Assembly: GCF_003010915.2 (NCBI RefSeq) | Contig: NZ_CP028426.1 | Span: 2,418,001-2,482,000, forward strand | Source of the DNA: Gulosibacter molinativorax | GTDB taxonomy: Bacteria; Actinomycetota; Actinomycetes; Actinomycetales; Microbacteriaceae | DNA length: 64,000 bases | Reading direction: 5' to 3' | Part shown: piece by piece, positions 1 to 64,000 of the stretch | Layout: each line of letters starts with the position of its first letter | Position numbering within the stretch: position 1 is the first letter of the stretch | Notes under the pieces: model-generated | What the model saw: only the letters and a program-made list of their open reading frames with translations | What the model was told of the DNA's origin: nothing | Databases searched by the model: none | Translations under genes and position numbers: made by a program

Positions 1-2004
1 TGCGACACCGCTTAGGTCTTCTTCGACCGTCACGCTCCCGATACGTCCCGCATCCACACCTTCCGGGAACGCCCCTGGATACGCAAAGTATGCGGTCGGC
101 GCGTCTTCGAGTTCCGTTCCGGTGCGAAGCCGCGCCCCCACCGCATCCACCAATTGATCGCGCTCGAGCGCAGCTCCAGAGCCAGCTCTCAGCACGAGCT
201 GATCGCCAGCCTTGGCAAGCTCAGGATGCGGCCAAAACAGTTGCAGGGTGGACATATCTTCGAGGCGCCCATCACGTTCTGTGTAGGAAAGTCGCCGCGA
301 ACGGGGCCGCGCCATCATTTCCTCAGCAGCGGTCAGGCCATCAAACGTCAGCCGGTCGGCCTCGTGACTCAGCAACGATGCAACCGAGGTCGGCGTTGCG
401 GTCCAGGCCGAAAACAGCACTGTCTTGGTGAGCCCCACATCCACCGTCGAGTACACCCGACCCGGCTTCAAGTAGGGCATCGAGGGCGGCAACCACAGCA
501 GCTTCCACATGCCCTCGCCAATGGTGCGATCCGCGAGCGCCCGGAGCTTGCCGTTTCCGAAGTCGATCGGCTCGTACGCCTTGATCCCTGCCGCATCCAA
601 CGATTGCGTCGCACCCAGCGCGCGCTCAAGTTCTTCCGGACGCGACTCCTGCGCTTCTTTCAGTTTGGCACCGATCCGATAGTTCTCCATAAAGTTCACG
701 AAGTACGGGATGGATTTCCAATACTCGATGCTCAGCGGCGAACGGAGGATCTCCGCGAGTTCGCGCAGATGCACTGCCCCGACGAGGTCGCCCGAGCTCG
801 GCACTGGAACGTCCGGGCGGATAACCCGCACGAGATCATCCTTCTCGCTCAGCCGCGGCCGCTCGCTGCGCGACATCACCGGCAGCAAGATCTCTCGCAC
901 CCGTGAAGCCTCCGCAGCTCCGCGTTCGCCTCGACTCAGCGCATGACGATACGACTCGAGCGCACGCTGAAGCCCCTCGCCGACCTCCGCGCGGCCACCC
1001 GACAAGAAGTTGACCGTCGCAAGAAAGTCGCGGTAGTGGTCGTCCTCATCGTTGCCATTGGTGAACGGCTTATACGGCGTCGCCGAGAGCAGGAGCACCT
1101 TCGCGTTCCCGTATTCGAATAGCGAGTGGGCGAGTTCCGCCGCATCGCCCGACTCGGCATTGAGTAGATGGCGAAAGCGTTGGAACTCATCCAGGATCAC
1201 GAGGTCCGGTTCGAGCGTCTCGACGCCCGCGTGCGCCAGCGCCTGCCGCATGCGAGCGATCAGATCCTGTGCCTGATGCCAGGCAGTACCTTCGAGCGTC
1301 GCGCCTGGCTCGAGGTGCGCATCCCGGAGCGAGAGAAAACGCTCTGCGGTGCCATCCGCGCGAATCAGATCCGCGAATTTCCCCGCAATCACGGGGTCGA
1401 GTCCGTCAACGACCGAGCGGCGCATCCCCTCGACATGCACCGAGCCGAACCGATCGACCGAGCTGACCTGGCCCTGCAACAGGATGCGCGTGGCACGCCG
1501 CTGCGATTCGTCACGGTTAAAGAGGCCATCGAGTAACAGCGTGATGAGCGCGCGTTCGGGCGCTGCACCCGCGCGATGACCGCCTTCACTGAAGGAAGTA
1601 CCCGGCGTGAATGAAATGAGATTGACCTTCTTGCCCGGGCCCTTGGAAGGCTCGGAGAGTCTTTGCGATTCCTTCGCGAGCATCGTGAGGCGGGATGCGA
1701 ACCCCAGGTGGTCATCTCCGGTCACGTTGAGCCGACGCAAGTTTTGGGTCGCGAGGTCGGCGTTGCTGCAGACGTACACGATGTCGATGCGATCGACACT
1801 ATCGTCGCTCTCGAGGTGGTCGATCGCGCGCGCGATGAGGCCTTTCGCGACGATGCTCTTGCCGAGCCCGGTCTCATCCGCGACGAGAAAGCGACCGGAG
1901 CCTCCGGCCGTGCCATAGAACTGCTCGAACACGTGGTCGACGGTGGCGCGCTGGAAGCCCTTGAGTGATCGCATCACCGCATTGACATCGACGCTGCTAG
2001 TCAT
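1..2004 (-). CDS. SF2 (SNF2/DEAD-like) helicase, C-terminus beyond window
   Basis: An open frame runs from an ATG at 2004 to the left edge without a stop, giving 668 visible residues. Helicase landmarks are clear. A Walker A motif DETGLGKS lies at residues 43-50. A DEAH-like Walker B variant, LDEFQRF, is encoded near 1190. Motif III, LLLSATPY, is encoded near 1075-1110. Superfamily 2 helicases use these to couple ATP hydrolysis to movement on nucleic acid. The start overlaps the stop of the upstream phospholipase-D-fold gene by 8 nt (ATGACTAG), so the two are almost certainly translationally coupled. The second RecA lobe should lie in the part I read as far as the edge or beyond it. I infer an antiviral role from the neighbours; no named system is asserted. 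Confidence 0.85.
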   Translation of the reverse strand, partial: MTSSVDVNAVMRSLKGFQRATVDHVFEQFYGTAGGSGRFLVADETGLGKSIVAKGLIARAIDHLESDDSVDRIDIVYVCSNADLATQNLRRLNVTGDDHLGFASRLTMLAKESQRLSEPSKGPGKKVNLISFTPGTSFSEGGHRAGAAPERALITLLLDGLFNRDESQRRATRILLQGQVSSVDRFGSVHVEGMRRSVVDGLDPVIAGKFADLIRADGTAERFLSLRDAHLEPGATLEGTAWHQAQDLIARMRQALAHAGVETLEPDLVILDEFQRFRHLLNAESGDAAELAHSLFEYGNAKVLLLSATPYKPFTNGNDEDDHYRDFLATVNFLSGGRAEVGEGLQRALESYRHALSRGERGAAEASRVREILLPVMSRSERPRLSEKDDLVRVIRPDVPVPSSGDLVGAVHLRELAEILRSPLSIEYWKSIPYFVNFMENYRIGAKLKEAQESRPEELERALGATQSLDAAGIKAYEPIDFGNGKLRALADRTIGEGMWKLLWLPPSMPYLKPGRVYSTVDVGLTKTVLFSAWTATPTSVASLLSHEADRLTFDGLTAAEEMMARPRSRRLSYTERDGRLEDMSTLQLFWPHPELAKAGDQLVLRAGSGAALERDQLVDAVGARLRTGTELEDAPTAYFAYPGAFPEGVDAGRIGSVTVEEDLSGVA

Positions 2005-3886
2005 CAGTCTCACGTCCCCGCAACTTGAGATGGGCCGCCCACACCGCGTCCCATAGAGGTTCGAAGCCCTCGGGTAGGACAGATTGCTCGGACGTTGGTG
2101 GTTCAGACGTCACCGTTTCGTCCGGCGATTGCGCGTCGCCGGAACAAACCACGTCCCGCTCCCGCCGGAGGAACTCGATGATTCGTTGTGCCTCTTCGAT
2201 CCCGCTGGATCCGCGGCCGAGCGCGCGCACAAGCGCCTCGAACAGCCCCGAAGTTGCTTGGCCATCGCTCGCGAATGCGCCCCACATCCCGCCGCCCGTC
2301 TTCGTGGCCTCGAAGCGCATCCCGGAAAGTTCGAGCAGCAGCGTGAGCAGCCGCACGAACGCTTGCGGGTCTGCGAGATGCCGCGCGATGACCGCTTCTT
2401 TGCGTTCCTCGACGTCGTCAAGCAGGCGCATCGGGATGATCGTTGACTTCGTGAGGCCGGTCGCTGGATGCGTGCCCACGGCCACGAGAAACGCGGTCAG
2501 GTCCGTGAGGTCAAGCCGTTCAAAGCGAGCGGCGTGGGCCTCGGACGTGCCGAGTTCGGCGACGTCGGTGCCTTTGACCGTGAGGAGATGCCAGCGTATC
2601 CCGATGCCGCGAGATGCGGTGGCCTCAAGAACGTTCGTCAGCCTCGATCCGGCCCACACGAGCTGCGTGAACGGCTCGCCCTCGACGATTCGGCTCGTCA
2701 CAGGCACAATCGCGAGGTCGCGCAACACTGAGTCCAGCTCGTGCTGAGCCTGCTCCCGCTCGTCTTCGACCTCCCCACCTGTCGGTTCAAACTCGGCCTT
2801 CAGCTCGCCGAGCGCCTCGAGCGTCGCGTCTACTCCGTAGATATCGCGACGACCCTCGAACTCGACCATGAACTCGACATTCGTGCCCCAGCCCGCGCCA
2901 GTCGCGTTTGCCGACCCGAGGAGCATCCGCGCACGATGATTAGCGTTAACGATCACCGCCTTCGCGTGCAGTCCCGTAAGTAGGTTTTCTGCCTTCGCGT
3001 CCTCTTCGTCGACCAGATTTGCGGCCTCATCAAGCAGATACGTGTGGAGTTTCGGGTCGAACGCCTCGGGATTCAGGAGCTGCAAGCTGCGTTCCCTCGA
3101 CAGCAAGTGCGTCTCGCCGCTGATGCCCGTACGCAGCCGCTCTAATCCGTCATCGCTGAGAAACGGCGAGATGATGAGGGCTTTCGTGCCGCGAATTTGC
3201 GGTATCGAGGCGTCACCCAGCCCGAATGTATGGAACGCGAGATCGTGTGTGTCGTCTGGCCGTTCCCACTCGACTTCTCCGAACCGTTCGGCAAAGTCGT
3301 GGATGCGCTGGACGCGGTGCTCCGGCATCCGGTTCACGCAGAAGTCTGGCAGCGCGCGGATGAGCCGCTGGATGGGTTCATTGCGCGCCCTGGCCGCAGC
3401 ACGCCGCTCAAGAGCGCTCTCGTCCGATGGTTCGCCCGCGGCCGCCGCCGGCTTCCCGTCGAGTCGCACGACGATGTCCCAGCTCTTGTCCGCAGTGAGG
3501 TTCCTACTCGACGACACGAGCCGGAAGCTACGCTCCGCATCCCGCGCGAACTCAAGCAGCCACACCTTGGGATGGAAAATCCCGCGGTGCAGGGCGACCG
3601 GGTGGATCCCGCCCTCAAGGTAGGTAACGAGATCAGTCTCGCGGCCCAGCGAAATGACTCCTGCTTGCGCAAACACATCGATGGAATCGGCGGCCTGACG
3701 GATCGCAGTGAAGATTGAAACCGGATCGTTGTGGTCGCCAAGCCTTCGCGAGCTGAATGAGAGTGGCACCGCGAGCGCTGACACGAGGTCGAGCGTGAAA
3801 GTCGTCCCGACCGCCTGCACAAGCCGGAATCCTGGGGGTGGTTGGAGCTGCTCGGTAAAGGCTGCGCGATTCTGTGGCTCAAGCAT
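1997..3886 (-). CDS. Phospholipase D-fold (HxK) protein, putative defence nuclease
   Basis: The protein is 629 aa and carries two PLD-type HxK sites. The first is FHPKVWLL (H105, K107), followed by SSSRN. The second is LHAKAVIV (H307, K309), followed by GSANATG. Paired HKD-like sites make one active centre in the PLD superfamily, which includes nucleases such as those in defence systems. An upstream in-frame ATG at 3928 exists. I prefer the ATG at 3886 because it overlaps the DUF6361 stop by 8 nt (ATGCTTGA), copying the 8-nt overlap at the other end with the helicase, and because GGGAC lies just upstream. It is the middle gene of a three-gene operon. Substrate specificity (DNA, RNA or lipid) cannot be read from sequence; nuclease activity is inferred. 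Confidence 0.85.
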   Translation of the reverse strand: MLEPQNRAAFTEQLQPPPGFRLVQAVGTTFTLDLVSALAVPLSFSSRRLGDHNDPVSIFTAIRQAADSIDVFAQAGVISLGRETDLVTYLEGGIHPVALHRGIFHPKVWLLEFARDAERSFRLVSSSRNLTADKSWDIVVRLDGKPAAAAGEPSDESALERRAAARARNEPIQRLIRALPDFCVNRMPEHRVQRIHDFAERFGEVEWERPDDTHDLAFHTFGLGDASIPQIRGTKALIISPFLSDDGLERLRTGISGETHLLSRERSLQLLNPEAFDPKLHTYLLDEAANLVDEEDAKAENLLTGLHAKAVIVNANHRARMLLGSANATGAGWGTNVEFMVEFEGRRDIYGVDATLEALGELKAEFEPTGGEVEDEREQAQHELDSVLRDLAIVPVTSRIVEGEPFTQLVWAGSRLTNVLEATASRGIGIRWHLLTVKGTDVAELGTSEAHAARFERLDLTDLTAFLVAVGTHPATGLTKSTIIPMRLLDDVEERKEAVIARHLADPQAFVRLLTLLLELSGMRFEATKTGGGMWGAFASDGQATSGLFEALVRALGRGSSGIEEAQRIIEFLRRERDVVCSGDAQSPDETVTSEPPTSEQSVLPEGFEPLWDAVWAAHLKLRGRETDD

Positions 3887-5096
3887 CCGGTGTCCCGATG
3901 GGCCGCTCGAGACCGTCGTGAATGTCACGTAGCAGTACCTGCACTGTCCCCCACCGGAACGCCAGCCGCCCCGCCTGGGATGCGCCGCCCCAGTCCCGAA
4001 GCCGCTTCACGCTGGCATCGATGCGGTAGAGGGAGGGCTTATTCGTGTGCTCGCGGATTCGGATGAGCCGCCTCGCGCCGGTACTGTTTGCAAGGCTCGC
4101 TGGCGGCTCATTGCGGGTGTACTGCAGCCACTCCCGGATGAACGTGGCCGTCCCTGCCCGCACCGGAGTTCCTCGAAGATTCGCAAGCCTCGCGAAGAAG
4201 TCGTCGAGATCCCAACCGAATCGGTCGACCTCGTTTTCGACGTTCTCGGCCCATGCATCCAGCTCGGCGCGGTACTGCTCGACCCTGCCCTCGTGCTGTT
4301 CGAGGTCGAGCGCGTCACACGTCTCGGCGATCTGCAGATTGTAGAGCAGCTGCGCGCCGTGGATGACCGCCGAAAAGGTTTGCGCATGGTCGAGCCAAAC
4401 CCGGGCTTCACCGGTGGCGGAAGCCGCGGCCGGATCGTCCCACGGGAAGCCGCTGTCCTCGGTCGGTCGGTTGTCGAGCAGATGAGCGTAGAGCGCATCC
4501 GGGGCCGCGCTCACTATCCGGTCGCGCAACCACGACGCCTCTGCGTGCGTGAGTGCGAATCCCTCCGGCACGTCGGTTGGAAAACCGCTCGGTGGCGCCG
4601 GCATCTCGGGAGACCACACGGGGGTCGGTTCGGCCTCGCCCTCGACTTCGGTGCGGAGGCGGATGCTGCGCGGCAGGTTGGCCGCGTCGGCCCGGCTCTG
4701 GGTTTCGTCGAGACGGATGCCGTAGAGGCCGAGCGCATTCCAGTACACCGAAGACGGCAGCGCTCTCACTCCGGCTCCTGCTCGGCCACCGATGAGCCCG
4801 TCCTGGTCTTCGCTCTTGCGCAGGGTGTCGATGAACCGGCGTTCGAGCCGCTCGGCCTCCGCACTTGCTTCCCGCTCCCGCTCGACATACTGATAAATCC
4901 ACGGCACGAACAGCAGGTACCTCGCCCGCGTGTGCAGCGTCGATGAACCCGGGAATAGCGCATCGCCGAGCGAATCCCGAACCTGGCCGATGCCGAGCTC
5001 GTCGCGGCTGTCCCGATCCGTAAACAGACTGATGATGTCGCGCATCCGCTGCTGCTCGTCAGCGGATGCGTCTAACCAGGCAATCGTGGAGGGCAT
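3879..5096 (-). CDS. DUF6361 family protein
   Basis: This 405 aa protein begins MPSTIAWLDAS, resembling the DUF6361 N-terminus as I recall it (an MPS-aWLD start followed by an acidic helix). The frame extends upstream to 5264, but the ATG at 5096 gives the family-like start and leaves a promoter region shared with the divergent DUF1016 gene. An LFVPWIYQY segment and several Trp/Arg-rich helices are visible, but no catalytic motif I can name. It is the first gene of the operon with the PLD-fold protein and the helicase. In related genomes I recall such proteins sitting with helicases and PLD proteins, so a sensor or scaffold role in phage defence is plausible, but this is inference. Confidence 0.75.
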   Translation of the reverse strand: MPSTIAWLDASADEQQRMRDIISLFTDRDSRDELGIGQVRDSLGDALFPGSSTLHTRARYLLFVPWIYQYVEREREASAEAERLERRFIDTLRKSEDQDGLIGGRAGAGVRALPSSVYWNALGLYGIRLDETQSRADAANLPRSIRLRTEVEGEAEPTPVWSPEMPAPPSGFPTDVPEGFALTHAEASWLRDRIVSAAPDALYAHLLDNRPTEDSGFPWDDPAAASATGEARVWLDHAQTFSAVIHGAQLLYNLQIAETCDALDLEQHEGRVEQYRAELDAWAENVENEVDRFGWDLDDFFARLANLRGTPVRAGTATFIREWLQYTRNEPPASLANSTGARRLIRIREHTNKPSLYRIDASVKRLRDWGGASQAGRLAFRWGTVQVLLRDIHDGLERPIGTPDA

Positions 5097-5374
5097 GCAA
5101 CTTATTCTTACCGGCACGACCCCTCGGTTCAATTTCGGCCGAGCGCCAGAGTATTCACGAGAATTGCCTAGGACGCCCGGTACCCGTTTGCCGAACCCGT
5201 TTTCCTGCCTGAGACGGAGGTTGCGCGTGGCCATCACGACGTCGGAGGCTCCGCCTATGGTCATGCCATGAGTGAGAAGCCGGTTTCGCTGATCGACCGC
5301 CAGAGGGCTACGGAGAGTGGCTCGCCGAACTGAAGTCTCGTATATTCGCTGCGCAGCAGCGTGCTGCTCTCGTT

Positions 5375-6307
5375 GTGAACACGGAAATGGTCGCGCTCTA
5401 TTGGCAGATCGGCCAGGACATCATTGAGCGTCAGGCACGCCAGGGATGGGGAGCGAAAGTCATCGACCGGCTCGCGCACGACCTGCGGGTGGCATTTCCC
5501 GATGTGCGTGGCATGTCGGCACGGAATCTTCGGTACATGCGGGATTTCGCGAAGGCGTGGCCCGACTTTGAAATTTGGCAGCAGGCTGCTGCCAAATTGC
5601 CCTGGGGACACAACATGGTCCTCATCGACCGGATCAAGGACGCCGAGCGACGGCTGCTTTACGCCACCGCGGCGCTCGAACATGGCTGGTCGAGAAACGC
5701 TCTTGACACGCACATCGATTTGCAATCCATCGAGCGTGCAGGAAAAGCCATCACGAACTTCGAGCGCACGCTTCAGCCCCCTAGCTCCGACCTCGCCCGG
5801 GAATCGTTAAAGGACCCGTACAAGCTTGATTTCCTCGGCCTCGGCGACGATGCCGAGGAAAGGGCTATCGAACAGGGTGTGGTCGACCACCTCACCGAGT
5901 TTCTCGTTGAACTCGGAGTCGGGTTCGCCTATGTGGGCCGTCAAGTACACCTCGAAGTGGGTGGCGACGACTTCTACATCGACTTGCTCTTCTATCATCT
6001 GAAGCTTCGCAGTTACGTAGTCATCGAAATCAAGGGCGGGAAATTCAAGCCGGAGCACCTCGGCCAGCTGAGCTTTTACCTAACCGCTGTGGACGAGACG
6101 CTCAGCCACGAGAGCGATGGCCCAACCATCGGACTGTTGCTGTGCCGGTCAAAGAATGAGGTCGTCGCCGAGTACGCGTTGAAGGACAGTAACCGAGCCC
6201 TCGGTGTCGCCGAGTACGAACTGCTCAGGGCACTACCCGACCCGCTTCAAACCGCGCTACCCACAATCGAGCAGATCGAGCGCGAACTCGGCGGGGTCGA
6301 TGAATGA
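5375..6307 (+). CDS. DUF1016/YhcG-type PD-(D/E)xK nuclease, N-terminus apparently frameshifted
   Basis: From the ATG at 5375 the product is 310 aa. It has a DUF1016 N-domain (MVALYWQIG, GWGAKVIDRL, SARNLRYM, LPWGHN) and a C-terminal PD-(D/E)xK nuclease domain (FYIDLLFYH, then VVIEIKGG). The family sits in restriction and defence islands and usually begins about 30 residues earlier with a Y-W-L-LK-RI helix. That helix (YGEWLAELKSRI) is encoded in the same frame from about 5309, but the frame meets a TGA at 5273 with no usual start codon before it. An ATG at 5268 (MSEKPVSLIDRQ) reads in another frame. The simplest reading is a one-base indel near 5295-5310, which may disable the gene or be a sequence error. 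Confidence 0.75.
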   Translation: MNTEMVALYWQIGQDIIERQARQGWGAKVIDRLAHDLRVAFPDVRGMSARNLRYMRDFAKAWPDFEIWQQAAAKLPWGHNMVLIDRIKDAERRLLYATAALEHGWSRNALDTHIDLQSIERAGKAITNFERTLQPPSSDLARESLKDPYKLDFLGLGDDAEERAIEQGVVDHLTEFLVELGVGFAYVGRQVHLEVGGDDFYIDLLFYHLKLRSYVVIEIKGGKFKPEHLGQLSFYLTAVDETLSHESDGPTIGLLLCRSKNEVVAEYALKDSNRALGVAEYELLRALPDPLQTALPTIEQIERELGGVDE

Positions 6308-6354
6308 TGAGCTGGTTGACTTAACCTTCTCACCCCCACGCAAAGGAGCGGCTC

Positions 6355-6936
6355 ATGGGCAAAGTAGTGATGTACGCATCGGTTTCGGTGGATGGCTTCA
6401 TCGCCGACGACAACGACGATCCCGGGCCGCTCTTCGAGTGGCTCACGAGCGGCGACGTTCCCCTCGACGACGGCGGCGTGCTCAAGGTCTCGCAGGCCTC
6501 GTACGACCACACGCGGGCGTACTGGGATTCGATCGGCGTAACCATCGTCGGCCGCCGTGTGTTCGATTTAACGGATGGCTGGGATGGCACGCCGCCGAGT
6601 GGAATCGATCACGTGGTCGTCGTCACGCATCGTCCACCGCCCGATGGATGGAACCCGGATGCGCCGTTCCACTTCGTCGACGGCGTCGATGCTGCACTGG
6701 CAACAGCGCAGAAGCTCGCGGGCGATCGCATCGTTGAGGCCTCAGCCGGAGACGTCGGCGGTCAGCTATTCGCCGCGGGATACGTCCACGAGGTGCGGAT
6801 GGACGTGGCGCCAGTCGTGTTCGGTTCAGGCAAACGGTTCTTCGGGACCGTCAATGCGCAGCAACTGCTCGAAGATCCCGAAGTGGTTGTTCAAGGCAAT
6901 CGAGTGCTTCACTTGCGATATCCGGTCCGTCATTGA
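6355..6936 (+). CDS. DHFR-fold (RibD C-terminal) family reductase
   Basis: A 193 aa protein of the bifunctional deaminase-reductase C-terminal family. It starts MGKVVMYASVSVDGFIA, where a strand is followed by the S-DG-IA signature. It continues with VTIVGRRVF, VVVTHRPPP and the late GGQLFAAGYVHEVRMDVAPVV segment that lines the NADPH pocket in this family. The start has a good ribosome site (AAGGAG about 8 nt upstream). These stand-alone proteins are common in actinobacteria and their substrates are mostly unknown; they need not be true dihydrofolate reductases. It follows the DUF1016 gene by under 50 bp, but no functional link is evident. Confidence 0.85.
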   Translation: MGKVVMYASVSVDGFIADDNDDPGPLFEWLTSGDVPLDDGGVLKVSQASYDHTRAYWDSIGVTIVGRRVFDLTDGWDGTPPSGIDHVVVVTHRPPPDGWNPDAPFHFVDGVDAALATAQKLAGDRIVEASAGDVGGQLFAAGYVHEVRMDVAPVVFGSGKRFFGTVNAQQLLEDPEVVVQGNRVLHLRYPVRH

Positions 6937-7016
6937 CCCGCGCAAAGAGAATCCACGTAATCTGCGCATTCGTGAATCGGTGAGGAACCACTGAACGCTG
7001 ACCGCTACTCGATCTG

Positions 7017-7685
7017 TCAACCTGCTGAAGTCCCCGCCGCCCGCCCCGCATCATGGATAAGCAGCGCCGCCTGCACCCGGTTCGTCACGCCGAGCTTTTC
7101 GAAGATTCGCCCGAGATGCGTCTTCACCGTCGGCAACGAGAGATACAGCCGTTGCGCGATTTCGGCATTCGTCAGCCCTTCCGCGACCAGCGTGGCGATC
7201 TCCAACTCGCGGGCGCTGAGCGTCGCGACGATCGAAGACGCGGCCGGGGACGGTTCCGCCGCCGCGTTCACCAGCCGCTCGAGCGCCTCCGGCGAAAACG
7301 ACAGGATGCCTGCGGCGGCCTGGAGGATCGTGTCGACAAGTTGAGGCGGAGGCGTGTGCTTGAGCAAGAAGCCCGAAGCCCCGGCCCGCAGCGCCCCGAG
7401 AACGAATTCATCCGTGTCGAACGCCGTCAGCACAACGACAGCGGGCGCATCCGGCTGGCTCCGCACCTGGGCGGTCGCCGCGACGCCGTCGAGAACCGGC
7501 ATCCGAACATCCATCAACACGACGTCCGGTCGCAACTCGCGAGCCATCCGGGCCGCCTCGGCCCCGTTTGTCGCCTCACCGACGATGGAAATGCCCCGGT
7601 TGCCATCGAGCACGAGTCGTAACCCGGCGCGAATCAACGCCTCGTCGTCGGCGAGGATGACCTTTAGTTCTGCCACGGCATCCAT
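7017..7685 (-). CDS. NarL/LuxR-type response regulator
   Basis: This 222 aa protein has an N-terminal receiver domain (LKVILADDEALIRAG, with phosphoacceptor Asp59 in VVLMDVRMP and the late Lys in FLLKHTPP). A C-terminal LuxR helix-turn-helix follows (LSARELEIATLVAEGLTNAEIA, then LPTVKTHLGRI). It overlaps the end of the upstream histidine kinase gene by 22 nt and is its cognate partner. The receiver is phosphorylated by the kinase and the HTH binds DNA as a dimer. Targets are unknown. The divergently transcribed CPBP protease gene across the kinase promoter is the nearest candidate. Confidence 0.92.
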   Translation of the reverse strand: MDAVAELKVILADDEALIRAGLRLVLDGNRGISIVGEATNGAEAARMARELRPDVVLMDVRMPVLDGVAATAQVRSQPDAPAVVVLTAFDTDEFVLGALRAGASGFLLKHTPPPQLVDTILQAAAGILSFSPEALERLVNAAAEPSPAASSIVATLSARELEIATLVAEGLTNAEIAQRLYLSLPTVKTHLGRIFEKLGVTNRVQAALLIHDAGRAAGTSAG

Positions 7686-8908
7686 GCTCGCACGACGAAG
7701 TCGTCGCCCTCCTGACCGGACTCAAACATCCCGCCGACCAAGGCCAGCCGCTCCTGCAACCCCACGAGCCCGACTCCCGCTCCCCGCGCGCGTTCGGCGG
7801 CCCGCCGCATCCTGTTGCGCACCTCAACCCGCACCCCGGTCTCGCGTTCGCCGGCGATCGTCACCGAGATCGGTGAGCCGGGCGCGTGTTTGATCGCATT
7901 CGTCAGCGCCTCCTGCACAACACGGTGAAGGTGCGCGACCGTAGCCGCCGAGAGTTCGCCCACCGGCGGCAGCGCGACGCGCAACTCGACGCTGGCACCG
8001 GCAGTTCGAACTTCGTCGACGAGCGTGGTGATATCGGCGAGGGTCGGGGCTGGATGCGTATCGCTCACGTCGGAGCGCAGGACGTGCAGCGCGGCTCGAA
8101 GTTCCTCCTGTGCATCGTGCACGCCGGCCCGGATGACGCCGACGGCCTCTCGCACCTTCTCCGGTGAGAGGTCGTCTCGGTACTCGAGCGCGCCAGCGTG
8201 GAGGGCGACCAGCGCGAGCTTGTGTGAGACCCCGTCGTGCATCTCGCGGGCGATCCGGGTTCGCTCTTCCTGACGCGCTTCGGATTCGAGCGCGGCTTGG
8301 CCTTGTCGGGCCGCCTCTGCCTCTCGACGCAGTGACGCCAGCAGATCGCGACGACTGCCGAGGTTGAGCCCGAGCAGCATCAAGCTCAACGCTCCGAGGG
8401 CGAAGATGACCAGGATTTCCCACTCGTTGAGCGGCAGCAGCAGCCCTCCCGTGTAATACCCCGCCACGACGGATACCGCGCCGAGAACTGGGATGAACCA
8501 GCCCGGGCGGCCTCGGCCGACCAGCGACACCACTGCCATCGCGGCGGCCGGCAGCGCCGAACCCGCGAGCGCCGAGCACAGGATGATGACAATGCCGACG
8601 ACGAATGCTCGCCGCTCGCGGCGTTCATCAACCTCCCACGTCGGCGGACCGGTGTCGCGGTGCAACACCAGCGGCAAGAGCGCCGTCGCCAGGATGCCGA
8701 AGATCGGCTCGGCCAACCAATAGATCGTCTTGCGCGGCTCGGGAAGGTCGCGGTCGGCTTGAAACCCCCAGAATATCCAGAGCAGCACGAAACCGAGCGC
8801 CGCAACGATGATCATGATCGTGGCTCGGGAGCGAGCGGGCGTGAACTCGATCTGTGTGAGCGGGATGACCGGCGTGGTCTGCTTCGGGCTGGTGGTGTCC
8901 GTCGTCAT
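7664..8908 (-). CDS. Membrane sensor histidine kinase (HisKA_3/DesK-like)
   Basis: A 414 aa kinase. The first ~185 residues hold about five or six membrane segments (TIMIIVAALGFVLLW, IFGILATALLPLVL, AFVVGIVIILCSALAG, ILVIFALGALSLMLLGL). The dimerisation/phosphoacceptor helix (ARQEERTRIAREMHDGVSH, His224) and an HATPase domain (EALTNAIKHAP, GVGLVGLQERLALVGG) follow. The ATG at 8908 was chosen over an upstream ATG at 9082 because the N-terminal extension is basic and unlike the family. It overlaps its response regulator by 22 nt. The short loops suggest sensing within the membrane, as in DesK/LiaS kinases. Confidence 0.9.
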   Translation of the reverse strand: MTTDTTSPKQTTPVIPLTQIEFTPARSRATIMIIVAALGFVLLWIFWGFQADRDLPEPRKTIYWLAEPIFGILATALLPLVLHRDTGPPTWEVDERRERRAFVVGIVIILCSALAGSALPAAAMAVVSLVGRGRPGWFIPVLGAVSVVAGYYTGGLLLPLNEWEILVIFALGALSLMLLGLNLGSRRDLLASLRREAEAARQGQAALESEARQEERTRIAREMHDGVSHKLALVALHAGALEYRDDLSPEKVREAVGVIRAGVHDAQEELRAALHVLRSDVSDTHPAPTLADITTLVDEVRTAGASVELRVALPPVGELSAATVAHLHRVVQEALTNAIKHAPGSPISVTIAGERETGVRVEVRNRMRRAAERARGAGVGLVGLQERLALVGGMFESGQEGDDFVVRAWMPWQN

Positions 8909-9038
8909 GCCCGTCAGCCTAGGCAGCAAGCGCGACGCTGCGGTGTCGTCCAAAGGGATGAAGGTGGGTAACTTTCGGCGTTGTGACGCAGCCTTTTGCC
9001 CGATACCTCGACGAACGGCATTCCGGGACGCTGGATGC

Positions 9039-9992
9039 ATGAACAACAACACTGCACGCACCGTCCAGACCGCCGACACCACCGACTACATGCAGACCTC
9101 GCAAGCTCGCTTCGCTCCCGTCGAGATTTCGACCACAGGCCTTCCCTTCCACCGACTCGCCCTTGCGAACCCGCGGCACCGCTGGTGGCGGCCGCTACTC
9201 GCGCTCCTCATTGCGTTCATCGTTTACTGGTTCCTAACCGGCCTCTTCGGTTTTGGTATCGGGACGATTGTTGGGGCCGACCCCTCGATTCCGCTCACGG
9301 AGACCGGCTTCCCGGACCCAAACCATCCCATCGGCGCGCTGTTCGTGTTCGGCCAGATCGCGCTCTTGCTGCCGGCCGTCGCCGTCGGAATCTGGTTCGG
9401 GGAAGGCCGTTCGATCGGTACCCTCACGTCGGTCGCGGGCAGGCTCCGCGTCCGACGCCTCGGGGTGTACTTGCTGATCGCGCTGGCCACGATGGGAGCT
9501 GCGATCGCCGTCGCAACCGTGGTGAGCCTCGGCACGGGCGACGCATCCCCGGTCATCAGCGCCAATTCCCTGGGCCTGCTGGCGGTGGCGCTCTTGGTCG
9601 CGCCGGTTCAGGCGTCCGCCGAAGAGTACGTGTTCCGCGCCCTGCCGCAACAGGTGCTCGGGTCATGGTTGAAGAGCCCGTGGTGGGGAATCTTGCTGCC
9701 CATCCCAGTCTTCACTCTCGCTCACATCTACGATGCCCCCGGCCTGCTGTCGGTCGCGGTCTTCGCCTTCGCAGCGGGCCTGCTCACCTGGCGCACCGGC
9801 GGCCTCGAGGCGTCGATTGCCCTGCACATCGTGAACAATGTGTTCGCCGTCGGCCTCGTCGCCTTTGGCATCGGAGACCTCGGGGCCTCAACGACGTCCC
9901 TGGCGAGCGCAATCGCCAGCATCGCCGGAACGACGCTCTTCACCGTCGCCGTTCTGCTGCATCAACGGCGTAGGCACCGCGTCGCACGGTAG
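9039..9992 (+). CDS. CPBP family intramembrane metalloprotease (Abi-like)
   Basis: A 317 aa polytopic membrane protein with all CPBP (Rce1-like) signatures: SAEEYVFRALPQQ (EExxxR), PVFTLAHIY (FxxxH) and ALHIVNN (HxxxN/B), each in a hydrophobic helix. These residues bind the metal and form the intramembrane active site. CPBP proteins process prenylated or small peptides, or act as anti-sigma or bacteriocin immunity factors. The start at 9039 (MNNNTARTVQ) was chosen over upstream codons that lie inside the divergent kinase promoter. Its position back-to-back with a two-component system suggests that system controls it, which is inference. Confidence 0.9.
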   Translation: MNNNTARTVQTADTTDYMQTSQARFAPVEISTTGLPFHRLALANPRHRWWRPLLALLIAFIVYWFLTGLFGFGIGTIVGADPSIPLTETGFPDPNHPIGALFVFGQIALLLPAVAVGIWFGEGRSIGTLTSVAGRLRVRRLGVYLLIALATMGAAIAVATVVSLGTGDASPVISANSLGLLAVALLVAPVQASAEEYVFRALPQQVLGSWLKSPWWGILLPIPVFTLAHIYDAPGLLSVAVFAFAAGLLTWRTGGLEASIALHIVNNVFAVGLVAFGIGDLGASTTSLASAIASIAGTTLFTVAVLLHQRRRHRVAR

Positions 9993-10051
9993 CGAGGACC
10001 GTACAGTCCGGCGCCGAGATGTCGCCAGACAGCTAAATCACCGCATCAACA

Positions 10052-10093
10052 ATGGGCTGGAGTCCATAGCTTTCGCTATGAGCTCCGGCCCAT
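10052..10093 (+). other. Strong stem-loop after CPBP gene
   Basis: A 19-bp near-perfect stem (10052-10070 with 10075-10093) closes on a TTTC loop. Three positions differ, two of them G-U compatible. It lies 60 nt past the CPBP stop and about 90 nt before the next start. No T-run follows, so it is a weak terminator candidate; it could equally be a small structured repeat or RNA processing site. Confidence 0.5.
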
Positions 10094-10182
10094 TTACATG
10101 ACTTCTCGGATGCAAGAACGTGTCGGGGCCAACGACGTCCAAGGTCCTGCTTTTCTCCAAAGCCCGCCGGTACACTCGCCGC

Positions 10183-10422
10183 ATGCCTACAGGGCTTGGC
10201 GACTCCATCGCTGAAGGGAAGAATCTCTCGGCCGATGAGCGAGAAATCGCAGCGATCGCACTCCTGCAAATCAACGAAGCTGAGCAGCCCAATGTCGATG
10301 CCGAATGGGACGACGAGATCAACAGTCGTGTTGACGACATCTTGTCCGGCAAAATAGAGCTCGTCGACTGCGACGAAACCCTTCGCATGATCCGGGAAGA
10401 ACTGGCAGCGCGACGCAAGTGA
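10183..10422 (+). CDS. Addiction-module antitoxin-like protein (orphan)
   Basis: A 79 aa acidic protein with the layout of putative addiction-module components: an N-terminal LSADEREIAAIALL helix, then WDDEINSRVDDILSGK, matching the family's W-x-x-E-I-x-x-R-...-G signature, and a charged C-terminal helix. In this family the gene normally lies directly before a RelE/ParE toxin. The next 180 bp show no toxin-like frame, so it appears to be an orphan or a remnant. The ATG at 10183 was chosen because residues upstream are basic and unlike the family. Confidence 0.7.
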   Translation: MPTGLGDSIAEGKNLSADEREIAAIALLQINEAEQPNVDAEWDDEINSRVDDILSGKIELVDCDETLRMIREELAARRK

Positions 10423-10604
10423 CGCTCTTGCGCTGGCAAAGGAAATGTCTCGGTCCTTGGCCGGGAATCGCTATCCGGTCCGACCAAACCAGTTCTGCGT
10501 GTGCCAGGGGGCTCGCACTCCGTTTCGCTCTTCCACGGATACTTCTACGTTAGGGACCTAAGTGAGAAGTACGGGCGCGAGAACGTACGTTGGCAGAGCG
10601 CCCG

Positions 10605-11186
10605 CTACGCCAGCGTGACGACTCCGAACCCGGCGGAGCTCAGATCCATTCGAGAGTCCTGACGCCCGGAAGTGTCAATGAGGTCAAACTTCTCGTAACC
10701 GTGCTGGTCGCCGAGCGCCAGCACCGCGAGCGCATCCGGCCCCGCATCCGCACCCTGGCCCGGCGCACCCACGAACCGGATCTTCGGAACGTGACCACCC
10801 GCATCCACCCGGGCCATGAGGTTCACCGCATGGCAGGGCCGATCGAGCCTCGTGAGCCTGACCACGTCATCCCCAGAGAACTCGAGCGAGGAGCCATCCG
10901 CAACCTCATGAGCGACGCCGTTCACCGTGAGTTCGAGCGAGCTGCCGACCGGTGTAAAGACCCGCTGCGCGCCCGGTAGTGGCGAGAAGTCACCCTCGCG
11001 CTCGAGGCTCGCGACGCTGAGGCGCCAGGGCGCAGTGCCCGCGGGCGAGAACGACGCCGAATCCTCGAACGAGACGACCTCGGTCGTGGTTCCGGCGCCA
11101 TTGGCCCACGGCTGGGGAGTCAGATTGGCGAAGCTTCGAAGCACGGTCACAGTGCCCAAGGCTAGCCAACCTGACCCCGCCGCCAC
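10605..11186 (-). CDS. HutD family protein
   Basis: A 193 aa cupin-like protein. It has the HutD markers LTPQPWANGAGTTTEV near the start, PWRLSVASLEREGDFSPLPG in the middle, and the HAVNLMARV strand. HutD proteins accompany histidine utilisation or urocanate metabolism in proteobacteria and act as a governor of flux; stand-alone copies occur in actinobacteria. No hut genes are seen here. It abuts the upstream membrane protein gene with no gap, so the two may be co-transcribed. The true start could be a few codons in, at a GTG reading VTVLRSF. Confidence 0.8.
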   Translation of the reverse strand: MAAGSGWLALGTVTVLRSFANLTPQPWANGAGTTTEVVSFEDSASFSPAGTAPWRLSVASLEREGDFSPLPGAQRVFTPVGSSLELTVNGVAHEVADGSSLEFSGDDVVRLTRLDRPCHAVNLMARVDAGGHVPKIRFVGAPGQGADAGPDALAVLALGDQHGYEKFDLIDTSGRQDSRMDLSSAGFGVVTLA

Positions 11187-11915
11187 CTACCCCCGCAGCA
11201 CCCAGTCGGCGTTCGGCATCCGCAGCATCGCTCGCGCCAGGAAGCTCAAGCCGATGATCTCCAGCACGCCTCCACCGACGGCGAACCACTCACCGCCGCC
11301 GAAGATGTTGATGAGGTGCCCGACCGGCCAACCCGCGATAAGCAGGCCAGCCCACCACGGCACGCCGACCCCGCGCATCCGCCGCGAAGCGATCAATACC
11401 GCGATCGCCAACAATAGTGTGCCAACGAGGTTCCCGAGCACAAACACAATGCCCGCGGCGATCCGCCATGGCACGCCGGGTCCGGTGTCGAGCGCCTCGC
11501 CAGCGTCGATCCCCGCCGCGGCAAGATTCACCTCGGCAAAGGTCCCGAACACCATGGCGCCGTAGAGCAAGTAGCCGGACACCATCATCACCACAGTGAT
11601 CAATGCCAGCACCGGTACCGCGGGGCGCAGCACTCGCAGCGCACCCAGCAGCCCAGGGATCGCGACCATCGCCCCCGCCACGGCGAACACCGCCTTTGCG
11701 ATGAACTGCCCGGGATACCTCGACTCCAGCTCGAGCGAAACCGTGGCCGTCTCGGCATCGAGCACACCGCTCTCGGTTTGGATGAACGCGAAAATCGTGT
11801 TGCAGACCAGCTGGAACACGAACGCCAACGGCAGCGCGATCGCCGCCGAAACGCGCCGGAATCCGATCGTCGGGTCGGTCGCGAGAGCGACCCTGGGTTC
11901 CTGTGTCGTAACCAT
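11187..11915 (-). CDS. Multi-pass membrane protein of unknown function
   Basis: A 242 aa protein with about six hydrophobic helices (AAIALPLAFVFQLVCN, AVFAVAGAMVAIPGLLGAL, VLALITVVMMVSGYLLYG, IAAGIVFVLGNLVGTLLLAIAVLIA, GLLIAGWPVGHLINIFGG, VGGGVLEIIGLSFLARAML). No signature motif is recognised, and a DUF4386-like integral protein is possible. The start at 11915 has an excellent ribosome site (GGAGGAATC ATG), better than the frame's earlier ATG at 12014. It lies directly ahead of hutD on the same strand. Confidence 0.7.
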   Translation of the reverse strand: MVTTQEPRVALATDPTIGFRRVSAAIALPLAFVFQLVCNTIFAFIQTESGVLDAETATVSLELESRYPGQFIAKAVFAVAGAMVAIPGLLGALRVLRPAVPVLALITVVMMVSGYLLYGAMVFGTFAEVNLAAAGIDAGEALDTGPGVPWRIAAGIVFVLGNLVGTLLLAIAVLIASRRMRGVGVPWWAGLLIAGWPVGHLINIFGGGEWFAVGGGVLEIIGLSFLARAMLRMPNADWVLRG

Positions 11916-12094
11916 GATTCCTCCTTGAATCACACCGACTTGGGCGGCTTCCACGCCGTCCGGATCGCCGAAAATCCACGGCGATCCATCTCCACTCTCC
12001 CGCCAGCGCACCAAATTTGGATCGGTGCGAACACCCCTCGTAATTGCGTGCTGGCACGGAGTCGTAACCCTAGCTGCGGGGCTACATTGGGGTC

Positions 12095-14077
12095 ATGAGG
12101 GCAGCAATCGGGATGCCGTCACCGCGGCAACTGCGCCGGCGAACCGTGTCGAGGGCGACCATCGCGACGCTCATCCTCTCCGCCCTGACGGTGCTCGCGG
12201 CCACGCTGCTGCTCACGGTCTTGAGGTCGGTGCAGGATGCGCCGCTCCGGGTCGTGATCGTCCTCGCGTCCGCAGTATTCCAGCTCGCGCTCGCGATGAT
12301 CGCGTCACGCGCGCGGCCGGAACACCCGCTCGGGATGCTCCTCGCCGCGTTCGCGCTCGTCCTGGTCACCGTCGCGGCAGTCCGCGCGGAGGCGCATCCG
12401 ATTCTTGCCGGTAACTGGATGCTCTTGTATCTGCCGCCGGCGCTCATCCTCCTGCTCGCTCCCGACGGGCGCGCGGCGTCTCGCCGTTGGGGTTTGGTCG
12501 GCTGGATGCTCGGCGTCGTCGCAGCGGCTTTCATGGCGTTCGCGGCGTTGGAACCGTATCTGGAGCTCTCTGAACTGGCAGTGATGGCCATCGCCGGGCC
12601 GCTCCTCCTCTTGTACTTCGCACTGTTGGCCGCATGTGCTGCCGCTCCTCTCGCGCGTTACCGCGCGGCGAGCGAATCCGACCGATCCCGCCTGCGGTGG
12701 GTGCTCGTCGCAGGCCTCTCGCTTCCCGTCACCTTGCTGCTGTGCTGGGCCAGCTATCTCGTGTTCGGCGTCCCCGACCTCGTCGTGTACGGGCTCGGAT
12801 TCATCGCGTTGGTGATCCCTGCTGGCGCAACGATCGCCATCGCCCGACCGGAGCTCTTCGACGTCGACCGTGCGATGATCGCCACGCTCGCGGCGATCAT
12901 CGTGGCCTCGGCAGGACTTGCAATCCTCACGGTCGCGGGCGTCGTAATCGGCAGGCCAATGACCGCGTGGGGCGCGATTCCCGCCGCCGTCGTTTCGGGC
13001 CTCGTGGCGGTCGCGGCGGCAGTCGCCTTCCCGTTTGTTCGCCGGATGCTGGGCCGGCTCTTCTCCCCCGAGCGCGCTCGTACGCTCGCGGCCCTCCGAC
13101 GATTCGCAAGTCACGTCGATTCCGGGGATGCGCGGCCCGAATCAGTGAGGGAAGTCCTACGCGAATCGCTCCGGGATCCGGGACTCGAAGTCGGATACCG
13201 CAGGCTCACCGATCGCGCGCTTGTGTTGCTCGACGGGACGCCAGCGCCCAAGCAGACACTTGTAATCGGAACGTCGCCCGGGCTTGATGGGGCGGAAACG
13301 AAGCCAACACCCGTCGACCTCCCTATCCACGCCCGAGGTGAGGAAATCGGCGCGATCCTGCCCTCGCGCTTCCACCCCCTGCGCACCTCGGGTGCGATCG
13401 CGCGCGAGGCCGCGCCGTTCTTCGAGGCGATCAGGATGCGCGCCGAGCTCTCCGCGGCGAATGCCGAACTCGAGGCCTCCCGCCGGCGGCTCCTCACCGC
13501 CGAGTACGCGGAGCGGCAGCGGCTCGAGCGCGACCTACACGATGGCGCGCAGCAGCGCCTGGTCGCGCTCGGGATGCAGCTGCGTGTGTTGCAGCGGACG
13601 GCCGCGTTGCCTGAGCCGATTGCCGACGGGATCGACGTGGCGGTCGCCCAGCTCAGCACGGCGGTTGCCGAAATCCGGCAGCTCGCGCACGGGATGCGCC
13701 CGGTCGCGCTCGATGACGGCCTCGGTCCGGCGCTCGCCAGACTCGAGCGTGACGGTCAGGGCGTTGTCGAGCTCGATGTCCGCGCGGACGACCTCCCGGA
13801 TGCAGTAGCGACAACGGCCTATTACGTGGTGAATGAGGCCGTGACCAACGCGCTGCGGCACGCGGAGGCGTCGCGCATTCGTGTGATGGTCCGCCGGTCC
13901 GGCGACATGCTGCGGGTCACCGTCGCCGACAACGGTCGAGGCGGCGCACGCCTCGACGACGCGCACGGCCTGCGCGGGCTCGCCGACCGCGTGCAGACGC
14001 TCGGCGGCGAGCTCACCCTCGAGTCGCGGCCGGGCGCTGGCACGACACTGGCTGCGAGCATCCCGTGCGCGTCGTAA
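12095..14077 (+). CDS. Large membrane histidine kinase (HisKA_3)
   Basis: A 660 aa sensor kinase. Its N-terminal ~320 residues contain eight or more membrane helices in two blocks. A linker follows that ends in a coiled-coil region (RAELSAANAELEASRRRL). The phosphoacceptor helix ERQRLERDLHDGAQQRL (His482) and an HATPase domain (NEAVTNALRHAEAS, DNGRGGA, GLRGLADRVQTLGG) complete it. This is the NarL-linked kinase layout. It overlaps the response regulator gene that follows by 13 nt, so the two form one operon. The stimulus is unknown; the large membrane region suggests envelope or lipid-state sensing. Confidence 0.9.
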   Translation: MRAAIGMPSPRQLRRRTVSRATIATLILSALTVLAATLLLTVLRSVQDAPLRVVIVLASAVFQLALAMIASRARPEHPLGMLLAAFALVLVTVAAVRAEAHPILAGNWMLLYLPPALILLLAPDGRAASRRWGLVGWMLGVVAAAFMAFAALEPYLELSELAVMAIAGPLLLLYFALLAACAAAPLARYRAASESDRSRLRWVLVAGLSLPVTLLLCWASYLVFGVPDLVVYGLGFIALVIPAGATIAIARPELFDVDRAMIATLAAIIVASAGLAILTVAGVVIGRPMTAWGAIPAAVVSGLVAVAAAVAFPFVRRMLGRLFSPERARTLAALRRFASHVDSGDARPESVREVLRESLRDPGLEVGYRRLTDRALVLLDGTPAPKQTLVIGTSPGLDGAETKPTPVDLPIHARGEEIGAILPSRFHPLRTSGAIAREAAPFFEAIRMRAELSAANAELEASRRRLLTAEYAERQRLERDLHDGAQQRLVALGMQLRVLQRTAALPEPIADGIDVAVAQLSTAVAEIRQLAHGMRPVALDDGLGPALARLERDGQGVVELDVRADDLPDAVATTAYYVVNEAVTNALRHAEASRIRVMVRRSGDMLRVTVADNGRGGARLDDAHGLRGLADRVQTLGGELTLESRPGAGTTLAASIPCAS

Positions 14078-14706
14078 TCGGCGAAGACTCGGCGCTCTTC
14101 CGCGAGGGGCTCGCGGCGCTCCTTGCGAGCGCCGGGCACGAGGTCGTCGGCCGCGCGGCAACCGGCCCAGTAGCCGTCGCGCTCACGCGAGCGCACCTTC
14201 CCGACATCGTGGTGCTCGACATTCGGATGGCGTCCGACCTCGAGGGCGTCGAGGCCGCGCTCGAGATCCGCGCCTGGGATCCGCCGACTCCCGTGTTGTT
14301 GCTGTCGCAACACATCGAGACCCGGCGCACGGTCGAGTTGGTCACCGGCGGCGCGATCGGTTATCTCCTCAAGGATCGCGTGCTCGATGTCGACGAATTC
14401 CTCGCGGCCCTCGAGCGCGTCGCCCGCGGCGGCAGCGCCCTCGACCCGGAAGTCGTCGCGCGCCTGCTCGGCTCTGCCCGCGCATCCACCCGGCTTTCCG
14501 CCCTGACCCCGCGCGAGATCGACGTGCTCGCGCTCATGGCCGAGGGGTGCTCGAACGCGGCCATCGCATCCCGGCTCTCGCTGTCGCCACGCACGGTCGA
14601 AACGCACATTGGCAATGTCTTCGCGAAGTTTGCGCTGCCCGACTCCCCCGAGGAGCACCGGCGGGTGCGGGCGATCTTGACCTACCTCGAGGCGCGCGAA
14701 AGCTAG
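14065..14706 (+). CDS. NarL/LuxR-type response regulator
   Basis: A 213 aa regulator starting at GTG 14065 inside the end of the kinase gene. The receiver has MRVVIGEDSALFREG, phosphoacceptor Asp52 in IVVLDIRM, and YLLKDRV with the conserved Lys. The LuxR HTH reads LTPREIDVLALMAEGCSNAAIA, then RTVETHIGNVF. It is the partner of the kinase just upstream. Its stop codon overlaps the stop of the convergent transporter gene by two bases through a shared CTAG, so no terminator can lie between them. Confidence 0.92.
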   Translation: MRVVIGEDSALFREGLAALLASAGHEVVGRAATGPVAVALTRAHLPDIVVLDIRMASDLEGVEAALEIRAWDPPTPVLLLSQHIETRRTVELVTGGAIGYLLKDRVLDVDEFLAALERVARGGSALDPEVVARLLGSARASTRLSALTPREIDVLALMAEGCSNAAIASRLSLSPRTVETHIGNVFAKFALPDSPEEHRRVRAILTYLEARES

Positions 14707-15629
14707 CGCCGCGCCCCGAGGTGGGCAATCAGGATCCCGACGAACGCCAGCGGCACGCCGACCAACAGCATCCACGTCACGCGCTGCTCGAGCAAGTCGA
14801 GCACGAGCGAGCCCGTGAGCTGTCCCGCGACGATCGTCATAGAGAGCACAAACACCCCGAGCCTGCGCGCGACCACCGCCACGAGCAAGATAAACAGCAC
14901 GCCGATCGGCCCGCCGAGGTACATCCACCAGTCGGTCGGCAGCCCGTGGAACTCGACCCCGCCGAAGAGAGCCGCGATTCCCGTCACGACAACGAGGAGC
15001 ACGAAGCCGATTGTGAAGTTGAGCACCGCAGGGCTCACGGCCTCGCCCGCATGATGCTTCACCGTGCCCGTGATTCCGAGCTGCAGCGCAATGCCAAATC
15101 CGGCGGCAATCGCAAGCACCGAAAGCCAGACCGTCTGCCACGACACCTCCCCGCTCATCCCCACGAGCGCCACGGCGGCGAGTGCGAGCGCCCCGCCCAC
15201 CCCGCGCAGCCAGGTGAACCGATGCTTCGGTGCCCCCACGAGCCCGAAATGGTCAATCGCCGACGCACCAAAGAGCTGACCAACCACGATCGCCGTCGTG
15301 AACACCGCAACCCCGATATACGGCACCGCCCACGCCTGGTTCAGAATTGTGAAGGCGCCGCACGCGCCGCCGAGCAAGCCCCACCAGGGCAGCTCGCGCA
15401 TCCTGATCGATCGCAGGATGCGGCCAAAGCCCGCGCGCGTGTCCTTCCGCACGAGGAAAAGCAGCAGCAGGATGAGCCCGATCCCGAACGAGATCATGCT
15501 CGCGACGAGCGCGCTGCCGGTGTACTCCGCGAGCGACCCGTTCACCCGGGACTGCAGCGCGGTCAGCGCGCCGACGATCGCGGTTACGACAATGAGGAGC
15601 GGCGTCAGCCAGCGGCGTTGAGTGGTCAC
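14703..15629 (-). CDS. DMT family transporter (YdcZ/DUF606 type)
   Basis: A 308 aa membrane protein with ten hydrophobic helices in two homologous halves, the arrangement of fused DUF606/YdcZ transporters. The halves share the ALQSRVNGSLAE and ALQLGITGTVKHH type motifs, and each half carries an F-T-A-IVVGQL / SMTIVAGQL segment. DMT-superfamily members export or exchange small metabolites; the substrate is unknown. Its stop overlaps that of the convergent response regulator. It is probably monocistronic. Confidence 0.85.
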   Translation of the reverse strand: MTTQRRWLTPLLIVVTAIVGALTALQSRVNGSLAEYTGSALVASMISFGIGLILLLLFLVRKDTRAGFGRILRSIRMRELPWWGLLGGACGAFTILNQAWAVPYIGVAVFTTAIVVGQLFGASAIDHFGLVGAPKHRFTWLRGVGGALALAAVALVGMSGEVSWQTVWLSVLAIAAGFGIALQLGITGTVKHHAGEAVSPAVLNFTIGFVLLVVVTGIAALFGGVEFHGLPTDWWMYLGGPIGVLFILLVAVVARRLGVFVLSMTIVAGQLTGSLVLDLLEQRVTWMLLVGVPLAFVGILIAHLGARR

Positions 15630-15823
15630 TCCCGGATGCTACGCGGTTCGACAAAACGGCGCGCGATCGCCGCCCACTACTCAGCGCTCACCCGGGGAGC
15701 TATTCCATACTTTGCTTCGAGCGAACCAATTACATGAAAAGTCATCATTAAGGCATACGCTGAAAGAGGTGGCCGCGGATGTCGCCGGCCACGTCAAGTA
15801 TTCGATCCCACAAGGAGAGCATC

Positions 15824-16900
15824 ATGAAGGCAGCCCGTTATTACGGCAAGGAAGACATCCGCATCGAAGACATCCCCGAGATGCCCGTTGAGCCCGGCAC
15901 CGTCGGCATCGACGTCGCCTGGTGCGGTATCTGCGGCACCGACCTCCACGAGTACACCGACGGCAATAACTTCGTTCCCGAGCACGGCCACCCGCACCCC
16001 ATCTCCGGCGAGTCGGCACCCGTCACCCTCGGTCACGAGTTCTCGGGCGTCGTCTACGAGGTCGGCGAGGGCGTCGACGACATTGAGGTCGGCGACCACG
16101 TTGTCGTCGAGCCGTACATCATCCACGACGACGTCGACACTTCCGAGAACAACCCCGTCTACCAGCTCTCGGACGACATGAACTTCATCGGCCTCGGTGG
16201 CCGCGGTGGTGGCCTCGCCGAGAAGATCGCCGTGAAGCGTCGCTGGGTCCACAAGATCTCGAAGGATGTGCCCCTCGACCAGGCTGCCGTCATCGAGCCG
16301 CTCTCCGTCGCCGTGCACGCCGTGAGCCGCGCCGAGCCCCAGGCGGGCCAGGTTGCGGTCGTCGGTGGTGGCGGCCCGATCGGCCTCCTCACCTCCGCGG
16401 TGCTGAAGGCTAAGGGCGTGACCGTCGTCATGTCGGAGCTCAGCGAACTCCGCCGCGAGAAGGCACTCAGCTCGGGCGCGGTCGACTACGCGTTCAACCC
16501 CGTTGAGACCAACGTCGTCGAAGAGGTCATGAAGCTCACCGACGGCAAGGGCGCCGACCTCGCGTTCGAGGCCACCAGCGTCTCGGTCGTGATGGACACC
16601 CTCATGGATGCGCTCCGCCCCCGCGGCGTGCTGGTCGTCGTGTCGATCTGGAGCAAGAAGCACGAGTTCGACATGCACAAGCTCGTCATGAAGGAACTCG
16701 ACGTGCGCGGCACCATCGCGTACGCGAACAACCACCCCGAGACAATCGAGCTCGTCGAGTCCGGCAAGATCAACGTCGAGCCGTTCATCACCGGCCGCAT
16801 CGGCCTCGAGGGCCTCGTCGACGAAGGCTTCGACACCCTCATCAACCACAATGAGACCGCGGTCAAAATCCTCGTCTCTCCATCAGGCAAGGGCCTCTAG
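15824..16900 (+). CDS. Zinc-dependent 2,3-butanediol dehydrogenase-like alcohol dehydrogenase
   Basis: A 358 aa medium-chain dehydrogenase. Catalytic zinc ligands are visible (WCGICGTDLHE, TLGHEFSGVVYEVG, then VIEPLSVAVH). The Rossmann motif is VVGGGGPIGLL. The HPHPISGESAPVTLGHE insert is typical of (R,R)-butanediol/acetoin dehydrogenases. These interconvert acetoin and 2,3-butanediol with NAD(H) in the cytoplasm. The structural-zinc cysteine loop is absent or altered (the EPYIIHDDVDTSENNPVYQL region has no Cys), a departure from classical members. The start has a strong AAGGAG site, and a strong terminator follows at 16920-16967. Confidence 0.88.
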   Translation: MKAARYYGKEDIRIEDIPEMPVEPGTVGIDVAWCGICGTDLHEYTDGNNFVPEHGHPHPISGESAPVTLGHEFSGVVYEVGEGVDDIEVGDHVVVEPYIIHDDVDTSENNPVYQLSDDMNFIGLGGRGGGLAEKIAVKRRWVHKISKDVPLDQAAVIEPLSVAVHAVSRAEPQAGQVAVVGGGGPIGLLTSAVLKAKGVTVVMSELSELRREKALSSGAVDYAFNPVETNVVEEVMKLTDGKGADLAFEATSVSVVMDTLMDALRPRGVLVVVSIWSKKHEFDMHKLVMKELDVRGTIAYANNHPETIELVESGKINVEPFITGRIGLEGLVDEGFDTLINHNETAVKILVSPSGKGL

Positions 16901-16919
16901 GCTCTAGCCGCTTCGCGTC

Positions 16920-16967
16920 GGGGCGGGTGGATGCGCAACTCACCTTGGGTGCGCATCCACCCGCCCC
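16920..16967 (+). terminator. Rho-independent terminator after butanediol dehydrogenase
   Basis: A perfect 18-bp stem (16920-16937 with 16950-16967) with a 12-nt loop, followed by TTCTTTT. It starts 20 nt after the dehydrogenase stop. Confidence 0.85.
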
Positions 16968-17031
16968 TTCTTTTGTCGCCTGCTTGTTGCCGCGCGAACC
17001 CTGAACGCCCTGCCAAGCATCCTGCGAAACA

Positions 17032-17715
17032 ATGAAGTTCATGAGCGCTATTCCCGTCGAGTTCCTGCACGGCCTTGGTCAGTCGCCAAGTGACTGGGAT
17101 GCGGTGATCGCGAACTTGCCCGAGTGGCTCGATCCCGCGACGACGACGATTCCGTCGTTCAGCGCGCCCGCGCACAAGCCGTTCTCGCTGGATGAGGCGG
17201 CGCGGTGGGTGCTCGCGGATGTCGCCGACCGCAGCGAGGAACCTGCGGTGCTCGTTGGGCTCTCGCTCGGAAGCCAGGTTGCGATTCGCGCCGCTTCGCT
17301 CGAGCCGGGGTTGGTGGCTGGCCTGATCTTGTCGGCGCCGATCGCGCGGCCGCCGAAGGCGATGCTGAAGCTGCAGCGCGCGATGATGAGCGTGCTGCCT
17401 GAGAAAGTTGTCGCGGGCAAGCCGATCGAGGAGGGCGGCTCCGGGCTCACGAAGGAGGACGTGCTCGCCGTGCTCGACACGTTCACCGACTTCGACATCC
17501 GCCCCGAGCTGTACCAGATTCAGTGCCCGACACTCGTGGTCGTCGGAGGCAATGACCGGATGAACCATAAGTCATCAGGTGAGGTCGTCGAGTCGATGCA
17601 GGATGCGGACCTGCAGATCATCCCCGGCGCTGGCCACGAGTGGAACAGGACGCATCCGGACCAGTTTGCGGGTGTCGTGACCAACTGGATCCGCGCGAGG
17701 TTCGGCGAAAACTAG
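17032..17715 (+). CDS. Alpha/beta hydrolase
   Basis: A 227 aa alpha/beta hydrolase. The oxyanion-hole motif is EFLHGLGQSPSDW near residue 10, the nucleophile elbow is VGLSLGSQV (Ser in G-L-S-L-G), the acid is in VVGGNDRMN, and the histidine is in IPGAGHEWN, completing the triad. The short cap suggests a small ester, lactone or carbon-carbon hydrolase; the substrate cannot be told. The gene is single, between the butanediol dehydrogenase terminator and the heat-shock gene. The start could also be the ATG four codons downstream (MSAIPVEF). Confidence 0.85.
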   Translation: MKFMSAIPVEFLHGLGQSPSDWDAVIANLPEWLDPATTTIPSFSAPAHKPFSLDEAARWVLADVADRSEEPAVLVGLSLGSQVAIRAASLEPGLVAGLILSAPIARPPKAMLKLQRAMMSVLPEKVVAGKPIEEGGSGLTKEDVLAVLDTFTDFDIRPELYQIQCPTLVVVGGNDRMNHKSSGEVVESMQDADLQIIPGAGHEWNRTHPDQFAGVVTNWIRARFGEN

Positions 17716-17739
17716 CCAGAGTTGACCCGACTCAAAAAA

Positions 17740-17760
17740 GTTGAGTCTTTTCTTGTCAAG
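17740..17760 (+). promoter_or_regulatory. Candidate HspR-binding HAIR element upstream of hsp20
   Basis: GTTGAGT, seven bases, then TGTCAAG resembles the actinobacterial HAIR consensus (CTTGAGT-N7-ACTCAAG), with 6/7 and 5/7 matches. A second copy of the left half's complement (ACTCAA) lies just before it. It sits about 90 bp before the hsp20 start, where HspR repression of small heat-shock genes would be expected. Confidence 0.5.
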
Positions 17761-17851
17761 TTTGGAATAAACATTCTGGTCAGTCGTTACCCCTAATAAG
17801 GCACGAGCCTCGAGACAACCGAAGTGAGGCGGCCTAGAAGGAGTGATAGAT

Positions 17852-18349
17852 ATGGCAACAAGCATGGACCTATTCCGTGATTTCGACCGATTTGTGAACC
17901 ACCTGGCACGTCCGAGCACCGGACTCTCAATGCCGATGGACCTTCACCGAGACGGTGACAAGTTCGTCGCGAAGATCGACTTGCCGGGCGTCGACCCGGA
18001 AAGCATCGACATCGATGTCGAGGACCGATCGCTCACCGTCCGCGCAGAGCGCAAGGCGGAGAAGAGCGCCGAGTCTGGCGAAGGTGAGCAATCGCAGTGG
18101 GTGATGCGCGAGCGCAGCTACGGCACGTACGCCCGCCAACTGAGCCTTGGCCGCGGACTCGACCTGAGCAAGATCGAGGCCGACTACGCCGACGGCGTGC
18201 TGACGCTGACCATCCCGGTCGCCGAAGAATCGAAGCCCCGCAAGGTGCAGGTTCGTCACAGCAACGGCAGCGCGCAGGTCGCTAGGAGACTGCTGATTTA
18301 TCTTGGCGGTTTAAGGCGCGCCTCTGTCGTTCCTGGCGCCGGTGTTTAA
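17852..18349 (+). CDS. Hsp20/alpha-crystallin chaperone with IS-derived C-terminus
   Basis: A 165 aa product as it now reads. An alpha-crystallin domain spans about residues 25-130 (MDLHRDGDKFVAKIDLPGV, ADGVLTLTIPVAEE with the A-x-x-x-G-V-L-T-L signature). It binds unfolding proteins in the cytoplasm and forms oligomers. The ATG at 17852 is 8 nt after AAGGAG. The native gene is interrupted at codon ~144 by an IS1182-like element. The last ~21 residues are read from the IS left end and stop inside the transposase start. Removing the IS and one CTAG copy restores an ending ...VARDGAPTE with a TAG at 20128. The crystallin domain is intact, so function may survive, but the native terminator is now 1.8 kb away. 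Confidence 0.85.
   Translation: MATSMDLFRDFDRFVNHLARPSTGLSMPMDLHRDGDKFVAKIDLPGVDPESIDIDVEDRSLTVRAERKAEKSAESGEGEQSQWVMRERSYGTYARQLSLGRGLDLSKIEADYADGVLTLTIPVAEESKPRKVQVRHSNGSAQVARRLLIYLGGLRRASVVPGAGV
18282..18285. repeat. Left target-site duplication of the IS (CTAG)
   Basis: CTAG lies directly before the IS left end and is repeated at 20105-20108 after the right end. It is a 4-bp palindromic target site. Confidence 0.75.
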
Positions 18350-20104
18350 GACTGGATTTATGCAGGGTCGTGATGATGGTCAGCGTCAGTTGTTGGATGT
18401 CGGTGCGTTCGCCGGTCACATGTTGCCGGTTGGGTCGGTGTTCGCGTTCCTGGCCGAGCACCGGCACGAGTTGTTCCCCGATGACGCGTTCGCGGACTTG
18501 TTTCCCTCGGGCCGTGGACGCCCGTCGACGCCGGCGGACGTGATCGCTTCGGTGATGGTGTTGCAGACGTTGCACTCGTTGTCGGACCGGGAGACAGCGG
18601 AAGCAGTGACGTTTGATTTGCGTTGGAAAGCGGCGTGTGGTTTCGGATTGACGGAAACGTCGTTCCATCCGACGGTGTTGACCTATTGGCGCCGCCGCCT
18701 GGCCGCGAGCACACGCCCGCACCGTATTTTCGAGGCGGTGGCTGAGGTCATTGCGCGGTCTGGGGCGCTCTCTGGTCGTAAGCGTCGGGCGTTGGACTCG
18801 ACGATTCTGGATGATGCCGTTGCCCGCCAGGACACGGTGACGCAGTTGGTTGCGCAGATCCGGCGGGTCGGTCGGGAGATCCCGGGAGCCGATACGATCG
18901 TGGCCGGTCTGCCTGGCCATGACTATGCCCAGCCGGGGAAACCCGACATCGCTTGGGATGACAAAGCGGCCAGGGACGACCTTGTCTCCCGACTCGTAAC
19001 CGACGCGCTGGCATTGCTCGCGGCGATCGACACGACCATGCTGACGGAGCCGCAGCAGGAGACGGTCGCGCTCCTCGCTCTCGTCGCAGGTCAAGACGTT
19101 GAACCGGCCGAGGGATCGGACGGCACGGACGGGCGCTGGCGGATCGCCCGGAAGGTCGCACCCGACAGGGTGATCTCGACCGTTGACCCCGACACTCGCC
19201 ACGCACACAAGAGCCGGGAGAAGAAACAAGACGGCTTCAAAGCCCACATTGCGATCGAGCCCGACACCGGCCTGGTGACCGCGGCCGCGTTGACGAAAGC
19301 ATCGGGGGCGCAGAACAGTGACGCGGTCCGCGGCGTCGAGCTCGTGGCCGCGGACACCAGCATTGGATCTGACATGGTGGAGGTCCTCGGCGATTCTGCT
19401 TATGGCAGTGGTGACCTCCTCGCGCAGGTCACCGCTGCTGGGCATGTTCCGATCATCAAGCCGATGCCGTTGAGCAGAGCCGTCCCGGGCGGGTTCACCA
19501 TTGATGACTTCACCATCGACGAGGCCAACCGCGCCGTCATTTGCCCGGCGGGAATCACTCGATCGATCACCTCAAAACGCACGGTCACTTTCGGGGCGGC
19601 TTGCGCGGGTTGCCCGCTGAGAGCCCAGTGCACGACCGCCGCCCGCGGCCGCAAAATGGTGTTGCATCCACAGCAAGAAATTCAACGTGAACACCGGGCG
19701 CGCGCCCTGCATCCTGACTTTCAATCCGTCTATCGACAACACAGGCCCATGGTTGAACGCTCGATCGCGTGGATGACACGCGGGGCCCGCCGGGTTCCTT
19801 ACCGGGGTGTTGTGAAGAACAACGCCTGGTGGCTGAACCGGGCGGCTGGTATCAACCTCAAACGGCTCCTCACTCTCGGCTTGAGTAGTCAGAACGGGGT
19901 CTGGGTTCTTGGATAACACCGCGAAGGGAGGGCTGCTGCCTCCCACCGGCCACGGCCGGGCACGGGTGGCCTGGGCGGACCATCGGGCCGGAACCGAGAT
20001 CCGATTCCGGCAGTTCAGCAGTCGACAAGACGCCCCGTCGCAGAGCAAAAAATCGCCCTCAGCGACTCGCGGGGACTCCTGAACCCCCAATAATCAGCAG
20101 CGTC
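18286..20104 (+). mobile_element. IS1182-like insertion sequence, complete
   Basis: A 1,819-bp element with terminal inverted repeats (left GAGACTGCTGATT, right complement GACGCTGCTGATT, 11 of 13 matching). It is flanked by CTAG direct repeats and contains one full-length transposase gene. About 190 bp lie between the transposase stop and the right end. Both ends, the reading frame and the target duplication are intact, so the copy looks recent and potentially active. It inserted in the last codons of hsp20. Confidence 0.85.
18342..19916 (+). CDS. IS1182 family transposase
   Basis: A 524 aa DDE transposase. An N-terminal DUF772-type domain (MLPVGSVFAFLAEHRHELF, RPSTPADVIASVMVLQTLHSLSDRE) is followed by the catalytic core, with candidate acidic residues in RALDSTILDD, VLGDSAYGSGD and VERSIAWMTRGARR. 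A CxxC pair (ACAGCPLRAQC) lies between the last two. It reads from GTG 18342; an ATG at 18360 is an alternative. The start overlaps the chimeric hsp20 stop, so it could receive heat-shock transcription from the hsp20 promoter. Confidence 0.92.
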   Translation: MFKTGFMQGRDDGQRQLLDVGAFAGHMLPVGSVFAFLAEHRHELFPDDAFADLFPSGRGRPSTPADVIASVMVLQTLHSLSDRETAEAVTFDLRWKAACGFGLTETSFHPTVLTYWRRRLAASTRPHRIFEAVAEVIARSGALSGRKRRALDSTILDDAVARQDTVTQLVAQIRRVGREIPGADTIVAGLPGHDYAQPGKPDIAWDDKAARDDLVSRLVTDALALLAAIDTTMLTEPQQETVALLALVAGQDVEPAEGSDGTDGRWRIARKVAPDRVISTVDPDTRHAHKSREKKQDGFKAHIAIEPDTGLVTAAALTKASGAQNSDAVRGVELVAADTSIGSDMVEVLGDSAYGSGDLLAQVTAAGHVPIIKPMPLSRAVPGGFTIDDFTIDEANRAVICPAGITRSITSKRTVTFGAACAGCPLRAQCTTAARGRKMVLHPQQEIQREHRARALHPDFQSVYRQHRPMVERSIAWMTRGARRVPYRGVVKNNAWWLNRAAGINLKRLLTLGLSSQNGVWVLG

Positions 20105-20108
20105 CTAG
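20105..20108. repeat. Right target-site duplication of the IS (CTAG)
   Basis: This copy of CTAG borders the IS right end and continues into the orphaned last codons of hsp20, whose stop TAG is at 20128-20130. Confidence 0.75.
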
Positions 20109-20146
20109 GGACGGTGCGCCAACCGAGTAGTTACAACTAGTTTTCT

Positions 20147-20186
20147 GGGGGCTGGCCCGCTCGAATGAGCAGGCCAGCCCCTTTTT
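20147..20186 (+). terminator. Native hsp20 terminator, separated by the IS
   Basis: A 10-bp GC-rich stem (20148-20157 with 20172-20181) is followed by TTTTT. It lies 17 nt after the original hsp20 stop and now sits downstream of the IS. Confidence 0.85.
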
Positions 20187-20482
20187 GCTGCCCGCTGGTC
20201 TGCCGGCGATGAGTTGACACGCGTCGCCGCGAAGATCGACACGAATGGCCTACCAAGAGGTGGCATCTGCTTCCTAGGTGGCTACTCGTGCCTGGCTTGG
20301 CGTGCCCGCGCCTGCACGGTTCGATATGCGCCTTCGGCGCCAGTCACCGAGCACCAATTCTGCCAATCTGGCACCATTCCGCCACCTGCTTCGACAAATA
20401 GCTACTGCATCCCCCGAGCCCCGTCCGTAGTGTCGCTCTCAACGCATCCCGCGAACCGCACAAACCTCGCGAAAGGACTCCC
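20187..20482. other. Intergenic region before mmsA
   Basis: About 300 bp with no convincing gene. Short frames here have no ribosome site or family resemblance. It presumably carries the mmsA promoter; a ribosome site (GCGAAAGGA) lies at its right end. No repeat or operator stands out. Confidence 0.5.
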
Positions 20483-21994
20483 ATGAGCGACGTAGCAACC
20501 ACCGTGACCACCGTCGGCCACTGGATCAACGGCGCCGAAGTCGCGCCCGCCGACGCCCGCACCTCGCCCGTCTACGACCCCGCGCTGGGTGTCGAGACCA
20601 AGCGCGTCGTGCTCGCCGAGCAGACTGACGCCGACGAAGCGGTTGCCGCGGCACACACCGCCTACCTGCAGTGGCGCGACGTCTCCCTCGCCCGCCGCAC
20701 CACGATCCTGTTCAAGTTCCGTGAGCTGCTCAACGAGCGCAAGGGCGAGCTCGCCGAGATCATCACCTCCGAACACGGCAAGGTCCTCGACGACGCGCTC
20801 GGCGAGATCTCCCGCGCCCAGGAAGTCGTTGAGTACGCGTGTGGCATCACGACCCACCTACGCGGCCACTTCTCCGAGCAGGTCTCGACCGGGTTCGACA
20901 TCCACTCGATGCAGCAGCCGATCGGTGTCGCGGCGATCATCTCCCCGTTCAATTTCCCCGCGATGGTGCCCGGCTGGTTCTTCCCGATCGCGATCGCGGC
21001 CGGTAACGCGGTCGTCGTGAAGCCCTCCGAGAAGGACCCGACCGCCGCGAACTGGTTCGCCGCGCTCTGGCAGGAAGCGGGCCTGCCCGATGGCGTGTTC
21101 AACGTCCTCCACGGCGACAAGGTCGCGGTGGATGCGCTCCTCACCCACCCCGACGTCGCCTCGATCTCGTTCGTGGGGTCGACCCCGATCGCGAAGTACG
21201 TGTACGAGACCGGCACCGCGCACGGCAAGCGCGTGCAGGCACTCGGCGGCGCGAAGAACCACATGCTCGTCCTCCCCGACGCGGACCTCGACCTCGTCGC
21301 GGACTCGGCCATCAACGCGGGCTTCGGCTCTGCCGGTGAGCGCTGCATGGCGATCTCGGTCGTCGTCGCGGTCGAGCCGGTCGCGGATGGGCTGATCGAA
21401 AAGGTCGTCGAGCGGATGGGCAAGCTGCGCGTCGGCGACGGCCGTCGCGGCTGCGACATGGGCCCACTCGTGACGAAGCAGCACCGCGACAAGGTCGCCG
21501 GCTACATCGACGTCGCGATCGAAGACGGCGCCGACGTGGTCGTGGATGGTCGTGGCATCGAGGTCGACGGCGAGGCCGACGGTTTCTGGCTCGGCCCGAC
21601 GCTGATCGACCGCGTACCCGTCACCTCGCGCGTCTACACCGAGGAGATCTTCGGCCCAGTACTCGCAGTGGTCCGCGTCGCGTCGTACGAGGAAGGCGTC
21701 GAGCTCATCAATAACGGCGCGTTCGGTAACGGCACCGCGATCTTCACGAACGACGGCGGCGCGGCCCGCCGCTTCCAGAACGAGATCGAGGTCGGCATGG
21801 TCGGCATCAACGTGCCGATCCCCGTACCGATCGCGAGCTACTCCTTCGGCGGCTGGAAGGACTCGATGTTCGGCGACACCAAGGCACACGGTGCCGAGGG
21901 CGTGAAGTTCTTCACCCGCCAGAAGGCGATCACCACCCGCTGGCTCGACCCGAGCCACGGCGGCATCAACCTCGGCTTCCCACAGACCGACTAG
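20483..21994 (+). CDS. mmsA: CoA-acylating methylmalonate-semialdehyde dehydrogenase
   Basis: A 503 aa ALDH6 enzyme. Family features are GHWINGAEV at the start, SPFNFPAMVPGWFFPIAIA, the catalytic cysteine in SAGERCMAIS, GPLVTKQHRDKV and the terminal FFTRQKAITTRW. It converts methylmalonate semialdehyde to propionyl-CoA (valine, thymine breakdown) or malonate semialdehyde to acetyl-CoA (beta-alanine, inositol breakdown), using NAD and CoA. No valine or inositol genes adjoin it. An omega-aminotransferase 7 kb away might supply malonate semialdehyde from beta-alanine (inference). A terminator follows. Confidence 0.92.
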   Translation: MSDVATTVTTVGHWINGAEVAPADARTSPVYDPALGVETKRVVLAEQTDADEAVAAAHTAYLQWRDVSLARRTTILFKFRELLNERKGELAEIITSEHGKVLDDALGEISRAQEVVEYACGITTHLRGHFSEQVSTGFDIHSMQQPIGVAAIISPFNFPAMVPGWFFPIAIAAGNAVVVKPSEKDPTAANWFAALWQEAGLPDGVFNVLHGDKVAVDALLTHPDVASISFVGSTPIAKYVYETGTAHGKRVQALGGAKNHMLVLPDADLDLVADSAINAGFGSAGERCMAISVVVAVEPVADGLIEKVVERMGKLRVGDGRRGCDMGPLVTKQHRDKVAGYIDVAIEDGADVVVDGRGIEVDGEADGFWLGPTLIDRVPVTSRVYTEEIFGPVLAVVRVASYEEGVELINNGAFGNGTAIFTNDGGAARRFQNEIEVGMVGINVPIPVPIASYSFGGWKDSMFGDTKAHGAEGVKFFTRQKAITTRWLDPSHGGINLGFPQTD

Positions 21995-22045
21995 GTCACA
22001 CGATCTTCGAGTAGCGCGAAGCGCGTATCGAGAAGCACCAGGCCT

Positions 22046-22080
22046 GAATCGAGGCGTCTCCACCCGAGGCGCCTCGATTC
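22046..22080 (+). terminator. Terminator after mmsA
   Basis: An 11-bp perfect stem (22046-22056 with 22070-22080) followed by GTTGTTT. Just before it (22008-22032) lies a copy of the dispersed GAGTAGCGCG...TATCGAG palindromic motif. Confidence 0.65.
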
Positions 22081-22139
22081 GTTGTTTAACGACTGCTCGG
22101 CGATCTGCGCGCACAACCGCGCGCCGTAGACTGTTACCT

Positions 22140-22634
22140 ATGGCATCGTCGGGCGCACAGCGATCGGGAACACGCGTGACACGCGTCCTCCGTCACTTGC
22201 CCGCCGCCAGCATCGTCGCCGTCGCCATCGTCCTCGGTCTGCTTGCGATGCACGGCCTCAATCTGCACGGCACCGCTTCAGAGCATGCGGCCAGCGGCAC
22301 GGCGATCGTTGGGGCTGACGCGGCCGAGAGCGGTCACTCGGCGCACTTCGATACGTCGCTGCGCTCCTACTCAGTGGGCGATACATCGAGCGGCGCATCC
22401 GCCCTTCCCGTCACGCAGGGCGGGCACCATGACGGCTCGGGCGGCCCGCACCATGCCAGCATCCTGATGACGTGCGCCCTCGTGCTGCTGCTGTTCTTCG
22501 TGCTCGCCGCGCCGCGCGGGATGCTCGGGCGAGTCCTGCATCCGTTCCCCGCCCTGTTCTCGGGGACTTCCCCGGCGTCGCGCGTGCTCTCGCGAGCGCC
22601 CTCCCTACAAGTTCTCTGCATCAGTCGAACCTGA
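22140..22634 (+). CDS. DUF6153-like small membrane protein
   Basis: A 164 aa protein with a membrane helix near residues 22-42 (ASIVAVAIVLGLLAMHGL), a His/Ser-rich outside loop (HSAH, GGHHDGSGGPHHAS) and a second helix near 110-130 (ILMTCALVLLLFFVLAA). This layout matches the DUF6153 family, which I know only as uncharacterised actinobacterial proteins. It stands ahead of a DUF305 lipoprotein and a CueP-family gene. The histidine-rich loop fits copper or other metal binding, which is inference. Confidence 0.7.
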   Translation: MASSGAQRSGTRVTRVLRHLPAASIVAVAIVLGLLAMHGLNLHGTASEHAASGTAIVGADAAESGHSAHFDTSLRSYSVGDTSSGASALPVTQGGHHDGSGGPHHASILMTCALVLLLFFVLAAPRGMLGRVLHPFPALFSGTSPASRVLSRAPSLQVLCISRT

Positions 22635-22742
22635 TTTGATTCGCGACCCAAGCCCGCTCCGAGCGGCCGGGTCACGCATCCACTTCGGCGCGCCAGCGCA
22701 CCCGTCGGCGCGCCTTCAGACTGAACAATTTGGAGAACTCTC

Positions 22743-23360
22743 ATGAAAATTCGTACTTCGGCAATCGCCGCAATCGCCCTCACCGCAGCGCTCAGCCTCA
22801 CCGGCTGCGCCACTGGCAACGACTCCGCCGCCCCGTCGACGACCGAGACTACAACCGAGACCACGGCCCAGACCGCCGACAGCCAGGCGCTACCCGACGG
22901 TGTCAACCAATCCGACGTCATGTTCGCCCAGATGATGATCCCGCACCACGAGCAGGCCATCGAAATGAGCGACATCATCCTCGCCAAGGAGGGAGTCGAC
23001 CCCGAGGTCATTTCGCTCGCCGAGGCGGTCAAGGCGGCCCAGGGTCCTGAAATCGAGCAGCTGCAGGGCTGGCTGGATGCTTGGGGCGTCGGTTCCGGCG
23101 GCCAGGACATGGGTCACATGGGCCACGGCGACGGCATTATGACCGAAGACGACCTCGGCAAGCTCGAGAAGGCCGACGGCGCGGAGGCGTCGAAGCTGTG
23201 GCTCGAGCAAATGATCATGCACCACGAGGGCGCCGTTGAGATGGCGGAGCTCGAGGCGGCAGGTGGCAGCGACCCCGCGGCCGTCGAACTCGCGAACTCG
23301 ATCGTCGAGACGCAGACGGTCGAGATCGATCAGATGCGCGAGCTGCTCGAAGCGATGTAA
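22743..23360 (+). CDS. DUF305 domain lipoprotein
   Basis: A 205 aa exported lipoprotein with signal peptide and lipobox LTGC (Cys22), then a Thr-rich linker. Two repeats of the DUF305 ferritin-like helix follow, each with its metal-type motif (MFAQMMIPHHEQAIEMSD and LWLEQMIMHHEGAVEMAEL). A Met/His stretch lies between them (GQDMGHMGHGDGIM). DUF305 proteins are four-helix, probably metal-binding, and are often found with copper-resistance genes. The ribosome site is weak. It lies between DUF6153 and cueP genes on the same strand. Confidence 0.88.
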   Translation: MKIRTSAIAAIALTAALSLTGCATGNDSAAPSTTETTTETTAQTADSQALPDGVNQSDVMFAQMMIPHHEQAIEMSDIILAKEGVDPEVISLAEAVKAAQGPEIEQLQGWLDAWGVGSGGQDMGHMGHGDGIMTEDDLGKLEKADGAEASKLWLEQMIMHHEGAVEMAELEAAGGSDPAAVELANSIVETQTVEIDQMRELLEAM

Positions 23361-23482
23361 GTCTCGCGATGACGCGCTCGAGGCCAACCGCGTCTCGAGC
23401 AGGGCGGTGCCGAGCAGTTTCGGCACCGCCCACCCTCCAACTTCCACTTTGCCCCCGCCACAATTCTCATAGGAACACACTC

Positions 23483-24101
23483 ATGACTTTCGCCCTCAAC
23501 CGCCGCAAGCCCCCTGCTCATCCTCGCTGCCGTCGCCGCAACCACCCTCGGCCTGAGCGGATGCGCGGCCTCGACCCCCGCATCCACCCCGGCACACAGC
23601 CAGGTTCAGACCCAGGCGAGCGGAGACATGCTCGCCGATCACGGGCTGGCGGGCCTCGACGCGCCCGAGATCATCGAGCAGCTCGACACGCTGCCCATCG
23701 CCGAGCGGCCGACCAACCTCATTGCCTCGGTGCAGCCGGGAGCGCTCGTGCTGACGGACGACCAGCAGCGCGAGACCCAGCTCGAGATGCCGGCCAACCA
23801 GGTCTATATCTCGGTCGCGCCGTACCAGAACCAGACGCACGACTGCTACTACCACAGCCTCACGACCTGCGTCGGTGAGCTGGGGAACGAGGATGTGCAG
23901 GTCACGCTCACGGGTTCGGATGGCGAGGTGCTTATTGACGAGACGCGGCAGACCTATGACAACGGCTTTGTCGGAATGTGGGTGCCGCGGGGTATCGAGG
24001 CAGAGCTCACTGTGACGCTTGGCGAATCGACCGGTAGCGCGCCGATCTCGACCGTTAACTCCGATGACCCGACCTGTATCACGACGCTGCAGCTGAGCTG
24101 A
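23483..24101 (+). pseudogene. cueP: CueP-family copper-binding lipoprotein, frameshifted in signal peptide
   Basis: The mature CueP domain is read intact from about 23628 to 24101 (GLDAPEIIEQLD, QVYISVAPYQNQTHDCYYHSLTTC, DNGFVGMWVPRG, DDPTCITTLQ), including the paired cysteines used for metal binding in this periplasmic copper protein. The start and signal peptide are in another frame: ATG 23483 reads MTFALNRRK, and after a five-C run at 23510-23514 the frame must slip to give LLILAAVAATTLGLSGC, a full lipobox. One C fewer would make a single lipoprotein of about 205 aa. This may be a sequencing error, a recent mutation or slippage. It is third in the metal-related trio. Confidence 0.75.
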
Positions 24102-24110
24102 GGATCCGGT

Positions 24111-24189
24111 CGCCGAGTAGGCGCGTAGCGCCATATCGAGGCGCGCTCCTTGTGAAAGCGCCTCGATACGGGCTTCGCCCTACTCGGCG
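24111..24189. repeat. Dispersed intergenic palindrome (GAGTAG/TATCGAG family)
   Basis: A long imperfect inverted repeat. The outer arms are CGCCGAGTAG and CTACTCGGCG, and the inner arms are ATCGAGGCGC and GCGCCTCGAT. Related copies lie at 22008-22032, 50508-50641 and 52204-52298. It may also end cueP transcription. Confidence 0.7.
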
Positions 24190-24484
24190 ATCGTGATGCT
24201 GCGGCTTCGCGACCACCCTAATCGCGCATCCAAACCCATCACATTGGTGATTTCTCCACATCCCTGCGTTCGATTTCGGGACACTCTTCTCGCGAAGCGG
24301 ACAGAAATTGGGTATTTTGGAAACACTGTCGATCGTGGGCCACCAGCGCGCATCTCAGTTACGACCTACAAGGACGTCTTTTCGCTGCCAACAATGCTCG
24401 CGAACACGTCCGTCGCACCGACCCCCTCGACAGAGCATCCTCAACCATCGTGGCTTGGGATGCCTGTCCACCTTGAAAGGCACC

Positions 24485-25666
24485 ATGACTCAGGAATCCA
24501 ACGTTCCCTCGGCCAATGAAAGCCCCGCGCAGATCTCGCTGCCGGAAATCTTCAACTCGCACCTCGGGGGCAAACTTTCTATTCACGTCGATCGCCCGCT
24601 CACCACGAAGCGTGACCTGTCGATTGCGTACACCCCTGGCGTTGCCCAGGTCAGCCGCGCAATCGCGCAGGACATCAATGCCGCGGAGGACTACACGTGG
24701 TCCTCGCGCCTGGTCGCGGTGATTTCCGACGGTAGCGCCGTGCTTGGCCTCGGCAACATCGGCGCAAAGGCCTCACTCCCCGTGATGGAGGGCAAGAGTG
24801 CGCTGTTCAAGAAGTTTGCCGAACTCGACTCGATCCCCATTGTGCTCGACACCTCCGACGTTGATGAAATGTTCGAGGCGATCGTCCGCATCGCTCCCAG
24901 CTTCGGCGCGGTCAACCTCGAAGACATCTCGGCGCCCCGCTGCTTCGAGCTCGAGGAGCGCCTCATTGAGGCCCTCGACATGCCAGTCATGCACGACGAC
25001 CAGCACGGCACCGCCGTCGTCGTACTCGCGGCGCTCAAGAACGCGGTGAAGGTCGTCGGCAAGAACATTGAAGACCTACGCGTCGTTATCACCGGCGCGG
25101 GCGCGGCTGGCGTCGCGGTCACCGAAATCCTGCTGGCGTCCGGTATCACGGACATCATCGTCACCGACTCCCGCGGCACCATCCACGAAGGCCGCGAGGC
25201 GCTCACTGGCAAGAAGCTCGAGTTCGCCTCCCGCACGAACCCGCGCGGCGTCGCTGGCGGCACGACTGAGGCGCTGCAGGATGCGGATGTGTTCATCGGT
25301 GTGTCTTCGGCGAAGATCCCTGACGAGCAGGTCGCCACGATGGCCGAGGGCGCGATCGTGTTCGCGCTGTCGAACCCGGACCCGGAGATCCTCCCCGAGG
25401 TCGCCGCCCGGTACGCGGATGTTGTGGCCACCGGCCGCAGCGACTTCCCGAACCAGATCAACAACGTGCTCGCGTTCCCCGGTATCTTCCGCGGTGCGCT
25501 CGACGCTGGCGCGAAGAAGATCACGCAGGAGATGAAGCTCGCGGCTGCGGATGCGATTGCCTCGCTCGTGGGCGAAGACCTCGCGTCGAACTACATCATC
25601 CCGAGCGCGCTGGACCCGCGCGTGGCGCCGGCCGTCGCGGAAGCGGTGAAGTCGGTCGCGAAGTAG
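24485..25666 (+). CDS. NAD(P)-dependent malic enzyme
   Basis: A 393 aa malic enzyme of the short bacterial class. It shows LSIAYTPGVAQVSRAI, VISDGSAVLGLGNIGAKASLPVMEGK, NLEDISAPRCFELEERL with acidic metal ligands, MHDDQHGTAVV, and the Rossmann GAGAAGVAV. It decarboxylates malate to pyruvate in the cytoplasm and links the TCA cycle to NAD(P)H supply. The ATG at 24485 was chosen over an upstream in-frame codon at 24308 because the family begins just before PEIF. The 383 bp upstream hold a palindromic repeat and presumably the promoter. Confidence 0.92.
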   Translation: MTQESNVPSANESPAQISLPEIFNSHLGGKLSIHVDRPLTTKRDLSIAYTPGVAQVSRAIAQDINAAEDYTWSSRLVAVISDGSAVLGLGNIGAKASLPVMEGKSALFKKFAELDSIPIVLDTSDVDEMFEAIVRIAPSFGAVNLEDISAPRCFELEERLIEALDMPVMHDDQHGTAVVVLAALKNAVKVVGKNIEDLRVVITGAGAAGVAVTEILLASGITDIIVTDSRGTIHEGREALTGKKLEFASRTNPRGVAGGTTEALQDADVFIGVSSAKIPDEQVATMAEGAIVFALSNPDPEILPEVAARYADVVATGRSDFPNQINNVLAFPGIFRGALDAGAKKITQEMKLAAADAIASLVGEDLASNYIIPSALDPRVAPAVAEAVKSVAK

Positions 25667-25757
25667 CGTGCCTGGATCATTGAGTCTCCGCGCAGCGGCG
25701 CATCGAGATGATCTCCCGCGAATCCGTCCCTCGATGCAGTAACGGCTAGCGCGGAAT

Positions 25758-25810
25758 ACAAGCGGTGACGGGCCCGGGGAGGTGGACTCCACAAGCCCGT
25801 CACCGCTTGT
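25758..25810 (+). terminator. Long inverted repeat, probable terminator after malic enzyme
   Basis: A perfect 16-bp stem (25758-25773 with 25795-25810) with a 21-nt loop. It lies 90 nt after the malic enzyme stop. Only a poor T-run follows, so it may be a transcription barrier or a repeat. Confidence 0.55.
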
Positions 25811-26236
25811 TCGTCTCCTCAGGCCCGTCACTCGATGTCATCCCAGCGCCGTGAAGTGCATCCAGCGACGGGTTTGCGGAAGGCGCCTTCGTCGATCCGT
25901 CACGCGATGCAGCACGTGATTATTCAGCGGTACGTTCGACGGAGATCTTCGATTGGCAAGGGCAGGGCCTCCACACAAATTCAAACAAGCGATCGCACGG
26001 ATGTAGTAGGCCTGGCTTAACCTCGAACCGTCCCTGAACCCAAGAGACGGGTCGAGAGTTGAACAAGTACGCGCGGTCTCGAGATCGAGACGCCCGGCGC
26101 CAGGCTAAGAAAGCCAGGCCGGACAAACCTGCGTCTCGATCGAATGATTGGGATGGTGGCTACCGACCACCCCCACGTGAATCATGCGAATCAAGCGTCT
26201 TCGATCAGGGCCATCAACATATCGAGGGAGAGCTTG
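25811..26236. other. Intergenic region with no recognised gene
   Basis: About 425 bp. Only short frames occur, including one reading NKYARSRDRDARRQAKKA from a TTG at 26059, basic and unfamiliar. I see no tRNA fold or known RNA. It presumably holds the promoter of the small gene at 26237; decayed coding sequence is possible. Confidence 0.4.
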
Positions 26237-26692
26237 ATGAACGAGAACGAAGGTTCCGCACCGCAATTCGCCGAAGCCAACGACCAGCCCCGGCGACTGG
26301 ACGACTTCCCCAAAGCGATGATGCGCCACCTCGCGATGGGGAGCTTCGACAAGCTCGTCCGTGACAACAGCGGTCGAGTGCCGACGATCTTTTGCGACGA
26401 GCACCTCCGCCTGTCCGAACTCCTCCAACGCGCAGGTCGATCAGACGGCTGCGCAAACGTCTTCGTGCTGCTCGACACTGGGCAAGCTGCGCTCTTCTCC
26501 CTTCTCCCGTCTGAATCTGCAATCGACGAGGGAAGCGCAACCGAATACGATGAGCCAATCAGCCAAGATCTTGAGGTCGGGATGCTCCTGAGGTATTCAG
26601 AGACCCAGCCGGGAGGAATCAAGTTCTCGGTACGACTTCCGACCTCCAGCGCGAAAGTCGAGTCCAGGGGTCCGATCCTCGCTGGCGCGTAA
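26237..26692 (+). CDS. Hypothetical protein
   Basis: A 151 aa soluble, acidic protein that I do not recognise. Visible features are a polar N-terminus, FPKAMMRHLAMGSFDKLVRDNSG, a hydrophobic strand VFVLLDTGQAALFSLL, and a C-terminal GGIKFSVRLPTSS strand. No signal peptide, membrane helix or metal motif is seen. The ATG at 26237 follows GGGAGAGC at useful spacing. It is isolated between the malic enzyme region and the convergent PucR gene. Confidence 0.6.
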   Translation: MNENEGSAPQFAEANDQPRRLDDFPKAMMRHLAMGSFDKLVRDNSGRVPTIFCDEHLRLSELLQRAGRSDGCANVFVLLDTGQAALFSLLPSESAIDEGSATEYDEPISQDLEVGMLLRYSETQPGGIKFSVRLPTSSAKVESRGPILAGA

Positions 26693-26725
26693 CGTGGGGG
26701 TTCGGCATTCGATACTCAGCCCGCG

Positions 26726-28240
26726 CTAATCCCCAAGCTCCAGCGCGAGCCAGAGCTCGGTGCGGGCGCTAAACGACTCCAGATCCAATCCCGTCACCTC
26801 CTGCACCGTCGCGATCCGCGAGCGCAGCGAGTGCCGATGCATCCCGAGGGAACGCGCCGCCGGATCCCACGCGCAGTTGTGCTCGTACCAGGCCCGCAGC
26901 GCAGCCATCAGCTCCTCGCCGTCCGGACGCGCGCGCACGGGATCGAGCATCCGGGCCGCCAGCACGCGACCGTCGGATGCATCCAGCCAGGCCACCAGGC
27001 CGCGTTCGGCGAGCCGCTCCAAGTCAACGACCTCGCCATCGCGATCGGCCCGACGCAGCGCCCGCCGCGCATCCTCACGCCCCTTCGACACGTCGCGAAT
27101 ACCCACCGCACCTGACACCCCAGCGCGCAGGCCGTCACGCGCCACGAACTCAAGTGGCGGCGCCACGTTCGAGGGAAACAGCACCACGAGCTCGTCGCCG
27201 ATGCGCGCGAAGGCGACGTCGGTCGAGACCGCCATCAGCTCGAGCTCGTTGAGCACCGGGCCCCAGTCTCGCGCGCCGCGCACCACCGCCACGCGAATGC
27301 GCCCCGCCGGCGACCACGTGTCCATGTCCCGCAGCGCTCGAGCCGCGGCGTCCACCGACCCCGCGAGATACAGCTCCATGACGCCGGTTCGCAGCCCACG
27401 TCGGGCGTCGTCGAGTGCGCGACTCTGCTCAATGGCGATGGATGCGATCCCGACCACACTCTCGATGAGATCACTGGCGGCGGGGTCGGGCGGCAACGTC
27501 GTGCCGATCGCGAGAACGCCGCGGAGCCGGTCGGATTGGCCGATAGTCTGCAGCGTGATCGCGAGGTCAGTTTCGCGCAGCTGGGCCGCGGCACGCCGCC
27601 CGCCACGCAACTGTGCCGCGACCGCCGCCTCGACATCCTCGCGCACATCCGCCGGTACCCCGCGCTTCGTGCGCACGGGCACGAGTTGACCGAGCGCGTC
27701 GTACAGCGCGACCCAGCATCCGAGCTGCGACTCGAGCTCGCGCAGGGTCGCGGCCAACCCATCCGGCCGCAGCGCAGCCCGACCAACCGCGCGCTGCGCT
27801 TCGATCGACCACTGCATCCGGGCCTGCCGATCCTCCGCGATCGCATCCGCGACTCGACGAATCACGCGAATAAAAGGAGTCGAGGACGGCACGAGAATCA
27901 GTGGCAGCTCGAACTCGGCACACGCGTCGACGAGTTCCCGAGGCACCGCGCGATGCACGACGTTCACCGCGAACCCGAGCCCCAGGATGCCCGTCTTGCG
28001 CAGTCTCTCGGCATAGGTCCGTGCGTCTTCCACGGCGTTCGAGTCCGGTTCGAAAGGAAACTGCCCGCCATCGGTAAGCAGCAGTTGCCCGGGCTCGAGC
28101 CACGGCGTCGGGTTCATCAGGTCGGAGGAGTGCGCCCACGAGATCTCGCGATCGAGCTGCTCCGCCGTCGACGGGTCGCCCGGCAGCAGGCGCAGGCCGA
28201 GGCCAGGCTCGGCGAGTAAGTTTCGAAGCGTCAGTGCCAC
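26726..28240 (-). CDS. PucR family transcriptional regulator
   Basis: A 504 aa regulator. An N-terminal PucR domain (MALTLRNLLAEPGLGLRLL, WAHSSDLMNPTPWLEPGQLLLT) is followed by a GAF-like centre and a C-terminal HTH_30 (WDPAARSLGMHRHSLRSRI, VTGLDLESFSARTELWLAL). PucR proteins sense nitrogenous metabolites and control purine, GABA or amine catabolism genes. It is divergent from the aminotransferase/aldehyde dehydrogenase pair at 28371-31243, with 130 bp between the starts, and very probably regulates it. Confidence 0.9.
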   Translation of the reverse strand: MALTLRNLLAEPGLGLRLLPGDPSTAEQLDREISWAHSSDLMNPTPWLEPGQLLLTDGGQFPFEPDSNAVEDARTYAERLRKTGILGLGFAVNVVHRAVPRELVDACAEFELPLILVPSSTPFIRVIRRVADAIAEDRQARMQWSIEAQRAVGRAALRPDGLAATLRELESQLGCWVALYDALGQLVPVRTKRGVPADVREDVEAAVAAQLRGGRRAAAQLRETDLAITLQTIGQSDRLRGVLAIGTTLPPDPAASDLIESVVGIASIAIEQSRALDDARRGLRTGVMELYLAGSVDAAARALRDMDTWSPAGRIRVAVVRGARDWGPVLNELELMAVSTDVAFARIGDELVVLFPSNVAPPLEFVARDGLRAGVSGAVGIRDVSKGREDARRALRRADRDGEVVDLERLAERGLVAWLDASDGRVLAARMLDPVRARPDGEELMAALRAWYEHNCAWDPAARSLGMHRHSLRSRIATVQEVTGLDLESFSARTELWLALELGD

Positions 28241-28370
28241 GTACTCAGACTAATCGAACCACCCGCGCCAAAGTGGCAATATACGCAACCGGACGCGACA
28301 GTTAGGCAGTGGCGAGCACCCGCGTGAGCGAGCATGCTGGAGCAATCAGAACACCGCCAAAGGAGCCGCA

Positions 28371-29717
28371 ATGTCGACCACCGCATCCACCACCGAAGCC
28401 ACCGCCGGAACCGCAACCCCGAGCAACGCCGAGGTCGTCGAGCACGACACAAGCCACGTCTTCCACTCGTGGTCGGCCCAGGCGAAGCTCGCGCCGGTGG
28501 CGATTCGGACGGGGCGGGGCGTGATGGTCGAGGACTACGACGGCAACGAGTACCTCGACCTCTCGAGCATGCTCGTCAACGTCAACATCGGCCACCAGCA
28601 CCCGCGCGTCGTCGAGGCGATCCAGCGCCAGGCTGCCGAACTCACAACCGTCGCTCCCGCGCACGCCAACGCGACCCGCGCCCGCGCGGCCGAGCTCATC
28701 CTCGACCACGCTCCCGAGGGCTTCAACAAGGTCTTTTTCACGAACGGCGGGGCGGATGCCAACGAGAACGCAATCCGCATGGCGCGCCTGCACACCGGTC
28801 GCGACAAGGTGCTCACGACCTACCGCTCCTACCACGGCAACACTGGCGCGGCGATCGTCGCGACCGGCGACTGGCGCCGCGTGCCGAACGAGTACGCGAC
28901 CGGACACGTCCACTTCTTCGGCCCGTACACCTACCGGTCTGAGTTCTGGGCCGAGAACGAACAGCAGGAAGGCGAGCGCGCGCTGCGCCACCTCGAGCGC
29001 GTGATCCAGTCAGAGGGCCCGGAGTCGATCGCGGCGATCCTGCTCGAAACGATCCCCGGCACCGCGGGCATCATGGTGCCGCCGCCGGGCTACCTCGCGG
29101 GCGTGCGCGAGCTCGCAGACCGCTACGGCATCATCCTGATCCTGGATGAAGTGATGGCCGGCTTCGGTCGGGCGGGCGAATGGTTCGCCTTCGACGCGTT
29201 CAACGTTCGCCCCGACCTCATCACCTTCGCGAAGGGCGTGAACTCGGGCTACGTGCCGCTCGGCGGCGTGATCATTTCGGACGAGATCGCCGCGGCCTTC
29301 GATGAGCGCGTCTTCCCCGGCGGCCTCACCTACTCCGGGCACCCGCTCGCGTGCGCATCCGCCGCAGCCTCGATCGAGGCGATGGAGGACGAGGGCATCA
29401 TCGAGAACGCTCGACGGGTCGGCGAGGAAGTCATCGGGCCGGGGCTGCGCTCGCTCGCGGAGAGGTTCGACGTGATCGGCGAGGTTCGCGGTCGCGGGGT
29501 GTTCTGGGCGGTCGAGTTCGTGGCGGATGCGGAGACGCGCGAGCCCGTCTCCGCCGAGTTCATGGGCGCGCTGAAGAAGGCCGTGCTCGAGCGCGGCGCG
29601 CTGCCGTTCACGTCCGAGAACCGCCTGCACTTCGTGCCGCCGTGCGTCATCACCGACGACGAGGCCCGTCGCGGCATCTCGATTGTGGCGGATGCGCTGG
29701 CCGCGGTGACGGCGTAG
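28371..29717 (+). CDS. Class III (omega) aminotransferase
   Basis: A 448 aa PLP enzyme. It has the FTNGGADANENAIRMAR phosphate-binding region, YRSYHGNTGAA, an Asp in LILDEVMAGFGR that pairs with the ring nitrogen, and the Schiff-base lysine in LITFAKGVNSGYVPLGG. The start has AAAGGAG upstream. Such enzymes move an amino group from omega-amino acids or diamines (GABA, beta-alanine, putrescine-derived) to pyruvate or 2-oxoglutarate. A semialdehyde dehydrogenase follows on the same strand and a PucR regulator is divergent, which argues for amine use as a nitrogen source. The exact amine is not determined. Confidence 0.9.
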   Translation: MSTTASTTEATAGTATPSNAEVVEHDTSHVFHSWSAQAKLAPVAIRTGRGVMVEDYDGNEYLDLSSMLVNVNIGHQHPRVVEAIQRQAAELTTVAPAHANATRARAAELILDHAPEGFNKVFFTNGGADANENAIRMARLHTGRDKVLTTYRSYHGNTGAAIVATGDWRRVPNEYATGHVHFFGPYTYRSEFWAENEQQEGERALRHLERVIQSEGPESIAAILLETIPGTAGIMVPPPGYLAGVRELADRYGIILILDEVMAGFGRAGEWFAFDAFNVRPDLITFAKGVNSGYVPLGGVIISDEIAAAFDERVFPGGLTYSGHPLACASAAASIEAMEDEGIIENARRVGEEVIGPGLRSLAERFDVIGEVRGRGVFWAVEFVADAETREPVSAEFMGALKKAVLERGALPFTSENRLHFVPPCVITDDEARRGISIVADALAAVTA

Positions 29718-29745
29718 CGCTCGTCGCCGCTGTTCTCGCGGCGCC

Positions 29746-29824
29746 GCTGCAATTTGCGGCACGCAGAGCACCTCAGGAGGCGCCATTTCGATCCTGGTGT
29801 CCTCTTCGTGCCGCAGATTGCGGC
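29746..29824 (+). other. Long imperfect hairpin between aminotransferase and dehydrogenase
   Basis: Outer arms 29746-29763 and 29807-29824 pair at 16 of 18 positions. Inner sequence (CAGGA...TCCTG) extends the fold. It lies between the two catabolic genes, 45 nt before the dehydrogenase start, with no T-run, so attenuation or differential mRNA stability is possible. Confidence 0.45.
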
Positions 29825-29869
29825 GACCCCTCAACACCAATCGTTTAGAAACCACAAAGGAGACCCCCG

Positions 29870-31243
29870 GTGACCTACCGAGTCCAGAATCCTGCAACGG
29901 GCGAAGTCCTCGAGACGTTCGAGTACGCATCCGATCAGCAAATCGAGCAGACCCTCGCCGCCGCCGACGCGACATATCGCACATGGCGCGAGCAGAGCAT
30001 CCAGGACCGCGCCACGGTGATTAGGCGCGTCGCCGAGATCATGCTCGAGCGCAAGGATGAGCTTGCGCGACTCATCTCGGTCGAGATGGGCAAGTCGATC
30101 CCGGAGTCGATCGATGAGGTCGAGTTCGCCGCGTCGATCGTCGACTACTACGGGGTATACGGCCCCGGGCTCGTCACCGACTACGAGATTCCGAGCACGA
30201 TTCCGGGAAAGGCGGTGATCGAGCATCGCCCGCTCGGCGCGCTGCTCGGTGTGATGCCGTGGAATTTCCCGTACTACCAGGTGGCGCGGTTCGCGGCGCC
30301 GAACCTACTGCTGGGCAACACGATCATCTTGAAGCACGCGGACATCTGCGCACGCTCGGCGCTGACCATGCAGGAGATCATGGAGGCGGCGGGCGTTCCC
30401 GTGGGTGGGTACACGAACGTGTTCGCGTCGCACGATCAGATCGCGCAGATGATCGCCGACCCGCGCGTGCAGGGTGTCTCGCTGACCGGCTCGGAGCGGG
30501 CGGGCGCGATCATTGGCGCGCAGGCGGGGGCGCACCTGAAGAAGTGCGTACTCGAGCTCGGGGGGATCGACCCGATGATCGTGCTCGACTCCGCTGATGT
30601 CGCTGCGGTTGCAGCCGAGGCCTGGAACTTCCGCACCTACAACGGCGGGCAGGTCTGCAACTCCAACAAGCGGCTCATCGTGATGGACGACGTCTATGAC
30701 GAGTTCGTCGCGGAACTGAAGCGGCTTGCAGATGGGCTGGTACCGGGCGATCCGGCCGCTCTCGGGGATGGTGAGTTCGTGCCGCTTTCGACTCGGGCAG
30801 CCGCCGAGACAGTGGATGCGCAGGTCCGTCGCGCGGTCGAGGCCGGCGGTGTACTGCAGGCCGGTGGCGTGTTGTCGGAGGGCCCCGGGGCCTACTACTC
30901 CCCCGCCGTGCTCACGGATGTGCCTCGTGAGTCGGACTCGTACCGGGAAGAGATCTTTGGTCCGGTCGCGACGGTGTACCGGGTCTCGTCCGAGGAGGAA
31001 GCTGTTTCGCTGGCCAACGACTGCGCGCTCGGGCTCGGCGGTTCGGTGTTTTCGGCAGACGAGGCGCGGGCAACGCGGGTGGCTGCACAGCTCGAAGTCG
31101 GCATGACCCACGTCAACACGATCGCCGCGGAGTCGGCCGAGCTGCCGTTCGGTGGCGTGAAGCGCTCGGGCTTTGGCCGTGAGATGGGACCGATCGGCAT
31201 CGGCGAATTCGCGAACAAGCGCCTGTTCTTCGTCGCGAAGTAG
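29870..31243 (+). CDS. NAD(P)-dependent succinate-semialdehyde/aldehyde dehydrogenase
   Basis: A 457 aa ALDH. PWNFPYYQVARFAAPNLLLGN, LTGSERAGA, the Glu in VLELGGIDPMIV and catalytic Cys in YNGGQVCNSNKRLIV are all present. The start is a GTG at 29870 with AAAGGAG upstream. It is the short ALDH form typical of SSADH-like enzymes that oxidise semialdehydes from omega-transamination. It pairs with the aminotransferase upstream: amine -> semialdehyde -> acid. The substrate is inferred from this context only. Confidence 0.9.
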   Translation: MTYRVQNPATGEVLETFEYASDQQIEQTLAAADATYRTWREQSIQDRATVIRRVAEIMLERKDELARLISVEMGKSIPESIDEVEFAASIVDYYGVYGPGLVTDYEIPSTIPGKAVIEHRPLGALLGVMPWNFPYYQVARFAAPNLLLGNTIILKHADICARSALTMQEIMEAAGVPVGGYTNVFASHDQIAQMIADPRVQGVSLTGSERAGAIIGAQAGAHLKKCVLELGGIDPMIVLDSADVAAVAAEAWNFRTYNGGQVCNSNKRLIVMDDVYDEFVAELKRLADGLVPGDPAALGDGEFVPLSTRAAAETVDAQVRRAVEAGGVLQAGGVLSEGPGAYYSPAVLTDVPRESDSYREEIFGPVATVYRVSSEEEAVSLANDCALGLGGSVFSADEARATRVAAQLEVGMTHVNTIAAESAELPFGGVKRSGFGREMGPIGIGEFANKRLFFVAK

Positions 31244-31251
31244 GGCGCCGA

Positions 31252-32010
31252 TTAGCCCCAGGGGCTCGGTGTCCCGGTCGTCCACCCGCCATCCACGGTG
31301 ATCTCGGCACCGCTCAAATATGCGCTGTCGTCCGATGCAAGGAATGCGACGGTGCGGGCGATGTCTTCGCTCGCACCAATCCGCCCGAGCGGAACCTTGG
31401 AGTACGCATCCGGGACCTCGCCACCCGGCGCACCCATGTCGGTGGCGACGCCACCCGGATGCACCATGTTCACGCGGATCCCCAAAGGCCCGAGTTCGGT
31501 GACTGCGGCTTTCGAGAGCCCGAGCAGCGCCGATTTCGTGGATGCGTAGGCCGCGGTGAGGTCGAGCGGCGCAAACGCCGAGATCGAGACGATGTTGATG
31601 ATCGATCCCCCGCCCTTGAGGTGCGGGATCGACGTCTGCATCCCCAGGAACGCCCCGATCTGGTTGACTTCGATCAACTCGCGGTAGGTCTCGAGCGATG
31701 TCTCGGCTATGGTCGCCTGATGAAAAATTCCGGCATTGTTGACGAGCACGTTGACCTCGCCAAACGCATCCACCCCGGCGGCGAACGCCGCCTTCCATTG
31801 GCCTGCGTCTCGCACTTCGAGGGCTACGCCGATCGCTCGTTCGCGGCCGATCGCGGCGGCCGCGGCCCGAGCCCGGTCGCCGTCAGTGGCGCCGATCACA
31901 ACCTTCGCGCCACGATCGGCGAGCAACTTCGCCTCCGCCGCGCCCATGCCGCGAGCGCCGCCGGAGATGAGGGCGACCTTGCCTTCGAGTGTTGGCACTG
32001 TTCCAGCCAT
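31252..32010 (-). CDS. SDR family oxidoreductase
   Basis: A 252 aa short-chain dehydrogenase. It has the cofactor motif SGGARGMGAA, VNNAGIF, a catalytic Ser in NIVSISAFAPL, YASTKSAL (Tyr and Lys), VHPGGVATDM and the terminal DGGWTTGT. Start ATG 32010 has GGGAGC upstream. It is convergent with the aldehyde dehydrogenase and downstream of a LysR gene on the same strand. Substrate unknown. Confidence 0.9.
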   Translation of the reverse strand: MAGTVPTLEGKVALISGGARGMGAAEAKLLADRGAKVVIGATDGDRARAAAAAIGRERAIGVALEVRDAGQWKAAFAAGVDAFGEVNVLVNNAGIFHQATIAETSLETYRELIEVNQIGAFLGMQTSIPHLKGGGSIINIVSISAFAPLDLTAAYASTKSALLGLSKAAVTELGPLGIRVNMVHPGGVATDMGAPGGEVPDAYSKVPLGRIGASEDIARTVAFLASDDSAYLSGAEITVDGGWTTGTPSPWG

Positions 32011-32093
32011 CTGGTGCTCCCTAACTTCGTATGACTTGAGCTGCATTCGCAAGGCACAGCCGCAACCTTCGGACTTCGTGAGCCACCTCACTG

Positions 32094-32990
32094 TCAGCGA
32101 AACACTTCACCGAGGACTTCCATGACCGTGCGAACACTCTCACGTTCGCCTGCGCCGCGTCGCGCAATCACCGCAATATTTCGTTTCGAGTCGCCAGGCA
32201 ACGGTGCTACAGGAATCCGGCCCGCTGACAATCCCATCATGAGCGGCGTCGCTAATGTAACACCAAGTCCGCTTTCAGCCATTGCCAGCGAAACCGCAGT
32301 GTCGGTCACGATGTGTCGCACAATAGGTTCGATACCCGCAGCTTCACAAGCAAGCCTCGCGGCCCGGCCATATTCGGAATCCGCTGGCGGAAGTATCCAC
32401 CCTTTTGCGTTGGCGATTTCGGCGATGCTGGCCTCATTCCTCACCGCTTCCAAATCTGGCGTAAGCGCGATCAGAAAAGACTCCGCCTTGACGGTCTGCG
32501 CTGTGACGCCGCGCGGAAGTGCGTTGGCCGCGGCGTCGTAGGTGAGCCCCAGTGCTACATCGATTTCTCGCTGCGCGACAGCCTCGGGCATCCGCTCAAC
32601 ATCGACTTCTCGAGCAAGCAACGTGATGTTGGGCGCTACTTCACGTAGCCGCGCCATCGCCGGCCGGATCGCCGCCACAGCGGCCGAGCCAAAGACGCCC
32701 AACTCCACCCGCAGGTCAAGCTCGCTCGTTGGCCCACTCACCGCGCGCACTGCGAGACGCTCAGCTTCTAAGAGCAGTCGTGCATGCGTGAGCAGTGTTT
32801 GACCAACGTCGCTGAGTTCAAGCGAGCGACCATCACGCACAAAGATATCTACTCCAACTGCGCTCCTGAGCGCGTGCATCTGCTGTGACAACGCACCGGG
32901 CGTGTACCCCAGTGCCTGCGATGCCGCACTCATCGAGCCGTGGTCCGCGATCGCGACAAACGTGCGGAGCTGGTCCAATGTCCATTTCAT
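32094..32990 (-). CDS. LysR family transcriptional regulator
   Basis: A 298 aa LysR protein. An N-terminal winged HTH (LDQLRTFVAIADHGSMSAASQALGYTPGALSQQMHAL) is followed by the periplasmic-binding-like effector domain with VALGLTYDAA. It is divergent from the FAD oxidase/HglS/AmaB operon starting at 33107; the 116 bp between them should hold its operator. It probably senses an intermediate of that route. It may also read through into the SDR gene, 83 bp downstream. Confidence 0.9.
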   Translation of the reverse strand: MKWTLDQLRTFVAIADHGSMSAASQALGYTPGALSQQMHALRSAVGVDIFVRDGRSLELSDVGQTLLTHARLLLEAERLAVRAVSGPTSELDLRVELGVFGSAAVAAIRPAMARLREVAPNITLLAREVDVERMPEAVAQREIDVALGLTYDAAANALPRGVTAQTVKAESFLIALTPDLEAVRNEASIAEIANAKGWILPPADSEYGRAARLACEAAGIEPIVRHIVTDTAVSLAMAESGLGVTLATPLMMGLSAGRIPVAPLPGDSKRNIAVIARRGAGERESVRTVMEVLGEVFR

Positions 32991-33106
32991 TTAGAAAGCC
33001 TAAACGATAACTGCATATTCCATCGCTTGTCCTATTGAAATGAAGATTCCAATATAGACATCAACGCCGCGACGGTGCGGTGACGAAGAGCAAATGGAGT
33101 GCCAAC

Positions 33107-34306
33107 ATGCGCTACGAATACCTGGACAACTGCGTCCCCCTCGTACCCGAATTACCCGCTCAGCTTCCCGCAAACGCATCCGTTGTTATCTTGGGCGGCG
33201 GCATCATGGGCGTATGCACCGCATACGAGCTGGCAAAGGCTGGCGTGCGCGACGTAGTCGTCCTCGAACGAGACGCGCTCGGGTCGGGTTCGTCGGCGAA
33301 GCCGCTCGGCGGGGTACGCGCAACGTTTTCCGATCCAGGCAATGTAGTCCTTGGCCGCCGCAGTCTTGAGACGTTCGAACGGATGCAGTACGAGGAAAAT
33401 GCCGACTTTGGACTTCGTCAGGTCGGCTACCTATTCCTCTGCCGTAGCGATGCTGAGGTGGCTTCGGTTGAAGCCTCCGTGCAGGTGCAAAACTCGCTCG
33501 GTTGTAACAGCCGGATGGTGTCTCCCACCGAAGCAGCGGAGATCAACCCGTTCCTGAACTCGGATGCACTGGTCGGCGCCTCGTTCTCGCCCCGTGACGG
33601 ATATGCGCAGCCCTCGCTGGTAGTCGCAGAGTACGCTCGCCGGGCACGCGAACTGGGCGCACAGATTTTTGAGCACACCGAAGTGATTGGGCTAGGCGCA
33701 AGCGACGACGGCGTTGACATTCACACTCAGCGGGGTGAGATTCATGCCGACTCTATCGTGATCGCCGCAGGGGCCTGGTCAACCGCGCTCGGTGCCATGG
33801 TTGGCGTAAATCTCCCCATCGAACCAGTCCGACGCCAGATCGGCTTCACGCCACAGCTCGCGGAACCACACCCCACGGTTCCATTCACCCTCGACCTCTC
33901 CACCACGATGTACTTTCACAACCACCGCAACGGCATGTTGCTTGGCATCTCAAATGAGGAAGAGCCCGGGTTCCAACGCGAGTTTTCCTACAACTGGGTG
34001 GACGAGTTCAACGCTGCTGCCGAAATCATTGCTCCAGACCTTTCGCATCAGCCACTCGAGGCAGGCTGGGCGGGGCTGTACGAAAACACTCCTGACCACA
34101 ATGCGATGATCGGTCGCGACTCTTCCAGGCCGAACATCCTGTACGCGACAGGTTTTTCTGGCCACGGCTTTCTTCAGGGCCCCGCGGTGGGCGAGCTGAT
34201 CCGCGATCTCTACCTCGACCGGGAATCGTTCCTCGATCCGATTCCATTCAGCGCCGACCGCTTCGCCGGAACCCAAGCGCGCCTGGCCGAGCTCCACATC
34301 ATCTGA
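33107..34306 (+). CDS. FAD-dependent amine/amino acid oxidase (pipecolate oxidase candidate)
   Basis: A 399 aa DAO-family flavoprotein. It has the dinucleotide motif VVILGGGIMGVCTAYELAKAG, the GSSAKPLGGVRATF isoalloxazine loop, AGAWS, and a C-terminal ATGFSGHGFLQGPAVGELI FAD segment. Such enzymes oxidise C-N bonds of secondary amines or amino acids to imines. It is the first gene of an operon with HglS and an ALDH7 aminoadipate-semialdehyde dehydrogenase, so L-pipecolate oxidation to piperideine-6-carboxylate is the simplest role, though not provable here. A GTG at 33080 is an alternative start. Confidence 0.82.
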   Translation: MRYEYLDNCVPLVPELPAQLPANASVVILGGGIMGVCTAYELAKAGVRDVVVLERDALGSGSSAKPLGGVRATFSDPGNVVLGRRSLETFERMQYEENADFGLRQVGYLFLCRSDAEVASVEASVQVQNSLGCNSRMVSPTEAAEINPFLNSDALVGASFSPRDGYAQPSLVVAEYARRARELGAQIFEHTEVIGLGASDDGVDIHTQRGEIHADSIVIAAGAWSTALGAMVGVNLPIEPVRRQIGFTPQLAEPHPTVPFTLDLSTTMYFHNHRNGMLLGISNEEEPGFQREFSYNWVDEFNAAAEIIAPDLSHQPLEAGWAGLYENTPDHNAMIGRDSSRPNILYATGFSGHGFLQGPAVGELIRDLYLDRESFLDPIPFSADRFAGTQARLAELHII

Positions 34307-34342
34307 TTCCTAATCCATACGACACGACCCGGAGGAACGATT

Positions 34343-35779
34343 ATGTCCGCACAAGAATCGTCGGTCGCCAACGCAGTAGCGACCGTCTCTCTCGCCCAGC
34401 TTCGTGCTGAGTTCGCAATCCGCCTCGCCAAGCTTTATGGCGCGGAAGTCCCCGCCTACAACACATTGGTTGATGTCTCGAAAGATGTGAACGAAGACTT
34501 CATTAGCCGGCATGGCGCCGACGCTGAACGACTCGGCAGCATCGACCGTGTAACTGCTGAGCGCCACGGCGCGATCCGTGTTGGCTCTGCAACTGAGCTC
34601 TCGCAGGTCGCGCGAGTTTTCGGCGGCTTCGGCATGTACCCCGTGGGCTTCTACGACCTGCGCGACGCATCCAAGAGCTCTGTTCCAGTAGTATCCACCG
34701 CGTTCCGCCCCACCGATCGCGACGAACTTGCCAAGAATCCCTTCCGCGTGTTCACTTCAATGCTCGCTCACGACGACCGTCGTTTCTTCGATGCCGAAAC
34801 CGAAAAGCGGCTCGAGGAGTTCGTTGGCGCACGTGAGCTATTCGGTGAGGAGCTACTTGCGCTTGCCGACAAGTCGGCGGCCCAGGGCGGACTTTCCGAA
34901 TCGGATGCGGAACGGTACCTCGATCTTGCTACCGCCTCATTCGAGCTCTCCGAGGAACCGATCGACCACGACTGGTACTACCACCTCGAGGCGATCTCTT
35001 CGGTGGCGTCCGATATCGGTGGAGTCCCCGCAACGCACATTAATCACCTCACTCCTCGAGTCCTGGACATCGATGACCTCTACCGGCGCATGAGCGAGCG
35101 GGGAATCGAGATGATCGATGAGATCCAGGGACCGCCGGATTGGGAGGGTCCGGATGTGCTGCTCCGTCAGACCTCATTCCGAGCACTCGATGAGAAACGC
35201 CTGTTCCGACACGCAGATGGCGAAGTGCGCGAAGGTCAGCTTCGTGTCCGGTTCGGCGAGGTCGAACAGCGCGGAATCGCTCTCACGACGAAAGGCCGGG
35301 ACCTCTACGACCGACTGGTCGCCGAAGTTGATCGGCGACGCCGCGAGGAGCAGCCCGAATGGACGCGCGTTGAGGTCGCACTGGATGTGTGGCGAGAATC
35401 GCTGCCGGACAACGAGACCGAGCTCGCACTCCAAGACCTCGGGTTCTTCACTTTCCACCGTGGCGATCAGGCCGCGCCCGAAGCTGGAGAGTACACCCTG
35501 CGGGAACTGGTGGAGAGCGGCGCCGTCGCAATCGAACCAATCGTCTACGAGGACTTTCTTCCCCGTTCGGCGGCTGGCATCTTCCAGTCCAACCTGACCG
35601 GCGAAGGATCCCGTGACGACGAGCAACTCGGCACCCCGTATGACATCGAGAGGCTGTCTGAAGTAATCGGGGTTCAAATTGCCGATCCGACAGCCCTGTA
35701 CGCCGCCCAGCGTCAGGCGTCGATCGATGAGCTTGAACAAGCCCTCAACATCCGAATCATCACTAACGAACAGTCTTAA
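34343..35779 (+). CDS. hglS: 2-oxoadipate dioxygenase/decarboxylase (DUF1338/HglS family)
   Basis: A 478 aa member of the DUF1338 (YdcJ/HglS) VOC-fold family. In Pseudomonas, HglS uses Fe(II) and O2 to convert 2-oxoadipate to D-2-hydroxyglutarate in lysine breakdown. Key residues are visible: H75 and R79 in ERHGAIR (matching the family's His/Arg pair four residues apart), H235 in THINHLTPR, and E306/E308 in RFGEVEQRGIALT. The start has GGAGG about 8 nt upstream. It lies between an FAD amine oxidase and an ALDH7 enzyme, with 12 bp to the latter. This neighbourhood strongly supports the lysine/2-aminoadipate assignment. Confidence 0.88.
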   Translation: MSAQESSVANAVATVSLAQLRAEFAIRLAKLYGAEVPAYNTLVDVSKDVNEDFISRHGADAERLGSIDRVTAERHGAIRVGSATELSQVARVFGGFGMYPVGFYDLRDASKSSVPVVSTAFRPTDRDELAKNPFRVFTSMLAHDDRRFFDAETEKRLEEFVGARELFGEELLALADKSAAQGGLSESDAERYLDLATASFELSEEPIDHDWYYHLEAISSVASDIGGVPATHINHLTPRVLDIDDLYRRMSERGIEMIDEIQGPPDWEGPDVLLRQTSFRALDEKRLFRHADGEVREGQLRVRFGEVEQRGIALTTKGRDLYDRLVAEVDRRRREEQPEWTRVEVALDVWRESLPDNETELALQDLGFFTFHRGDQAAPEAGEYTLRELVESGAVAIEPIVYEDFLPRSAAGIFQSNLTGEGSRDDEQLGTPYDIERLSEVIGVQIADPTALYAAQRQASIDELEQALNIRIITNEQS

Positions 35780-35791
35780 GAAAGGTCAACA

Positions 35792-37330
35792 ATGACTATC
35801 GACACCGCAACATTCCCTTCCACCGAATCGATCCGGGCTCAAGTCGCCAACGCGTTCGAAAAGATCGGAGTGGACACCGCCCGCTACGCCGGATCGCGCC
35901 CGGTCATCAGTCCCGTCAACGGCGCCGAGGTCGGTTCGACGACCAAGCACGACGAAAACGATGTGCGGGCCGCGATTGACGCCGCCCAGAGCGCCTTCCT
36001 TAACTGGCGTGAGGTCCCCGCGCCCGTCCGCGGCGCCCTCGTCAAGCGCTGGGGCGAACTCCTGGTCGAGCACAAGCAGGATCTCGCATCCATCATTACT
36101 GTCGAGACCGGCAAAATCTCCTCGGAGGCTGCTGGCGAGGTTCAGGAGATGATCGACATTGTCGACCTCGCAGTAGGCCAGTCGCGCCAGCTCTTCGGCA
36201 AGACCATGCCGTCGGAGCGTCCCGGTCACCGTCTCGCAGAAACGTGGCACCCACTCGGTGTAGTCGCCGTTATTACCGCGTTCAACTTCCCCGTTGCAGT
36301 ATTCGCTTGGAACACGGCGTTGGCGCTGGTTGCCGGCGACACCGTGATCTGGAAGCCAGCGGAGGCCGGCCGACTCGCTTCGATCGCCGTATCGCGACTG
36401 CTCGAGCGAGCTGCCGAGGATGTTGGTGCCCCCGAAGGCCTCCACCACCTCGTACTTACTGACCGTCACGGTGCGAACCCGCTCATCGAGGACGATCGAG
36501 TGCGGCTCGTCTCAGCAACCGGTTCGGTTCGTATGGGCCGCGAAATCGCCCCCACGATTGCTGCACGATTCGGCCGCGCTCTCCTCGAGCTGGGCGGAAA
36601 CAACGGCGCTATCGTGGCCCCTTCCGCCGACATTGACCTCGCACTTCGCGGCATCGTGTTCTCGGCGGCTGGCACCGCAGGTCAGCGCTGCACCACCCTG
36701 CGACGACTCATCGTCCACAAGTCGATCGCTGGGGATCTCGTCGATCGAATCGCTCGTGCATACGCAACGCTCCAGATTGGCGCGCCCACCGAAGACGGGA
36801 TCCTCATCGGACCCCTGATCAACAAGTCGAGCTTTGAGGCGCAGCAGCAGGCACTGCAGGATGCAGTCGCCCAGGGCGGAACTGTTGTCTGTGGTGGGGA
36901 GCGAGTGCTTGAGTCAGAGGCACCGGACGCGTTCTATGTACAGCCCGCCGTTGTGCGCATGCCCGCACAGACCGAGGTCGTGTACGAGGAAACCTTTGCG
37001 CCGATTCTCTACGTCGTTGAATACGAGACCCTCGAGGAGGCGATCGCGTTCAACAACGAGGTGCCGCAAGGCCTTTCCTCTGCGATCTTCACCCAGGACC
37101 AGGCTGAGGCCGAGCGCTTCCTTTCGGCTAGCGGCTCCGATTGCGGCATCGCTAACGTGAACATTGGTACTTCCGGTGCCGAAATCGGCGGCGCATTCGG
37201 CGGTGAGAAGGAAACCGGCGGCGGTCGTGAATCTGGGGCTGACTCGTGGCGCGTATACATGCGACAGGCAACCAACACCATCAACTACTCCGGTGAGCTC
37301 CCACTCGCTCAGGGTGTGAAGTTCATCTAG
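35792..37330 (+). CDS. amaB: L-aminoadipate-semialdehyde dehydrogenase (ALDH7/AmaB type)
   Basis: A 512 aa ALDH of the ALDH7A1/AmaB class. It has ITAFNFPVAVFAWN, LELGGNNGAIV, catalytic Cys in TAGQRCTTLRRLIVH, and the class-specific end IGTSGAEIGGAFGGEKETGGGRESG with RQATNTINYS. It oxidises 2-aminoadipate 6-semialdehyde (in equilibrium with piperideine-6-carboxylate) to 2-aminoadipate with NAD. The ribosome site AAGAAAGG precedes it. Third gene of the LysR-linked operon; a terminator follows at 37363-37404. Confidence 0.92.
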   Translation: MTIDTATFPSTESIRAQVANAFEKIGVDTARYAGSRPVISPVNGAEVGSTTKHDENDVRAAIDAAQSAFLNWREVPAPVRGALVKRWGELLVEHKQDLASIITVETGKISSEAAGEVQEMIDIVDLAVGQSRQLFGKTMPSERPGHRLAETWHPLGVVAVITAFNFPVAVFAWNTALALVAGDTVIWKPAEAGRLASIAVSRLLERAAEDVGAPEGLHHLVLTDRHGANPLIEDDRVRLVSATGSVRMGREIAPTIAARFGRALLELGGNNGAIVAPSADIDLALRGIVFSAAGTAGQRCTTLRRLIVHKSIAGDLVDRIARAYATLQIGAPTEDGILIGPLINKSSFEAQQQALQDAVAQGGTVVCGGERVLESEAPDAFYVQPAVVRMPAQTEVVYEETFAPILYVVEYETLEEAIAFNNEVPQGLSSAIFTQDQAEAERFLSASGSDCGIANVNIGTSGAEIGGAFGGEKETGGGRESGADSWRVYMRQATNTINYSGELPLAQGVKFI

Positions 37331-37362
37331 TCCACAACACCGATGCAACATTTACGGGATTG

Positions 37363-37404
37363 AAGTGATGTCGCGGCGGGCTTTTGCTCGCCGCGACATC
37401 ACTT
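37363..37404 (+). terminator. Terminator after amaB
   Basis: A 19-bp stem with one G-T pair (37363-37381 with 37386-37404) and a TTTT loop, followed by GTTT. It separates the oxidase-hglS-amaB operon from the flavin reductase gene. Confidence 0.8.
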
Positions 37405-37456
37405 GTTTCCGGCTCAAGAACAATTCACGCAATGGCGCGCGAAGGAATGAGGAATC

Positions 37457-39376
37457 ATGTACGAATCGGTTGAGCAGCCTTTGCAGGTCGGACCGCTCAC
37501 GCTAAAAAGGCGGGTTTACCTCCCCGCTCACCAACCGGGACTCGCAGTCGACGGAAAACCAGGTGAGGCATATATCGCTTATCACCAGGAACGCGCCCGA
37601 TCCGGTGTCGCGATGCAAATCACTGGCGCCACACCAGTAGCACCGTCCGCCGAATGGGCCGACATTTGCTTGTGGAACGTCGACGAGTCGATTGTCCCCG
37701 GATACCAGGCCCTAGCGGCGGCAGTGCACAGCGAGGGCGGGCACATTCTTGCGCAGCTCGCCCACCCCGGCCCCACCGAGGAAGAGGGGCGCGAGGTCAT
37801 CGGGCCGTCCACGGATTTCTCCGAAGTCTCCCAGCAGGTAGTTGTCCCGGCGAGCGGAGCTCAAATCGATCGAATCGTTGAACAGTACGTGTCGGCTACT
37901 GAGCGGTGCGTCCGCGGAAACCTAGATGGGGTTGAGATCAGCATGGCGCATGGCCTCCTCCTCGCAGCTTTCCTCTCGCCACTCCACAATCACCGAGAAG
38001 ACGAGTATGGCGGCGATCTCAAAGGTCTCACGCGATTTCCACGACGGCTACTCGAAGAGGTGCGCCGAGTGCTTCCCGGCGACCGGGCCCTCGGCTTGCG
38101 GCTCGGGGTCGATGACCTTGTCGAAGGTGGAATGACGCCTGAATTCGCTGCCGATGTAGCTCACGAGCTCGAAGACCTCGTCGACTACGTCAGCATCATG
38201 GTTGGCAACAATAATCGGCGGGAGGCCCGGGTTAGGCATTGGGGACCCACGCCGCTAGCCGAAGGTGCATTCCGCGGTCTAGGTCCATTGATTAAGGCGA
38301 AGGTGTCCAAGCCTGTCGCGCTCGTTGGCCGAGTGCGAACGCTCGCGCTGGCGAATGAAATCCTGGATTCGGGTGAAGCCGATCTCGTCGGGATGGTTCG
38401 GGCACACATTGCCGATCCTCTATTGATTCCACTTTCGCTGCAGTCCCGGGAAGAGGAGGTTCGACCATGTGTCGGCGCCAACGTGTGCGTCGATACCCTG
38501 CTGTCCGCCAAACCGCTCACCTGCATGGTCAACGCGGATACGGGCAGTGTGCGTCAGCTTCACGACATCCCCAACCTCGATGGCAGAACTGCCCTAGTCG
38601 TTGGCGGGGGCGTTGCCGGGCTTGAGTCCGCTCGAAGGCTCGCTCTTCGAGGCGCCACGGTGTCGCTAGTGGAGAGTTCAAACGCGCTCGGTGGTCGGCT
38701 AATGAGTTGGACGGGTTCGACGAGTAGGCGCGAGTTTCGCGAGATCGTTAGTTGGCAGGAACGCTCTCTCCGCAGGCTCCGAGCAAACGTTCGTCTGGGA
38801 ACGCCAGCGAACCTTGAACTCATTGAGTCACTTCGGCCCGAGATTCTCGTCGTGGCGACAGGTGCAAAATACCCACGATCAGAAGTTCCGGGGGACGGAA
38901 CTGTTTCGCAAGTTGGCCTCGAGGAATTTGACCCTGCCACTTATGTAGGCCAGCGCGTGCTCATTCATGACCGAATGGGTCGGCTTTCCGCAGTGTGGCT
39001 GGCCGAGACTCTTGCGGAACGGGGTGCCCTCCCAATTTTGGCGACGAGCAGGCTGTATGTCGGCGAGGGCGAAGGCGTCAGCACACTTTATCCCGCGCTG
39101 CGCAGGCTGTCGGAGCTGTCAGTCGAAGTTCATCCCCAAGTCGAGGTCCAGTCCATCTCGAAGGGAAACGTGAACCTGCGCAATGCCTTCGGCAAAGACG
39201 AAATCTCAATCGCATGTGATGCGCTCTTAAATATCGGCTATCCGGAGCCATATGCGCCGGTGGAGTCGGATTCATATTCAAGCGGTCAGACACTGTACGT
39301 GGGTGACGTAGCCCGCCCACGCGACGTCACTGCGTCCTTCAGCGATGCGCGAGACCTATTGGATGCGCTGGTGTAG
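37457..39376 (+). CDS. TMADH/dienoyl-CoA reductase-like FMN, Fe-S, FAD oxidoreductase
   Basis: A 639 aa two-part enzyme. An OYE-type FMN barrel spans roughly residues 1-330 (ILAQLAHPG, GVEISMAHGLLLAAFLSP, NHREDEYGGDL). A cysteine cluster and an FAD/NAD domain follow (TALVVGGGVAGLESARRLA). Relatives include trimethylamine dehydrogenase, 2,4-dienoyl-CoA reductase and N-methylproline (stachydrine) demethylase. The 4Fe-4S site normally has four Cys. Here C338, C344 and C356 are present but the second position is Ala341. Its place between pipecolate-type genes suggests oxidative N-demethylation or imine reduction, which is inference. It is monocistronic, with terminators on both sides. Confidence 0.82.
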   Translation: MYESVEQPLQVGPLTLKRRVYLPAHQPGLAVDGKPGEAYIAYHQERARSGVAMQITGATPVAPSAEWADICLWNVDESIVPGYQALAAAVHSEGGHILAQLAHPGPTEEEGREVIGPSTDFSEVSQQVVVPASGAQIDRIVEQYVSATERCVRGNLDGVEISMAHGLLLAAFLSPLHNHREDEYGGDLKGLTRFPRRLLEEVRRVLPGDRALGLRLGVDDLVEGGMTPEFAADVAHELEDLVDYVSIMVGNNNRREARVRHWGPTPLAEGAFRGLGPLIKAKVSKPVALVGRVRTLALANEILDSGEADLVGMVRAHIADPLLIPLSLQSREEEVRPCVGANVCVDTLLSAKPLTCMVNADTGSVRQLHDIPNLDGRTALVVGGGVAGLESARRLALRGATVSLVESSNALGGRLMSWTGSTSRREFREIVSWQERSLRRLRANVRLGTPANLELIESLRPEILVVATGAKYPRSEVPGDGTVSQVGLEEFDPATYVGQRVLIHDRMGRLSAVWLAETLAERGALPILATSRLYVGEGEGVSTLYPALRRLSELSVEVHPQVEVQSISKGNVNLRNAFGKDEISIACDALLNIGYPEPYAPVESDSYSSGQTLYVGDVARPRDVTASFSDARDLLDALV

Positions 39377-39390
39377 CGCAAGCAAGACGA

Positions 39391-39428
39391 ATGCGGTGGT
39401 GTGCGAGGTTTCCCGCACGCCACCGCAT
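39391..39428. terminator. Bidirectional terminator between convergent genes
   Basis: A 15-bp stem with one G-T position (39391-39405 with 39414-39428) and an 8-nt loop. It lies between the stops of the plus-strand flavin enzyme and the minus-strand DadA-like gene. Confidence 0.7.
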
Positions 39429-39442
39429 AGTCATCGATCCGG

Positions 39443-40699
39443 TTAGGGACGAATTCTCCCGCCTACCGAGTACCGATTTGGATCTAAGTATTCACTACCG
39501 GCAGGCAGACCGCCGTCGAAAAGCTGACAAACCCGTTCGCCCGTTTCCGGTGCCAACGCGACACCAAGCATCGCGTGACCGGTCGCCACCATCACCCTGT
39601 CATTCGCCCAACCGATCATGGGCAGTCCGTCGGGCGTGCAGGGCCGCAACCCTGCCCACGTCGACACCCGGGACGCATTCGCAAATTGGGGGAAAGCGCG
39701 TTTCGCACTACGTTCCATCGACTCAACTCGTTTCAAATCGATTCGCTCGTCGAGCCCCGCAAACTGCATCATCCCAACGACACGCGTCCGCCCCGGGAGC
39801 GGTGAGACCGCGAGTCGCTGCTCCTGCAACATGGTCGGTCGCTGCAGAATCTGCTCGCCCTGAGCCATGAATTCGAACGAGAATCCTTTGCCGCCTTGTA
39901 GGGAATGAAGGGGCTTCCGGGCGACCGTGGGCGCATAGGCCCCCATAGCTATGACGACATAGTCGCCCACGATCGATCCCGCTGTAGTCAGAACCCGAAC
40001 GCCGGTTCCACGCCGCTCGATACGGATCACCGATGTGCCGAACTGGGTCGTTGCACCGTGCCGCACAGCATCCTCACCGACGGCCGGGGTGAACCGCTCA
40101 GGGTCACAATGGGCATCATTTGGAAACAGAACTCCACCGATGACGTCTGCCTCGAGCGCCGGTTCCAGGACTCGAATTTCTTCCCTGCTCACTGGAACTG
40201 CCTGGACGCCATCGGCGCTCTGGCTGGCCGCGACTTCGACTGCATCGTCGAATCGCGCCTGATTCTCATAGACATCAAGTAGCCCTTGCTGAGCAAACCC
40301 CGTATCCATACCCTCGGCAGAGAGCCCTCGATGAAGCTCCAGTGACCGCCGCAGCATGAGTCGATTGAGCGAATATGCCCGCTCAATCGCGTCAGGCCCG
40401 GTGGTGAGTAACCGCGCAAAGAACGGTGCCAGCGATGCGGAAGGCCGCATCGCAAGCGGGCTGTCGCGCTTAGCGAGCCAACGCAACGCCTGGCCCATCT
40501 CCCGACGGGTTGCCCACGGGCCAGCATGCGACCCACAAATGTAGCCGGCATTCCCCAAAGAAGCAGCCCTGCCCCAACCACCGAGTTTGTCGATAACAGT
40601 GACTTCTCGCCCGCTGATGGCAAGCTCCCTCGCTACGGACGCACCGATAGCCCCGGCTCCAATGACAATTACCTTTGCACCCGAACTCGCACTACGCAC
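39443..40699 (-). CDS. D-amino acid dehydrogenase-like FAD oxidoreductase (DadA family)
   Basis: A 418 aa DAO-superfamily protein. It has VIVIGAGAIGASVARELAISG, ASLGNAGYIC, the GYVVIAMGAYAP-type strand (DYVVIAMGAYAP), STWAGLRPCTPDGLPMIG and the C-terminal ATGHAMLGVALAPETG. These match DadA proteins, which oxidise D-amino acids to imino acids and pass electrons to quinone. It sits 3' of a polar amino acid ABC importer on the same strand, separated by a hairpin, so it may act on the imported compound. D-lysine or another D-amino acid is possible. Confidence 0.85.
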   Translation of the reverse strand: MRSASSGAKVIVIGAGAIGASVARELAISGREVTVIDKLGGWGRAASLGNAGYICGSHAGPWATRREMGQALRWLAKRDSPLAMRPSASLAPFFARLLTTGPDAIERAYSLNRLMLRRSLELHRGLSAEGMDTGFAQQGLLDVYENQARFDDAVEVAASQSADGVQAVPVSREEIRVLEPALEADVIGGVLFPNDAHCDPERFTPAVGEDAVRHGATTQFGTSVIRIERRGTGVRVLTTAGSIVGDYVVIAMGAYAPTVARKPLHSLQGGKGFSFEFMAQGEQILQRPTMLQEQRLAVSPLPGRTRVVGMMQFAGLDERIDLKRVESMERSAKRAFPQFANASRVSTWAGLRPCTPDGLPMIGWANDRVMVATGHAMLGVALAPETGERVCQLFDGGLPAGSEYLDPNRYSVGGRIRP

Positions 40700-40753
40700 G
40701 CGTCATTCCTTTTCACTAAGACAGCTCCGATTCGATCTACGTCAAAATGGACA

Positions 40754-40796
40754 GGGCCTACCGGTGGCTGAGAACACTCAGCCCTCCAGTAGGCCC
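40754..40796 (-). terminator. Hairpin between binding-protein gene and DadA-like gene
   Basis: A stem of about 17 paired bases with one internal mismatch region (40754-40772 with 40777-40796) and an AACA loop. On the minus strand it follows the binding-protein stop by 14 nt. A weak T-rich tail (TCCATTTTG) follows. It may end or attenuate the ABC operon before the DadA-like gene. Confidence 0.6.
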
Positions 40797-40809
40797 CACC
40801 TGACAATGC

Positions 40810-41652
40810 CTAGATCAGGCGCGGGTCACCCGTATCTGCAGCGGATGCGTCGAGACCGTTATCGATCAAGATCTGCTCGAGTCGACCATCTGCACGGATC
40901 TCATCGAGGAACGTGTTCAAGGCGGTCAGGATCTCTTCGTTGCTCTTCGGAACCGGGAACGAGATCTGCGCGGCCTCCATGCTGGCCTGAACTCGCTCAT
41001 CCTGATCCGAAACAACCACCGTGAACTTGTCGTCGGCGTTGTTATAAACCCCCGAACCGTAGCTGTCGATGCCGACGTCAATTCGGCCAGCTTCAAGGTC
41101 CTGGTACATGTTCAACGTCGATGGGTAGACACGAAGATTGTCCCCGAGCATGGTCCGAAGATCTTCAACGAAAAGATAGCCGTCAACTGTTCCTACGACA
41201 TGACCTTCGAGCTCCCCAACCGTCGTAATTCCGGTAGACGAGATGATCCCCATCTGATCCGTATACACAGGCTCGGTGTAGTTGATGATTTCAGCGCGAG
41301 CCTCAGTACGGTACCAAGCCGAAGCAGCGACATCCGCCCGACCGGCCTCGACCGTTGGAATCACCGATGCCGTGGCCATCGACGACGGTGTCACCGTGAG
41401 GCAGTTTTCTTCGGCGAAGAGCGTGAGGATGTCGCCGTCCACGCCCGTGGCTTCGGTGCCCGATGACTGAGCAAATGGAGGGAGGTCATACATCGCGATG
41501 GTCAACGTACCGTCGGTCACTGTCGAGAACTCGTTCGCAGGCTCACAGCCCGCCTCGGCTCCACTTCCGCCGCCCGATCCTGACGAACATGCAGACATTG
41601 AAAATGTCAGCAGCGACCCAAGTGCAATAGCGATAATGCTCTTCTTATTCAT
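40810..41652 (-). CDS. Polar amino acid ABC transporter substrate-binding lipoprotein
   Basis: A 280 aa SBP_bac_3 protein with a signal peptide and lipobox MSAC (Cys22), so it is anchored outside the membrane. The mature part begins TLTIAMYDLPPFAQ and contains the family's ADVAASAWYRTEARAEIINYTEPVY segment and LEAGRIDVGIDSYG. It delivers a small polar solute, probably an amino acid or betaine-like compound, to the two permeases encoded upstream. The ribosome site is AAAGGAG. Ligand not determined. Confidence 0.9.
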   Translation of the reverse strand: MNKKSIIAIALGSLLTFSMSACSSGSGGGSGAEAGCEPANEFSTVTDGTLTIAMYDLPPFAQSSGTEATGVDGDILTLFAEENCLTVTPSSMATASVIPTVEAGRADVAASAWYRTEARAEIINYTEPVYTDQMGIISSTGITTVGELEGHVVGTVDGYLFVEDLRTMLGDNLRVYPSTLNMYQDLEAGRIDVGIDSYGSGVYNNADDKFTVVVSDQDERVQASMEAAQISFPVPKSNEEILTALNTFLDEIRADGRLEQILIDNGLDASAADTGDPRLI

Positions 41653-41715
41653 GATTCTCCTTTGAATTGAATATCGTGTTTATTTTTTGACGATTGTGAT
41701 CCGGAGCAATCGAGC

Positions 41716-42375
41716 TCACAGGTGACGCGATAGTCGACGTTCCGTCCACGACGTGATGGCGCTCATTGGAATGGTGATGAGCAGGTAGAAGACACCCGCG
41801 AGGATCAAGACGCTCAGGTACTGGAAAGTGCTAGAACCGATCGAATAGGCACGGCTCAGTAGTTCAGGCAACGAAATGGTGTAAGCGAGCGCACTTGCCT
41901 GGAAGATCAGGACGGCGAATCCGATTAGAGCAGGGATCGCCACGCGGAACCCCTGAGGGATAACGACATCCCAGAGCGTGTTCCAGGGAGTCATGCCCAT
42001 CGCCGCAGCCGCCTCTTTTTGACCAGCAGGTACCGCCTGGAGCCCACCGCGGATAATTTCCGAGGTGTAGGCGGCGGTGGTTAATGCAAGCGCAATGGCT
42101 GCGGCCACGAACGAGCCAAGTGTCAACGAGGGCACGACAGACGGAACCCCAAAATAGATGATCTGCAGCACCACAAGTGCTGGTGTGCCACGCCCGAGTT
42201 CTACCAGGCCGATAATGATCCAGCGGACAACTTTGTTGGGGTGGCTCGCCAGGACGGCAAATAGCAACCCGCCTGGGATACCGAGGAGTAGGGCAAGGCC
42301 CGTCACTTGAAGGCTGACGAGTAGTCCAGGCCAAAGCTGTGGGGCGAATGAAGCCCACTGTTCAATCAAATTCAC
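41716..42375 (-). CDS. Amino acid ABC transporter permease (HisM/GlnP type)
   Basis: A 219 aa permease with about five membrane helices, the EAAAAMGMTPWNTLWDVVIPQ coupling-helix motif and FRVAIPALIGF. It starts at a GTG (42375) that overlaps the stop of the preceding permease as GTGA, so the pair is translationally coupled. An ATG further up would extend into the upstream gene without family support. Confidence 0.88.
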   Translation of the reverse strand: MNLIEQWASFAPQLWPGLLVSLQVTGLALLLGIPGGLLFAVLASHPNKVVRWIIIGLVELGRGTPALVVLQIIYFGVPSVVPSLTLGSFVAAAIALALTTAAYTSEIIRGGLQAVPAGQKEAAAAMGMTPWNTLWDVVIPQGFRVAIPALIGFAVLIFQASALAYTISLPELLSRAYSIGSSTFQYLSVLILAGVFYLLITIPMSAITSWTERRLSRHL

Positions 42376-43010
42376 TTGGCACCTCGCGTCTGCAGGACAG
42401 CATCGAGCTTTCGCGTCGCCCACGCTGTCGGGATGGTGAGTGCGACATATACCGCGGCCGCGATCAGGAACGGCCCAAGCGCATCAATATTCTGGCGAGA
42501 TTGTTCGTTCGCGTAGAACACGATGTCATTCACGCCAATCACGTATGCAATCGATGAGTCCTTGATGAGGCCAATCGCGTAAGTCGCTGCGGCTGGCACA
42601 GACTGGCGGACAACCTGCGGGCCGATGATGTCCCGCATTGTCCAGCTGGGGCCGATGCCAAGAGCACGACTGGCTTCCCATTGACCGGAGTCAACCGCTC
42701 TGAATCCACCTCGGTAAATCTCGGCCATATATGCGGCCGAGTAAATACCCATCCCGATCACTGCTGCGGTAAACGGACTAAGCCCCGTGATGTTTCGACC
42801 AACACCGAAAAAGATGATGAACAGCCAAACAACCGGTGGAATTCCACGCAGGATCTCGATGACGGCGATTGATAGCCACGAGAGCGGGAAGAAGCTGCTA
42901 CGTCGGGCGAGCGCGAGTGGAACACCCAATACAACGCCGATGACGAAAGCAAAAATCGTGATCCCAAGCGTGGCGGGGACACCTTGCAAAATTGCGAGAA
43001 AAGTCTCCAT
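42372..43010 (-). CDS. Amino acid ABC transporter permease (HisQ type)
   Basis: A 212 aa permease starting METFLAILQGVPATLGIT. It has the signature EASRALGIGPSWTMRDIIGPQ that docks with the ATPase and about five hydrophobic helices. It is second in the operon ATPase-permease-permease-binding protein. It follows the ATPase stop by two bases and overlaps the next permease start by 4 nt. Confidence 0.9.
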   Translation of the reverse strand: METFLAILQGVPATLGITIFAFVIGVVLGVPLALARRSSFFPLSWLSIAVIEILRGIPPVVWLFIIFFGVGRNITGLSPFTAAVIGMGIYSAAYMAEIYRGGFRAVDSGQWEASRALGIGPSWTMRDIIGPQVVRQSVPAAATYAIGLIKDSSIAYVIGVNDIVFYANEQSRQNIDALGPFLIAAAVYVALTIPTAWATRKLDAVLQTRGAK

Positions 43011-43012
43011 GC

Positions 43013-43777
43013 CTATCGTTCCAATACAGCCCGGAGAAATTGGCGGGTGCGCTGCTCTTTGGGAGCGGTAAAGATTTCCTCGGGGTGGCCCTCTTCGAGG
43101 ATGGCACCGTTCGCCATCACAACGAGATGATCCGACACGTCACGAGCGAATTGCATCTCATGCGTCACAACGACCATCGTCATGCCTGTTTCCGCCAGTT
43201 CACGCATGACCGCGAGAACTTCGAGGCCCAACTCTGGGTCGAGGGCCGATGTCGGCTCGTCGAAGAGCATGATCTTCGGATCCAATGCCAGCGCGCGAGC
43301 GATTGCAATGCGCTGCTGTTGGCCGCCAGAGCAACGGGCGGGATACTGGTCAGCCTTATCTGCAAGACCGACTCGCTCGAGAAGCTTCATTGCACGCTCA
43401 TTGGCTTCTGCCTTGCTTCGATTCAACGAACGTCGCTGTGGCAACGCCACGTTCTGTAGCACGGTGAGGTGCGGAAAGAGATTGAAGTGCTGGAAGCACA
43501 TGCCGACATTACGACGGAGCTTTCGCAGCTGTTCGGCGGTAATCTTCGTACTCGCATCAACCACGACGCCCTCGACATCAATGGTTCCCGAGTCCGGGCG
43601 TTCCAGGAGGTTGATGCATCGCAATAGCGAGCTCTTGCCGGCCCCGGAAGGACCAATCATTGCGGTTACGGTCCCCTCATCGACCTTCAGCGAGACATCC
43701 TTCAGGACGTGGTGATCGCCAAACGACTTATTCACCTTTTGAAGATCGATTGCGATCTGCTCTGTAGTGGGAGCCAT
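43013..43777 (-). CDS. Amino acid ABC transporter ATP-binding protein (GlnQ/HisP type)
   Basis: A 254 aa ATPase. Walker A is [14 protein letters not shown], the Q-loop is [14 protein letters not shown], the signature is [15 protein letters not shown] (C-S-G-G-Q rather than L-S-G-G-Q), Walker B is [12 protein letters not shown], and the switch His is in VVTHEM. Start ATG 43777 (MAPTTEQIA) has GGACTC upstream and was preferred to an earlier ATG at 43903, whose extension is basic and unlike the family. First gene of the importer operon, divergent from a LysR gene. Confidence 0.92.
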
Positions 43778-44044
43778 ATACGAGTCCTTTGATGGTGAGG
43801 AAATGTACTGCGTCAACACCGGGATGCGGATCGACAAGGGCCGATGGGGACTACCGCGAGCGACTTCCTTGTCGTAGTGCGTGGCCCGATGTTTGCGTTT
43901 CATTCGATTGTTGCGGGAAGCAGTAGCGTTCGTCTTGCTCTGAGACTGATGCTTCGTTTCGGTAGCAAAAGCAGAGCTTGCCCTTGACTTGGGGGTAACG
44001 TTTTAATGCGAAGTAAGCAACGCTTAGCTAACTTGAGACGTGGA

Positions 44045-45013
44045 ATGGAGCACGACGTGGTGAACCCAACCCACCTGGAGACCCTCATCGCGGTGCTCCG
44101 TACCGGATCGTTCGCTGGCGCCGCCAGGCAGCTCGGCTATACGGGCTCAGCGGTGTCGCAGCAAATCGCCGCATTCGAACGCGATACAAACTTGACCTTG
44201 TTCGAACGCGACGCGCGAGGCATCCGCGCGACGGCCGCCGCAGAGGCCCTCGGCAGCCACGCGAATGAAGTGTTCAGCGCGCTGTCCGTCTTCGACGACG
44301 AAATTCGAAAGCTCAGCGAAGGCGCCGCGGGCAGTGTTCGCTTCGGGAGTTTCCCGAGTGCCAGCCAACAGCTCTTACCCGCGGCCGTTACCGAGTTCAT
44401 CCGAAAAAGACCCGACGTTGATCTGCACCTTGAAGAGGGCGAACCGGACAACCTGGCACCGCTCATTATCTCGCGCGAACTTGATCTGGCGCTGGCCTAC
44501 ACGTACGACCTCGCGCCATCGAAGTGGCCCGTCAACGCGAAAGTCATTCCGCTGTTCTCCGAGGATCTCATCGCGTTCGTTCCGCCAGGTCACGAGCTTT
44601 CCGGGTCAACGGCTCGCATTTCGCAGCTAGCGGGCGAGCGATGGATCAACACACAAAGCACGTCACGCGGGGCAATCGCGTTCGAGCGAATGTGCGCGAA
44701 CGCTGGGTTCTCACCGGACATTCGGTACCGCAGCAACAACTACAACGTGGTCGCGAGCTTCGTTCGCTCCGGTCTCGGCGTCGCGCTCATTCCCGCCCTC
44801 GCCGCTGCGACGCTCGAAGACGGTGACACCGACACCGCGTCACTTAGCGATGTCACCGTCCAACGACACGTTGTCCTTCTGAAATCAGCCGCAAACGAAA
44901 GCCCGGCGCTGGAATTCCTCATCGCCGCAATCGAGCGAGCATCCCAACGCCTTGCCAGCCGAACGCTCGGAATTAAGCTTGACTCGCGGCTAAGCCGAAA
45001 ACGGGCGAACTAA
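44045..45013 (+). CDS. LysR family transcriptional regulator
   Basis: A 322 aa LysR protein. The HTH reads LETLIAVLRTGSFAGAARQLGYTGSAVSQQIAAFE, and the effector-binding domain has VRFGSFPSASQQLLPAAV and LALAYTYDL. It is divergent from the ABC importer (267 bp between starts) and convergent with the ornithine-cyclodeaminase-family gene, overlapping its stop by 4 nt. It probably controls the importer. GTG 44060 (VNPTHLETL) is a plausible alternative start with GGAGC upstream. Confidence 0.88.
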   Translation: MEHDVVNPTHLETLIAVLRTGSFAGAARQLGYTGSAVSQQIAAFERDTNLTLFERDARGIRATAAAEALGSHANEVFSALSVFDDEIRKLSEGAAGSVRFGSFPSASQQLLPAAVTEFIRKRPDVDLHLEEGEPDNLAPLIISRELDLALAYTYDLAPSKWPVNAKVIPLFSEDLIAFVPPGHELSGSTARISQLAGERWINTQSTSRGAIAFERMCANAGFSPDIRYRSNNYNVVASFVRSGLGVALIPALAAATLEDGDTDTASLSDVTVQRHVVLLKSAANESPALEFLIAAIERASQRLASRTLGIKLDSRLSRKRAN

Positions 45014-45972
45014 TCGTTACTCCGCGAATCAATTGAGTCCAAGAGCGCTTCCGCAGCTGACGCATCCTGAATCCCCACCCCGACGCTGACAAAGACTGCG
45101 ATGTCTTTCTTGGCGCTCCTCGACGGGGACTTACCAATGACGACAGACCCCAGTTCAAGAAGATCAGACTCGTCAAGTCCGTCTTCGGCGAGAGCCGCCC
45201 GCACGGAGCCCGAATGCTCCACGGATGTCTCACGGTGGTCGACGACGACAATGTCCGCCCGACCGAGGAGTGAACTGGGCAATTCGAATCTATCTGGAGC
45301 AAAGGCCCCGACGCTCACTACGGTTGCACCGGGACGCACCCATGCTGTCTCGATGACCGGCTCAAAGCTCGTAGTGCAAGTCGCCACAACGTTTGCGGCG
45401 GCGGCGCTTTCAACGTTAACCACCCGGACCGGCACATCTACGAGGTCCTTGAGCTCACTCGCGAGATCCTTGGCCCGCTGCAGCGTCCTGCTCGTAATCC
45501 GGATCTCTTCGAAATCACGCACCCGGGAAATCGCCACCGCATGTGCTTTCGCCTGCACGCCAGCGCCGATGATTCCGAGGGATTTCACATCCGCATTCGC
45601 CAGTTCCTGAACCGCGAGGGCAGACGCAGCCGCCGTGCGGATCGTGGTGAGCTCTGTTGCCTCGAGAGTCGCCCGTGGGAGTCCAGTTTCGGCATATAGA
45701 ACGTGCACCGACGCGGAAATGGTGGGCATACCGTTCTTCGCGTTGTCGGGGTTCACGCTTCCAAATTTGGTAACCGCCCCTGCACTCTGATTGGTCCGTG
45801 CTGCATACGAGAACGCTACCGAGTCATTGGCGCCCTCAACAAGCACCCGCGGGGCGAGGATTGCGGCCCCCTCCCCGAGTGCTTGAAAGGCCGCACGCTG
45901 GGATGCCAGGGCAACTTCCGGAGTAAAGAGTTGGGATACTTCTTCGTCGCTGATATAGAGCGGTCGAGTCAT
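45010..45972 (-). CDS. Ornithine cyclodeaminase/mu-crystallin family protein (ketimine reductase candidate)
   Basis: A 320 aa OCD/mu-crystallin family protein. It has LYISDEEVSQLFT, the substrate region GAVTKFGSVNPDN, ATELTTIRTAAASALA, and the Rossmann motif LGIIGAGVQAKAHA. Members either cyclise ornithine or reduce cyclic ketimines such as piperideine-2-carboxylate to L-pipecolate with NAD(P)H. With the nearby pipecolate-type oxidase and aminoadipate-semialdehyde dehydrogenase, ketimine reduction is the more fitting role (inference). The strand is opposite to the LysR gene, with a 4-nt overlap of the ends. Confidence 0.85.
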   Translation of the reverse strand: MTRPLYISDEEVSQLFTPEVALASQRAAFQALGEGAAILAPRVLVEGANDSVAFSYAARTNQSAGAVTKFGSVNPDNAKNGMPTISASVHVLYAETGLPRATLEATELTTIRTAAASALAVQELANADVKSLGIIGAGVQAKAHAVAISRVRDFEEIRITSRTLQRAKDLASELKDLVDVPVRVVNVESAAAANVVATCTTSFEPVIETAWVRPGATVVSVGAFAPDRFELPSSLLGRADIVVVDHRETSVEHSGSVRAALAEDGLDESDLLELGSVVIGKSPSRSAKKDIAVFVSVGVGIQDASAAEALLDSIDSRSND

Positions 45973-46224
45973 GATTCTTGAATCCTTTCGATTCGGACGA
46001 CGACAAGTCAGCCGCCGACTGTCGCAACGCTGCGAAGTTCGGTCTCCAGATCATCCCGCAACTATTAAGCAATCTGCACCTGCAATGACCGGCTGACAAT
46101 TTGCGCGAGCATAAGAAATGCTTGCGCTGCGACCACAAGGTGAAGTCCTACCGAACTCCAATCCCGTTCGTTATGACCCAAGGTTGTTATCACGTGATCT
46201 TGATCTCAACGAAGAGGAGCAGGA

Positions 46225-47370
46225 ATGCAAACGGATCTACTGCAGCTTGCCGACGAATGGGGGCCAGAAAAGGTTCTGGTCGTTAGCGACACCCGCACTG
46301 GAATGCGGGGTGTCCTCGTCATCGACAACACGGCTCGCGGTATAGGCAAGGGCGGCACTCGAATGAGCCCGACGGTTACAGTTGCCGAGATCGCTCGACT
46401 TGCGCGCACCATGACTTGGAAGTGGGCAGCGGTTGACCTCTTTCATGGCGGTGCCAAGGCGGGAATTCTCGGCGACCCCAATTCACCACACAAGGAGGCC
46501 ATCCTCCGGGCCTTCGCGCGCGCCCTTCGAAATGAAGTGCCGGAAGAGTATCTCTTCGGTCTCGACATGGGTTTGAACGAACGTGACGCTGCCGTGCTCG
46601 CCGATGAGCTTGGTTCCCTCGGCGCATCGACGGGTCTCCCCCGTGCTTTGGGTGGGCTTCCTTACGATCAACTTGGTGTCACGGGATTCGGCGTAGCGGA
46701 AGCAGCAGACGCAGCAGCTGAACACATTGGCCTCAAAATCGCAGGCAAACGAGTGGCGATCCAAGGTTTTGGAGCCGTTGGCACGGCGGCCGCAACTCGA
46801 TTCCTCGAGCTTGGTGCATCCGTCGTCGCCGTGGCGACCGCCGGTGGCACCGTGTCTGACCCAAACGGCCTTGATATTTCACGGCTGCAGAGTCTGCGCG
46901 AGCACTTTGGTGACGACTGCGTTCGTGAGTACCCTGCCGGAGACCTCTCAACAGATGTCCTCAGCGTCGACGCCGATATTCTCGTGCCCGCCGCGCGAGA
47001 AGATACGATCTCGGACAAGGTAGCGACCGAGACGAGCGTCAGCCTCATCGTCGAGGGGGCGAATCTTCCCACTTCCCCGTCTTCGAGGTCGATCCTCAAA
47101 CAGCGTGGCATCACAGTTGTGCCAGACTTCATTGCCAACGCAGGTGGCATCGTCGCCGCCGCCCACTCCACCGATTCACGGAACTCACCGTTTGTCGTGA
47201 ACGAAGAGAATGTCTTCACGATGATCTCCGAAAAACTCCGTGCCAACACGACCCAGGTGCTTCAAGCGAGCCAAGAAGAGGAGACCACGAGTCACGAAGC
47301 CGCGTTCGCATTGGCCGCAGATCGCGTTCGTGAAGCCATGGCGCTGCGTCGCCGGCTGCCCTTCGATTAG
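46225..47370 (+). CDS. Glu/Leu/Phe/Val dehydrogenase family amino acid dehydrogenase
   Basis: A 381 aa dehydrogenase. The substrate-binding region is KGGTRMSPTVTVAEIARLARTMTWK, the catalytic lysine loop is FHGGAKAGILGDP, and the Rossmann motif is VAIQGFGAVGTAAATRFLELG; VPDFIANAGGIVAA is also present. It reversibly deaminates an amino acid to a 2-oxo acid with NAD(P). The ribosome site AGGAG precedes the ATG. It is close before a TPP enzyme on the same strand, 79 bp apart. With the neighbours, 2-aminoadipate or a branched amino acid could be the substrate; this is not determined. Confidence 0.88.
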   Translation: MQTDLLQLADEWGPEKVLVVSDTRTGMRGVLVIDNTARGIGKGGTRMSPTVTVAEIARLARTMTWKWAAVDLFHGGAKAGILGDPNSPHKEAILRAFARALRNEVPEEYLFGLDMGLNERDAAVLADELGSLGASTGLPRALGGLPYDQLGVTGFGVAEAADAAAEHIGLKIAGKRVAIQGFGAVGTAAATRFLELGASVVAVATAGGTVSDPNGLDISRLQSLREHFGDDCVREYPAGDLSTDVLSVDADILVPAAREDTISDKVATETSVSLIVEGANLPTSPSSRSILKQRGITVVPDFIANAGGIVAAAHSTDSRNSPFVVNEENVFTMISEKLRANTTQVLQASQEEETTSHEAAFALAADRVREAMALRRRLPFD

Positions 47371-47449
47371 CCCGGCACCGCATCCACACCGAGCCAGCCG
47401 ACTTCCGCGTGAACCCTGCCGATAAGTCACACTGCGAAACGAGATACGA

Positions 47450-49075
47450 ATGACTCCTCCACCAAAGCGATCCGGTGGCCAACTCGTGGTCGGTGCTTTA
47501 CAGGCCCAAGGGATCCGCCGCATTAGTTGCGTACCCGGAGAGAGTTTCCTTCCCATTCTCGACGCGCTCATTGACAGTGAAATTGCGCTTGATGTCGCCA
47601 GACACGAAGCCGGTGCGGGGAACATGGCGGTCGCCAACGCAAGGTTGTCGGGTCACGCCGGTGTCGTCATGGTCAGCCGTGGTCCGGGCGCGATGCATGC
47701 CGCGATCGCGGTTCACACCGCCGAGCAGGATGCGATTCCGCTCGTCGTGCTGATTGGTCAGGTCGCGCTCCGCGATCGCGGCCGGGGCGGATTCCAGGAA
47801 ATGAACTACGCCCAGGTATTTGGTTCAGTGGCGAAGTGGGTGGCTTCGCTCGACATCGTGGAACGGATTCCGGAAACGATCGCGCGGGCTATTCGCGTCG
47901 CGGAAAGTGGACGGCCCGGGCCGGTTGTAATCGAGATGCCGGAGGACGTACTCGACGCCGCGGCGTCAGCCCCGGATGTGACCCGCAGAATCCCTATGCG
48001 TGCCGCCCCCGCAGCAGAGGATATAGACGCGTTTCACGAAATCCTCGCGACCGCCGAGCAACCTGTGCTGATCCTTGGCCGGGGTATTTGGTCGCAAGCG
48101 ACCGCGGATGCGGCCGCCCAGTTTGCGCAGAAGAACCAAATACCGGTTGTCGCCGGTTTCCGCTGTCAGGATTTCATCGACAACGACTCACCCTTCTACG
48201 TCGGCCATGTGGGACTCAGCACTGACATTCGGCTCATAGGCAGGCTCGAGGAAGCCGACGTTGTCGTTTCGGTGGGTGGTCATTTCGGCGATGCCGAAAC
48301 CAAGGGGTATGAGATTCTTCGACCTCGCGGCGATCGCACTGTGGTTCATGTGTCGGTCGAAGAGCTGGATGTCGATCGCTACCTCCCGGCAAACCTGGTC
48401 ATCCAGGCGACGCCTTTGGAGTTCTTCCAAATTATGAACGCGGGCGACTCAACTGCTCCTGAGCGACACTCGTGGGTTGAATTACTTAGGAATGAAGAGC
48501 TCGAGCGCTCGAGCGCACCAGCGGATACTGACCGGCTCACACAGATCATGACGTGGCTACGAGACAGCATTTCGCCGGACACGATCATCGCCAACGGCGC
48601 GGGCAATTACGCCATTTGGGTCCACCAGTACCTTAGGTATCGTCGGTTTGGCACTCAGCTTGCTCCCGCCAGCGGCGCAATGGGGTTCGGGCTACCGGCC
48701 GGGATCGCCGCTGGATTGGAGAGGCCGGAGCAACCGGTGATCGCATTCGCTGGTGACGGCTGCCTCACGATGTCACTATCCGAGCTGGCGACGCTTGCCG
48801 AGACTCGCGTAAATGTCACCGTCGTAGTCATCAACAACGGGATCTACGGAACGATTCACATGCATCAAAGGGCGCGGTTTCCCGGACGCGCAATCGGCAC
48901 CTCCATAGAAGGTCCCGATTTTGTGGCGCTCGCGAATTCCTTCGGCATCCATGCCAATCGCGTCACGTCCCTCGAAGCGTTCCAGGATGCATTCTCAGCG
49001 GCGCGGGAGATGTCAGGGCCAGCGCTGATCGAGGTGGTTACCGATCCCACGGAGCTGAAACCCCGCGGCAAATAA
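47450..49075 (+). CDS. Thiamine diphosphate-dependent enzyme (acetolactate synthase-like)
   Basis: A 541 aa TPP enzyme with the three usual domains. The cofactor-activating Glu is in DVARHEAGAGNMA, and the C-terminal cofactor motif is FAGDGCLTMSLSELATLAETRVNVTVVVINN (GDG...NN). It begins close to GGQLVVGALQAQGIRRISCVPGES, typical of acetolactate synthase-like and 2-oxo acid decarboxylase proteins. It is not in an ilv operon and has no small subunit beside it. Pairing with an amino acid dehydrogenase suggests decarboxylation or carboligation of a 2-oxo acid (inference). It ends just before a convergent flavoprotein gene. Confidence 0.88.
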   Translation: MTPPPKRSGGQLVVGALQAQGIRRISCVPGESFLPILDALIDSEIALDVARHEAGAGNMAVANARLSGHAGVVMVSRGPGAMHAAIAVHTAEQDAIPLVVLIGQVALRDRGRGGFQEMNYAQVFGSVAKWVASLDIVERIPETIARAIRVAESGRPGPVVIEMPEDVLDAAASAPDVTRRIPMRAAPAAEDIDAFHEILATAEQPVLILGRGIWSQATADAAAQFAQKNQIPVVAGFRCQDFIDNDSPFYVGHVGLSTDIRLIGRLEEADVVVSVGGHFGDAETKGYEILRPRGDRTVVHVSVEELDVDRYLPANLVIQATPLEFFQIMNAGDSTAPERHSWVELLRNEELERSSAPADTDRLTQIMTWLRDSISPDTIIANGAGNYAIWVHQYLRYRRFGTQLAPASGAMGFGLPAGIAAGLERPEQPVIAFAGDGCLTMSLSELATLAETRVNVTVVVINNGIYGTIHMHQRARFPGRAIGTSIEGPDFVALANSFGIHANRVTSLEAFQDAFSAAREMSGPALIEVVTDPTELKPRGK

Positions 49076-49081
49076 CCCTTG

Positions 49082-50455
49082 CTAGTGCCCCCGCCCAGCC
49101 ACGGCATCCGCAACCTTCGCCAACCCCGATGTCGTCGGCAGCCCGCGATACTCGGCCCGATCTGCCGCGCCATACGCACCGTAGATCACGCGCGTCGCGA
49201 ACCACCGCAGGGGCTCCGGCTCCCACTTGCGTACGCGATGTCCGACCCACGGCAGCGAGGCGAGCTCAGTCTCCTCGCCCAGAATGAGATCGCGCAGCGT
49301 CCGCCCTGCGAGATTCGTCGTCGACACCCCGGTGCCGACGTAGCCGCCCGCGTGCGCAAGCCCGGTCGCAGCGTCGTAACCCACGCTCGCGGCCCAGTCG
49401 CGTGGCACCCCGAGTGTTCCGGACCATAGATGATCGATATCGATCCCGTGTAAAACCGGAAAGAACCGCACCAACAGATCCTGCAGCGCGCCAGCAGTAA
49501 CAGGCTGCGTGAATCCGTCAATGTCCGTCCGCGAATTCCAGCGGTAGGGGACGCCCCGACCACCAAACGCGATGCGATCATCCGCCGTGCGCTGCGCATA
49601 CATATAGACGTGTGCCATGTCGGCCAGCGTGTCGCGACCCTCCCAGCCGATCACGTCCCACTGCGCATCCGAAAGCGGCTCGGTCACGATCATCGACGAA
49701 TTCATCGGCAGCCACTCGCGATGCAGGCCTTTCAGCCCCGAAGTGAAGCCCTCGGTCGCGCGCACCACGGTGCCGGCGCGAACGGTACCGCGATCGGTGA
49801 TCGCCTCGTGCGGCCGAATCTCCGTCGCTCGCGTGTTCTCATAGATCTCGACGCCGAGTTCGTCGACCACGCGCGCGAGCCCCGCAGCCAGCTTCGCCGG
49901 GTGGATGCGCGCACAGTGTGGGTGCCACATCCCACCTAAAACGCCAGCCACGTTGACACGCGACTTTGCCTCATCTGCCGAGAGGCGCATCCAGTCGGTG
50001 CCGCGCCACTTCGCCTCAGCTGCGAACCACTCGTCGAGCCGTGCCAGCTGTGCTGGAGTGTAGGCGACCTCGAGTTCGCCACCCTTTACGATGTCCGCGT
50101 CGATTCCCTCTCGCTTAGCGAAGGCGATGACTTCATCCACGGTCGCGTTCATCGCGAGCTGGAACCGCTCCCCCGCCTCGTGACCGTGCGAGCGCTCATA
50201 CTGCGACAGCCCACCTGTGACGGTGTTCGTGAGCCAGCCGCCGTTTCGGCCGGATGCGCCGAAGCCACAGAATCGCGCCTCGAGAATGGCGACTCGTAGG
50301 TCGGGCCGCGCCTGCTTGAGGTAGTAGGCGGTCCACATCCCGGTATACCCACCGCCGACGATCGCGACGTCGACGTCGATGCTTTCCGCGAGCGCGGGTC
50401 GCGGCGTTGGCAGGCCAATCTGCGTCCACCAGTGGGAGACGTTGCCGTTGATCAT
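49082..50455 (-). CDS. FAD-dependent oxidoreductase (PuuB/OrdL-like amine oxidase)
   Basis: A 457 aa DAO-family flavoprotein. It has VDVAIVGGGYTGMWTAYYLKQ, the FGASGRNGGWLTNTVTGG loop, IHPAKLAAGLARVV and a C-terminal YVGTGVSTTNLAGRTLRDLI. It resembles gamma-glutamylputrescine and related amine oxidases. The ATG at 50455 (MINGNVSHWW) was chosen; the open frame above it runs through a repeat and reads as low-complexity basic sequence. It is convergent with the TPP enzyme (6 bp between stops) and divergent from an aminotransferase at 50810, suggesting a paired amine route. Confidence 0.88.
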   Translation of the reverse strand: MINGNVSHWWTQIGLPTPRPALAESIDVDVAIVGGGYTGMWTAYYLKQARPDLRVAILEARFCGFGASGRNGGWLTNTVTGGLSQYERSHGHEAGERFQLAMNATVDEVIAFAKREGIDADIVKGGELEVAYTPAQLARLDEWFAAEAKWRGTDWMRLSADEAKSRVNVAGVLGGMWHPHCARIHPAKLAAGLARVVDELGVEIYENTRATEIRPHEAITDRGTVRAGTVVRATEGFTSGLKGLHREWLPMNSSMIVTEPLSDAQWDVIGWEGRDTLADMAHVYMYAQRTADDRIAFGGRGVPYRWNSRTDIDGFTQPVTAGALQDLLVRFFPVLHGIDIDHLWSGTLGVPRDWAASVGYDAATGLAHAGGYVGTGVSTTNLAGRTLRDLILGEETELASLPWVGHRVRKWEPEPLRWFATRVIYGAYGAADRAEYRGLPTTSGLAKVADAVAGRGH

Positions 50456-50507
50456 GCGCAATCCGATCGCTCGCGGGGATGTGCAACCAAGTTTGGCAGA
50501 ACGGCCC

Positions 50508-50641
50508 GGTGAGTAGCCCGCACAGCTCCCACTCAAGACCGATGAGTAGCCCGCGCAGCGGGCGAATCGAACCGCCGCGCGGGCCTCGATACGCTGCGCT
50601 ACTCGGCCAGCGGGAGGCGACGCTGCGCTACTCGGCCGGCC
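50508..50641. repeat. Cluster of dispersed palindromic motifs
   Basis: Several copies of GAGTAGCCCGCGCAGCGGGC-type and CTGCGCTACTCGGCC-type sequence lie here in both orientations, between two divergent genes. It is the densest copy of the family also seen at 22008, 24111 and 52204. Confidence 0.7.
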
Positions 50642-50809
50642 AGTTGGCGCGCACCACAACCTTGTCCCCAGCATCCGCCCGGTAGAATGCTGATTGTTGC
50701 GGCACTGCAGTCGCAGCATTCACGTGTCGCCGACGCCAGGCCGGTCGCTGCGACATCAGCATCACAACACCCCTATAGGTGCCAGGCCGACCGGGAAAGC
50801 AGCACAGTC

Positions 50810-52192
50810 ATGGGCTCCCCAATCAATCACGCACGCATCGAAGAACTCATCGCCGTCGAGGCCGAGAAGCTCAACGCGAAGACGCAGGAATCGAAGCGCT
50901 ACTACGAGAAGGCATCCGGCCCGCTCTCGGGCGGCGTCGCATCCTCGTACCAGGTGCACGAACCCTGGCCGATCTACGTCGAGCGCGGCGACGGCCCCCG
51001 CATTTGGGACGTCGACGGCAACGAATACTACGACTTCCACAACGGCTTCGGCTCGATGGTGCAGGGCCACGCACATCCCGCGATCGGCAAGGCCGTCGCC
51101 GACCGCTACCCCCTCGGCACGCACTTCGCTGCGCCGACTGAGGATGCGATCGTCGTCGCCGACGAGCTCGCCCGCCGCTTCCGCCTGCCGAAGTGGCGCT
51201 ACACCAACTCGGGTTCCGAGTCGACGATGGATGCGATCCGCATCGCCCGCGCCTACACCGGTCGCGACACCGTCATGAAGATCTTCGGCTCCTACCACGG
51301 CCACCACGACACCGTCATGGTCGACATCGGCGCCGTTGAAGCATCCGAGCGAGGACCGCGCGACAACTACGCATCCATCTCGTACGGCGGCGGCATCCCG
51401 CAGGCCGTCGTCGACATGACCGTCGCAGTGCCATTCAACGATGCCGACGCGATGGAGAAGCGCATCGAGGCCCTCGACGCCGAGGGCCGCAAGCCCGCGT
51501 GCGTCATCATGGAGGCCGCGATGATGAACCTCGGCGTTGTGCTGCCCGAACCTGGGTACTTGCAGCGGGTGCGCGAGATCACCGAAAAGCACGGCATCGT
51601 GCTGATCTTCGACGAGGTCAAGACCGGCATCTGCATCGCGCCCGGCGGCGCGACCGAGAAGTACGACGTCGTGCCCGACATGGTCACGCTCGCGAAGGCG
51701 CTCGGCGGCGGCCTGCCCGCTGGCGCGATCGGCATGTCGGATGCGCTGTCTAGCATCGTCGAGGACGGCACGGTCTACCAGGTGGGCACCTACAACGGGA
51801 ACCCGCTCACGCTCGCGGCTGCCCGCGCATCACTGCTCGAGGTGATGACCGACGACGCCTACGCCCACCTCGCGTCGCTCAACGACCGCATCCTCGCCGG
51901 CTGCGACGACGTGATCAAGCGCTACGACCTCACCGCATACACCGTGGGCATCGGTTCGAAGGGCTGCGTCGTGTTCTCGGACACGAAGATCGTCGACTAC
52001 GAGACGTACTGGGCGAACCAGGCGAACGCGGGTCCCCTGGCGGATCTCGCGTGGCTGTTCAACATGAACCGCGGCATCTTCATGACCCCGGGTCGCGAAG
52101 AGGAGTGGACGCTGTCAGTCACCCACGACGACGCAGCGATCGACGCGTTCGTGTCGGCGTTCGACGAGCTCGCGGCGGCGCTTCGGGCGTAG
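50810..52192 (+). CDS. Class III aminotransferase (GSA-aminotransferase-like)
   Basis: A 460 aa PLP enzyme. It has GPRIWDVDGNEYYDFHNGFGSMVQGHAHP, YTNSGSESTMDAIRIAR, FGSYHGHHDT, LIFDEVKTGI with the ring Asp, and the Schiff-base lysine in VTLAKALGGGLPAGAIG. It is closer to the glutamate-1-semialdehyde aminotransferase branch than the GABA branch. It is not near haem genes, so an amine or beta-amino acid substrate is likely. The ATG at 50810 was preferred over an upstream one at 50687. It is divergent from the PuuB-like oxidase. Confidence 0.88.
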   Translation: MGSPINHARIEELIAVEAEKLNAKTQESKRYYEKASGPLSGGVASSYQVHEPWPIYVERGDGPRIWDVDGNEYYDFHNGFGSMVQGHAHPAIGKAVADRYPLGTHFAAPTEDAIVVADELARRFRLPKWRYTNSGSESTMDAIRIARAYTGRDTVMKIFGSYHGHHDTVMVDIGAVEASERGPRDNYASISYGGGIPQAVVDMTVAVPFNDADAMEKRIEALDAEGRKPACVIMEAAMMNLGVVLPEPGYLQRVREITEKHGIVLIFDEVKTGICIAPGGATEKYDVVPDMVTLAKALGGGLPAGAIGMSDALSSIVEDGTVYQVGTYNGNPLTLAAARASLLEVMTDDAYAHLASLNDRILAGCDDVIKRYDLTAYTVGIGSKGCVVFSDTKIVDYETYWANQANAGPLADLAWLFNMNRGIFMTPGREEEWTLSVTHDDAAIDAFVSAFDELAAALRA

Positions 52193-52203
52193 GGTTCGGG
52201 CTC

Positions 52204-52298
52204 CCGAGTAGCTCTGCAGCTCCCCGAGTAGCGCCGAAGGCGCGTATCGAGGGGTGAGTGGGCGCAGCCGCATTTCGATACGGCTGCGCCTACTCAAT
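52204..52298. repeat. Dispersed intergenic palindrome (GAGTAG/TATCGAG family)
   Basis: CCGAGTAGCGCCGAAGGCGC then TATCGAGG on one side, and CGATACGGCTGCGCCTACTC on the other, form a long imperfect hairpin between the aminotransferase and hepT, whose genes converge. Confidence 0.7.
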
Positions 52299-52653
52299 GG
52301 GCCCGCTCCCCTGAGGAGTCCGACCCCATTCCGGCGATATGTTCTCGGATGACCGGAAGGTCGACGACCAGAGTGTCCCACACCGCCTCATAGTCGGTGC
52401 CTTCATAGTGGTGGGCGAGGCGGTCGCGCATTCGTTTGATCAGTGACCACGGCACTTCCGGATGCTTCTCGAGCGTGTCGCGACTCAGTCGAGCAACGTT
52501 CTCGCCTATTTTGACAATGAGCGATTCAGCGGCCAATCCTGGCACGTTGTCAGGGTCGCTCGCATACCAACTGTGACCGCGGGTTACGAGCCGCGAAGAT
52601 ACATCGCAGAGGCGCACAATCTCCTGAAGCGCGGCGGCATCTCTTGACTTCAT
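52294..52653 (-). CDS. hepT: HepT-like toxin (DUF86)
   Basis: A 119 aa all-helical protein with the HepT active-site motif R-x4-H-x-Y in RMRDRLAHHYEG and the ESLIVKIGENVARLS helix. HepT is the HEPN RNase toxin of the HepT/MntA pair; the tyrosine of the motif is the target of AMP addition by MntA. It starts inside the end of the mntA-like gene (4-nt overlap), so the two are coupled with the antitoxin first. The motif is intact. Confidence 0.88.
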   Translation of the reverse strand: MKSRDAAALQEIVRLCDVSSRLVTRGHSWYASDPDNVPGLAAESLIVKIGENVARLSRDTLEKHPEVPWSLIKRMRDRLAHHYEGTDYEAVWDTLVVDLPVIREHIAGMGSDSSGERAH

Positions 52654-53093
52654 ACGGCAACGGCCGTCGCCAAAATCTCATGCCCAGGGCCGAGAGCACC
52701 ATCCGTGACGACGTCTACCTCGACGCCAAGCAGTTCGCTCGCTTCCTCTGCGAATGCGACCAGTGTCAACAGCCCAATTCCCGGCGCGCGGGTAACGAGG
52801 ATGTCCAAGTCACTTCCCGGCCGATCGCTACCCCGCATCGCCGAACCAAAGACTCGAACATTGCTAAAGCCATGTCGTGCAGCCAAGTCGACCAGCTCGT
52901 CACGATGCGCGGCGAGCGCGTTGTGCGGCAACGGTCGAGCGGCTTCACGGAGCCGGCTGAGCATCGTGGTAGAAGCTCGTCGTTTACCCGATTCATACGC
53001 CGCGATATTGGGCTGCGCAACACCCGAGCGCGCAGCCAACTGCGACTGGCTCAGACCGGCCGCCTCACGCAACTCGCGAACTTCATTCGACAC
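52650..53093 (-). CDS. mntA: MntA-like antitoxin: XRE helix-turn-helix fused to nucleotidyltransferase
   Basis: A 147 aa protein. The N-terminal XRE-type HTH is ELREAAGLSQSQLAARSGVAQPNIAAYESGKR. The minimal nucleotidyltransferase domain has the GSAMRGSDRPGSDLDILV catalytic motif (G-S, D-x-D). MntA antitoxins add AMP to the HepT tyrosine; the fused HTH suggests self-repression. I place the start at GTG 53093: no spaced ribosome site lies upstream, but a TATGAT -10 box lies 6 nt before it, suggesting a leaderless message. Longer readings from 53156 or 53180 would run through two palindromes. Confidence 0.85.
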   Translation of the reverse strand: MSNEVRELREAAGLSQSQLAARSGVAQPNIAAYESGKRRASTTMLSRLREAARPLPHNALAAHRDELVDLAARHGFSNVRVFGSAMRGSDRPGSDLDILVTRAPGIGLLTLVAFAEEASELLGVEVDVVTDGALGPGHEILATAVAV

Positions 53094-53100
53094 ACCCCCA

Positions 53101-53118
53101 TCATATCGCCCGATATGA
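53101..53118. promoter_or_regulatory. Palindromic operator over the mntA-hepT -10 box
   Basis: TCATATCG-CC-CGATATGA, a perfect 8-bp inverted repeat, covers the minus-strand TATGAT at 53100-53105, just upstream of the proposed GTG start. This is the expected place for self-repression by the HTH of the antitoxin. Confidence 0.6.
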
Positions 53119-53142
53119 GGACGGCGCGTCCCGATGAATGCA

Positions 53143-53188
53143 AATAATGAGTGCATACCTGCCCACGAGCAGGTATGCACTCATTATT
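53143..53188. repeat. Perfect 20-bp inverted repeat with 6-nt spacer
   Basis: Arms at 53143-53162 and 53169-53188 are exactly complementary. It lies 50 nt upstream of mntA and 75 nt past the stop of the Lrp gene. It could end Lrp transcription (minus strand, tail TCATTATTTG) or bind a regulator. Confidence 0.65.
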
Positions 53189-53262
53189 CGCAACCGAACA
53201 ACCGAGTCGTCCGAAGGAAAGATTTCTACTGCCTCACCCAGCCGAGACGAACGTCGACAAAG

Positions 53263-53751
53263 TTATTTGCCATTTCGTGCACTCGACGGATGGCTATAAC
53301 CAGTGCCCCAGCCATACGCCAATTTGTACGCCTCAAGCACGAAGAAGGTTTCGGCACCGACGATGCCTTCTTGCCTGGCAATGCGGTCATGCAAAAGTTC
53401 GGTGTAATGCTCAACGTCGCGACAAACAACCTCGACCATCACATCAAACTGGCCCGTCGTAAGTACGACGTAGCTTGTCTCCGGCATCTCCGCGAGCGCC
53501 TCACAAACCTGCCGCGCCCTGCCCATTTCAGTCTTGATGCCGATCATTGCCAGACGGTCGAACCCGATTCGCAACGGGTCCGCGACACCGACGATCTGGA
53601 GAGTGCCGGATTCTTCGAGACGCTGGACCCGGTACCGAACCGATGAAGCAGGGATGCCCGTTTCTTCAGAAATTTCCTTGAACGATCGGCGACCATCCTT
53701 TTGCAAGATGGCGATCAGTTGCCGATCAACTTCGTCGAGTTCGGGCTTCAT
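53263..53751 (-). CDS. Lrp/AsnC family regulator
   Basis: A 162 aa protein. The N-terminal HTH (LDEVDRQLIAILQKDGRRSFKEISEETGIPASSVRYRVQRLEESG) is followed by a RAM ligand domain (VVLTTGQFDVMVEVVCRD). Lrp-type regulators bind amino acids and control their metabolism. Start ATG 53751 has GAAGGAG. It lies 130 bp downstream of the aldehyde dehydrogenase on the same strand and probably controls it and the divergent flavin oxidase and carrier genes. Confidence 0.9.
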   Translation of the reverse strand: MKPELDEVDRQLIAILQKDGRRSFKEISEETGIPASSVRYRVQRLEESGTLQIVGVADPLRIGFDRLAMIGIKTEMGRARQVCEALAEMPETSYVVLTTGQFDVMVEVVCRDVEHYTELLHDRIARQEGIVGAETFFVLEAYKLAYGWGTGYSHPSSARNGK

Positions 53752-53881
53752 GCCGTCTCCTTCTGCGTCGATACACTCGCGCTCTGTTCCCGCACTCACG
53801 CTATGTCAGCGGGCTCGCCCAAGATTAGCAACGCGGCGAGCCCGCTCAACGGCGGCTGTCGGCCACATCCTTCGAATCCAA

Positions 53882-55345
53882 TTAGTCCTCGTCGGCCACC
53901 CGGATGCAGCCGTTGCGTAAGTAGGTCATGTCGTGCAGCGTGTACATGCCGCCGATTCGACCCCAACCGGTGGCCGTACCGCCCGCGCCACCGAACGGCA
54001 TATTGACGTCCCACCAGTTATTCGACTCATTCACGATGACTTGGCCGACCTGCATTTCCTCCATGAAGTAGAAAGCCTTCTTGAGGCTCTCGGTGAAAAC
54101 GGCACCCTGCAATCCAAGCGGATCGTCGTTAGCGATACGAAGAGCATCCTCGTCGTCCTTTGCGGTAATGATCGGCACGACCGGGCCAAACGATTCTTCG
54201 CGAGAAAGCAAACTGTCGGTAGTCACGCCGTCCACTACCGTGAACTCGTAATACAGATTGGTCGGCATACCCTCCGCTCGACCACCGCCGACAAGCACGT
54301 CGAACCCACGCTCACGGGCATCCGCCATGTGGCGGTCCATCTTCGCCGCGACCGCCTCATTGTTGAGCGGCCCGAGGTTAGTATTCGGATCCGTCGGGTC
54401 ACCCAGCACGACGGTCTTCGAGTACTCGAGGACTTCCCGTACGAACTCATCGTGAATGTCTTGGTGCACGATCACCCGTTCCGTCGCGCAGCAGACCTGG
54501 CCCGAACACGAGTACGCTCCATCTACCGCAGCCTTTGCAGCGCGCTTTGCGTCCGCATCTGCGAGCACGACTACAGGGCCATTACCAGATGCTTCGATAA
54601 GCAGCGGCTTGAGGCCTGCCGTCGCCTGAATTTTTGCAGCCGTCGCCGACGAACCGATGAACCCAACGGCGTTGATTCCTGGGTGCGATACGAGCGAGGC
54701 ACCGAGTTCACCGTCACCAGGGAGCACGCTCACGAGCCCGTCGGGGAGCCCAGCTTCACGCATGACCTCCATCGCTGCGAGGACCGTAAGTGGCGTGTTC
54801 GCTGGCGGCTTGACAACGTGCGCGTTACCAGTCGCAAGACCGGGTGCGACGAATTCGGCAAACATCAGCATTGGGAAATTCCACGGGGTAATGATGCCGA
54901 AGACACCGATCGGTGCGCGCCACGTAATCTGACGCATGTTTCGATCGTTTGACGGCAGCGTCTCACCATACAGACGCACTGCGTCTTCAGCGTGCAAGTG
55001 GAAAAGGTGAGCTGCTTCGGTGATATCAGCAAGCGACTCGGCGAGCGGCTTGCCTTGTTCGCTCGTCTGGATTCGCGCGAGCTCCTCTGCCCGTGCCTCT
55101 AGGGCGTCCCCAATCTTGTGGCAAATTTCGGCTCGGGCGAATACGCCAAGGCGACGCCAGGCCGGTTGAGCCTCGTGTGCCTTCGCAACCGCGAGGTCAA
55201 GATCGGGTTGCGTGGGCACAGGAACCGACGCAATCGATTCGCCGGTAGCCGGGTTAATCACTTCGCTGCGTTCTGTCGAAGATCCGTCGGTGTATTCACC
55301 GGCGATATAGAGATGCGGCTGAATCCGCAATGACACTGCACTCAT
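53882..55345 (-). CDS. NAD(P)-dependent aldehyde dehydrogenase
   Basis: A 487 aa ALDH of the GabD/vanillin-type group. It has LYIAGEYTDGS, TPWNFPMLMFAEFVAPGLATGN, GFIGSSATAAKI, the Glu in LLIEASGNGPVVV, and catalytic Cys in YSCSGQVCCATERVIVH. The start ATG 55345 has AAGGAGG. It is divergent from an FAD amine oxidase (219 bp between starts) and would oxidise the aldehyde the oxidase releases. Substrate unknown. The normal ELGG motif reads EASGNGP, a variation seen in some branches. Confidence 0.9.
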   Translation of the reverse strand: MSAVSLRIQPHLYIAGEYTDGSSTERSEVINPATGESIASVPVPTQPDLDLAVAKAHEAQPAWRRLGVFARAEICHKIGDALEARAEELARIQTSEQGKPLAESLADITEAAHLFHLHAEDAVRLYGETLPSNDRNMRQITWRAPIGVFGIITPWNFPMLMFAEFVAPGLATGNAHVVKPPANTPLTVLAAMEVMREAGLPDGLVSVLPGDGELGASLVSHPGINAVGFIGSSATAAKIQATAGLKPLLIEASGNGPVVVLADADAKRAAKAAVDGAYSCSGQVCCATERVIVHQDIHDEFVREVLEYSKTVVLGDPTDPNTNLGPLNNEAVAAKMDRHMADARERGFDVLVGGGRAEGMPTNLYYEFTVVDGVTTDSLLSREESFGPVVPIITAKDDEDALRIANDDPLGLQGAVFTESLKKAFYFMEEMQVGQVIVNESNNWWDVNMPFGGAGGTATGWGRIGGMYTLHDMTYLRNGCIRVADED

Positions 55346-55564
55346 TTCGATACCTCCTTGTATCCGTAACGACGCTGTTGACCCCAAGCCTACGGAGCGC
55401 TTGCCTGATGTGCAACAAAACTCAGGCTATTTTGCGACTACAACAATAATTTCGTGAATTATTACCGCTCGGAGCAATTTTGTGTGAAGCTCAAACGCAA
55501 ACCATCGCCCAGCTATTGCTGGCCCCACAACCACTCGTGCAACCAGCGACGCATAAGGAGCATC

Positions 55565-57028
55565 ATGATCACCTTCGATCGCGCCGAACGCGATATCCCC
55601 GCATCCCGCATTGATTCCGCTCTAAGGAACACTGCTCGCACACCGTACTGGCTCGACGATCCGCGCCGACCGGGAAGCCTTCCAAGCGCGCGCGGCGAAC
55701 TCAGGACTGACCTCGCCATCGTGGGCGGCGGCTATACGGGCCTCTGGACGGCTCTCCTAGCCAAAGAACGCGATCCAAACCGTCGAGTAATCCTGCTTGA
55801 AGGAAAACAGGTGGGCTGGGCGGCTTCCGGGCGTAACGGCGGATTTTGCGAAGCGTCTCTGACCCACGGGGAAAGTAACGGCCAACGACACTTGCCCAAC
55901 GAACTCGAAACGCTACAAGAACTCGGCGCTACAAACATCCGCGAAATCGGCGAAACCGTTGCGCGATACAACATGGATTGCGATTACGAGGCTTCCGGAG
56001 TCCTACGAATTGCGACCGAGGACTATCAAGTCGAATGGCTGAAAGAGGACTCCGCGAAAAAGCCCGCACAAGTTTTCATGGATCGTGAGCAAGTGCGTAA
56101 GGAAATAAACTCACCGATCTTGCACGCAGGACTGTGGGAAAAGACCGACAACGTCCTCGTGAACCCTGCGCGCCTCGCGTGGGAACTTCGCCGAGTTTGT
56201 ATCGAGCTCGGGGTCGAAATTTTCGAGCACTCGCCCGTGATCGACCTGAAGTCGACACCGGGCTCCGTCGAACTTGTCGTTGGGGGCGTCACAAGTGCCA
56301 GTGCGAAGGAGGTCAAAGCAACAGTCACAGCGCCGCGAGTTGCACTCGGTACGAACATATTTCCATCCCTGTTGCATCGAATGCGCCCCTACACCGTCCC
56401 GGTTTGGGACTACGCCCTCATGAGCAATCCGCTCACCCCCGAGCAGTCGGATGCGCTGGGGTGGAAGTCTCGACAAGGCCTCGCCGATCTCAATAACCGG
56501 TTCCACTACTTGCGCATGACGCGCGACGACAATGGCCACGACCGCATTCTGTACGGCGGCTACGACGCGATCTACCACTATGGCCAGCGATTGAAGCCCG
56601 AGTATTACAACCGCGAGGAGACGTACCGCAAACTTGCGGCGCATTTCTACGCAACCTTCCCAATCCTCGGTGACATCGGATTCAGTCACGCATGGGGAGG
56701 AGCAATCGATTCATGTAGCCGCTTTTTTTCATTCTTCACACGCTCCCTTGGCGATCGCGTCGTGGGCTCTGCGGGCTATACAGGACTCGGTGTGGGAGCA
56801 ACACGCTTCGGAGCAAACACCATCCTGGACCTTCTTGACGGCCTCGACACGGAACGCACCCGCTTGGAACTCGTCAAGAAAAAACCCATCCCATTTCCGC
56901 CTGAACCCGCTGCCTGGCTCGGAGTGCAAGTCACGACCTCCGAAATGGCTCGCTCCGACCGCCGCCAAGGGAAGCGCGGCTTGTGGCTCTCCACGATGGA
57001 CGCGATCGGCATGGGGTTCGATTCGTAG
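55565..57028 (+). CDS. FAD-dependent oxidoreductase (amine oxidase, DAO family)
   Basis: A 487 aa flavoprotein. It has TDLAIVGGGYTGLWTALLAKERD, the GWAASGRNGGFCEASLTHGE loop, LVNPARLAWELRRVC, and a C-terminal GSAGYTGLGVGATRFGANTILDLL FAD segment. Its DAO fold resembles the PuuB-like gene at 49082 in the GGYTG and SGRNGG motifs. The ATG 55565 follows AAGGAGC. An MFS carrier gene follows on the same strand and an aldehyde dehydrogenase is divergent, an arrangement that reads as import, oxidation and aldehyde clean-up of an amine. Confidence 0.87.
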   Translation: MITFDRAERDIPASRIDSALRNTARTPYWLDDPRRPGSLPSARGELRTDLAIVGGGYTGLWTALLAKERDPNRRVILLEGKQVGWAASGRNGGFCEASLTHGESNGQRHLPNELETLQELGATNIREIGETVARYNMDCDYEASGVLRIATEDYQVEWLKEDSAKKPAQVFMDREQVRKEINSPILHAGLWEKTDNVLVNPARLAWELRRVCIELGVEIFEHSPVIDLKSTPGSVELVVGGVTSASAKEVKATVTAPRVALGTNIFPSLLHRMRPYTVPVWDYALMSNPLTPEQSDALGWKSRQGLADLNNRFHYLRMTRDDNGHDRILYGGYDAIYHYGQRLKPEYYNREETYRKLAAHFYATFPILGDIGFSHAWGGAIDSCSRFFSFFTRSLGDRVVGSAGYTGLGVGATRFGANTILDLLDGLDTERTRLELVKKKPIPFPPEPAAWLGVQVTTSEMARSDRRQGKRGLWLSTMDAIGMGFDS

Positions 57029-57211
57029 GTCGAAAGCTGCGTAGGCGTGCGAAAGATCTACAACATCAAGCGGATTACACCAATCATGGATAATTCGCAA
57101 GATTAGCGATAGACTTTGCTCTACCACTAATTACGCCACCGCAATATTGTCGAGTGCGCAATTTTCAAAGGTTCAATCTCATACTCAACGACGAGACAGA
57201 GGTCTGCTCCA

Positions 57212-58453
57212 ATGTCAAAAATCAATCCCGCCACCAAATGGGTGATGCTAGGGCTCTCGTACCTAGTTCTCATCGCCTGTTTCATTCCGTATATCGGGTG
57301 GACACCAAACTTGATCGAGATCTCGGAAGAATTTGGTCTTTCGGGAGCCGAAGCTGGGCTGCTGAGCTCCATCACGGCGTTAGTCGGCGGGCTCATATTG
57401 CCGTTCGCTGGCGCAATCGGGGACCGCTGGGGTATCAAACGAATCATTCTCGTTGGCCTCATCGCCTCGATCATCGGCCAGTTCCTATTTGCCCTAGCCC
57501 CTGGATACGGTCTCGCGCTCCTTGCCCGCGCGATCAGCGGCCTCGGCGTCGGGCTCCTCTTCGTTGGCCCCTACACTATGGCCGTGAATTGGTTCGAACG
57601 TGAACGCAAAAACGGCATCGCGCTCGGCATCATGTTCACGAGCGACGGCATCGGTACCGGATTCGCACTCTACGTTTTCGCAATCGTGTTGGTCGCGTTT
57701 GGATGGCGATCGGGAACAATGATCGGCGGCTACTTCTTGATCGCGGTGTTGTTGATCGCGTGGATCTTCCTCCGTGATGCGCCTAACGTCAAAGAGGAGC
57801 CGCTCAATGCAGAACTCGCGTCGAGTTCGGATCGTTCAGCGATTAGCTGGCTCTTCAGCCGGAACGTTCTCATTGCGGCGGCCTTCTTCGTTGGCGAATG
57901 GGGCATCTTCGCTGTCGTCGCGGTTTGGATGCCCACCATTCTCATCGAGAACGCGGGGTGGCCGACCGAGATTGCCGGCCTGTTCGCGTCACTGTACGTG
58001 CTCATTGGAATGATCACATCGATAGTGTTCGGCCTCATTTCGGACCGCCTCGGACGACGGAAGAACCTCATCGTTCTCGCGGGAGTGATGATGACCACGT
58101 TCATGGCGCTAATGACGGTCGCTCTCGCGACAGGCAACTATGTCCTCGTCGCTGTATGTCTGCCTCTCGTCGGACTCGGTGTCTACACCGGCATGCCTCT
58201 CGCTCTTGCTCTCGCTGCGGAATCGGTCCCCACTCGAATGGCAGGCACCGTCAACGGGTTTGTCCTCGGAGTCGGCTTCATCGTTGGTGGATTCGCCTAC
58301 CCCTACATCATGGGCGCGGTCAAGGACGCCACCGATGAGTACGTACTGGGGTTCGTCGGCATGGTGATCGCTACTGCAGTGCTCAACCTCGTCTGCCCGC
58401 TATTCGCGAAAGACGTCCGGAGAGTGGACACTCAAACTACAGTCAGCGCGTAA
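57212..58453 (+). CDS. MFS transporter
   Basis: A 413 aa carrier with twelve membrane helices. The MFS loop motifs GDRWGIKR (after helix 2) and SDRLGRRKN (after helix 8) are clear, and the centre has a short cytoplasmic loop (EEPLNAELASSSDR). It is of the sugar-acid/CynX-like type by general appearance; its ligand is unknown. Its position after the amine oxidase suggests import of the oxidase substrate. A terminator lies right after it. Confidence 0.9.
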   Translation: MSKINPATKWVMLGLSYLVLIACFIPYIGWTPNLIEISEEFGLSGAEAGLLSSITALVGGLILPFAGAIGDRWGIKRIILVGLIASIIGQFLFALAPGYGLALLARAISGLGVGLLFVGPYTMAVNWFERERKNGIALGIMFTSDGIGTGFALYVFAIVLVAFGWRSGTMIGGYFLIAVLLIAWIFLRDAPNVKEEPLNAELASSSDRSAISWLFSRNVLIAAAFFVGEWGIFAVVAVWMPTILIENAGWPTEIAGLFASLYVLIGMITSIVFGLISDRLGRRKNLIVLAGVMMTTFMALMTVALATGNYVLVAVCLPLVGLGVYTGMPLALALAAESVPTRMAGTVNGFVLGVGFIVGGFAYPYIMGAVKDATDEYVLGFVGMVIATAVLNLVCPLFAKDVRRVDTQTTVSA

Positions 58454-58467
58454 ATCGGGCCGGCTTG

Positions 58468-58503
58468 ACTGGGCAGATCTTCACGGCGAAGATACTGCCC
58501 AGT
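58468..58503 (+). terminator. Terminator after MFS gene
   Basis: A stem of 15 bp with one bulged A (58468-58482 with 58488-58503), followed by TTTGAGG. It sits 15 nt after the carrier stop, ahead of the next flavoprotein gene. Confidence 0.65.
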
Positions 58504-58563
58504 TTGAGGTTTCCGATGACGGAGCGAGTCGAGCCCCCATCCCCCTCGCGAGAAGGAATCACC

Positions 58564-59703
58564 GTGGAATCATCCAAGTACGTCGTCATCGGCGCGGGGC
58601 TCGTCGGCTCGGCAACCGCCTGGCACCTCGCGAGCGCAGGCCAGGAAGTCACGCTGCTCGAACGCGACGTCCCCGCCAGCAACCACGGCTCATCCCATGG
58701 ATCCTCGCGGATCTTCCGCTTCGCCTACCCCGACGAGACATATGCGAACCTCGCGAAAGTAGCCGCACCACTCTGGTCGCACCTCGAGCGCGAGAGCGGC
58801 CAATCGCTGCTCCAGCAGGTCGGCGGCGTCGACTTCGGCACCGAGCGCAATCCACGCCAACTCGCCGCTGTCCTCGATCGCGTCGGGGTCGAGCACCGAA
58901 TCATCGAGATCGACGAAGCCCGGGAACGCTGGCCGCAGTACGCACTCGACACCGAGGTCTTGTGGCAGCCGACCGCCGGCGTCGTCAATCCCGCCAAGGC
59001 GGTGGATGCGATGGTCGGGCTGGCAGCGAAAGCCGGCGCCCAAGCACTCACCGGTTGGCAGGTCGCGAGCGTGACCCCCGCATCCACAACGGGGTATGTC
59101 GTGACCTCGAGCCGCGGCGAGCAGATCCACGCGGCCGAGGTGGTCGTCGCCGCTGGCAGCTGGCTGCCGCACATCCTGCCAAGGCTCCCACTCCCGAAAG
59201 GCTTCTTGGATGCGCTGCCCACCTTTGAGGTGCGGCAAGAGCAGACCTTCCACTTCCCATACGAAAAGCCGCGCGAGGACGCGGACTGGCCGACGCACAT
59301 CCATATTTTCAAAGAAATCACCACGACACGGATGGTCTACGCGCTCCCCGGAGGCGAGGGCGTAGAGAACCGCGCACTGAAGGTCGCACTCTTCAACGGC
59401 GGCAAAGTACTGCCGTCGGCCGCGCAGCAAGACGGCATTGTGGATGCGGCGAATCGCGACTGGGTGACGCGGTACGTCGAGCGCCACGTGCCGGGCGTCG
59501 TGCCGGAGCCGTTCGCCGAATCAACGTGTTTGTTTACGAACACGCCGACGGAGGATTTCGTGATCGAGCGCGTGGACGGCATCACGCTGGTATCGGCGTG
59601 CTCGGGCCACGGCGCGAAGTTTGCGCCGCTGACCGGGCTGCTCGCGTCCGGAATCACGACGGGCAACGGCACGGTTCCGGATGCGTTTCGGGTGCAACGT
59701 TAG
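58564..59703 (+). CDS. Monomeric sarcosine oxidase/N-methyltryptophan oxidase-like FAD enzyme
   Basis: A 379 aa flavoprotein. It has YVVIGAGLVGSATAWHLASAG, NHGSSHGSSRIFRFAYPD (the SHG-S-R-IFR loop of monomeric sarcosine oxidase) and the cysteine motif STCLFTNTPTEDFVIE, where that family binds FAD covalently. ACSGHGAKFAPLTG follows. Such enzymes oxidise N-methyl amino acids to formaldehyde, glycine-type products and peroxide. GTG 58564 with AAGGA upstream was chosen; ATG 58516 is an alternative. It lies after a terminator, so it is a separate unit from the MFS gene. Confidence 0.88.
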   Translation: MESSKYVVIGAGLVGSATAWHLASAGQEVTLLERDVPASNHGSSHGSSRIFRFAYPDETYANLAKVAAPLWSHLERESGQSLLQQVGGVDFGTERNPRQLAAVLDRVGVEHRIIEIDEARERWPQYALDTEVLWQPTAGVVNPAKAVDAMVGLAAKAGAQALTGWQVASVTPASTTGYVVTSSRGEQIHAAEVVVAAGSWLPHILPRLPLPKGFLDALPTFEVRQEQTFHFPYEKPREDADWPTHIHIFKEITTTRMVYALPGGEGVENRALKVALFNGGKVLPSAAQQDGIVDAANRDWVTRYVERHVPGVVPEPFAESTCLFTNTPTEDFVIERVDGITLVSACSGHGAKFAPLTGLLASGITTGNGTVPDAFRVQR

Positions 59704-59750
59704 ATGAATCTACAAAGATCTCGGGCGACAGTGGCCGGATCACACGACGA

Positions 59751-61034
59751 TCAAACCCTTGACGCGAATTCATCGAGGAGATCCGCAGCTTTCGAAGCCC
59801 CGCCAGCTTTGTCGAGCTCAGTCGCAACGTTGCGCGCGGCATCGCGATAGGTCCCCTCGTTCAGGACTTTCCCGACAGCAGCCCCGACTTGGCGCGGCGA
59901 AGGCCGACCGTTGCGTAGGTTTACCGCGGCGCCCGACGCCTCGACGCGCGCCGCAATTTCGGGCTTGTCGAGGTCACCACCGGCGATAACGAGCGGAATT
60001 CCGTGCGCGAGCGCGCCTAGCGTCCCGCCCCAGCCGCCGTTTGTGACCATGGCATCGACGCGCGGGAGCAGCAAGTCGTACGGGATAAACCCGGCGACGC
60101 GCGCATTGCATGGCACCGAGAAGGGCAGACGGTCATGCCCGCGACGCCCGGTCGTGACGACGACGATGAGATCGAGGTCTGCGAGGGCCTCGAGCGTCGG
60201 GCGAATGAGGTCGGTCGGGTCGATATTGAACGTGCCCTGCGTGACGTGCACAACCACCTTGCCGTCGAGGTCCGACCACCAATCTGGGAGCAGACCAGAT
60301 GATGTCCTCGGCGTCACGCCCATAGCGGTGAGGTTCCCCACCCACCGCAGATGCTTGGGTCGGTCGGTTCGATGGTGGTCCAATGCGGGAACACCACTGG
60401 CGAGGATGAGCTCCGACGAGAACACCGCGCGATCGAACGGTAGCCGTGAGGGCGACAGCCCAGCAGCGCGGCGGGCCCGCGACAGTGCTGGCCCCAACGC
60501 CGACCCGAGCGCAGGCGTGAGCGAACGGAGCAGCGCATCCCGCGCCTTGCCGACCGGGCCGTGACCGGGCAGCAAACCGAGCCCGTTGGGTGGCCCTTCC
60601 CTGCTCGGCAAACCGAGAGGCAGCACGGCAAGGGTTACCCAGTGGCAACCGAGTGACTCGGCGCAGAGCCGCGGGGCAACGGTCGATTCTTCCGCGACCA
60701 GAATATCCCACGGTTCACGCTGCCACTCGTCTCGGAGGTCCGCCACTTGCCCCGGTGCGGTACCGATGAACAGATCCGCGAGATTGGTGATGACCTGCCC
60801 GATTCCTGGCCTTCCACGGAGCCTCGGGAAGGTCGTCTCGAGGTCATGCTCATCGAAGTCCGGCGCTCTCTGCCACCCGAGCCAGCTCGCGCCCGTCGCC
60901 TCGACACGTTCCCGGTAAGCACGTCCTGTGTAGACACGGACGTCGTGCCCGCGCCCTACGAGTTCGGCCGCGACCGCCAGGACTGGTGCGACGTGACCGG
61001 CAAGCGGCATCGCCATGAGCATGAACTTGGTCAT
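59751..61034 (-). CDS. UGT/MGT-like glycosyltransferase (GT-B)
   Basis: A 427 aa GT-B enzyme. Its N-terminal domain starts MTKFMLMAMPLAGHVAPVLAVAAEL with the GH motif, and its C-terminal domain has VAGFIPYDLLLPRVDAMVTNGGWGGTLGALAHGIPLVIAGGDLDKPE, the nucleotide-sugar site. Family members put a sugar on macrolides, sterols or other hydrophobic acceptors. In place of the usual T-H-G-G the motif reads T-N-G-G. The ATG at 61034 was chosen over 61121. No polyketide genes are nearby, so acceptor modification or detoxification is the fitting guess. Confidence 0.85.
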   Translation of the reverse strand: MTKFMLMAMPLAGHVAPVLAVAAELVGRGHDVRVYTGRAYRERVEATGASWLGWQRAPDFDEHDLETTFPRLRGRPGIGQVITNLADLFIGTAPGQVADLRDEWQREPWDILVAEESTVAPRLCAESLGCHWVTLAVLPLGLPSREGPPNGLGLLPGHGPVGKARDALLRSLTPALGSALGPALSRARRAAGLSPSRLPFDRAVFSSELILASGVPALDHHRTDRPKHLRWVGNLTAMGVTPRTSSGLLPDWWSDLDGKVVVHVTQGTFNIDPTDLIRPTLEALADLDLIVVVTTGRRGHDRLPFSVPCNARVAGFIPYDLLLPRVDAMVTNGGWGGTLGALAHGIPLVIAGGDLDKPEIAARVEASGAAVNLRNGRPSPRQVGAAVGKVLNEGTYRDAARNVATELDKAGGASKAADLLDEFASRV

Positions 61035-61065
61035 CGTTGAACCGCCCCTCGGGATAGCTCCGGGA

Positions 61066-62448
61066 CTAATCTCCCAGCGCCCGCTCCAGATACGCGTTAT
61101 CGAAGACCCGCTGCGGGTCAACCTTGTCGCGCAGCGCCACGAACTCGTCGAACTTCGGGTAGAGATCGCGCAGCTGCGGCGCGCGCAGCGTGTGCATCAT
61201 CCCCCAGTGCGGGCGACCACCGGCCGACTGCAGCACCTCTTCGACGACGCCGAAATACTCCGCGTGCCGCTCGCGCACATAACGGTGCACCGCAATGTAA
61301 GCCGTCTCGCGACCGTATCCCGGCGAGAGCGGGACGTCATCCGCCGCCCCACACCGAACCTCAATCGGGAACGAAACCGTGATCCCGTGCGCATCGATCT
61401 GCCTACGAATCTCGCGGACCACCTCCGGCCCATCCTCGAGCGGCACCGCGTATTCGAGCTCGTTGTAGCGCATCCGCTTCGAGTTGCCGAACATGGTGAC
61501 CGAGTCCTCGACGTACTGGCGAGAGCCGGTCAGCGCTGAGGTGAAGTGCGAAACCCGCTGCACGAGCCCCGGCGCGACCGTGCCCAACGACGCCGCAAGA
61601 CCCTGGGCCCAATACTGTACGAGCTCCTCATCGAAGAACTTCGCCGCATTCTTGCCTCCGAGCCCCTCGGGTTCCTCGCCGTCCGCGAGTCGGCGGTGCG
61701 CCTTCACGAGCGCCTGCTCTGCATGCGGGAACCAAAAGAACGAGAAGTAATCCGTCGATCGTGCGCGCTCAAGATAGGAATCGAGCACCGCATCCAACGG
61801 CTCCGCCGACTCGTTGGCCTCGACACGGAACGTCGGCACGCACTGAATCGCGACCTCGACGATCACGCCCAAAGCGCCAAGACCAAGACGCGCAAATTCA
61901 AACAAGTCCGTGTGATTGCGCTCGTCGCAGTACACGATCTGCCCGTTCGCGAGCACCATCCGCAGGCCCTTGACCATCGAGGACAGCCCGCTCGTGCCAA
62001 GCCCGGTGCCGTGCGTGCCGGTCGAGATCGCGCCAGCGATCGTCGGCGCGGCGACATCGCCCTGGTTCTCGAGCGTCAGCCCATGCTCGGCGAGCAGATC
62101 ATGAACCTCGTGCATCCGCGTGCCCGCGCGAAAGGTTGCCACACGCGTTTCCGGGTTCACCGAAACCAGCCCGCGGTAGTCGTCGAAATGCAGGCGCAGG
62201 CCCTCGGTGCCTGCGATGTCGTTGAACGAGTGCCCGGAACCGACCGACTTCACCTTGAGTCCAGAGCCTCCGGCACCAACCACGAGCGCGCTCACCGCCG
62301 TCTCGCTCGTCGGCCCGGCCGCGAGCTGCGAGGTCTCGGTCACGCCACCCGACCAGTTACGCCACGTATTCCCGCGACGCTTCGGCAGCGAGGTCGCGGG
62401 ACGCGTCGGCAGAATCTTGCCGGGTTTGTCGGCCTGTGATTCGGTCAT
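61066..62448 (-). CDS. D-arabinono-1,4-lactone oxidase/FAD-linked oxidase
   Basis: A 460 aa VAO-type flavoprotein. An FAD-binding domain (VGSGHSFNDIAGTEG, ISTGTHGTGLGTSGLSSMV) is followed by an aldonolactone-oxidase C-terminal domain ending DKVDPQRVFDNAYLERALG. The H in VGSGHSF is the residue where relatives bind FAD covalently. These enzymes oxidise sugar lactones or alditols with oxygen. It stands 31 bp upstream of the glycosyltransferase on the same strand, so the two may be one transcript. Confidence 0.88.
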   Translation of the reverse strand: MTESQADKPGKILPTRPATSLPKRRGNTWRNWSGGVTETSQLAAGPTSETAVSALVVGAGGSGLKVKSVGSGHSFNDIAGTEGLRLHFDDYRGLVSVNPETRVATFRAGTRMHEVHDLLAEHGLTLENQGDVAAPTIAGAISTGTHGTGLGTSGLSSMVKGLRMVLANGQIVYCDERNHTDLFEFARLGLGALGVIVEVAIQCVPTFRVEANESAEPLDAVLDSYLERARSTDYFSFFWFPHAEQALVKAHRRLADGEEPEGLGGKNAAKFFDEELVQYWAQGLAASLGTVAPGLVQRVSHFTSALTGSRQYVEDSVTMFGNSKRMRYNELEYAVPLEDGPEVVREIRRQIDAHGITVSFPIEVRCGAADDVPLSPGYGRETAYIAVHRYVRERHAEYFGVVEEVLQSAGGRPHWGMMHTLRAPQLRDLYPKFDEFVALRDKVDPQRVFDNAYLERALGD

Positions 62449-62457
62449 TGGCTGCGG

Positions 62458-62808
62458 CTACTCCCCTGAGGGCTCGGTTGTGGCTGCGGCACCCTCGGCA
62501 ATGCGCCGGTGGTGATGGATGACTTCGGCAATCACGAAGTTAAGGAACTTTTCCGCGAACTCGGGGTCGAGTCGCGACTCATGCGCAAGCTCACGAAGAC
62601 GTGCGACCTGACGCTTCTCCCGCTCGGGATCCGACGGCGGCAGGTCGTGCTTCGCTTTGAGCTCGCCGACCTCCTGCGTGTGTCGGAAACGCTCCGCGAG
62701 AATGTGAATCATCGCCGCATCCAGGTTGTCGATCGAACCGCGGATCTCGCCCAATTTTTGTAGGGCTTCCTGCTGGTCTTTCGTCGGGGATGCGTGCTGT
62801 TGAGTCAT
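62458..62808 (-). CDS. Chorismate mutase (AroQ class)
   Basis: A 116 aa all-helical protein. It has LGEIRGSIDNLDAAMIHILAERFRHTQEVGELKAKHDLPPSDPEREKRQV, with the Arg, Lys and Arg of the AroQ active site, and a histidine-rich third helix (VIAEVIHHHRRI). It converts chorismate to prephenate for phenylalanine and tyrosine. It is 9 bp ahead of the lactone oxidase on the same strand. The size is normal for a stand-alone actinobacterial mutase. Confidence 0.9.
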   Translation of the reverse strand: MTQQHASPTKDQQEALQKLGEIRGSIDNLDAAMIHILAERFRHTQEVGELKAKHDLPPSDPEREKRQVARLRELAHESRLDPEFAEKFLNFVIAEVIHHHRRIAEGAAATTEPSGE

Positions 62809-62832
62809 GACTACGACTCTATCGAAATTGGC

Positions 62833-63546
62833 TTAGGCCTCGGGCGCTTCGGCCAGGACTTTCTTGCCCGAAGACATCCCGAGTCGGTTCGCGCCAGCCT
62901 CGATCATCGCCATCGCATCCTCGTAAGTGCGCACGCCGCCCGATGCCTTCACACCGAAGTCGGGGCCCACGGTCTTGCGCATGAGCGCGACCGCCGCGAC
63001 GGATGCACCGCCGGCGGCATGGAACCCGGTCGAAGTCTTCACAAAGTCTGCGCCCGCAGCAACGGATGCCTCGCAGGCCTGGACGATTTCCTCGTTCGTG
63101 AGCGCCGCTGACTCGATGATCACCTTGAGCACGGTCGGCGAAGGCACGGCCTGGCGAACCGCGGCGATGTCCTGCTCGACGAGCTCCGGGTGGCCGGCTT
63201 TGAGCATCCCGATGTCGATCACCATGTCGATTTCATTCGCGCCCTCGGCTACCGCACGGGACGCCTCGACCGCCTTGATGCTCGAGTGGTGCTTGCCCGA
63301 CGGGAAGCCCACGACGGTCGCGATTTGCGGCTCGCCCTCGGCGGGTTCGAACGGTTCCGAGTCAGGGTCGAGTCCGGTCCACGCGGCGCCGATCGGCAGC
63401 ATGTTCGGCGAGACGCACACCGCGTACGTGCCGATCTCCTTCGCCTCCCGGTAGAGCGCGGCGACATCATCGTTGGTCGCGTTAGTCGCGAGCAGCGTGT
63501 GGTCGATGTACTTCGCCAGTTCGGCGCGGGTGAGCTTCAGGCTCAT
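62833..63546 (-). CDS. deoC: Deoxyribose-phosphate aldolase
   Basis: A 237 aa TIM-barrel class I aldolase. It has [49 protein letters not shown] with the family lysine, [16 protein letters not shown] with the Schiff-base lysine, and [13 protein letters not shown]. It cleaves deoxyribose 5-phosphate to glyceraldehyde 3-phosphate and acetaldehyde. The ATG 63546 follows an AAGGAG; the frame above it is out of family. The last gene of a possible deoC-chorismate mutase-oxidase series. Confidence 0.92.
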
Positions 63547-63679
63547 TGCGGCTCCTTGAGGGTTTCGGGCTTCGCGGCATGGATGCGCGGCGGCTCGAGA
63601 GCGCCGGTCGCGTGGATGCGCTGGGATAGGAGAATAGTCAACCACGGACCCCTGGTCAGCGGCTTGAAACGCGCTCGGG

Positions 63680-64000
63680 CTACTTCGGAATGCGGGCGAG
63701 CAGGCCCGCCCGCACCCCATCCCATTCCTGCTCAAGGATCGAGAAGACCACGGTGTCGCGGAATGTGCCATCGGCGCGCAGCTTGTGCTCGCGGAGCGTG
63801 CCGTCGTGGTGGGCGCCGAGCTTGCGCATCGCTGCCTGCGAGCGGCTGTTGAGGTTATCCACCTCGAAGACCGCGCGGTGGAAACCGCCGCCGAACACCG
63901 CATCCAGCACGGTGCGCTTGACGTCGGGGTTCAGGCCCGCGCCCCAGGACTCCGGCGCGTATGCCGTATAGCCGAGGTGGACGCTGCGCTGCTTGAGATC
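63680..64000 (-). CDS. GNAT family N-acetyltransferase (RimJ/RimL-like), start beyond window
   Basis: A frame of 106 residues that enters from the right edge and stops at 63680. It has [56 protein letters not shown], the strand-4 and acetyl-CoA region plus the N-x-x-S-x-x-A-M-x-K-LG signature of RimL-type GNATs. The N-terminus is missing. Substrate unknown. Confidence 0.82.

What the first reader, a model, noticed from the sequence alone, without database searches (positions are those of the whole stretch)
1..5096. Candidate phage-defence operon: DUF6361, PLD-fold protein, SF2 helicase
Three genes on the minus strand are joined by two equal 8-nt start/stop overlaps (ATGCTTGA and ATGACTAG), which points to a fixed-stoichiometry complex. 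A PLD-fold nuclease with two HxK sites plus an ATP-driven helicase is the makeup of several anti-phage systems (PLD protein and helicase in DISARM). DUF6361 has no known function. A DUF1016 nuclease gene is divergent. I do not know whether this exact trio has been named.
Basis: partly seen in the sequence, partly recalled or inferred. Interest (0 to 1): 0.75.

Follow-up and report, generated by a model that had tools for sequence, protein, structure and literature searches.

The report
A known phage-defence operon: Azaca
Three neighbouring bacterial genes (a helical protein of unknown function, a DNA-cutting-type enzyme and a DNA helicase) form a copy of the already named anti-phage system Azaca, whose way of working is still not known.

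Summary
Three minus-strand genes encode DUF6361, a two-site PLD-superfamily protein and an SF2 helicase; the helicase gene is cut by the window edge but complete (1,041 aa) in the same genome. The trio is not new: the proteins match PADLOC's ZacA, ZacB and ZacC (E 1.3e-131, 4.1e-155, 2.2e-189), the proteins of the named defence system Azaca.

In 75 of 80 named loci from several phyla all three genes are found in the order zacA-zacB-zacC; in the other five the contig ends first. The equal 8-nt overlaps are not a system feature: both occur in 1 of 75 loci. The divergent DUF1016 gene is not a partner: a relative lies in 1 of 80 loci, about 8 kb away.

The parts
3879..5096 (-). zacA: DUF6361 protein (PF19888), 405 aa, predicted all-helical
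   Evidence: PADLOC ZacA E 1.3e-131 over 1-397 of 405; Pfam DUF6361 E 5.6e-55; model pLDDT 90.0, pTM 0.87; start at 5096 supported by alignment
1997..3886 (-). zacB: two-lobed PLD-superfamily phosphodiesterase, 629 aa; half-sites H105/K107/N129 and H307/K309/N327
1..2004 (-). zacC: SF2 helicase, first 668 codons in the window; full length 1,041 aa in the same contig (G000:C1:2416879-2420004)
   Evidence: PADLOC ZacC E 2.2e-189 for the part in the window; full protein: Pfam DEAD and Helicase_C; helicase motifs conserved in 68 aligned sequences
3879..3886 (-). 8-nt zacA/zacB stop-start overlap ATGCTTGA
   Evidence: sequence; 8 nt possible in 29 of 75 loci
1997..2004 (-). 8-nt zacB/zacC stop-start overlap ATGACTAG
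   Evidence: sequence; 8 nt possible in 14 of 75 loci, 4 nt in 52 of 75

Best explanation
This is a complete, apparently intact copy of the Azaca anti-phage system (zacA-zacB-zacC). Shown here: identity of the three proteins with the Azaca families, the fixed gene order, intact helicase motifs in ZacC, and two intact PLD half-sites in ZacB in a Tdp1/PLD3-like fold. Inferred: the three proteins work as one machine. ZacC uses ATP to load on and move along or open foreign DNA, probably exposed ends or replication intermediates. ZacB, whose two HxK...N half-sites should face each other as in other two-lobed PLD enzymes, cleaves or trims the DNA backbone through a covalent histidine intermediate. 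ZacA, a helical protein with strongly conserved residues and no other recognised domain, is the sensor or adaptor that ties nuclease to helicase or holds it inactive until infection. Least certain are the role of ZacA and what is recognised on phage DNA. The confidence given is for Azaca membership together with the helicase-nuclease mechanism; membership alone is about 0.98.
Confidence: 0.7

Rival explanations
1. The locus is Azaca, but ZacB acts on lipid or another small phosphodiester rather than on DNA, so that the system disables the infected cell, with ZacC as the DNA sensor.
Against: The partner is a helicase. By sequence profile the few PDB hits include a putative helicase (7clg, E 1.9e-5), the nuclease NucT (0.34) and a restriction endonuclease (2c1l, 0.44), and no lipid enzyme (only the first is significant).
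Confidence: 0.15
2. ZacB only binds, and ZacC with ZacA blocks phage replication or packaging without cutting (a displacement or roadblock machine).
For: No enzymatic data exist in what I could read; the function of ZacA is open.
Against: Both half-sites of ZacB are invariant in 46 of 46 sequences, which is not expected of a dead enzyme.
Confidence: 0.1
3. The unit is a larger defence island of which DUF1016 (YhcG) is a working part.
For: It lies divergent beside zacA and matches PADLOC candidate PDC-S02 at 8.3e-148.
Against: A relative was found in 1 of 80 loci, about 8 kb away (flanks are at most 10 kb and often shorter). In this genome its 5' end looks frameshifted.
Confidence: 0.02

Closest known systems
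Azaca (ZacA-ZacB-ZacC); founding paper Millman et al. 2022 recalled and not held, cited as the source in PMC10952713
   Same: All three protein families, their order, the PLD-like domain and the SF1/SF2 helicase.
   Different: Nothing that sets this copy apart; 8-nt overlap at zacB/zacC where 4 nt is possible in 52 of 75 loci.
DISARM (DrmC PLD protein with DrmA/DrmB/DrmD)
   Same: A PLD protein beside a helicase; the second HxK stretch of ZacB weakly hits DrmC models (E 1.6e-4 here; 34 of 46 relatives for one model).
   Different: ZacB has two half-sites in one chain; no DUF1998 domain in the trio; ZacC matches ZacC at 2.2e-189 and DrmD only at 0.042.
Druantia III DruE (helicase with C-terminal PLD domains; PMC13192584, passages)
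   Same: Helicase plus PLD nuclease logic.
   Different: One polypeptide of the YprA family; Azaca splits the parts over two genes and adds ZacA. ZacC's membership of the YprA family was not tested beyond the absence of DUF1998 in Pfam.
Tdp1 and PLD3/PLD4 (as fold relatives of ZacB only)
   Different: 7-14% identity; the C-terminal part of ZacB (about 380-629) is outside these matches.

Membership tests
Azaca | ZacA, ZacB and ZacC homologues all present | tested here: met
   PADLOC E 1.3e-131, 4.1e-155, 2.2e-189
Azaca | Genes adjacent, one strand, order zacA-zacB-zacC | tested here: met
   Window and own genome; same order in 75 of 80 relatives, five cut by contig ends
Azaca | PLD-like domain with intact catalytic residues | tested here: met
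   Half-sites kept; fold match
Azaca | SF1/SF2 helicase with intact ATPase motifs | tested here: met
   Pfam DEAD and Helicase_C; motifs
Azaca | Protects against phage | not testable with these tools
   Needs a plaque assay; protection by the type system is recalled
DISARM | DUF1998 protein (DrmB) and DrmA helicase (defining set recalled) | tested here: not met
   No DUF1998 in the trio and no DISARM protein among ten flanking genes scanned with PADLOC; ZacC hits DrmD only at E 0.042
Tdp1 family | Two-lobed PLD fold with two HxK...N half-sites | tested here: met
Tdp1 family | Sequence membership | tested here: inconclusive
   Profile search of PDB chains gave no Tdp1 up to E 1
Tdp1 family | Removes protein adducts from DNA 3' ends (activity) | not testable with these tools
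   Only fold and half-site similarity seen

The most novel reading that the evidence does not exclude
Azaca attacks phage DNA at its ends: ZacB is a Tdp1-like enzyme that removes protein or modified groups from DNA termini, or resects them, after ZacC has opened them, and ZacA is a helical fold without a described relative that senses the phage-specific end or a phage protein bound to it.
Probability: 0.1. Interest if true: 0.6.

Novelty: already known. Interest (0 to 1): 0.2.

Why it matters
It settles that the trio is a named system and not a new one, and corrects two side claims (overlaps, DUF1016). What remains open is the mechanism, which two papers list as unknown (passages). The models make it easier to test: definite residues in ZacB (H105, K107, N129, H307, K309, N327) and a conserved, confidently modelled helical ZacA.

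Tried and rejected
DISARM membership: rejected. DUF1016 as a partner: rejected. Equal overlaps as a sign of stoichiometry: rejected.

A 2,578-aa frame after zacB in L051 looked like a fusion; 1,668 of its residues are masked bases from residue 909 on, so it is no evidence.

Empty-site search: flanking genes in relatives gave no clear syntenic empty site. No compositional sign of foreign origin: trio genes 63.3-65.8% GC, window 62.8%. Viral contigs: 25 stretches matched a pattern, none confirmed as a relative.

Papers: 'ZacABC' and 'DUF6361' gave 0 papers each; ZacB/ZacC/phage gave 4, two of them on Hachiman; 'Azaca' with defense and phage gave 12, with helicase and phospholipase 2; a broader search is. 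I saw listings and the starts of abstracts, and passages in six of the 12 Azaca papers and in two other papers; no paper was read whole. Statements on the mechanism in print go no further than these.

Rows dropped before counts: the genome-contig scan kept the best 80 of 267 relatives. The ZacC motif count uses 68 sequences: the window's plus 67 others over 1000 bits without runs of X; 69 hits exceeded 1000 bits and L051 was left out for masking. The distance correlation uses 66: the 75 minus nine with a short or split best hit (L013, L031, L034, L044, L048, L059, L062, L083, L085) and L051, plus the window's own. So 'hits to all three genes' in 75 loci includes loci where a gene is split over frames or cut by the contig end. 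The neighbour scan used nine representatives picked by me from recurrent families.

Full report
What is there. The three genes are as described: DUF6361 at 5096-3879, a PLD-superfamily protein at 3886-1997, and a helicase that starts at 2004 and leaves the window. In the host genome (G000, 3.50 Mb in 2 contigs) the helicase gene is complete, 1,041 aa. Beyond its end lie genes for an AHSA1 protein, a thiolase, an IclR regulator and a CoA transferase; on the other side lie DUF1016, a RibD_C protein, a response regulator with its histidine kinase and a CAAX-protease-like gene. Ten flanking genes scanned with PADLOC gave no defence protein; a LuxR-type regulator hit CARF models weakly. The host is probably a Gulosibacter: the same-genus genome G007 has a contig of 2,748,452 bases, the contig length given for the protein of Gulosibacter sp. 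ACHW.36C (P0003).

Identity. PADLOC names the three ZacA, ZacB and ZacC with E 1.3e-131, 4.1e-155 and 2.2e-189. A paper on Hachiman lists 'Azaca (ZacC)' among defence systems with an SF1/SF2 helicase (PMC12278908, passage). A review lists a PLD-like domain for Azaca and cites Millman et al. 2022 (PMC10952713, passage). An actinobacterial survey names Azaca among systems enriched in Actinobacteria and of unknown mechanism (PMC10482375, passage), and a 2026 review lists its mechanism as unknown (PMC12926258, passage). The founding paper is not held; that it showed protection against phages is recalled.

Conservation. A scan of genome contigs confirmed 267 relatives of ZacA and kept the best 80; by record title they come from Actinomycetota, Chloroflexota, Desulfobacterota, Pseudomonadota, Myxococcota, Bacillota and others. 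In 75 of 80 there are hits to all three genes, on one strand and in one order; in the other five (L036, L057, L075, L078, L084) the contig ends after zacA or within or just after zacB. Nine of the 75 have a short or split best hit for one gene. Pairwise distances of the three proteins correlate at 0.950-0.969 over 66 loci, shuffle maxima 0.074-0.106; common descent contributes to this. Start-stop overlaps vary: of 75 loci, 8 nt at A/B is possible in 29, 14 nt in 21, 7 nt in 10; at B/C 4 nt in 52 and 8 nt in 14; 8 nt at both in 1.

Exceptions and mobility. DUF6361 was found in 3 of 60 relatives and in 8 of 296 genomes of the phylum, both counts including the window's own genome. Of the seven others in the second set, three have the full trio in wider stretches (L115, L116, L117), two have only a DUF6361 fragment without zacB or zacC (L113, L114), one shows zacA and zacB in a short stretch (L087) and one is cut at a contig end (L090). 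In G007 the operon aligns with the window at 66-72% DNA identity; the only other match in the 20 kb compared is a malic-enzyme gene, about 2 kb beyond the zacC end in G007 and about 20 kb from the trio, on the other side, in the window, so the immediate flanks differ. The trio's GC is not unusual. Among plasmids 43 of 72,556 records hold a relative of ZacA, 19 of them Cronobacter; in the one that I opened a tyrosine recombinase gene lies directly upstream and the record names the same trio. One 'Bacteriophage sp.' scaffold of 50,697 phage records holds all three genes. Of nine representatives of recurrent neighbour families, five are defence-like (DrmD-like, type I restriction and methylase, Mokosh-like, type IV restriction), two match helicase or nuclease models that may be ordinary, and two have no match.

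ZacC. Pfam finds DEAD and Helicase_C. In 68 aligned sequences GLGK, DEFQ, LSAT, GQEG, D-F-H and QR-x-GR-x-x-R are invariant or vary only at the positions written x. Pfam shows no nuclease domain.

Mechanism. Shown: the parts and their intact sites. Inferred: helicase-driven loading on foreign DNA, cleavage by ZacB, control by ZacA. The nearest worked example of that logic seen here is DruE of Druantia III, a helicase with two C-terminal PLD domains (PMC13192584, abstract and passages). That is an analogy, not membership.

Verdict. A real and ordinary copy of a known defence system; interest 0.2, novelty 'already known'.

Noticed in passing
window 5276-6307 (+): DUF1016/YhcG nuclease gene (PADLOC candidate PDC-S02): its open frame has no ATG/GTG/TTG before GTG 5375, and the upstream ATG at 5268 is in another frame, so the 5' end looks frameshifted.
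   Followed up: partly
L120 (MT835621.1), 11950-18269: An unverified 'Bacteriophage sp.' scaffold from human faeces carries a distant but full zacA-zacB-zacC; it may be phage cargo or a misassigned bacterial piece.
   Followed up: partly
L119 (NZ_CP101592.1), 8933-16189: On a Cronobacter plasmid a tyrosine recombinase/integrase gene lies directly upstream of zacABC, which suggests a small mobile unit.
   Followed up: no
L113 8093-8920 and L114 8505-8780: DUF6361 fragments (158 and 76 of 399 model positions) without zacB or zacC in 18 kb: probably decayed Azaca copies.
   Followed up: no
L054 8211-10001, L070 7824-9998, L074 428-2230, L076 8115-10001, L077 8142-10001: A frame of about 600 aa just upstream of zacA recurs in Blastococcus and Modestobacter; the one scanned (L054) had no PADLOC or Pfam hit. 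Possibly an extra lineage-specific partner.
   Followed up: partly
L065 3373-8793: A 1,807-aa frame upstream of Azaca combines AAA_11/AAA_12 helicase parts with an MTES_1575 restriction-nuclease domain; relatives near Azaca in 4 loci.
   Followed up: no
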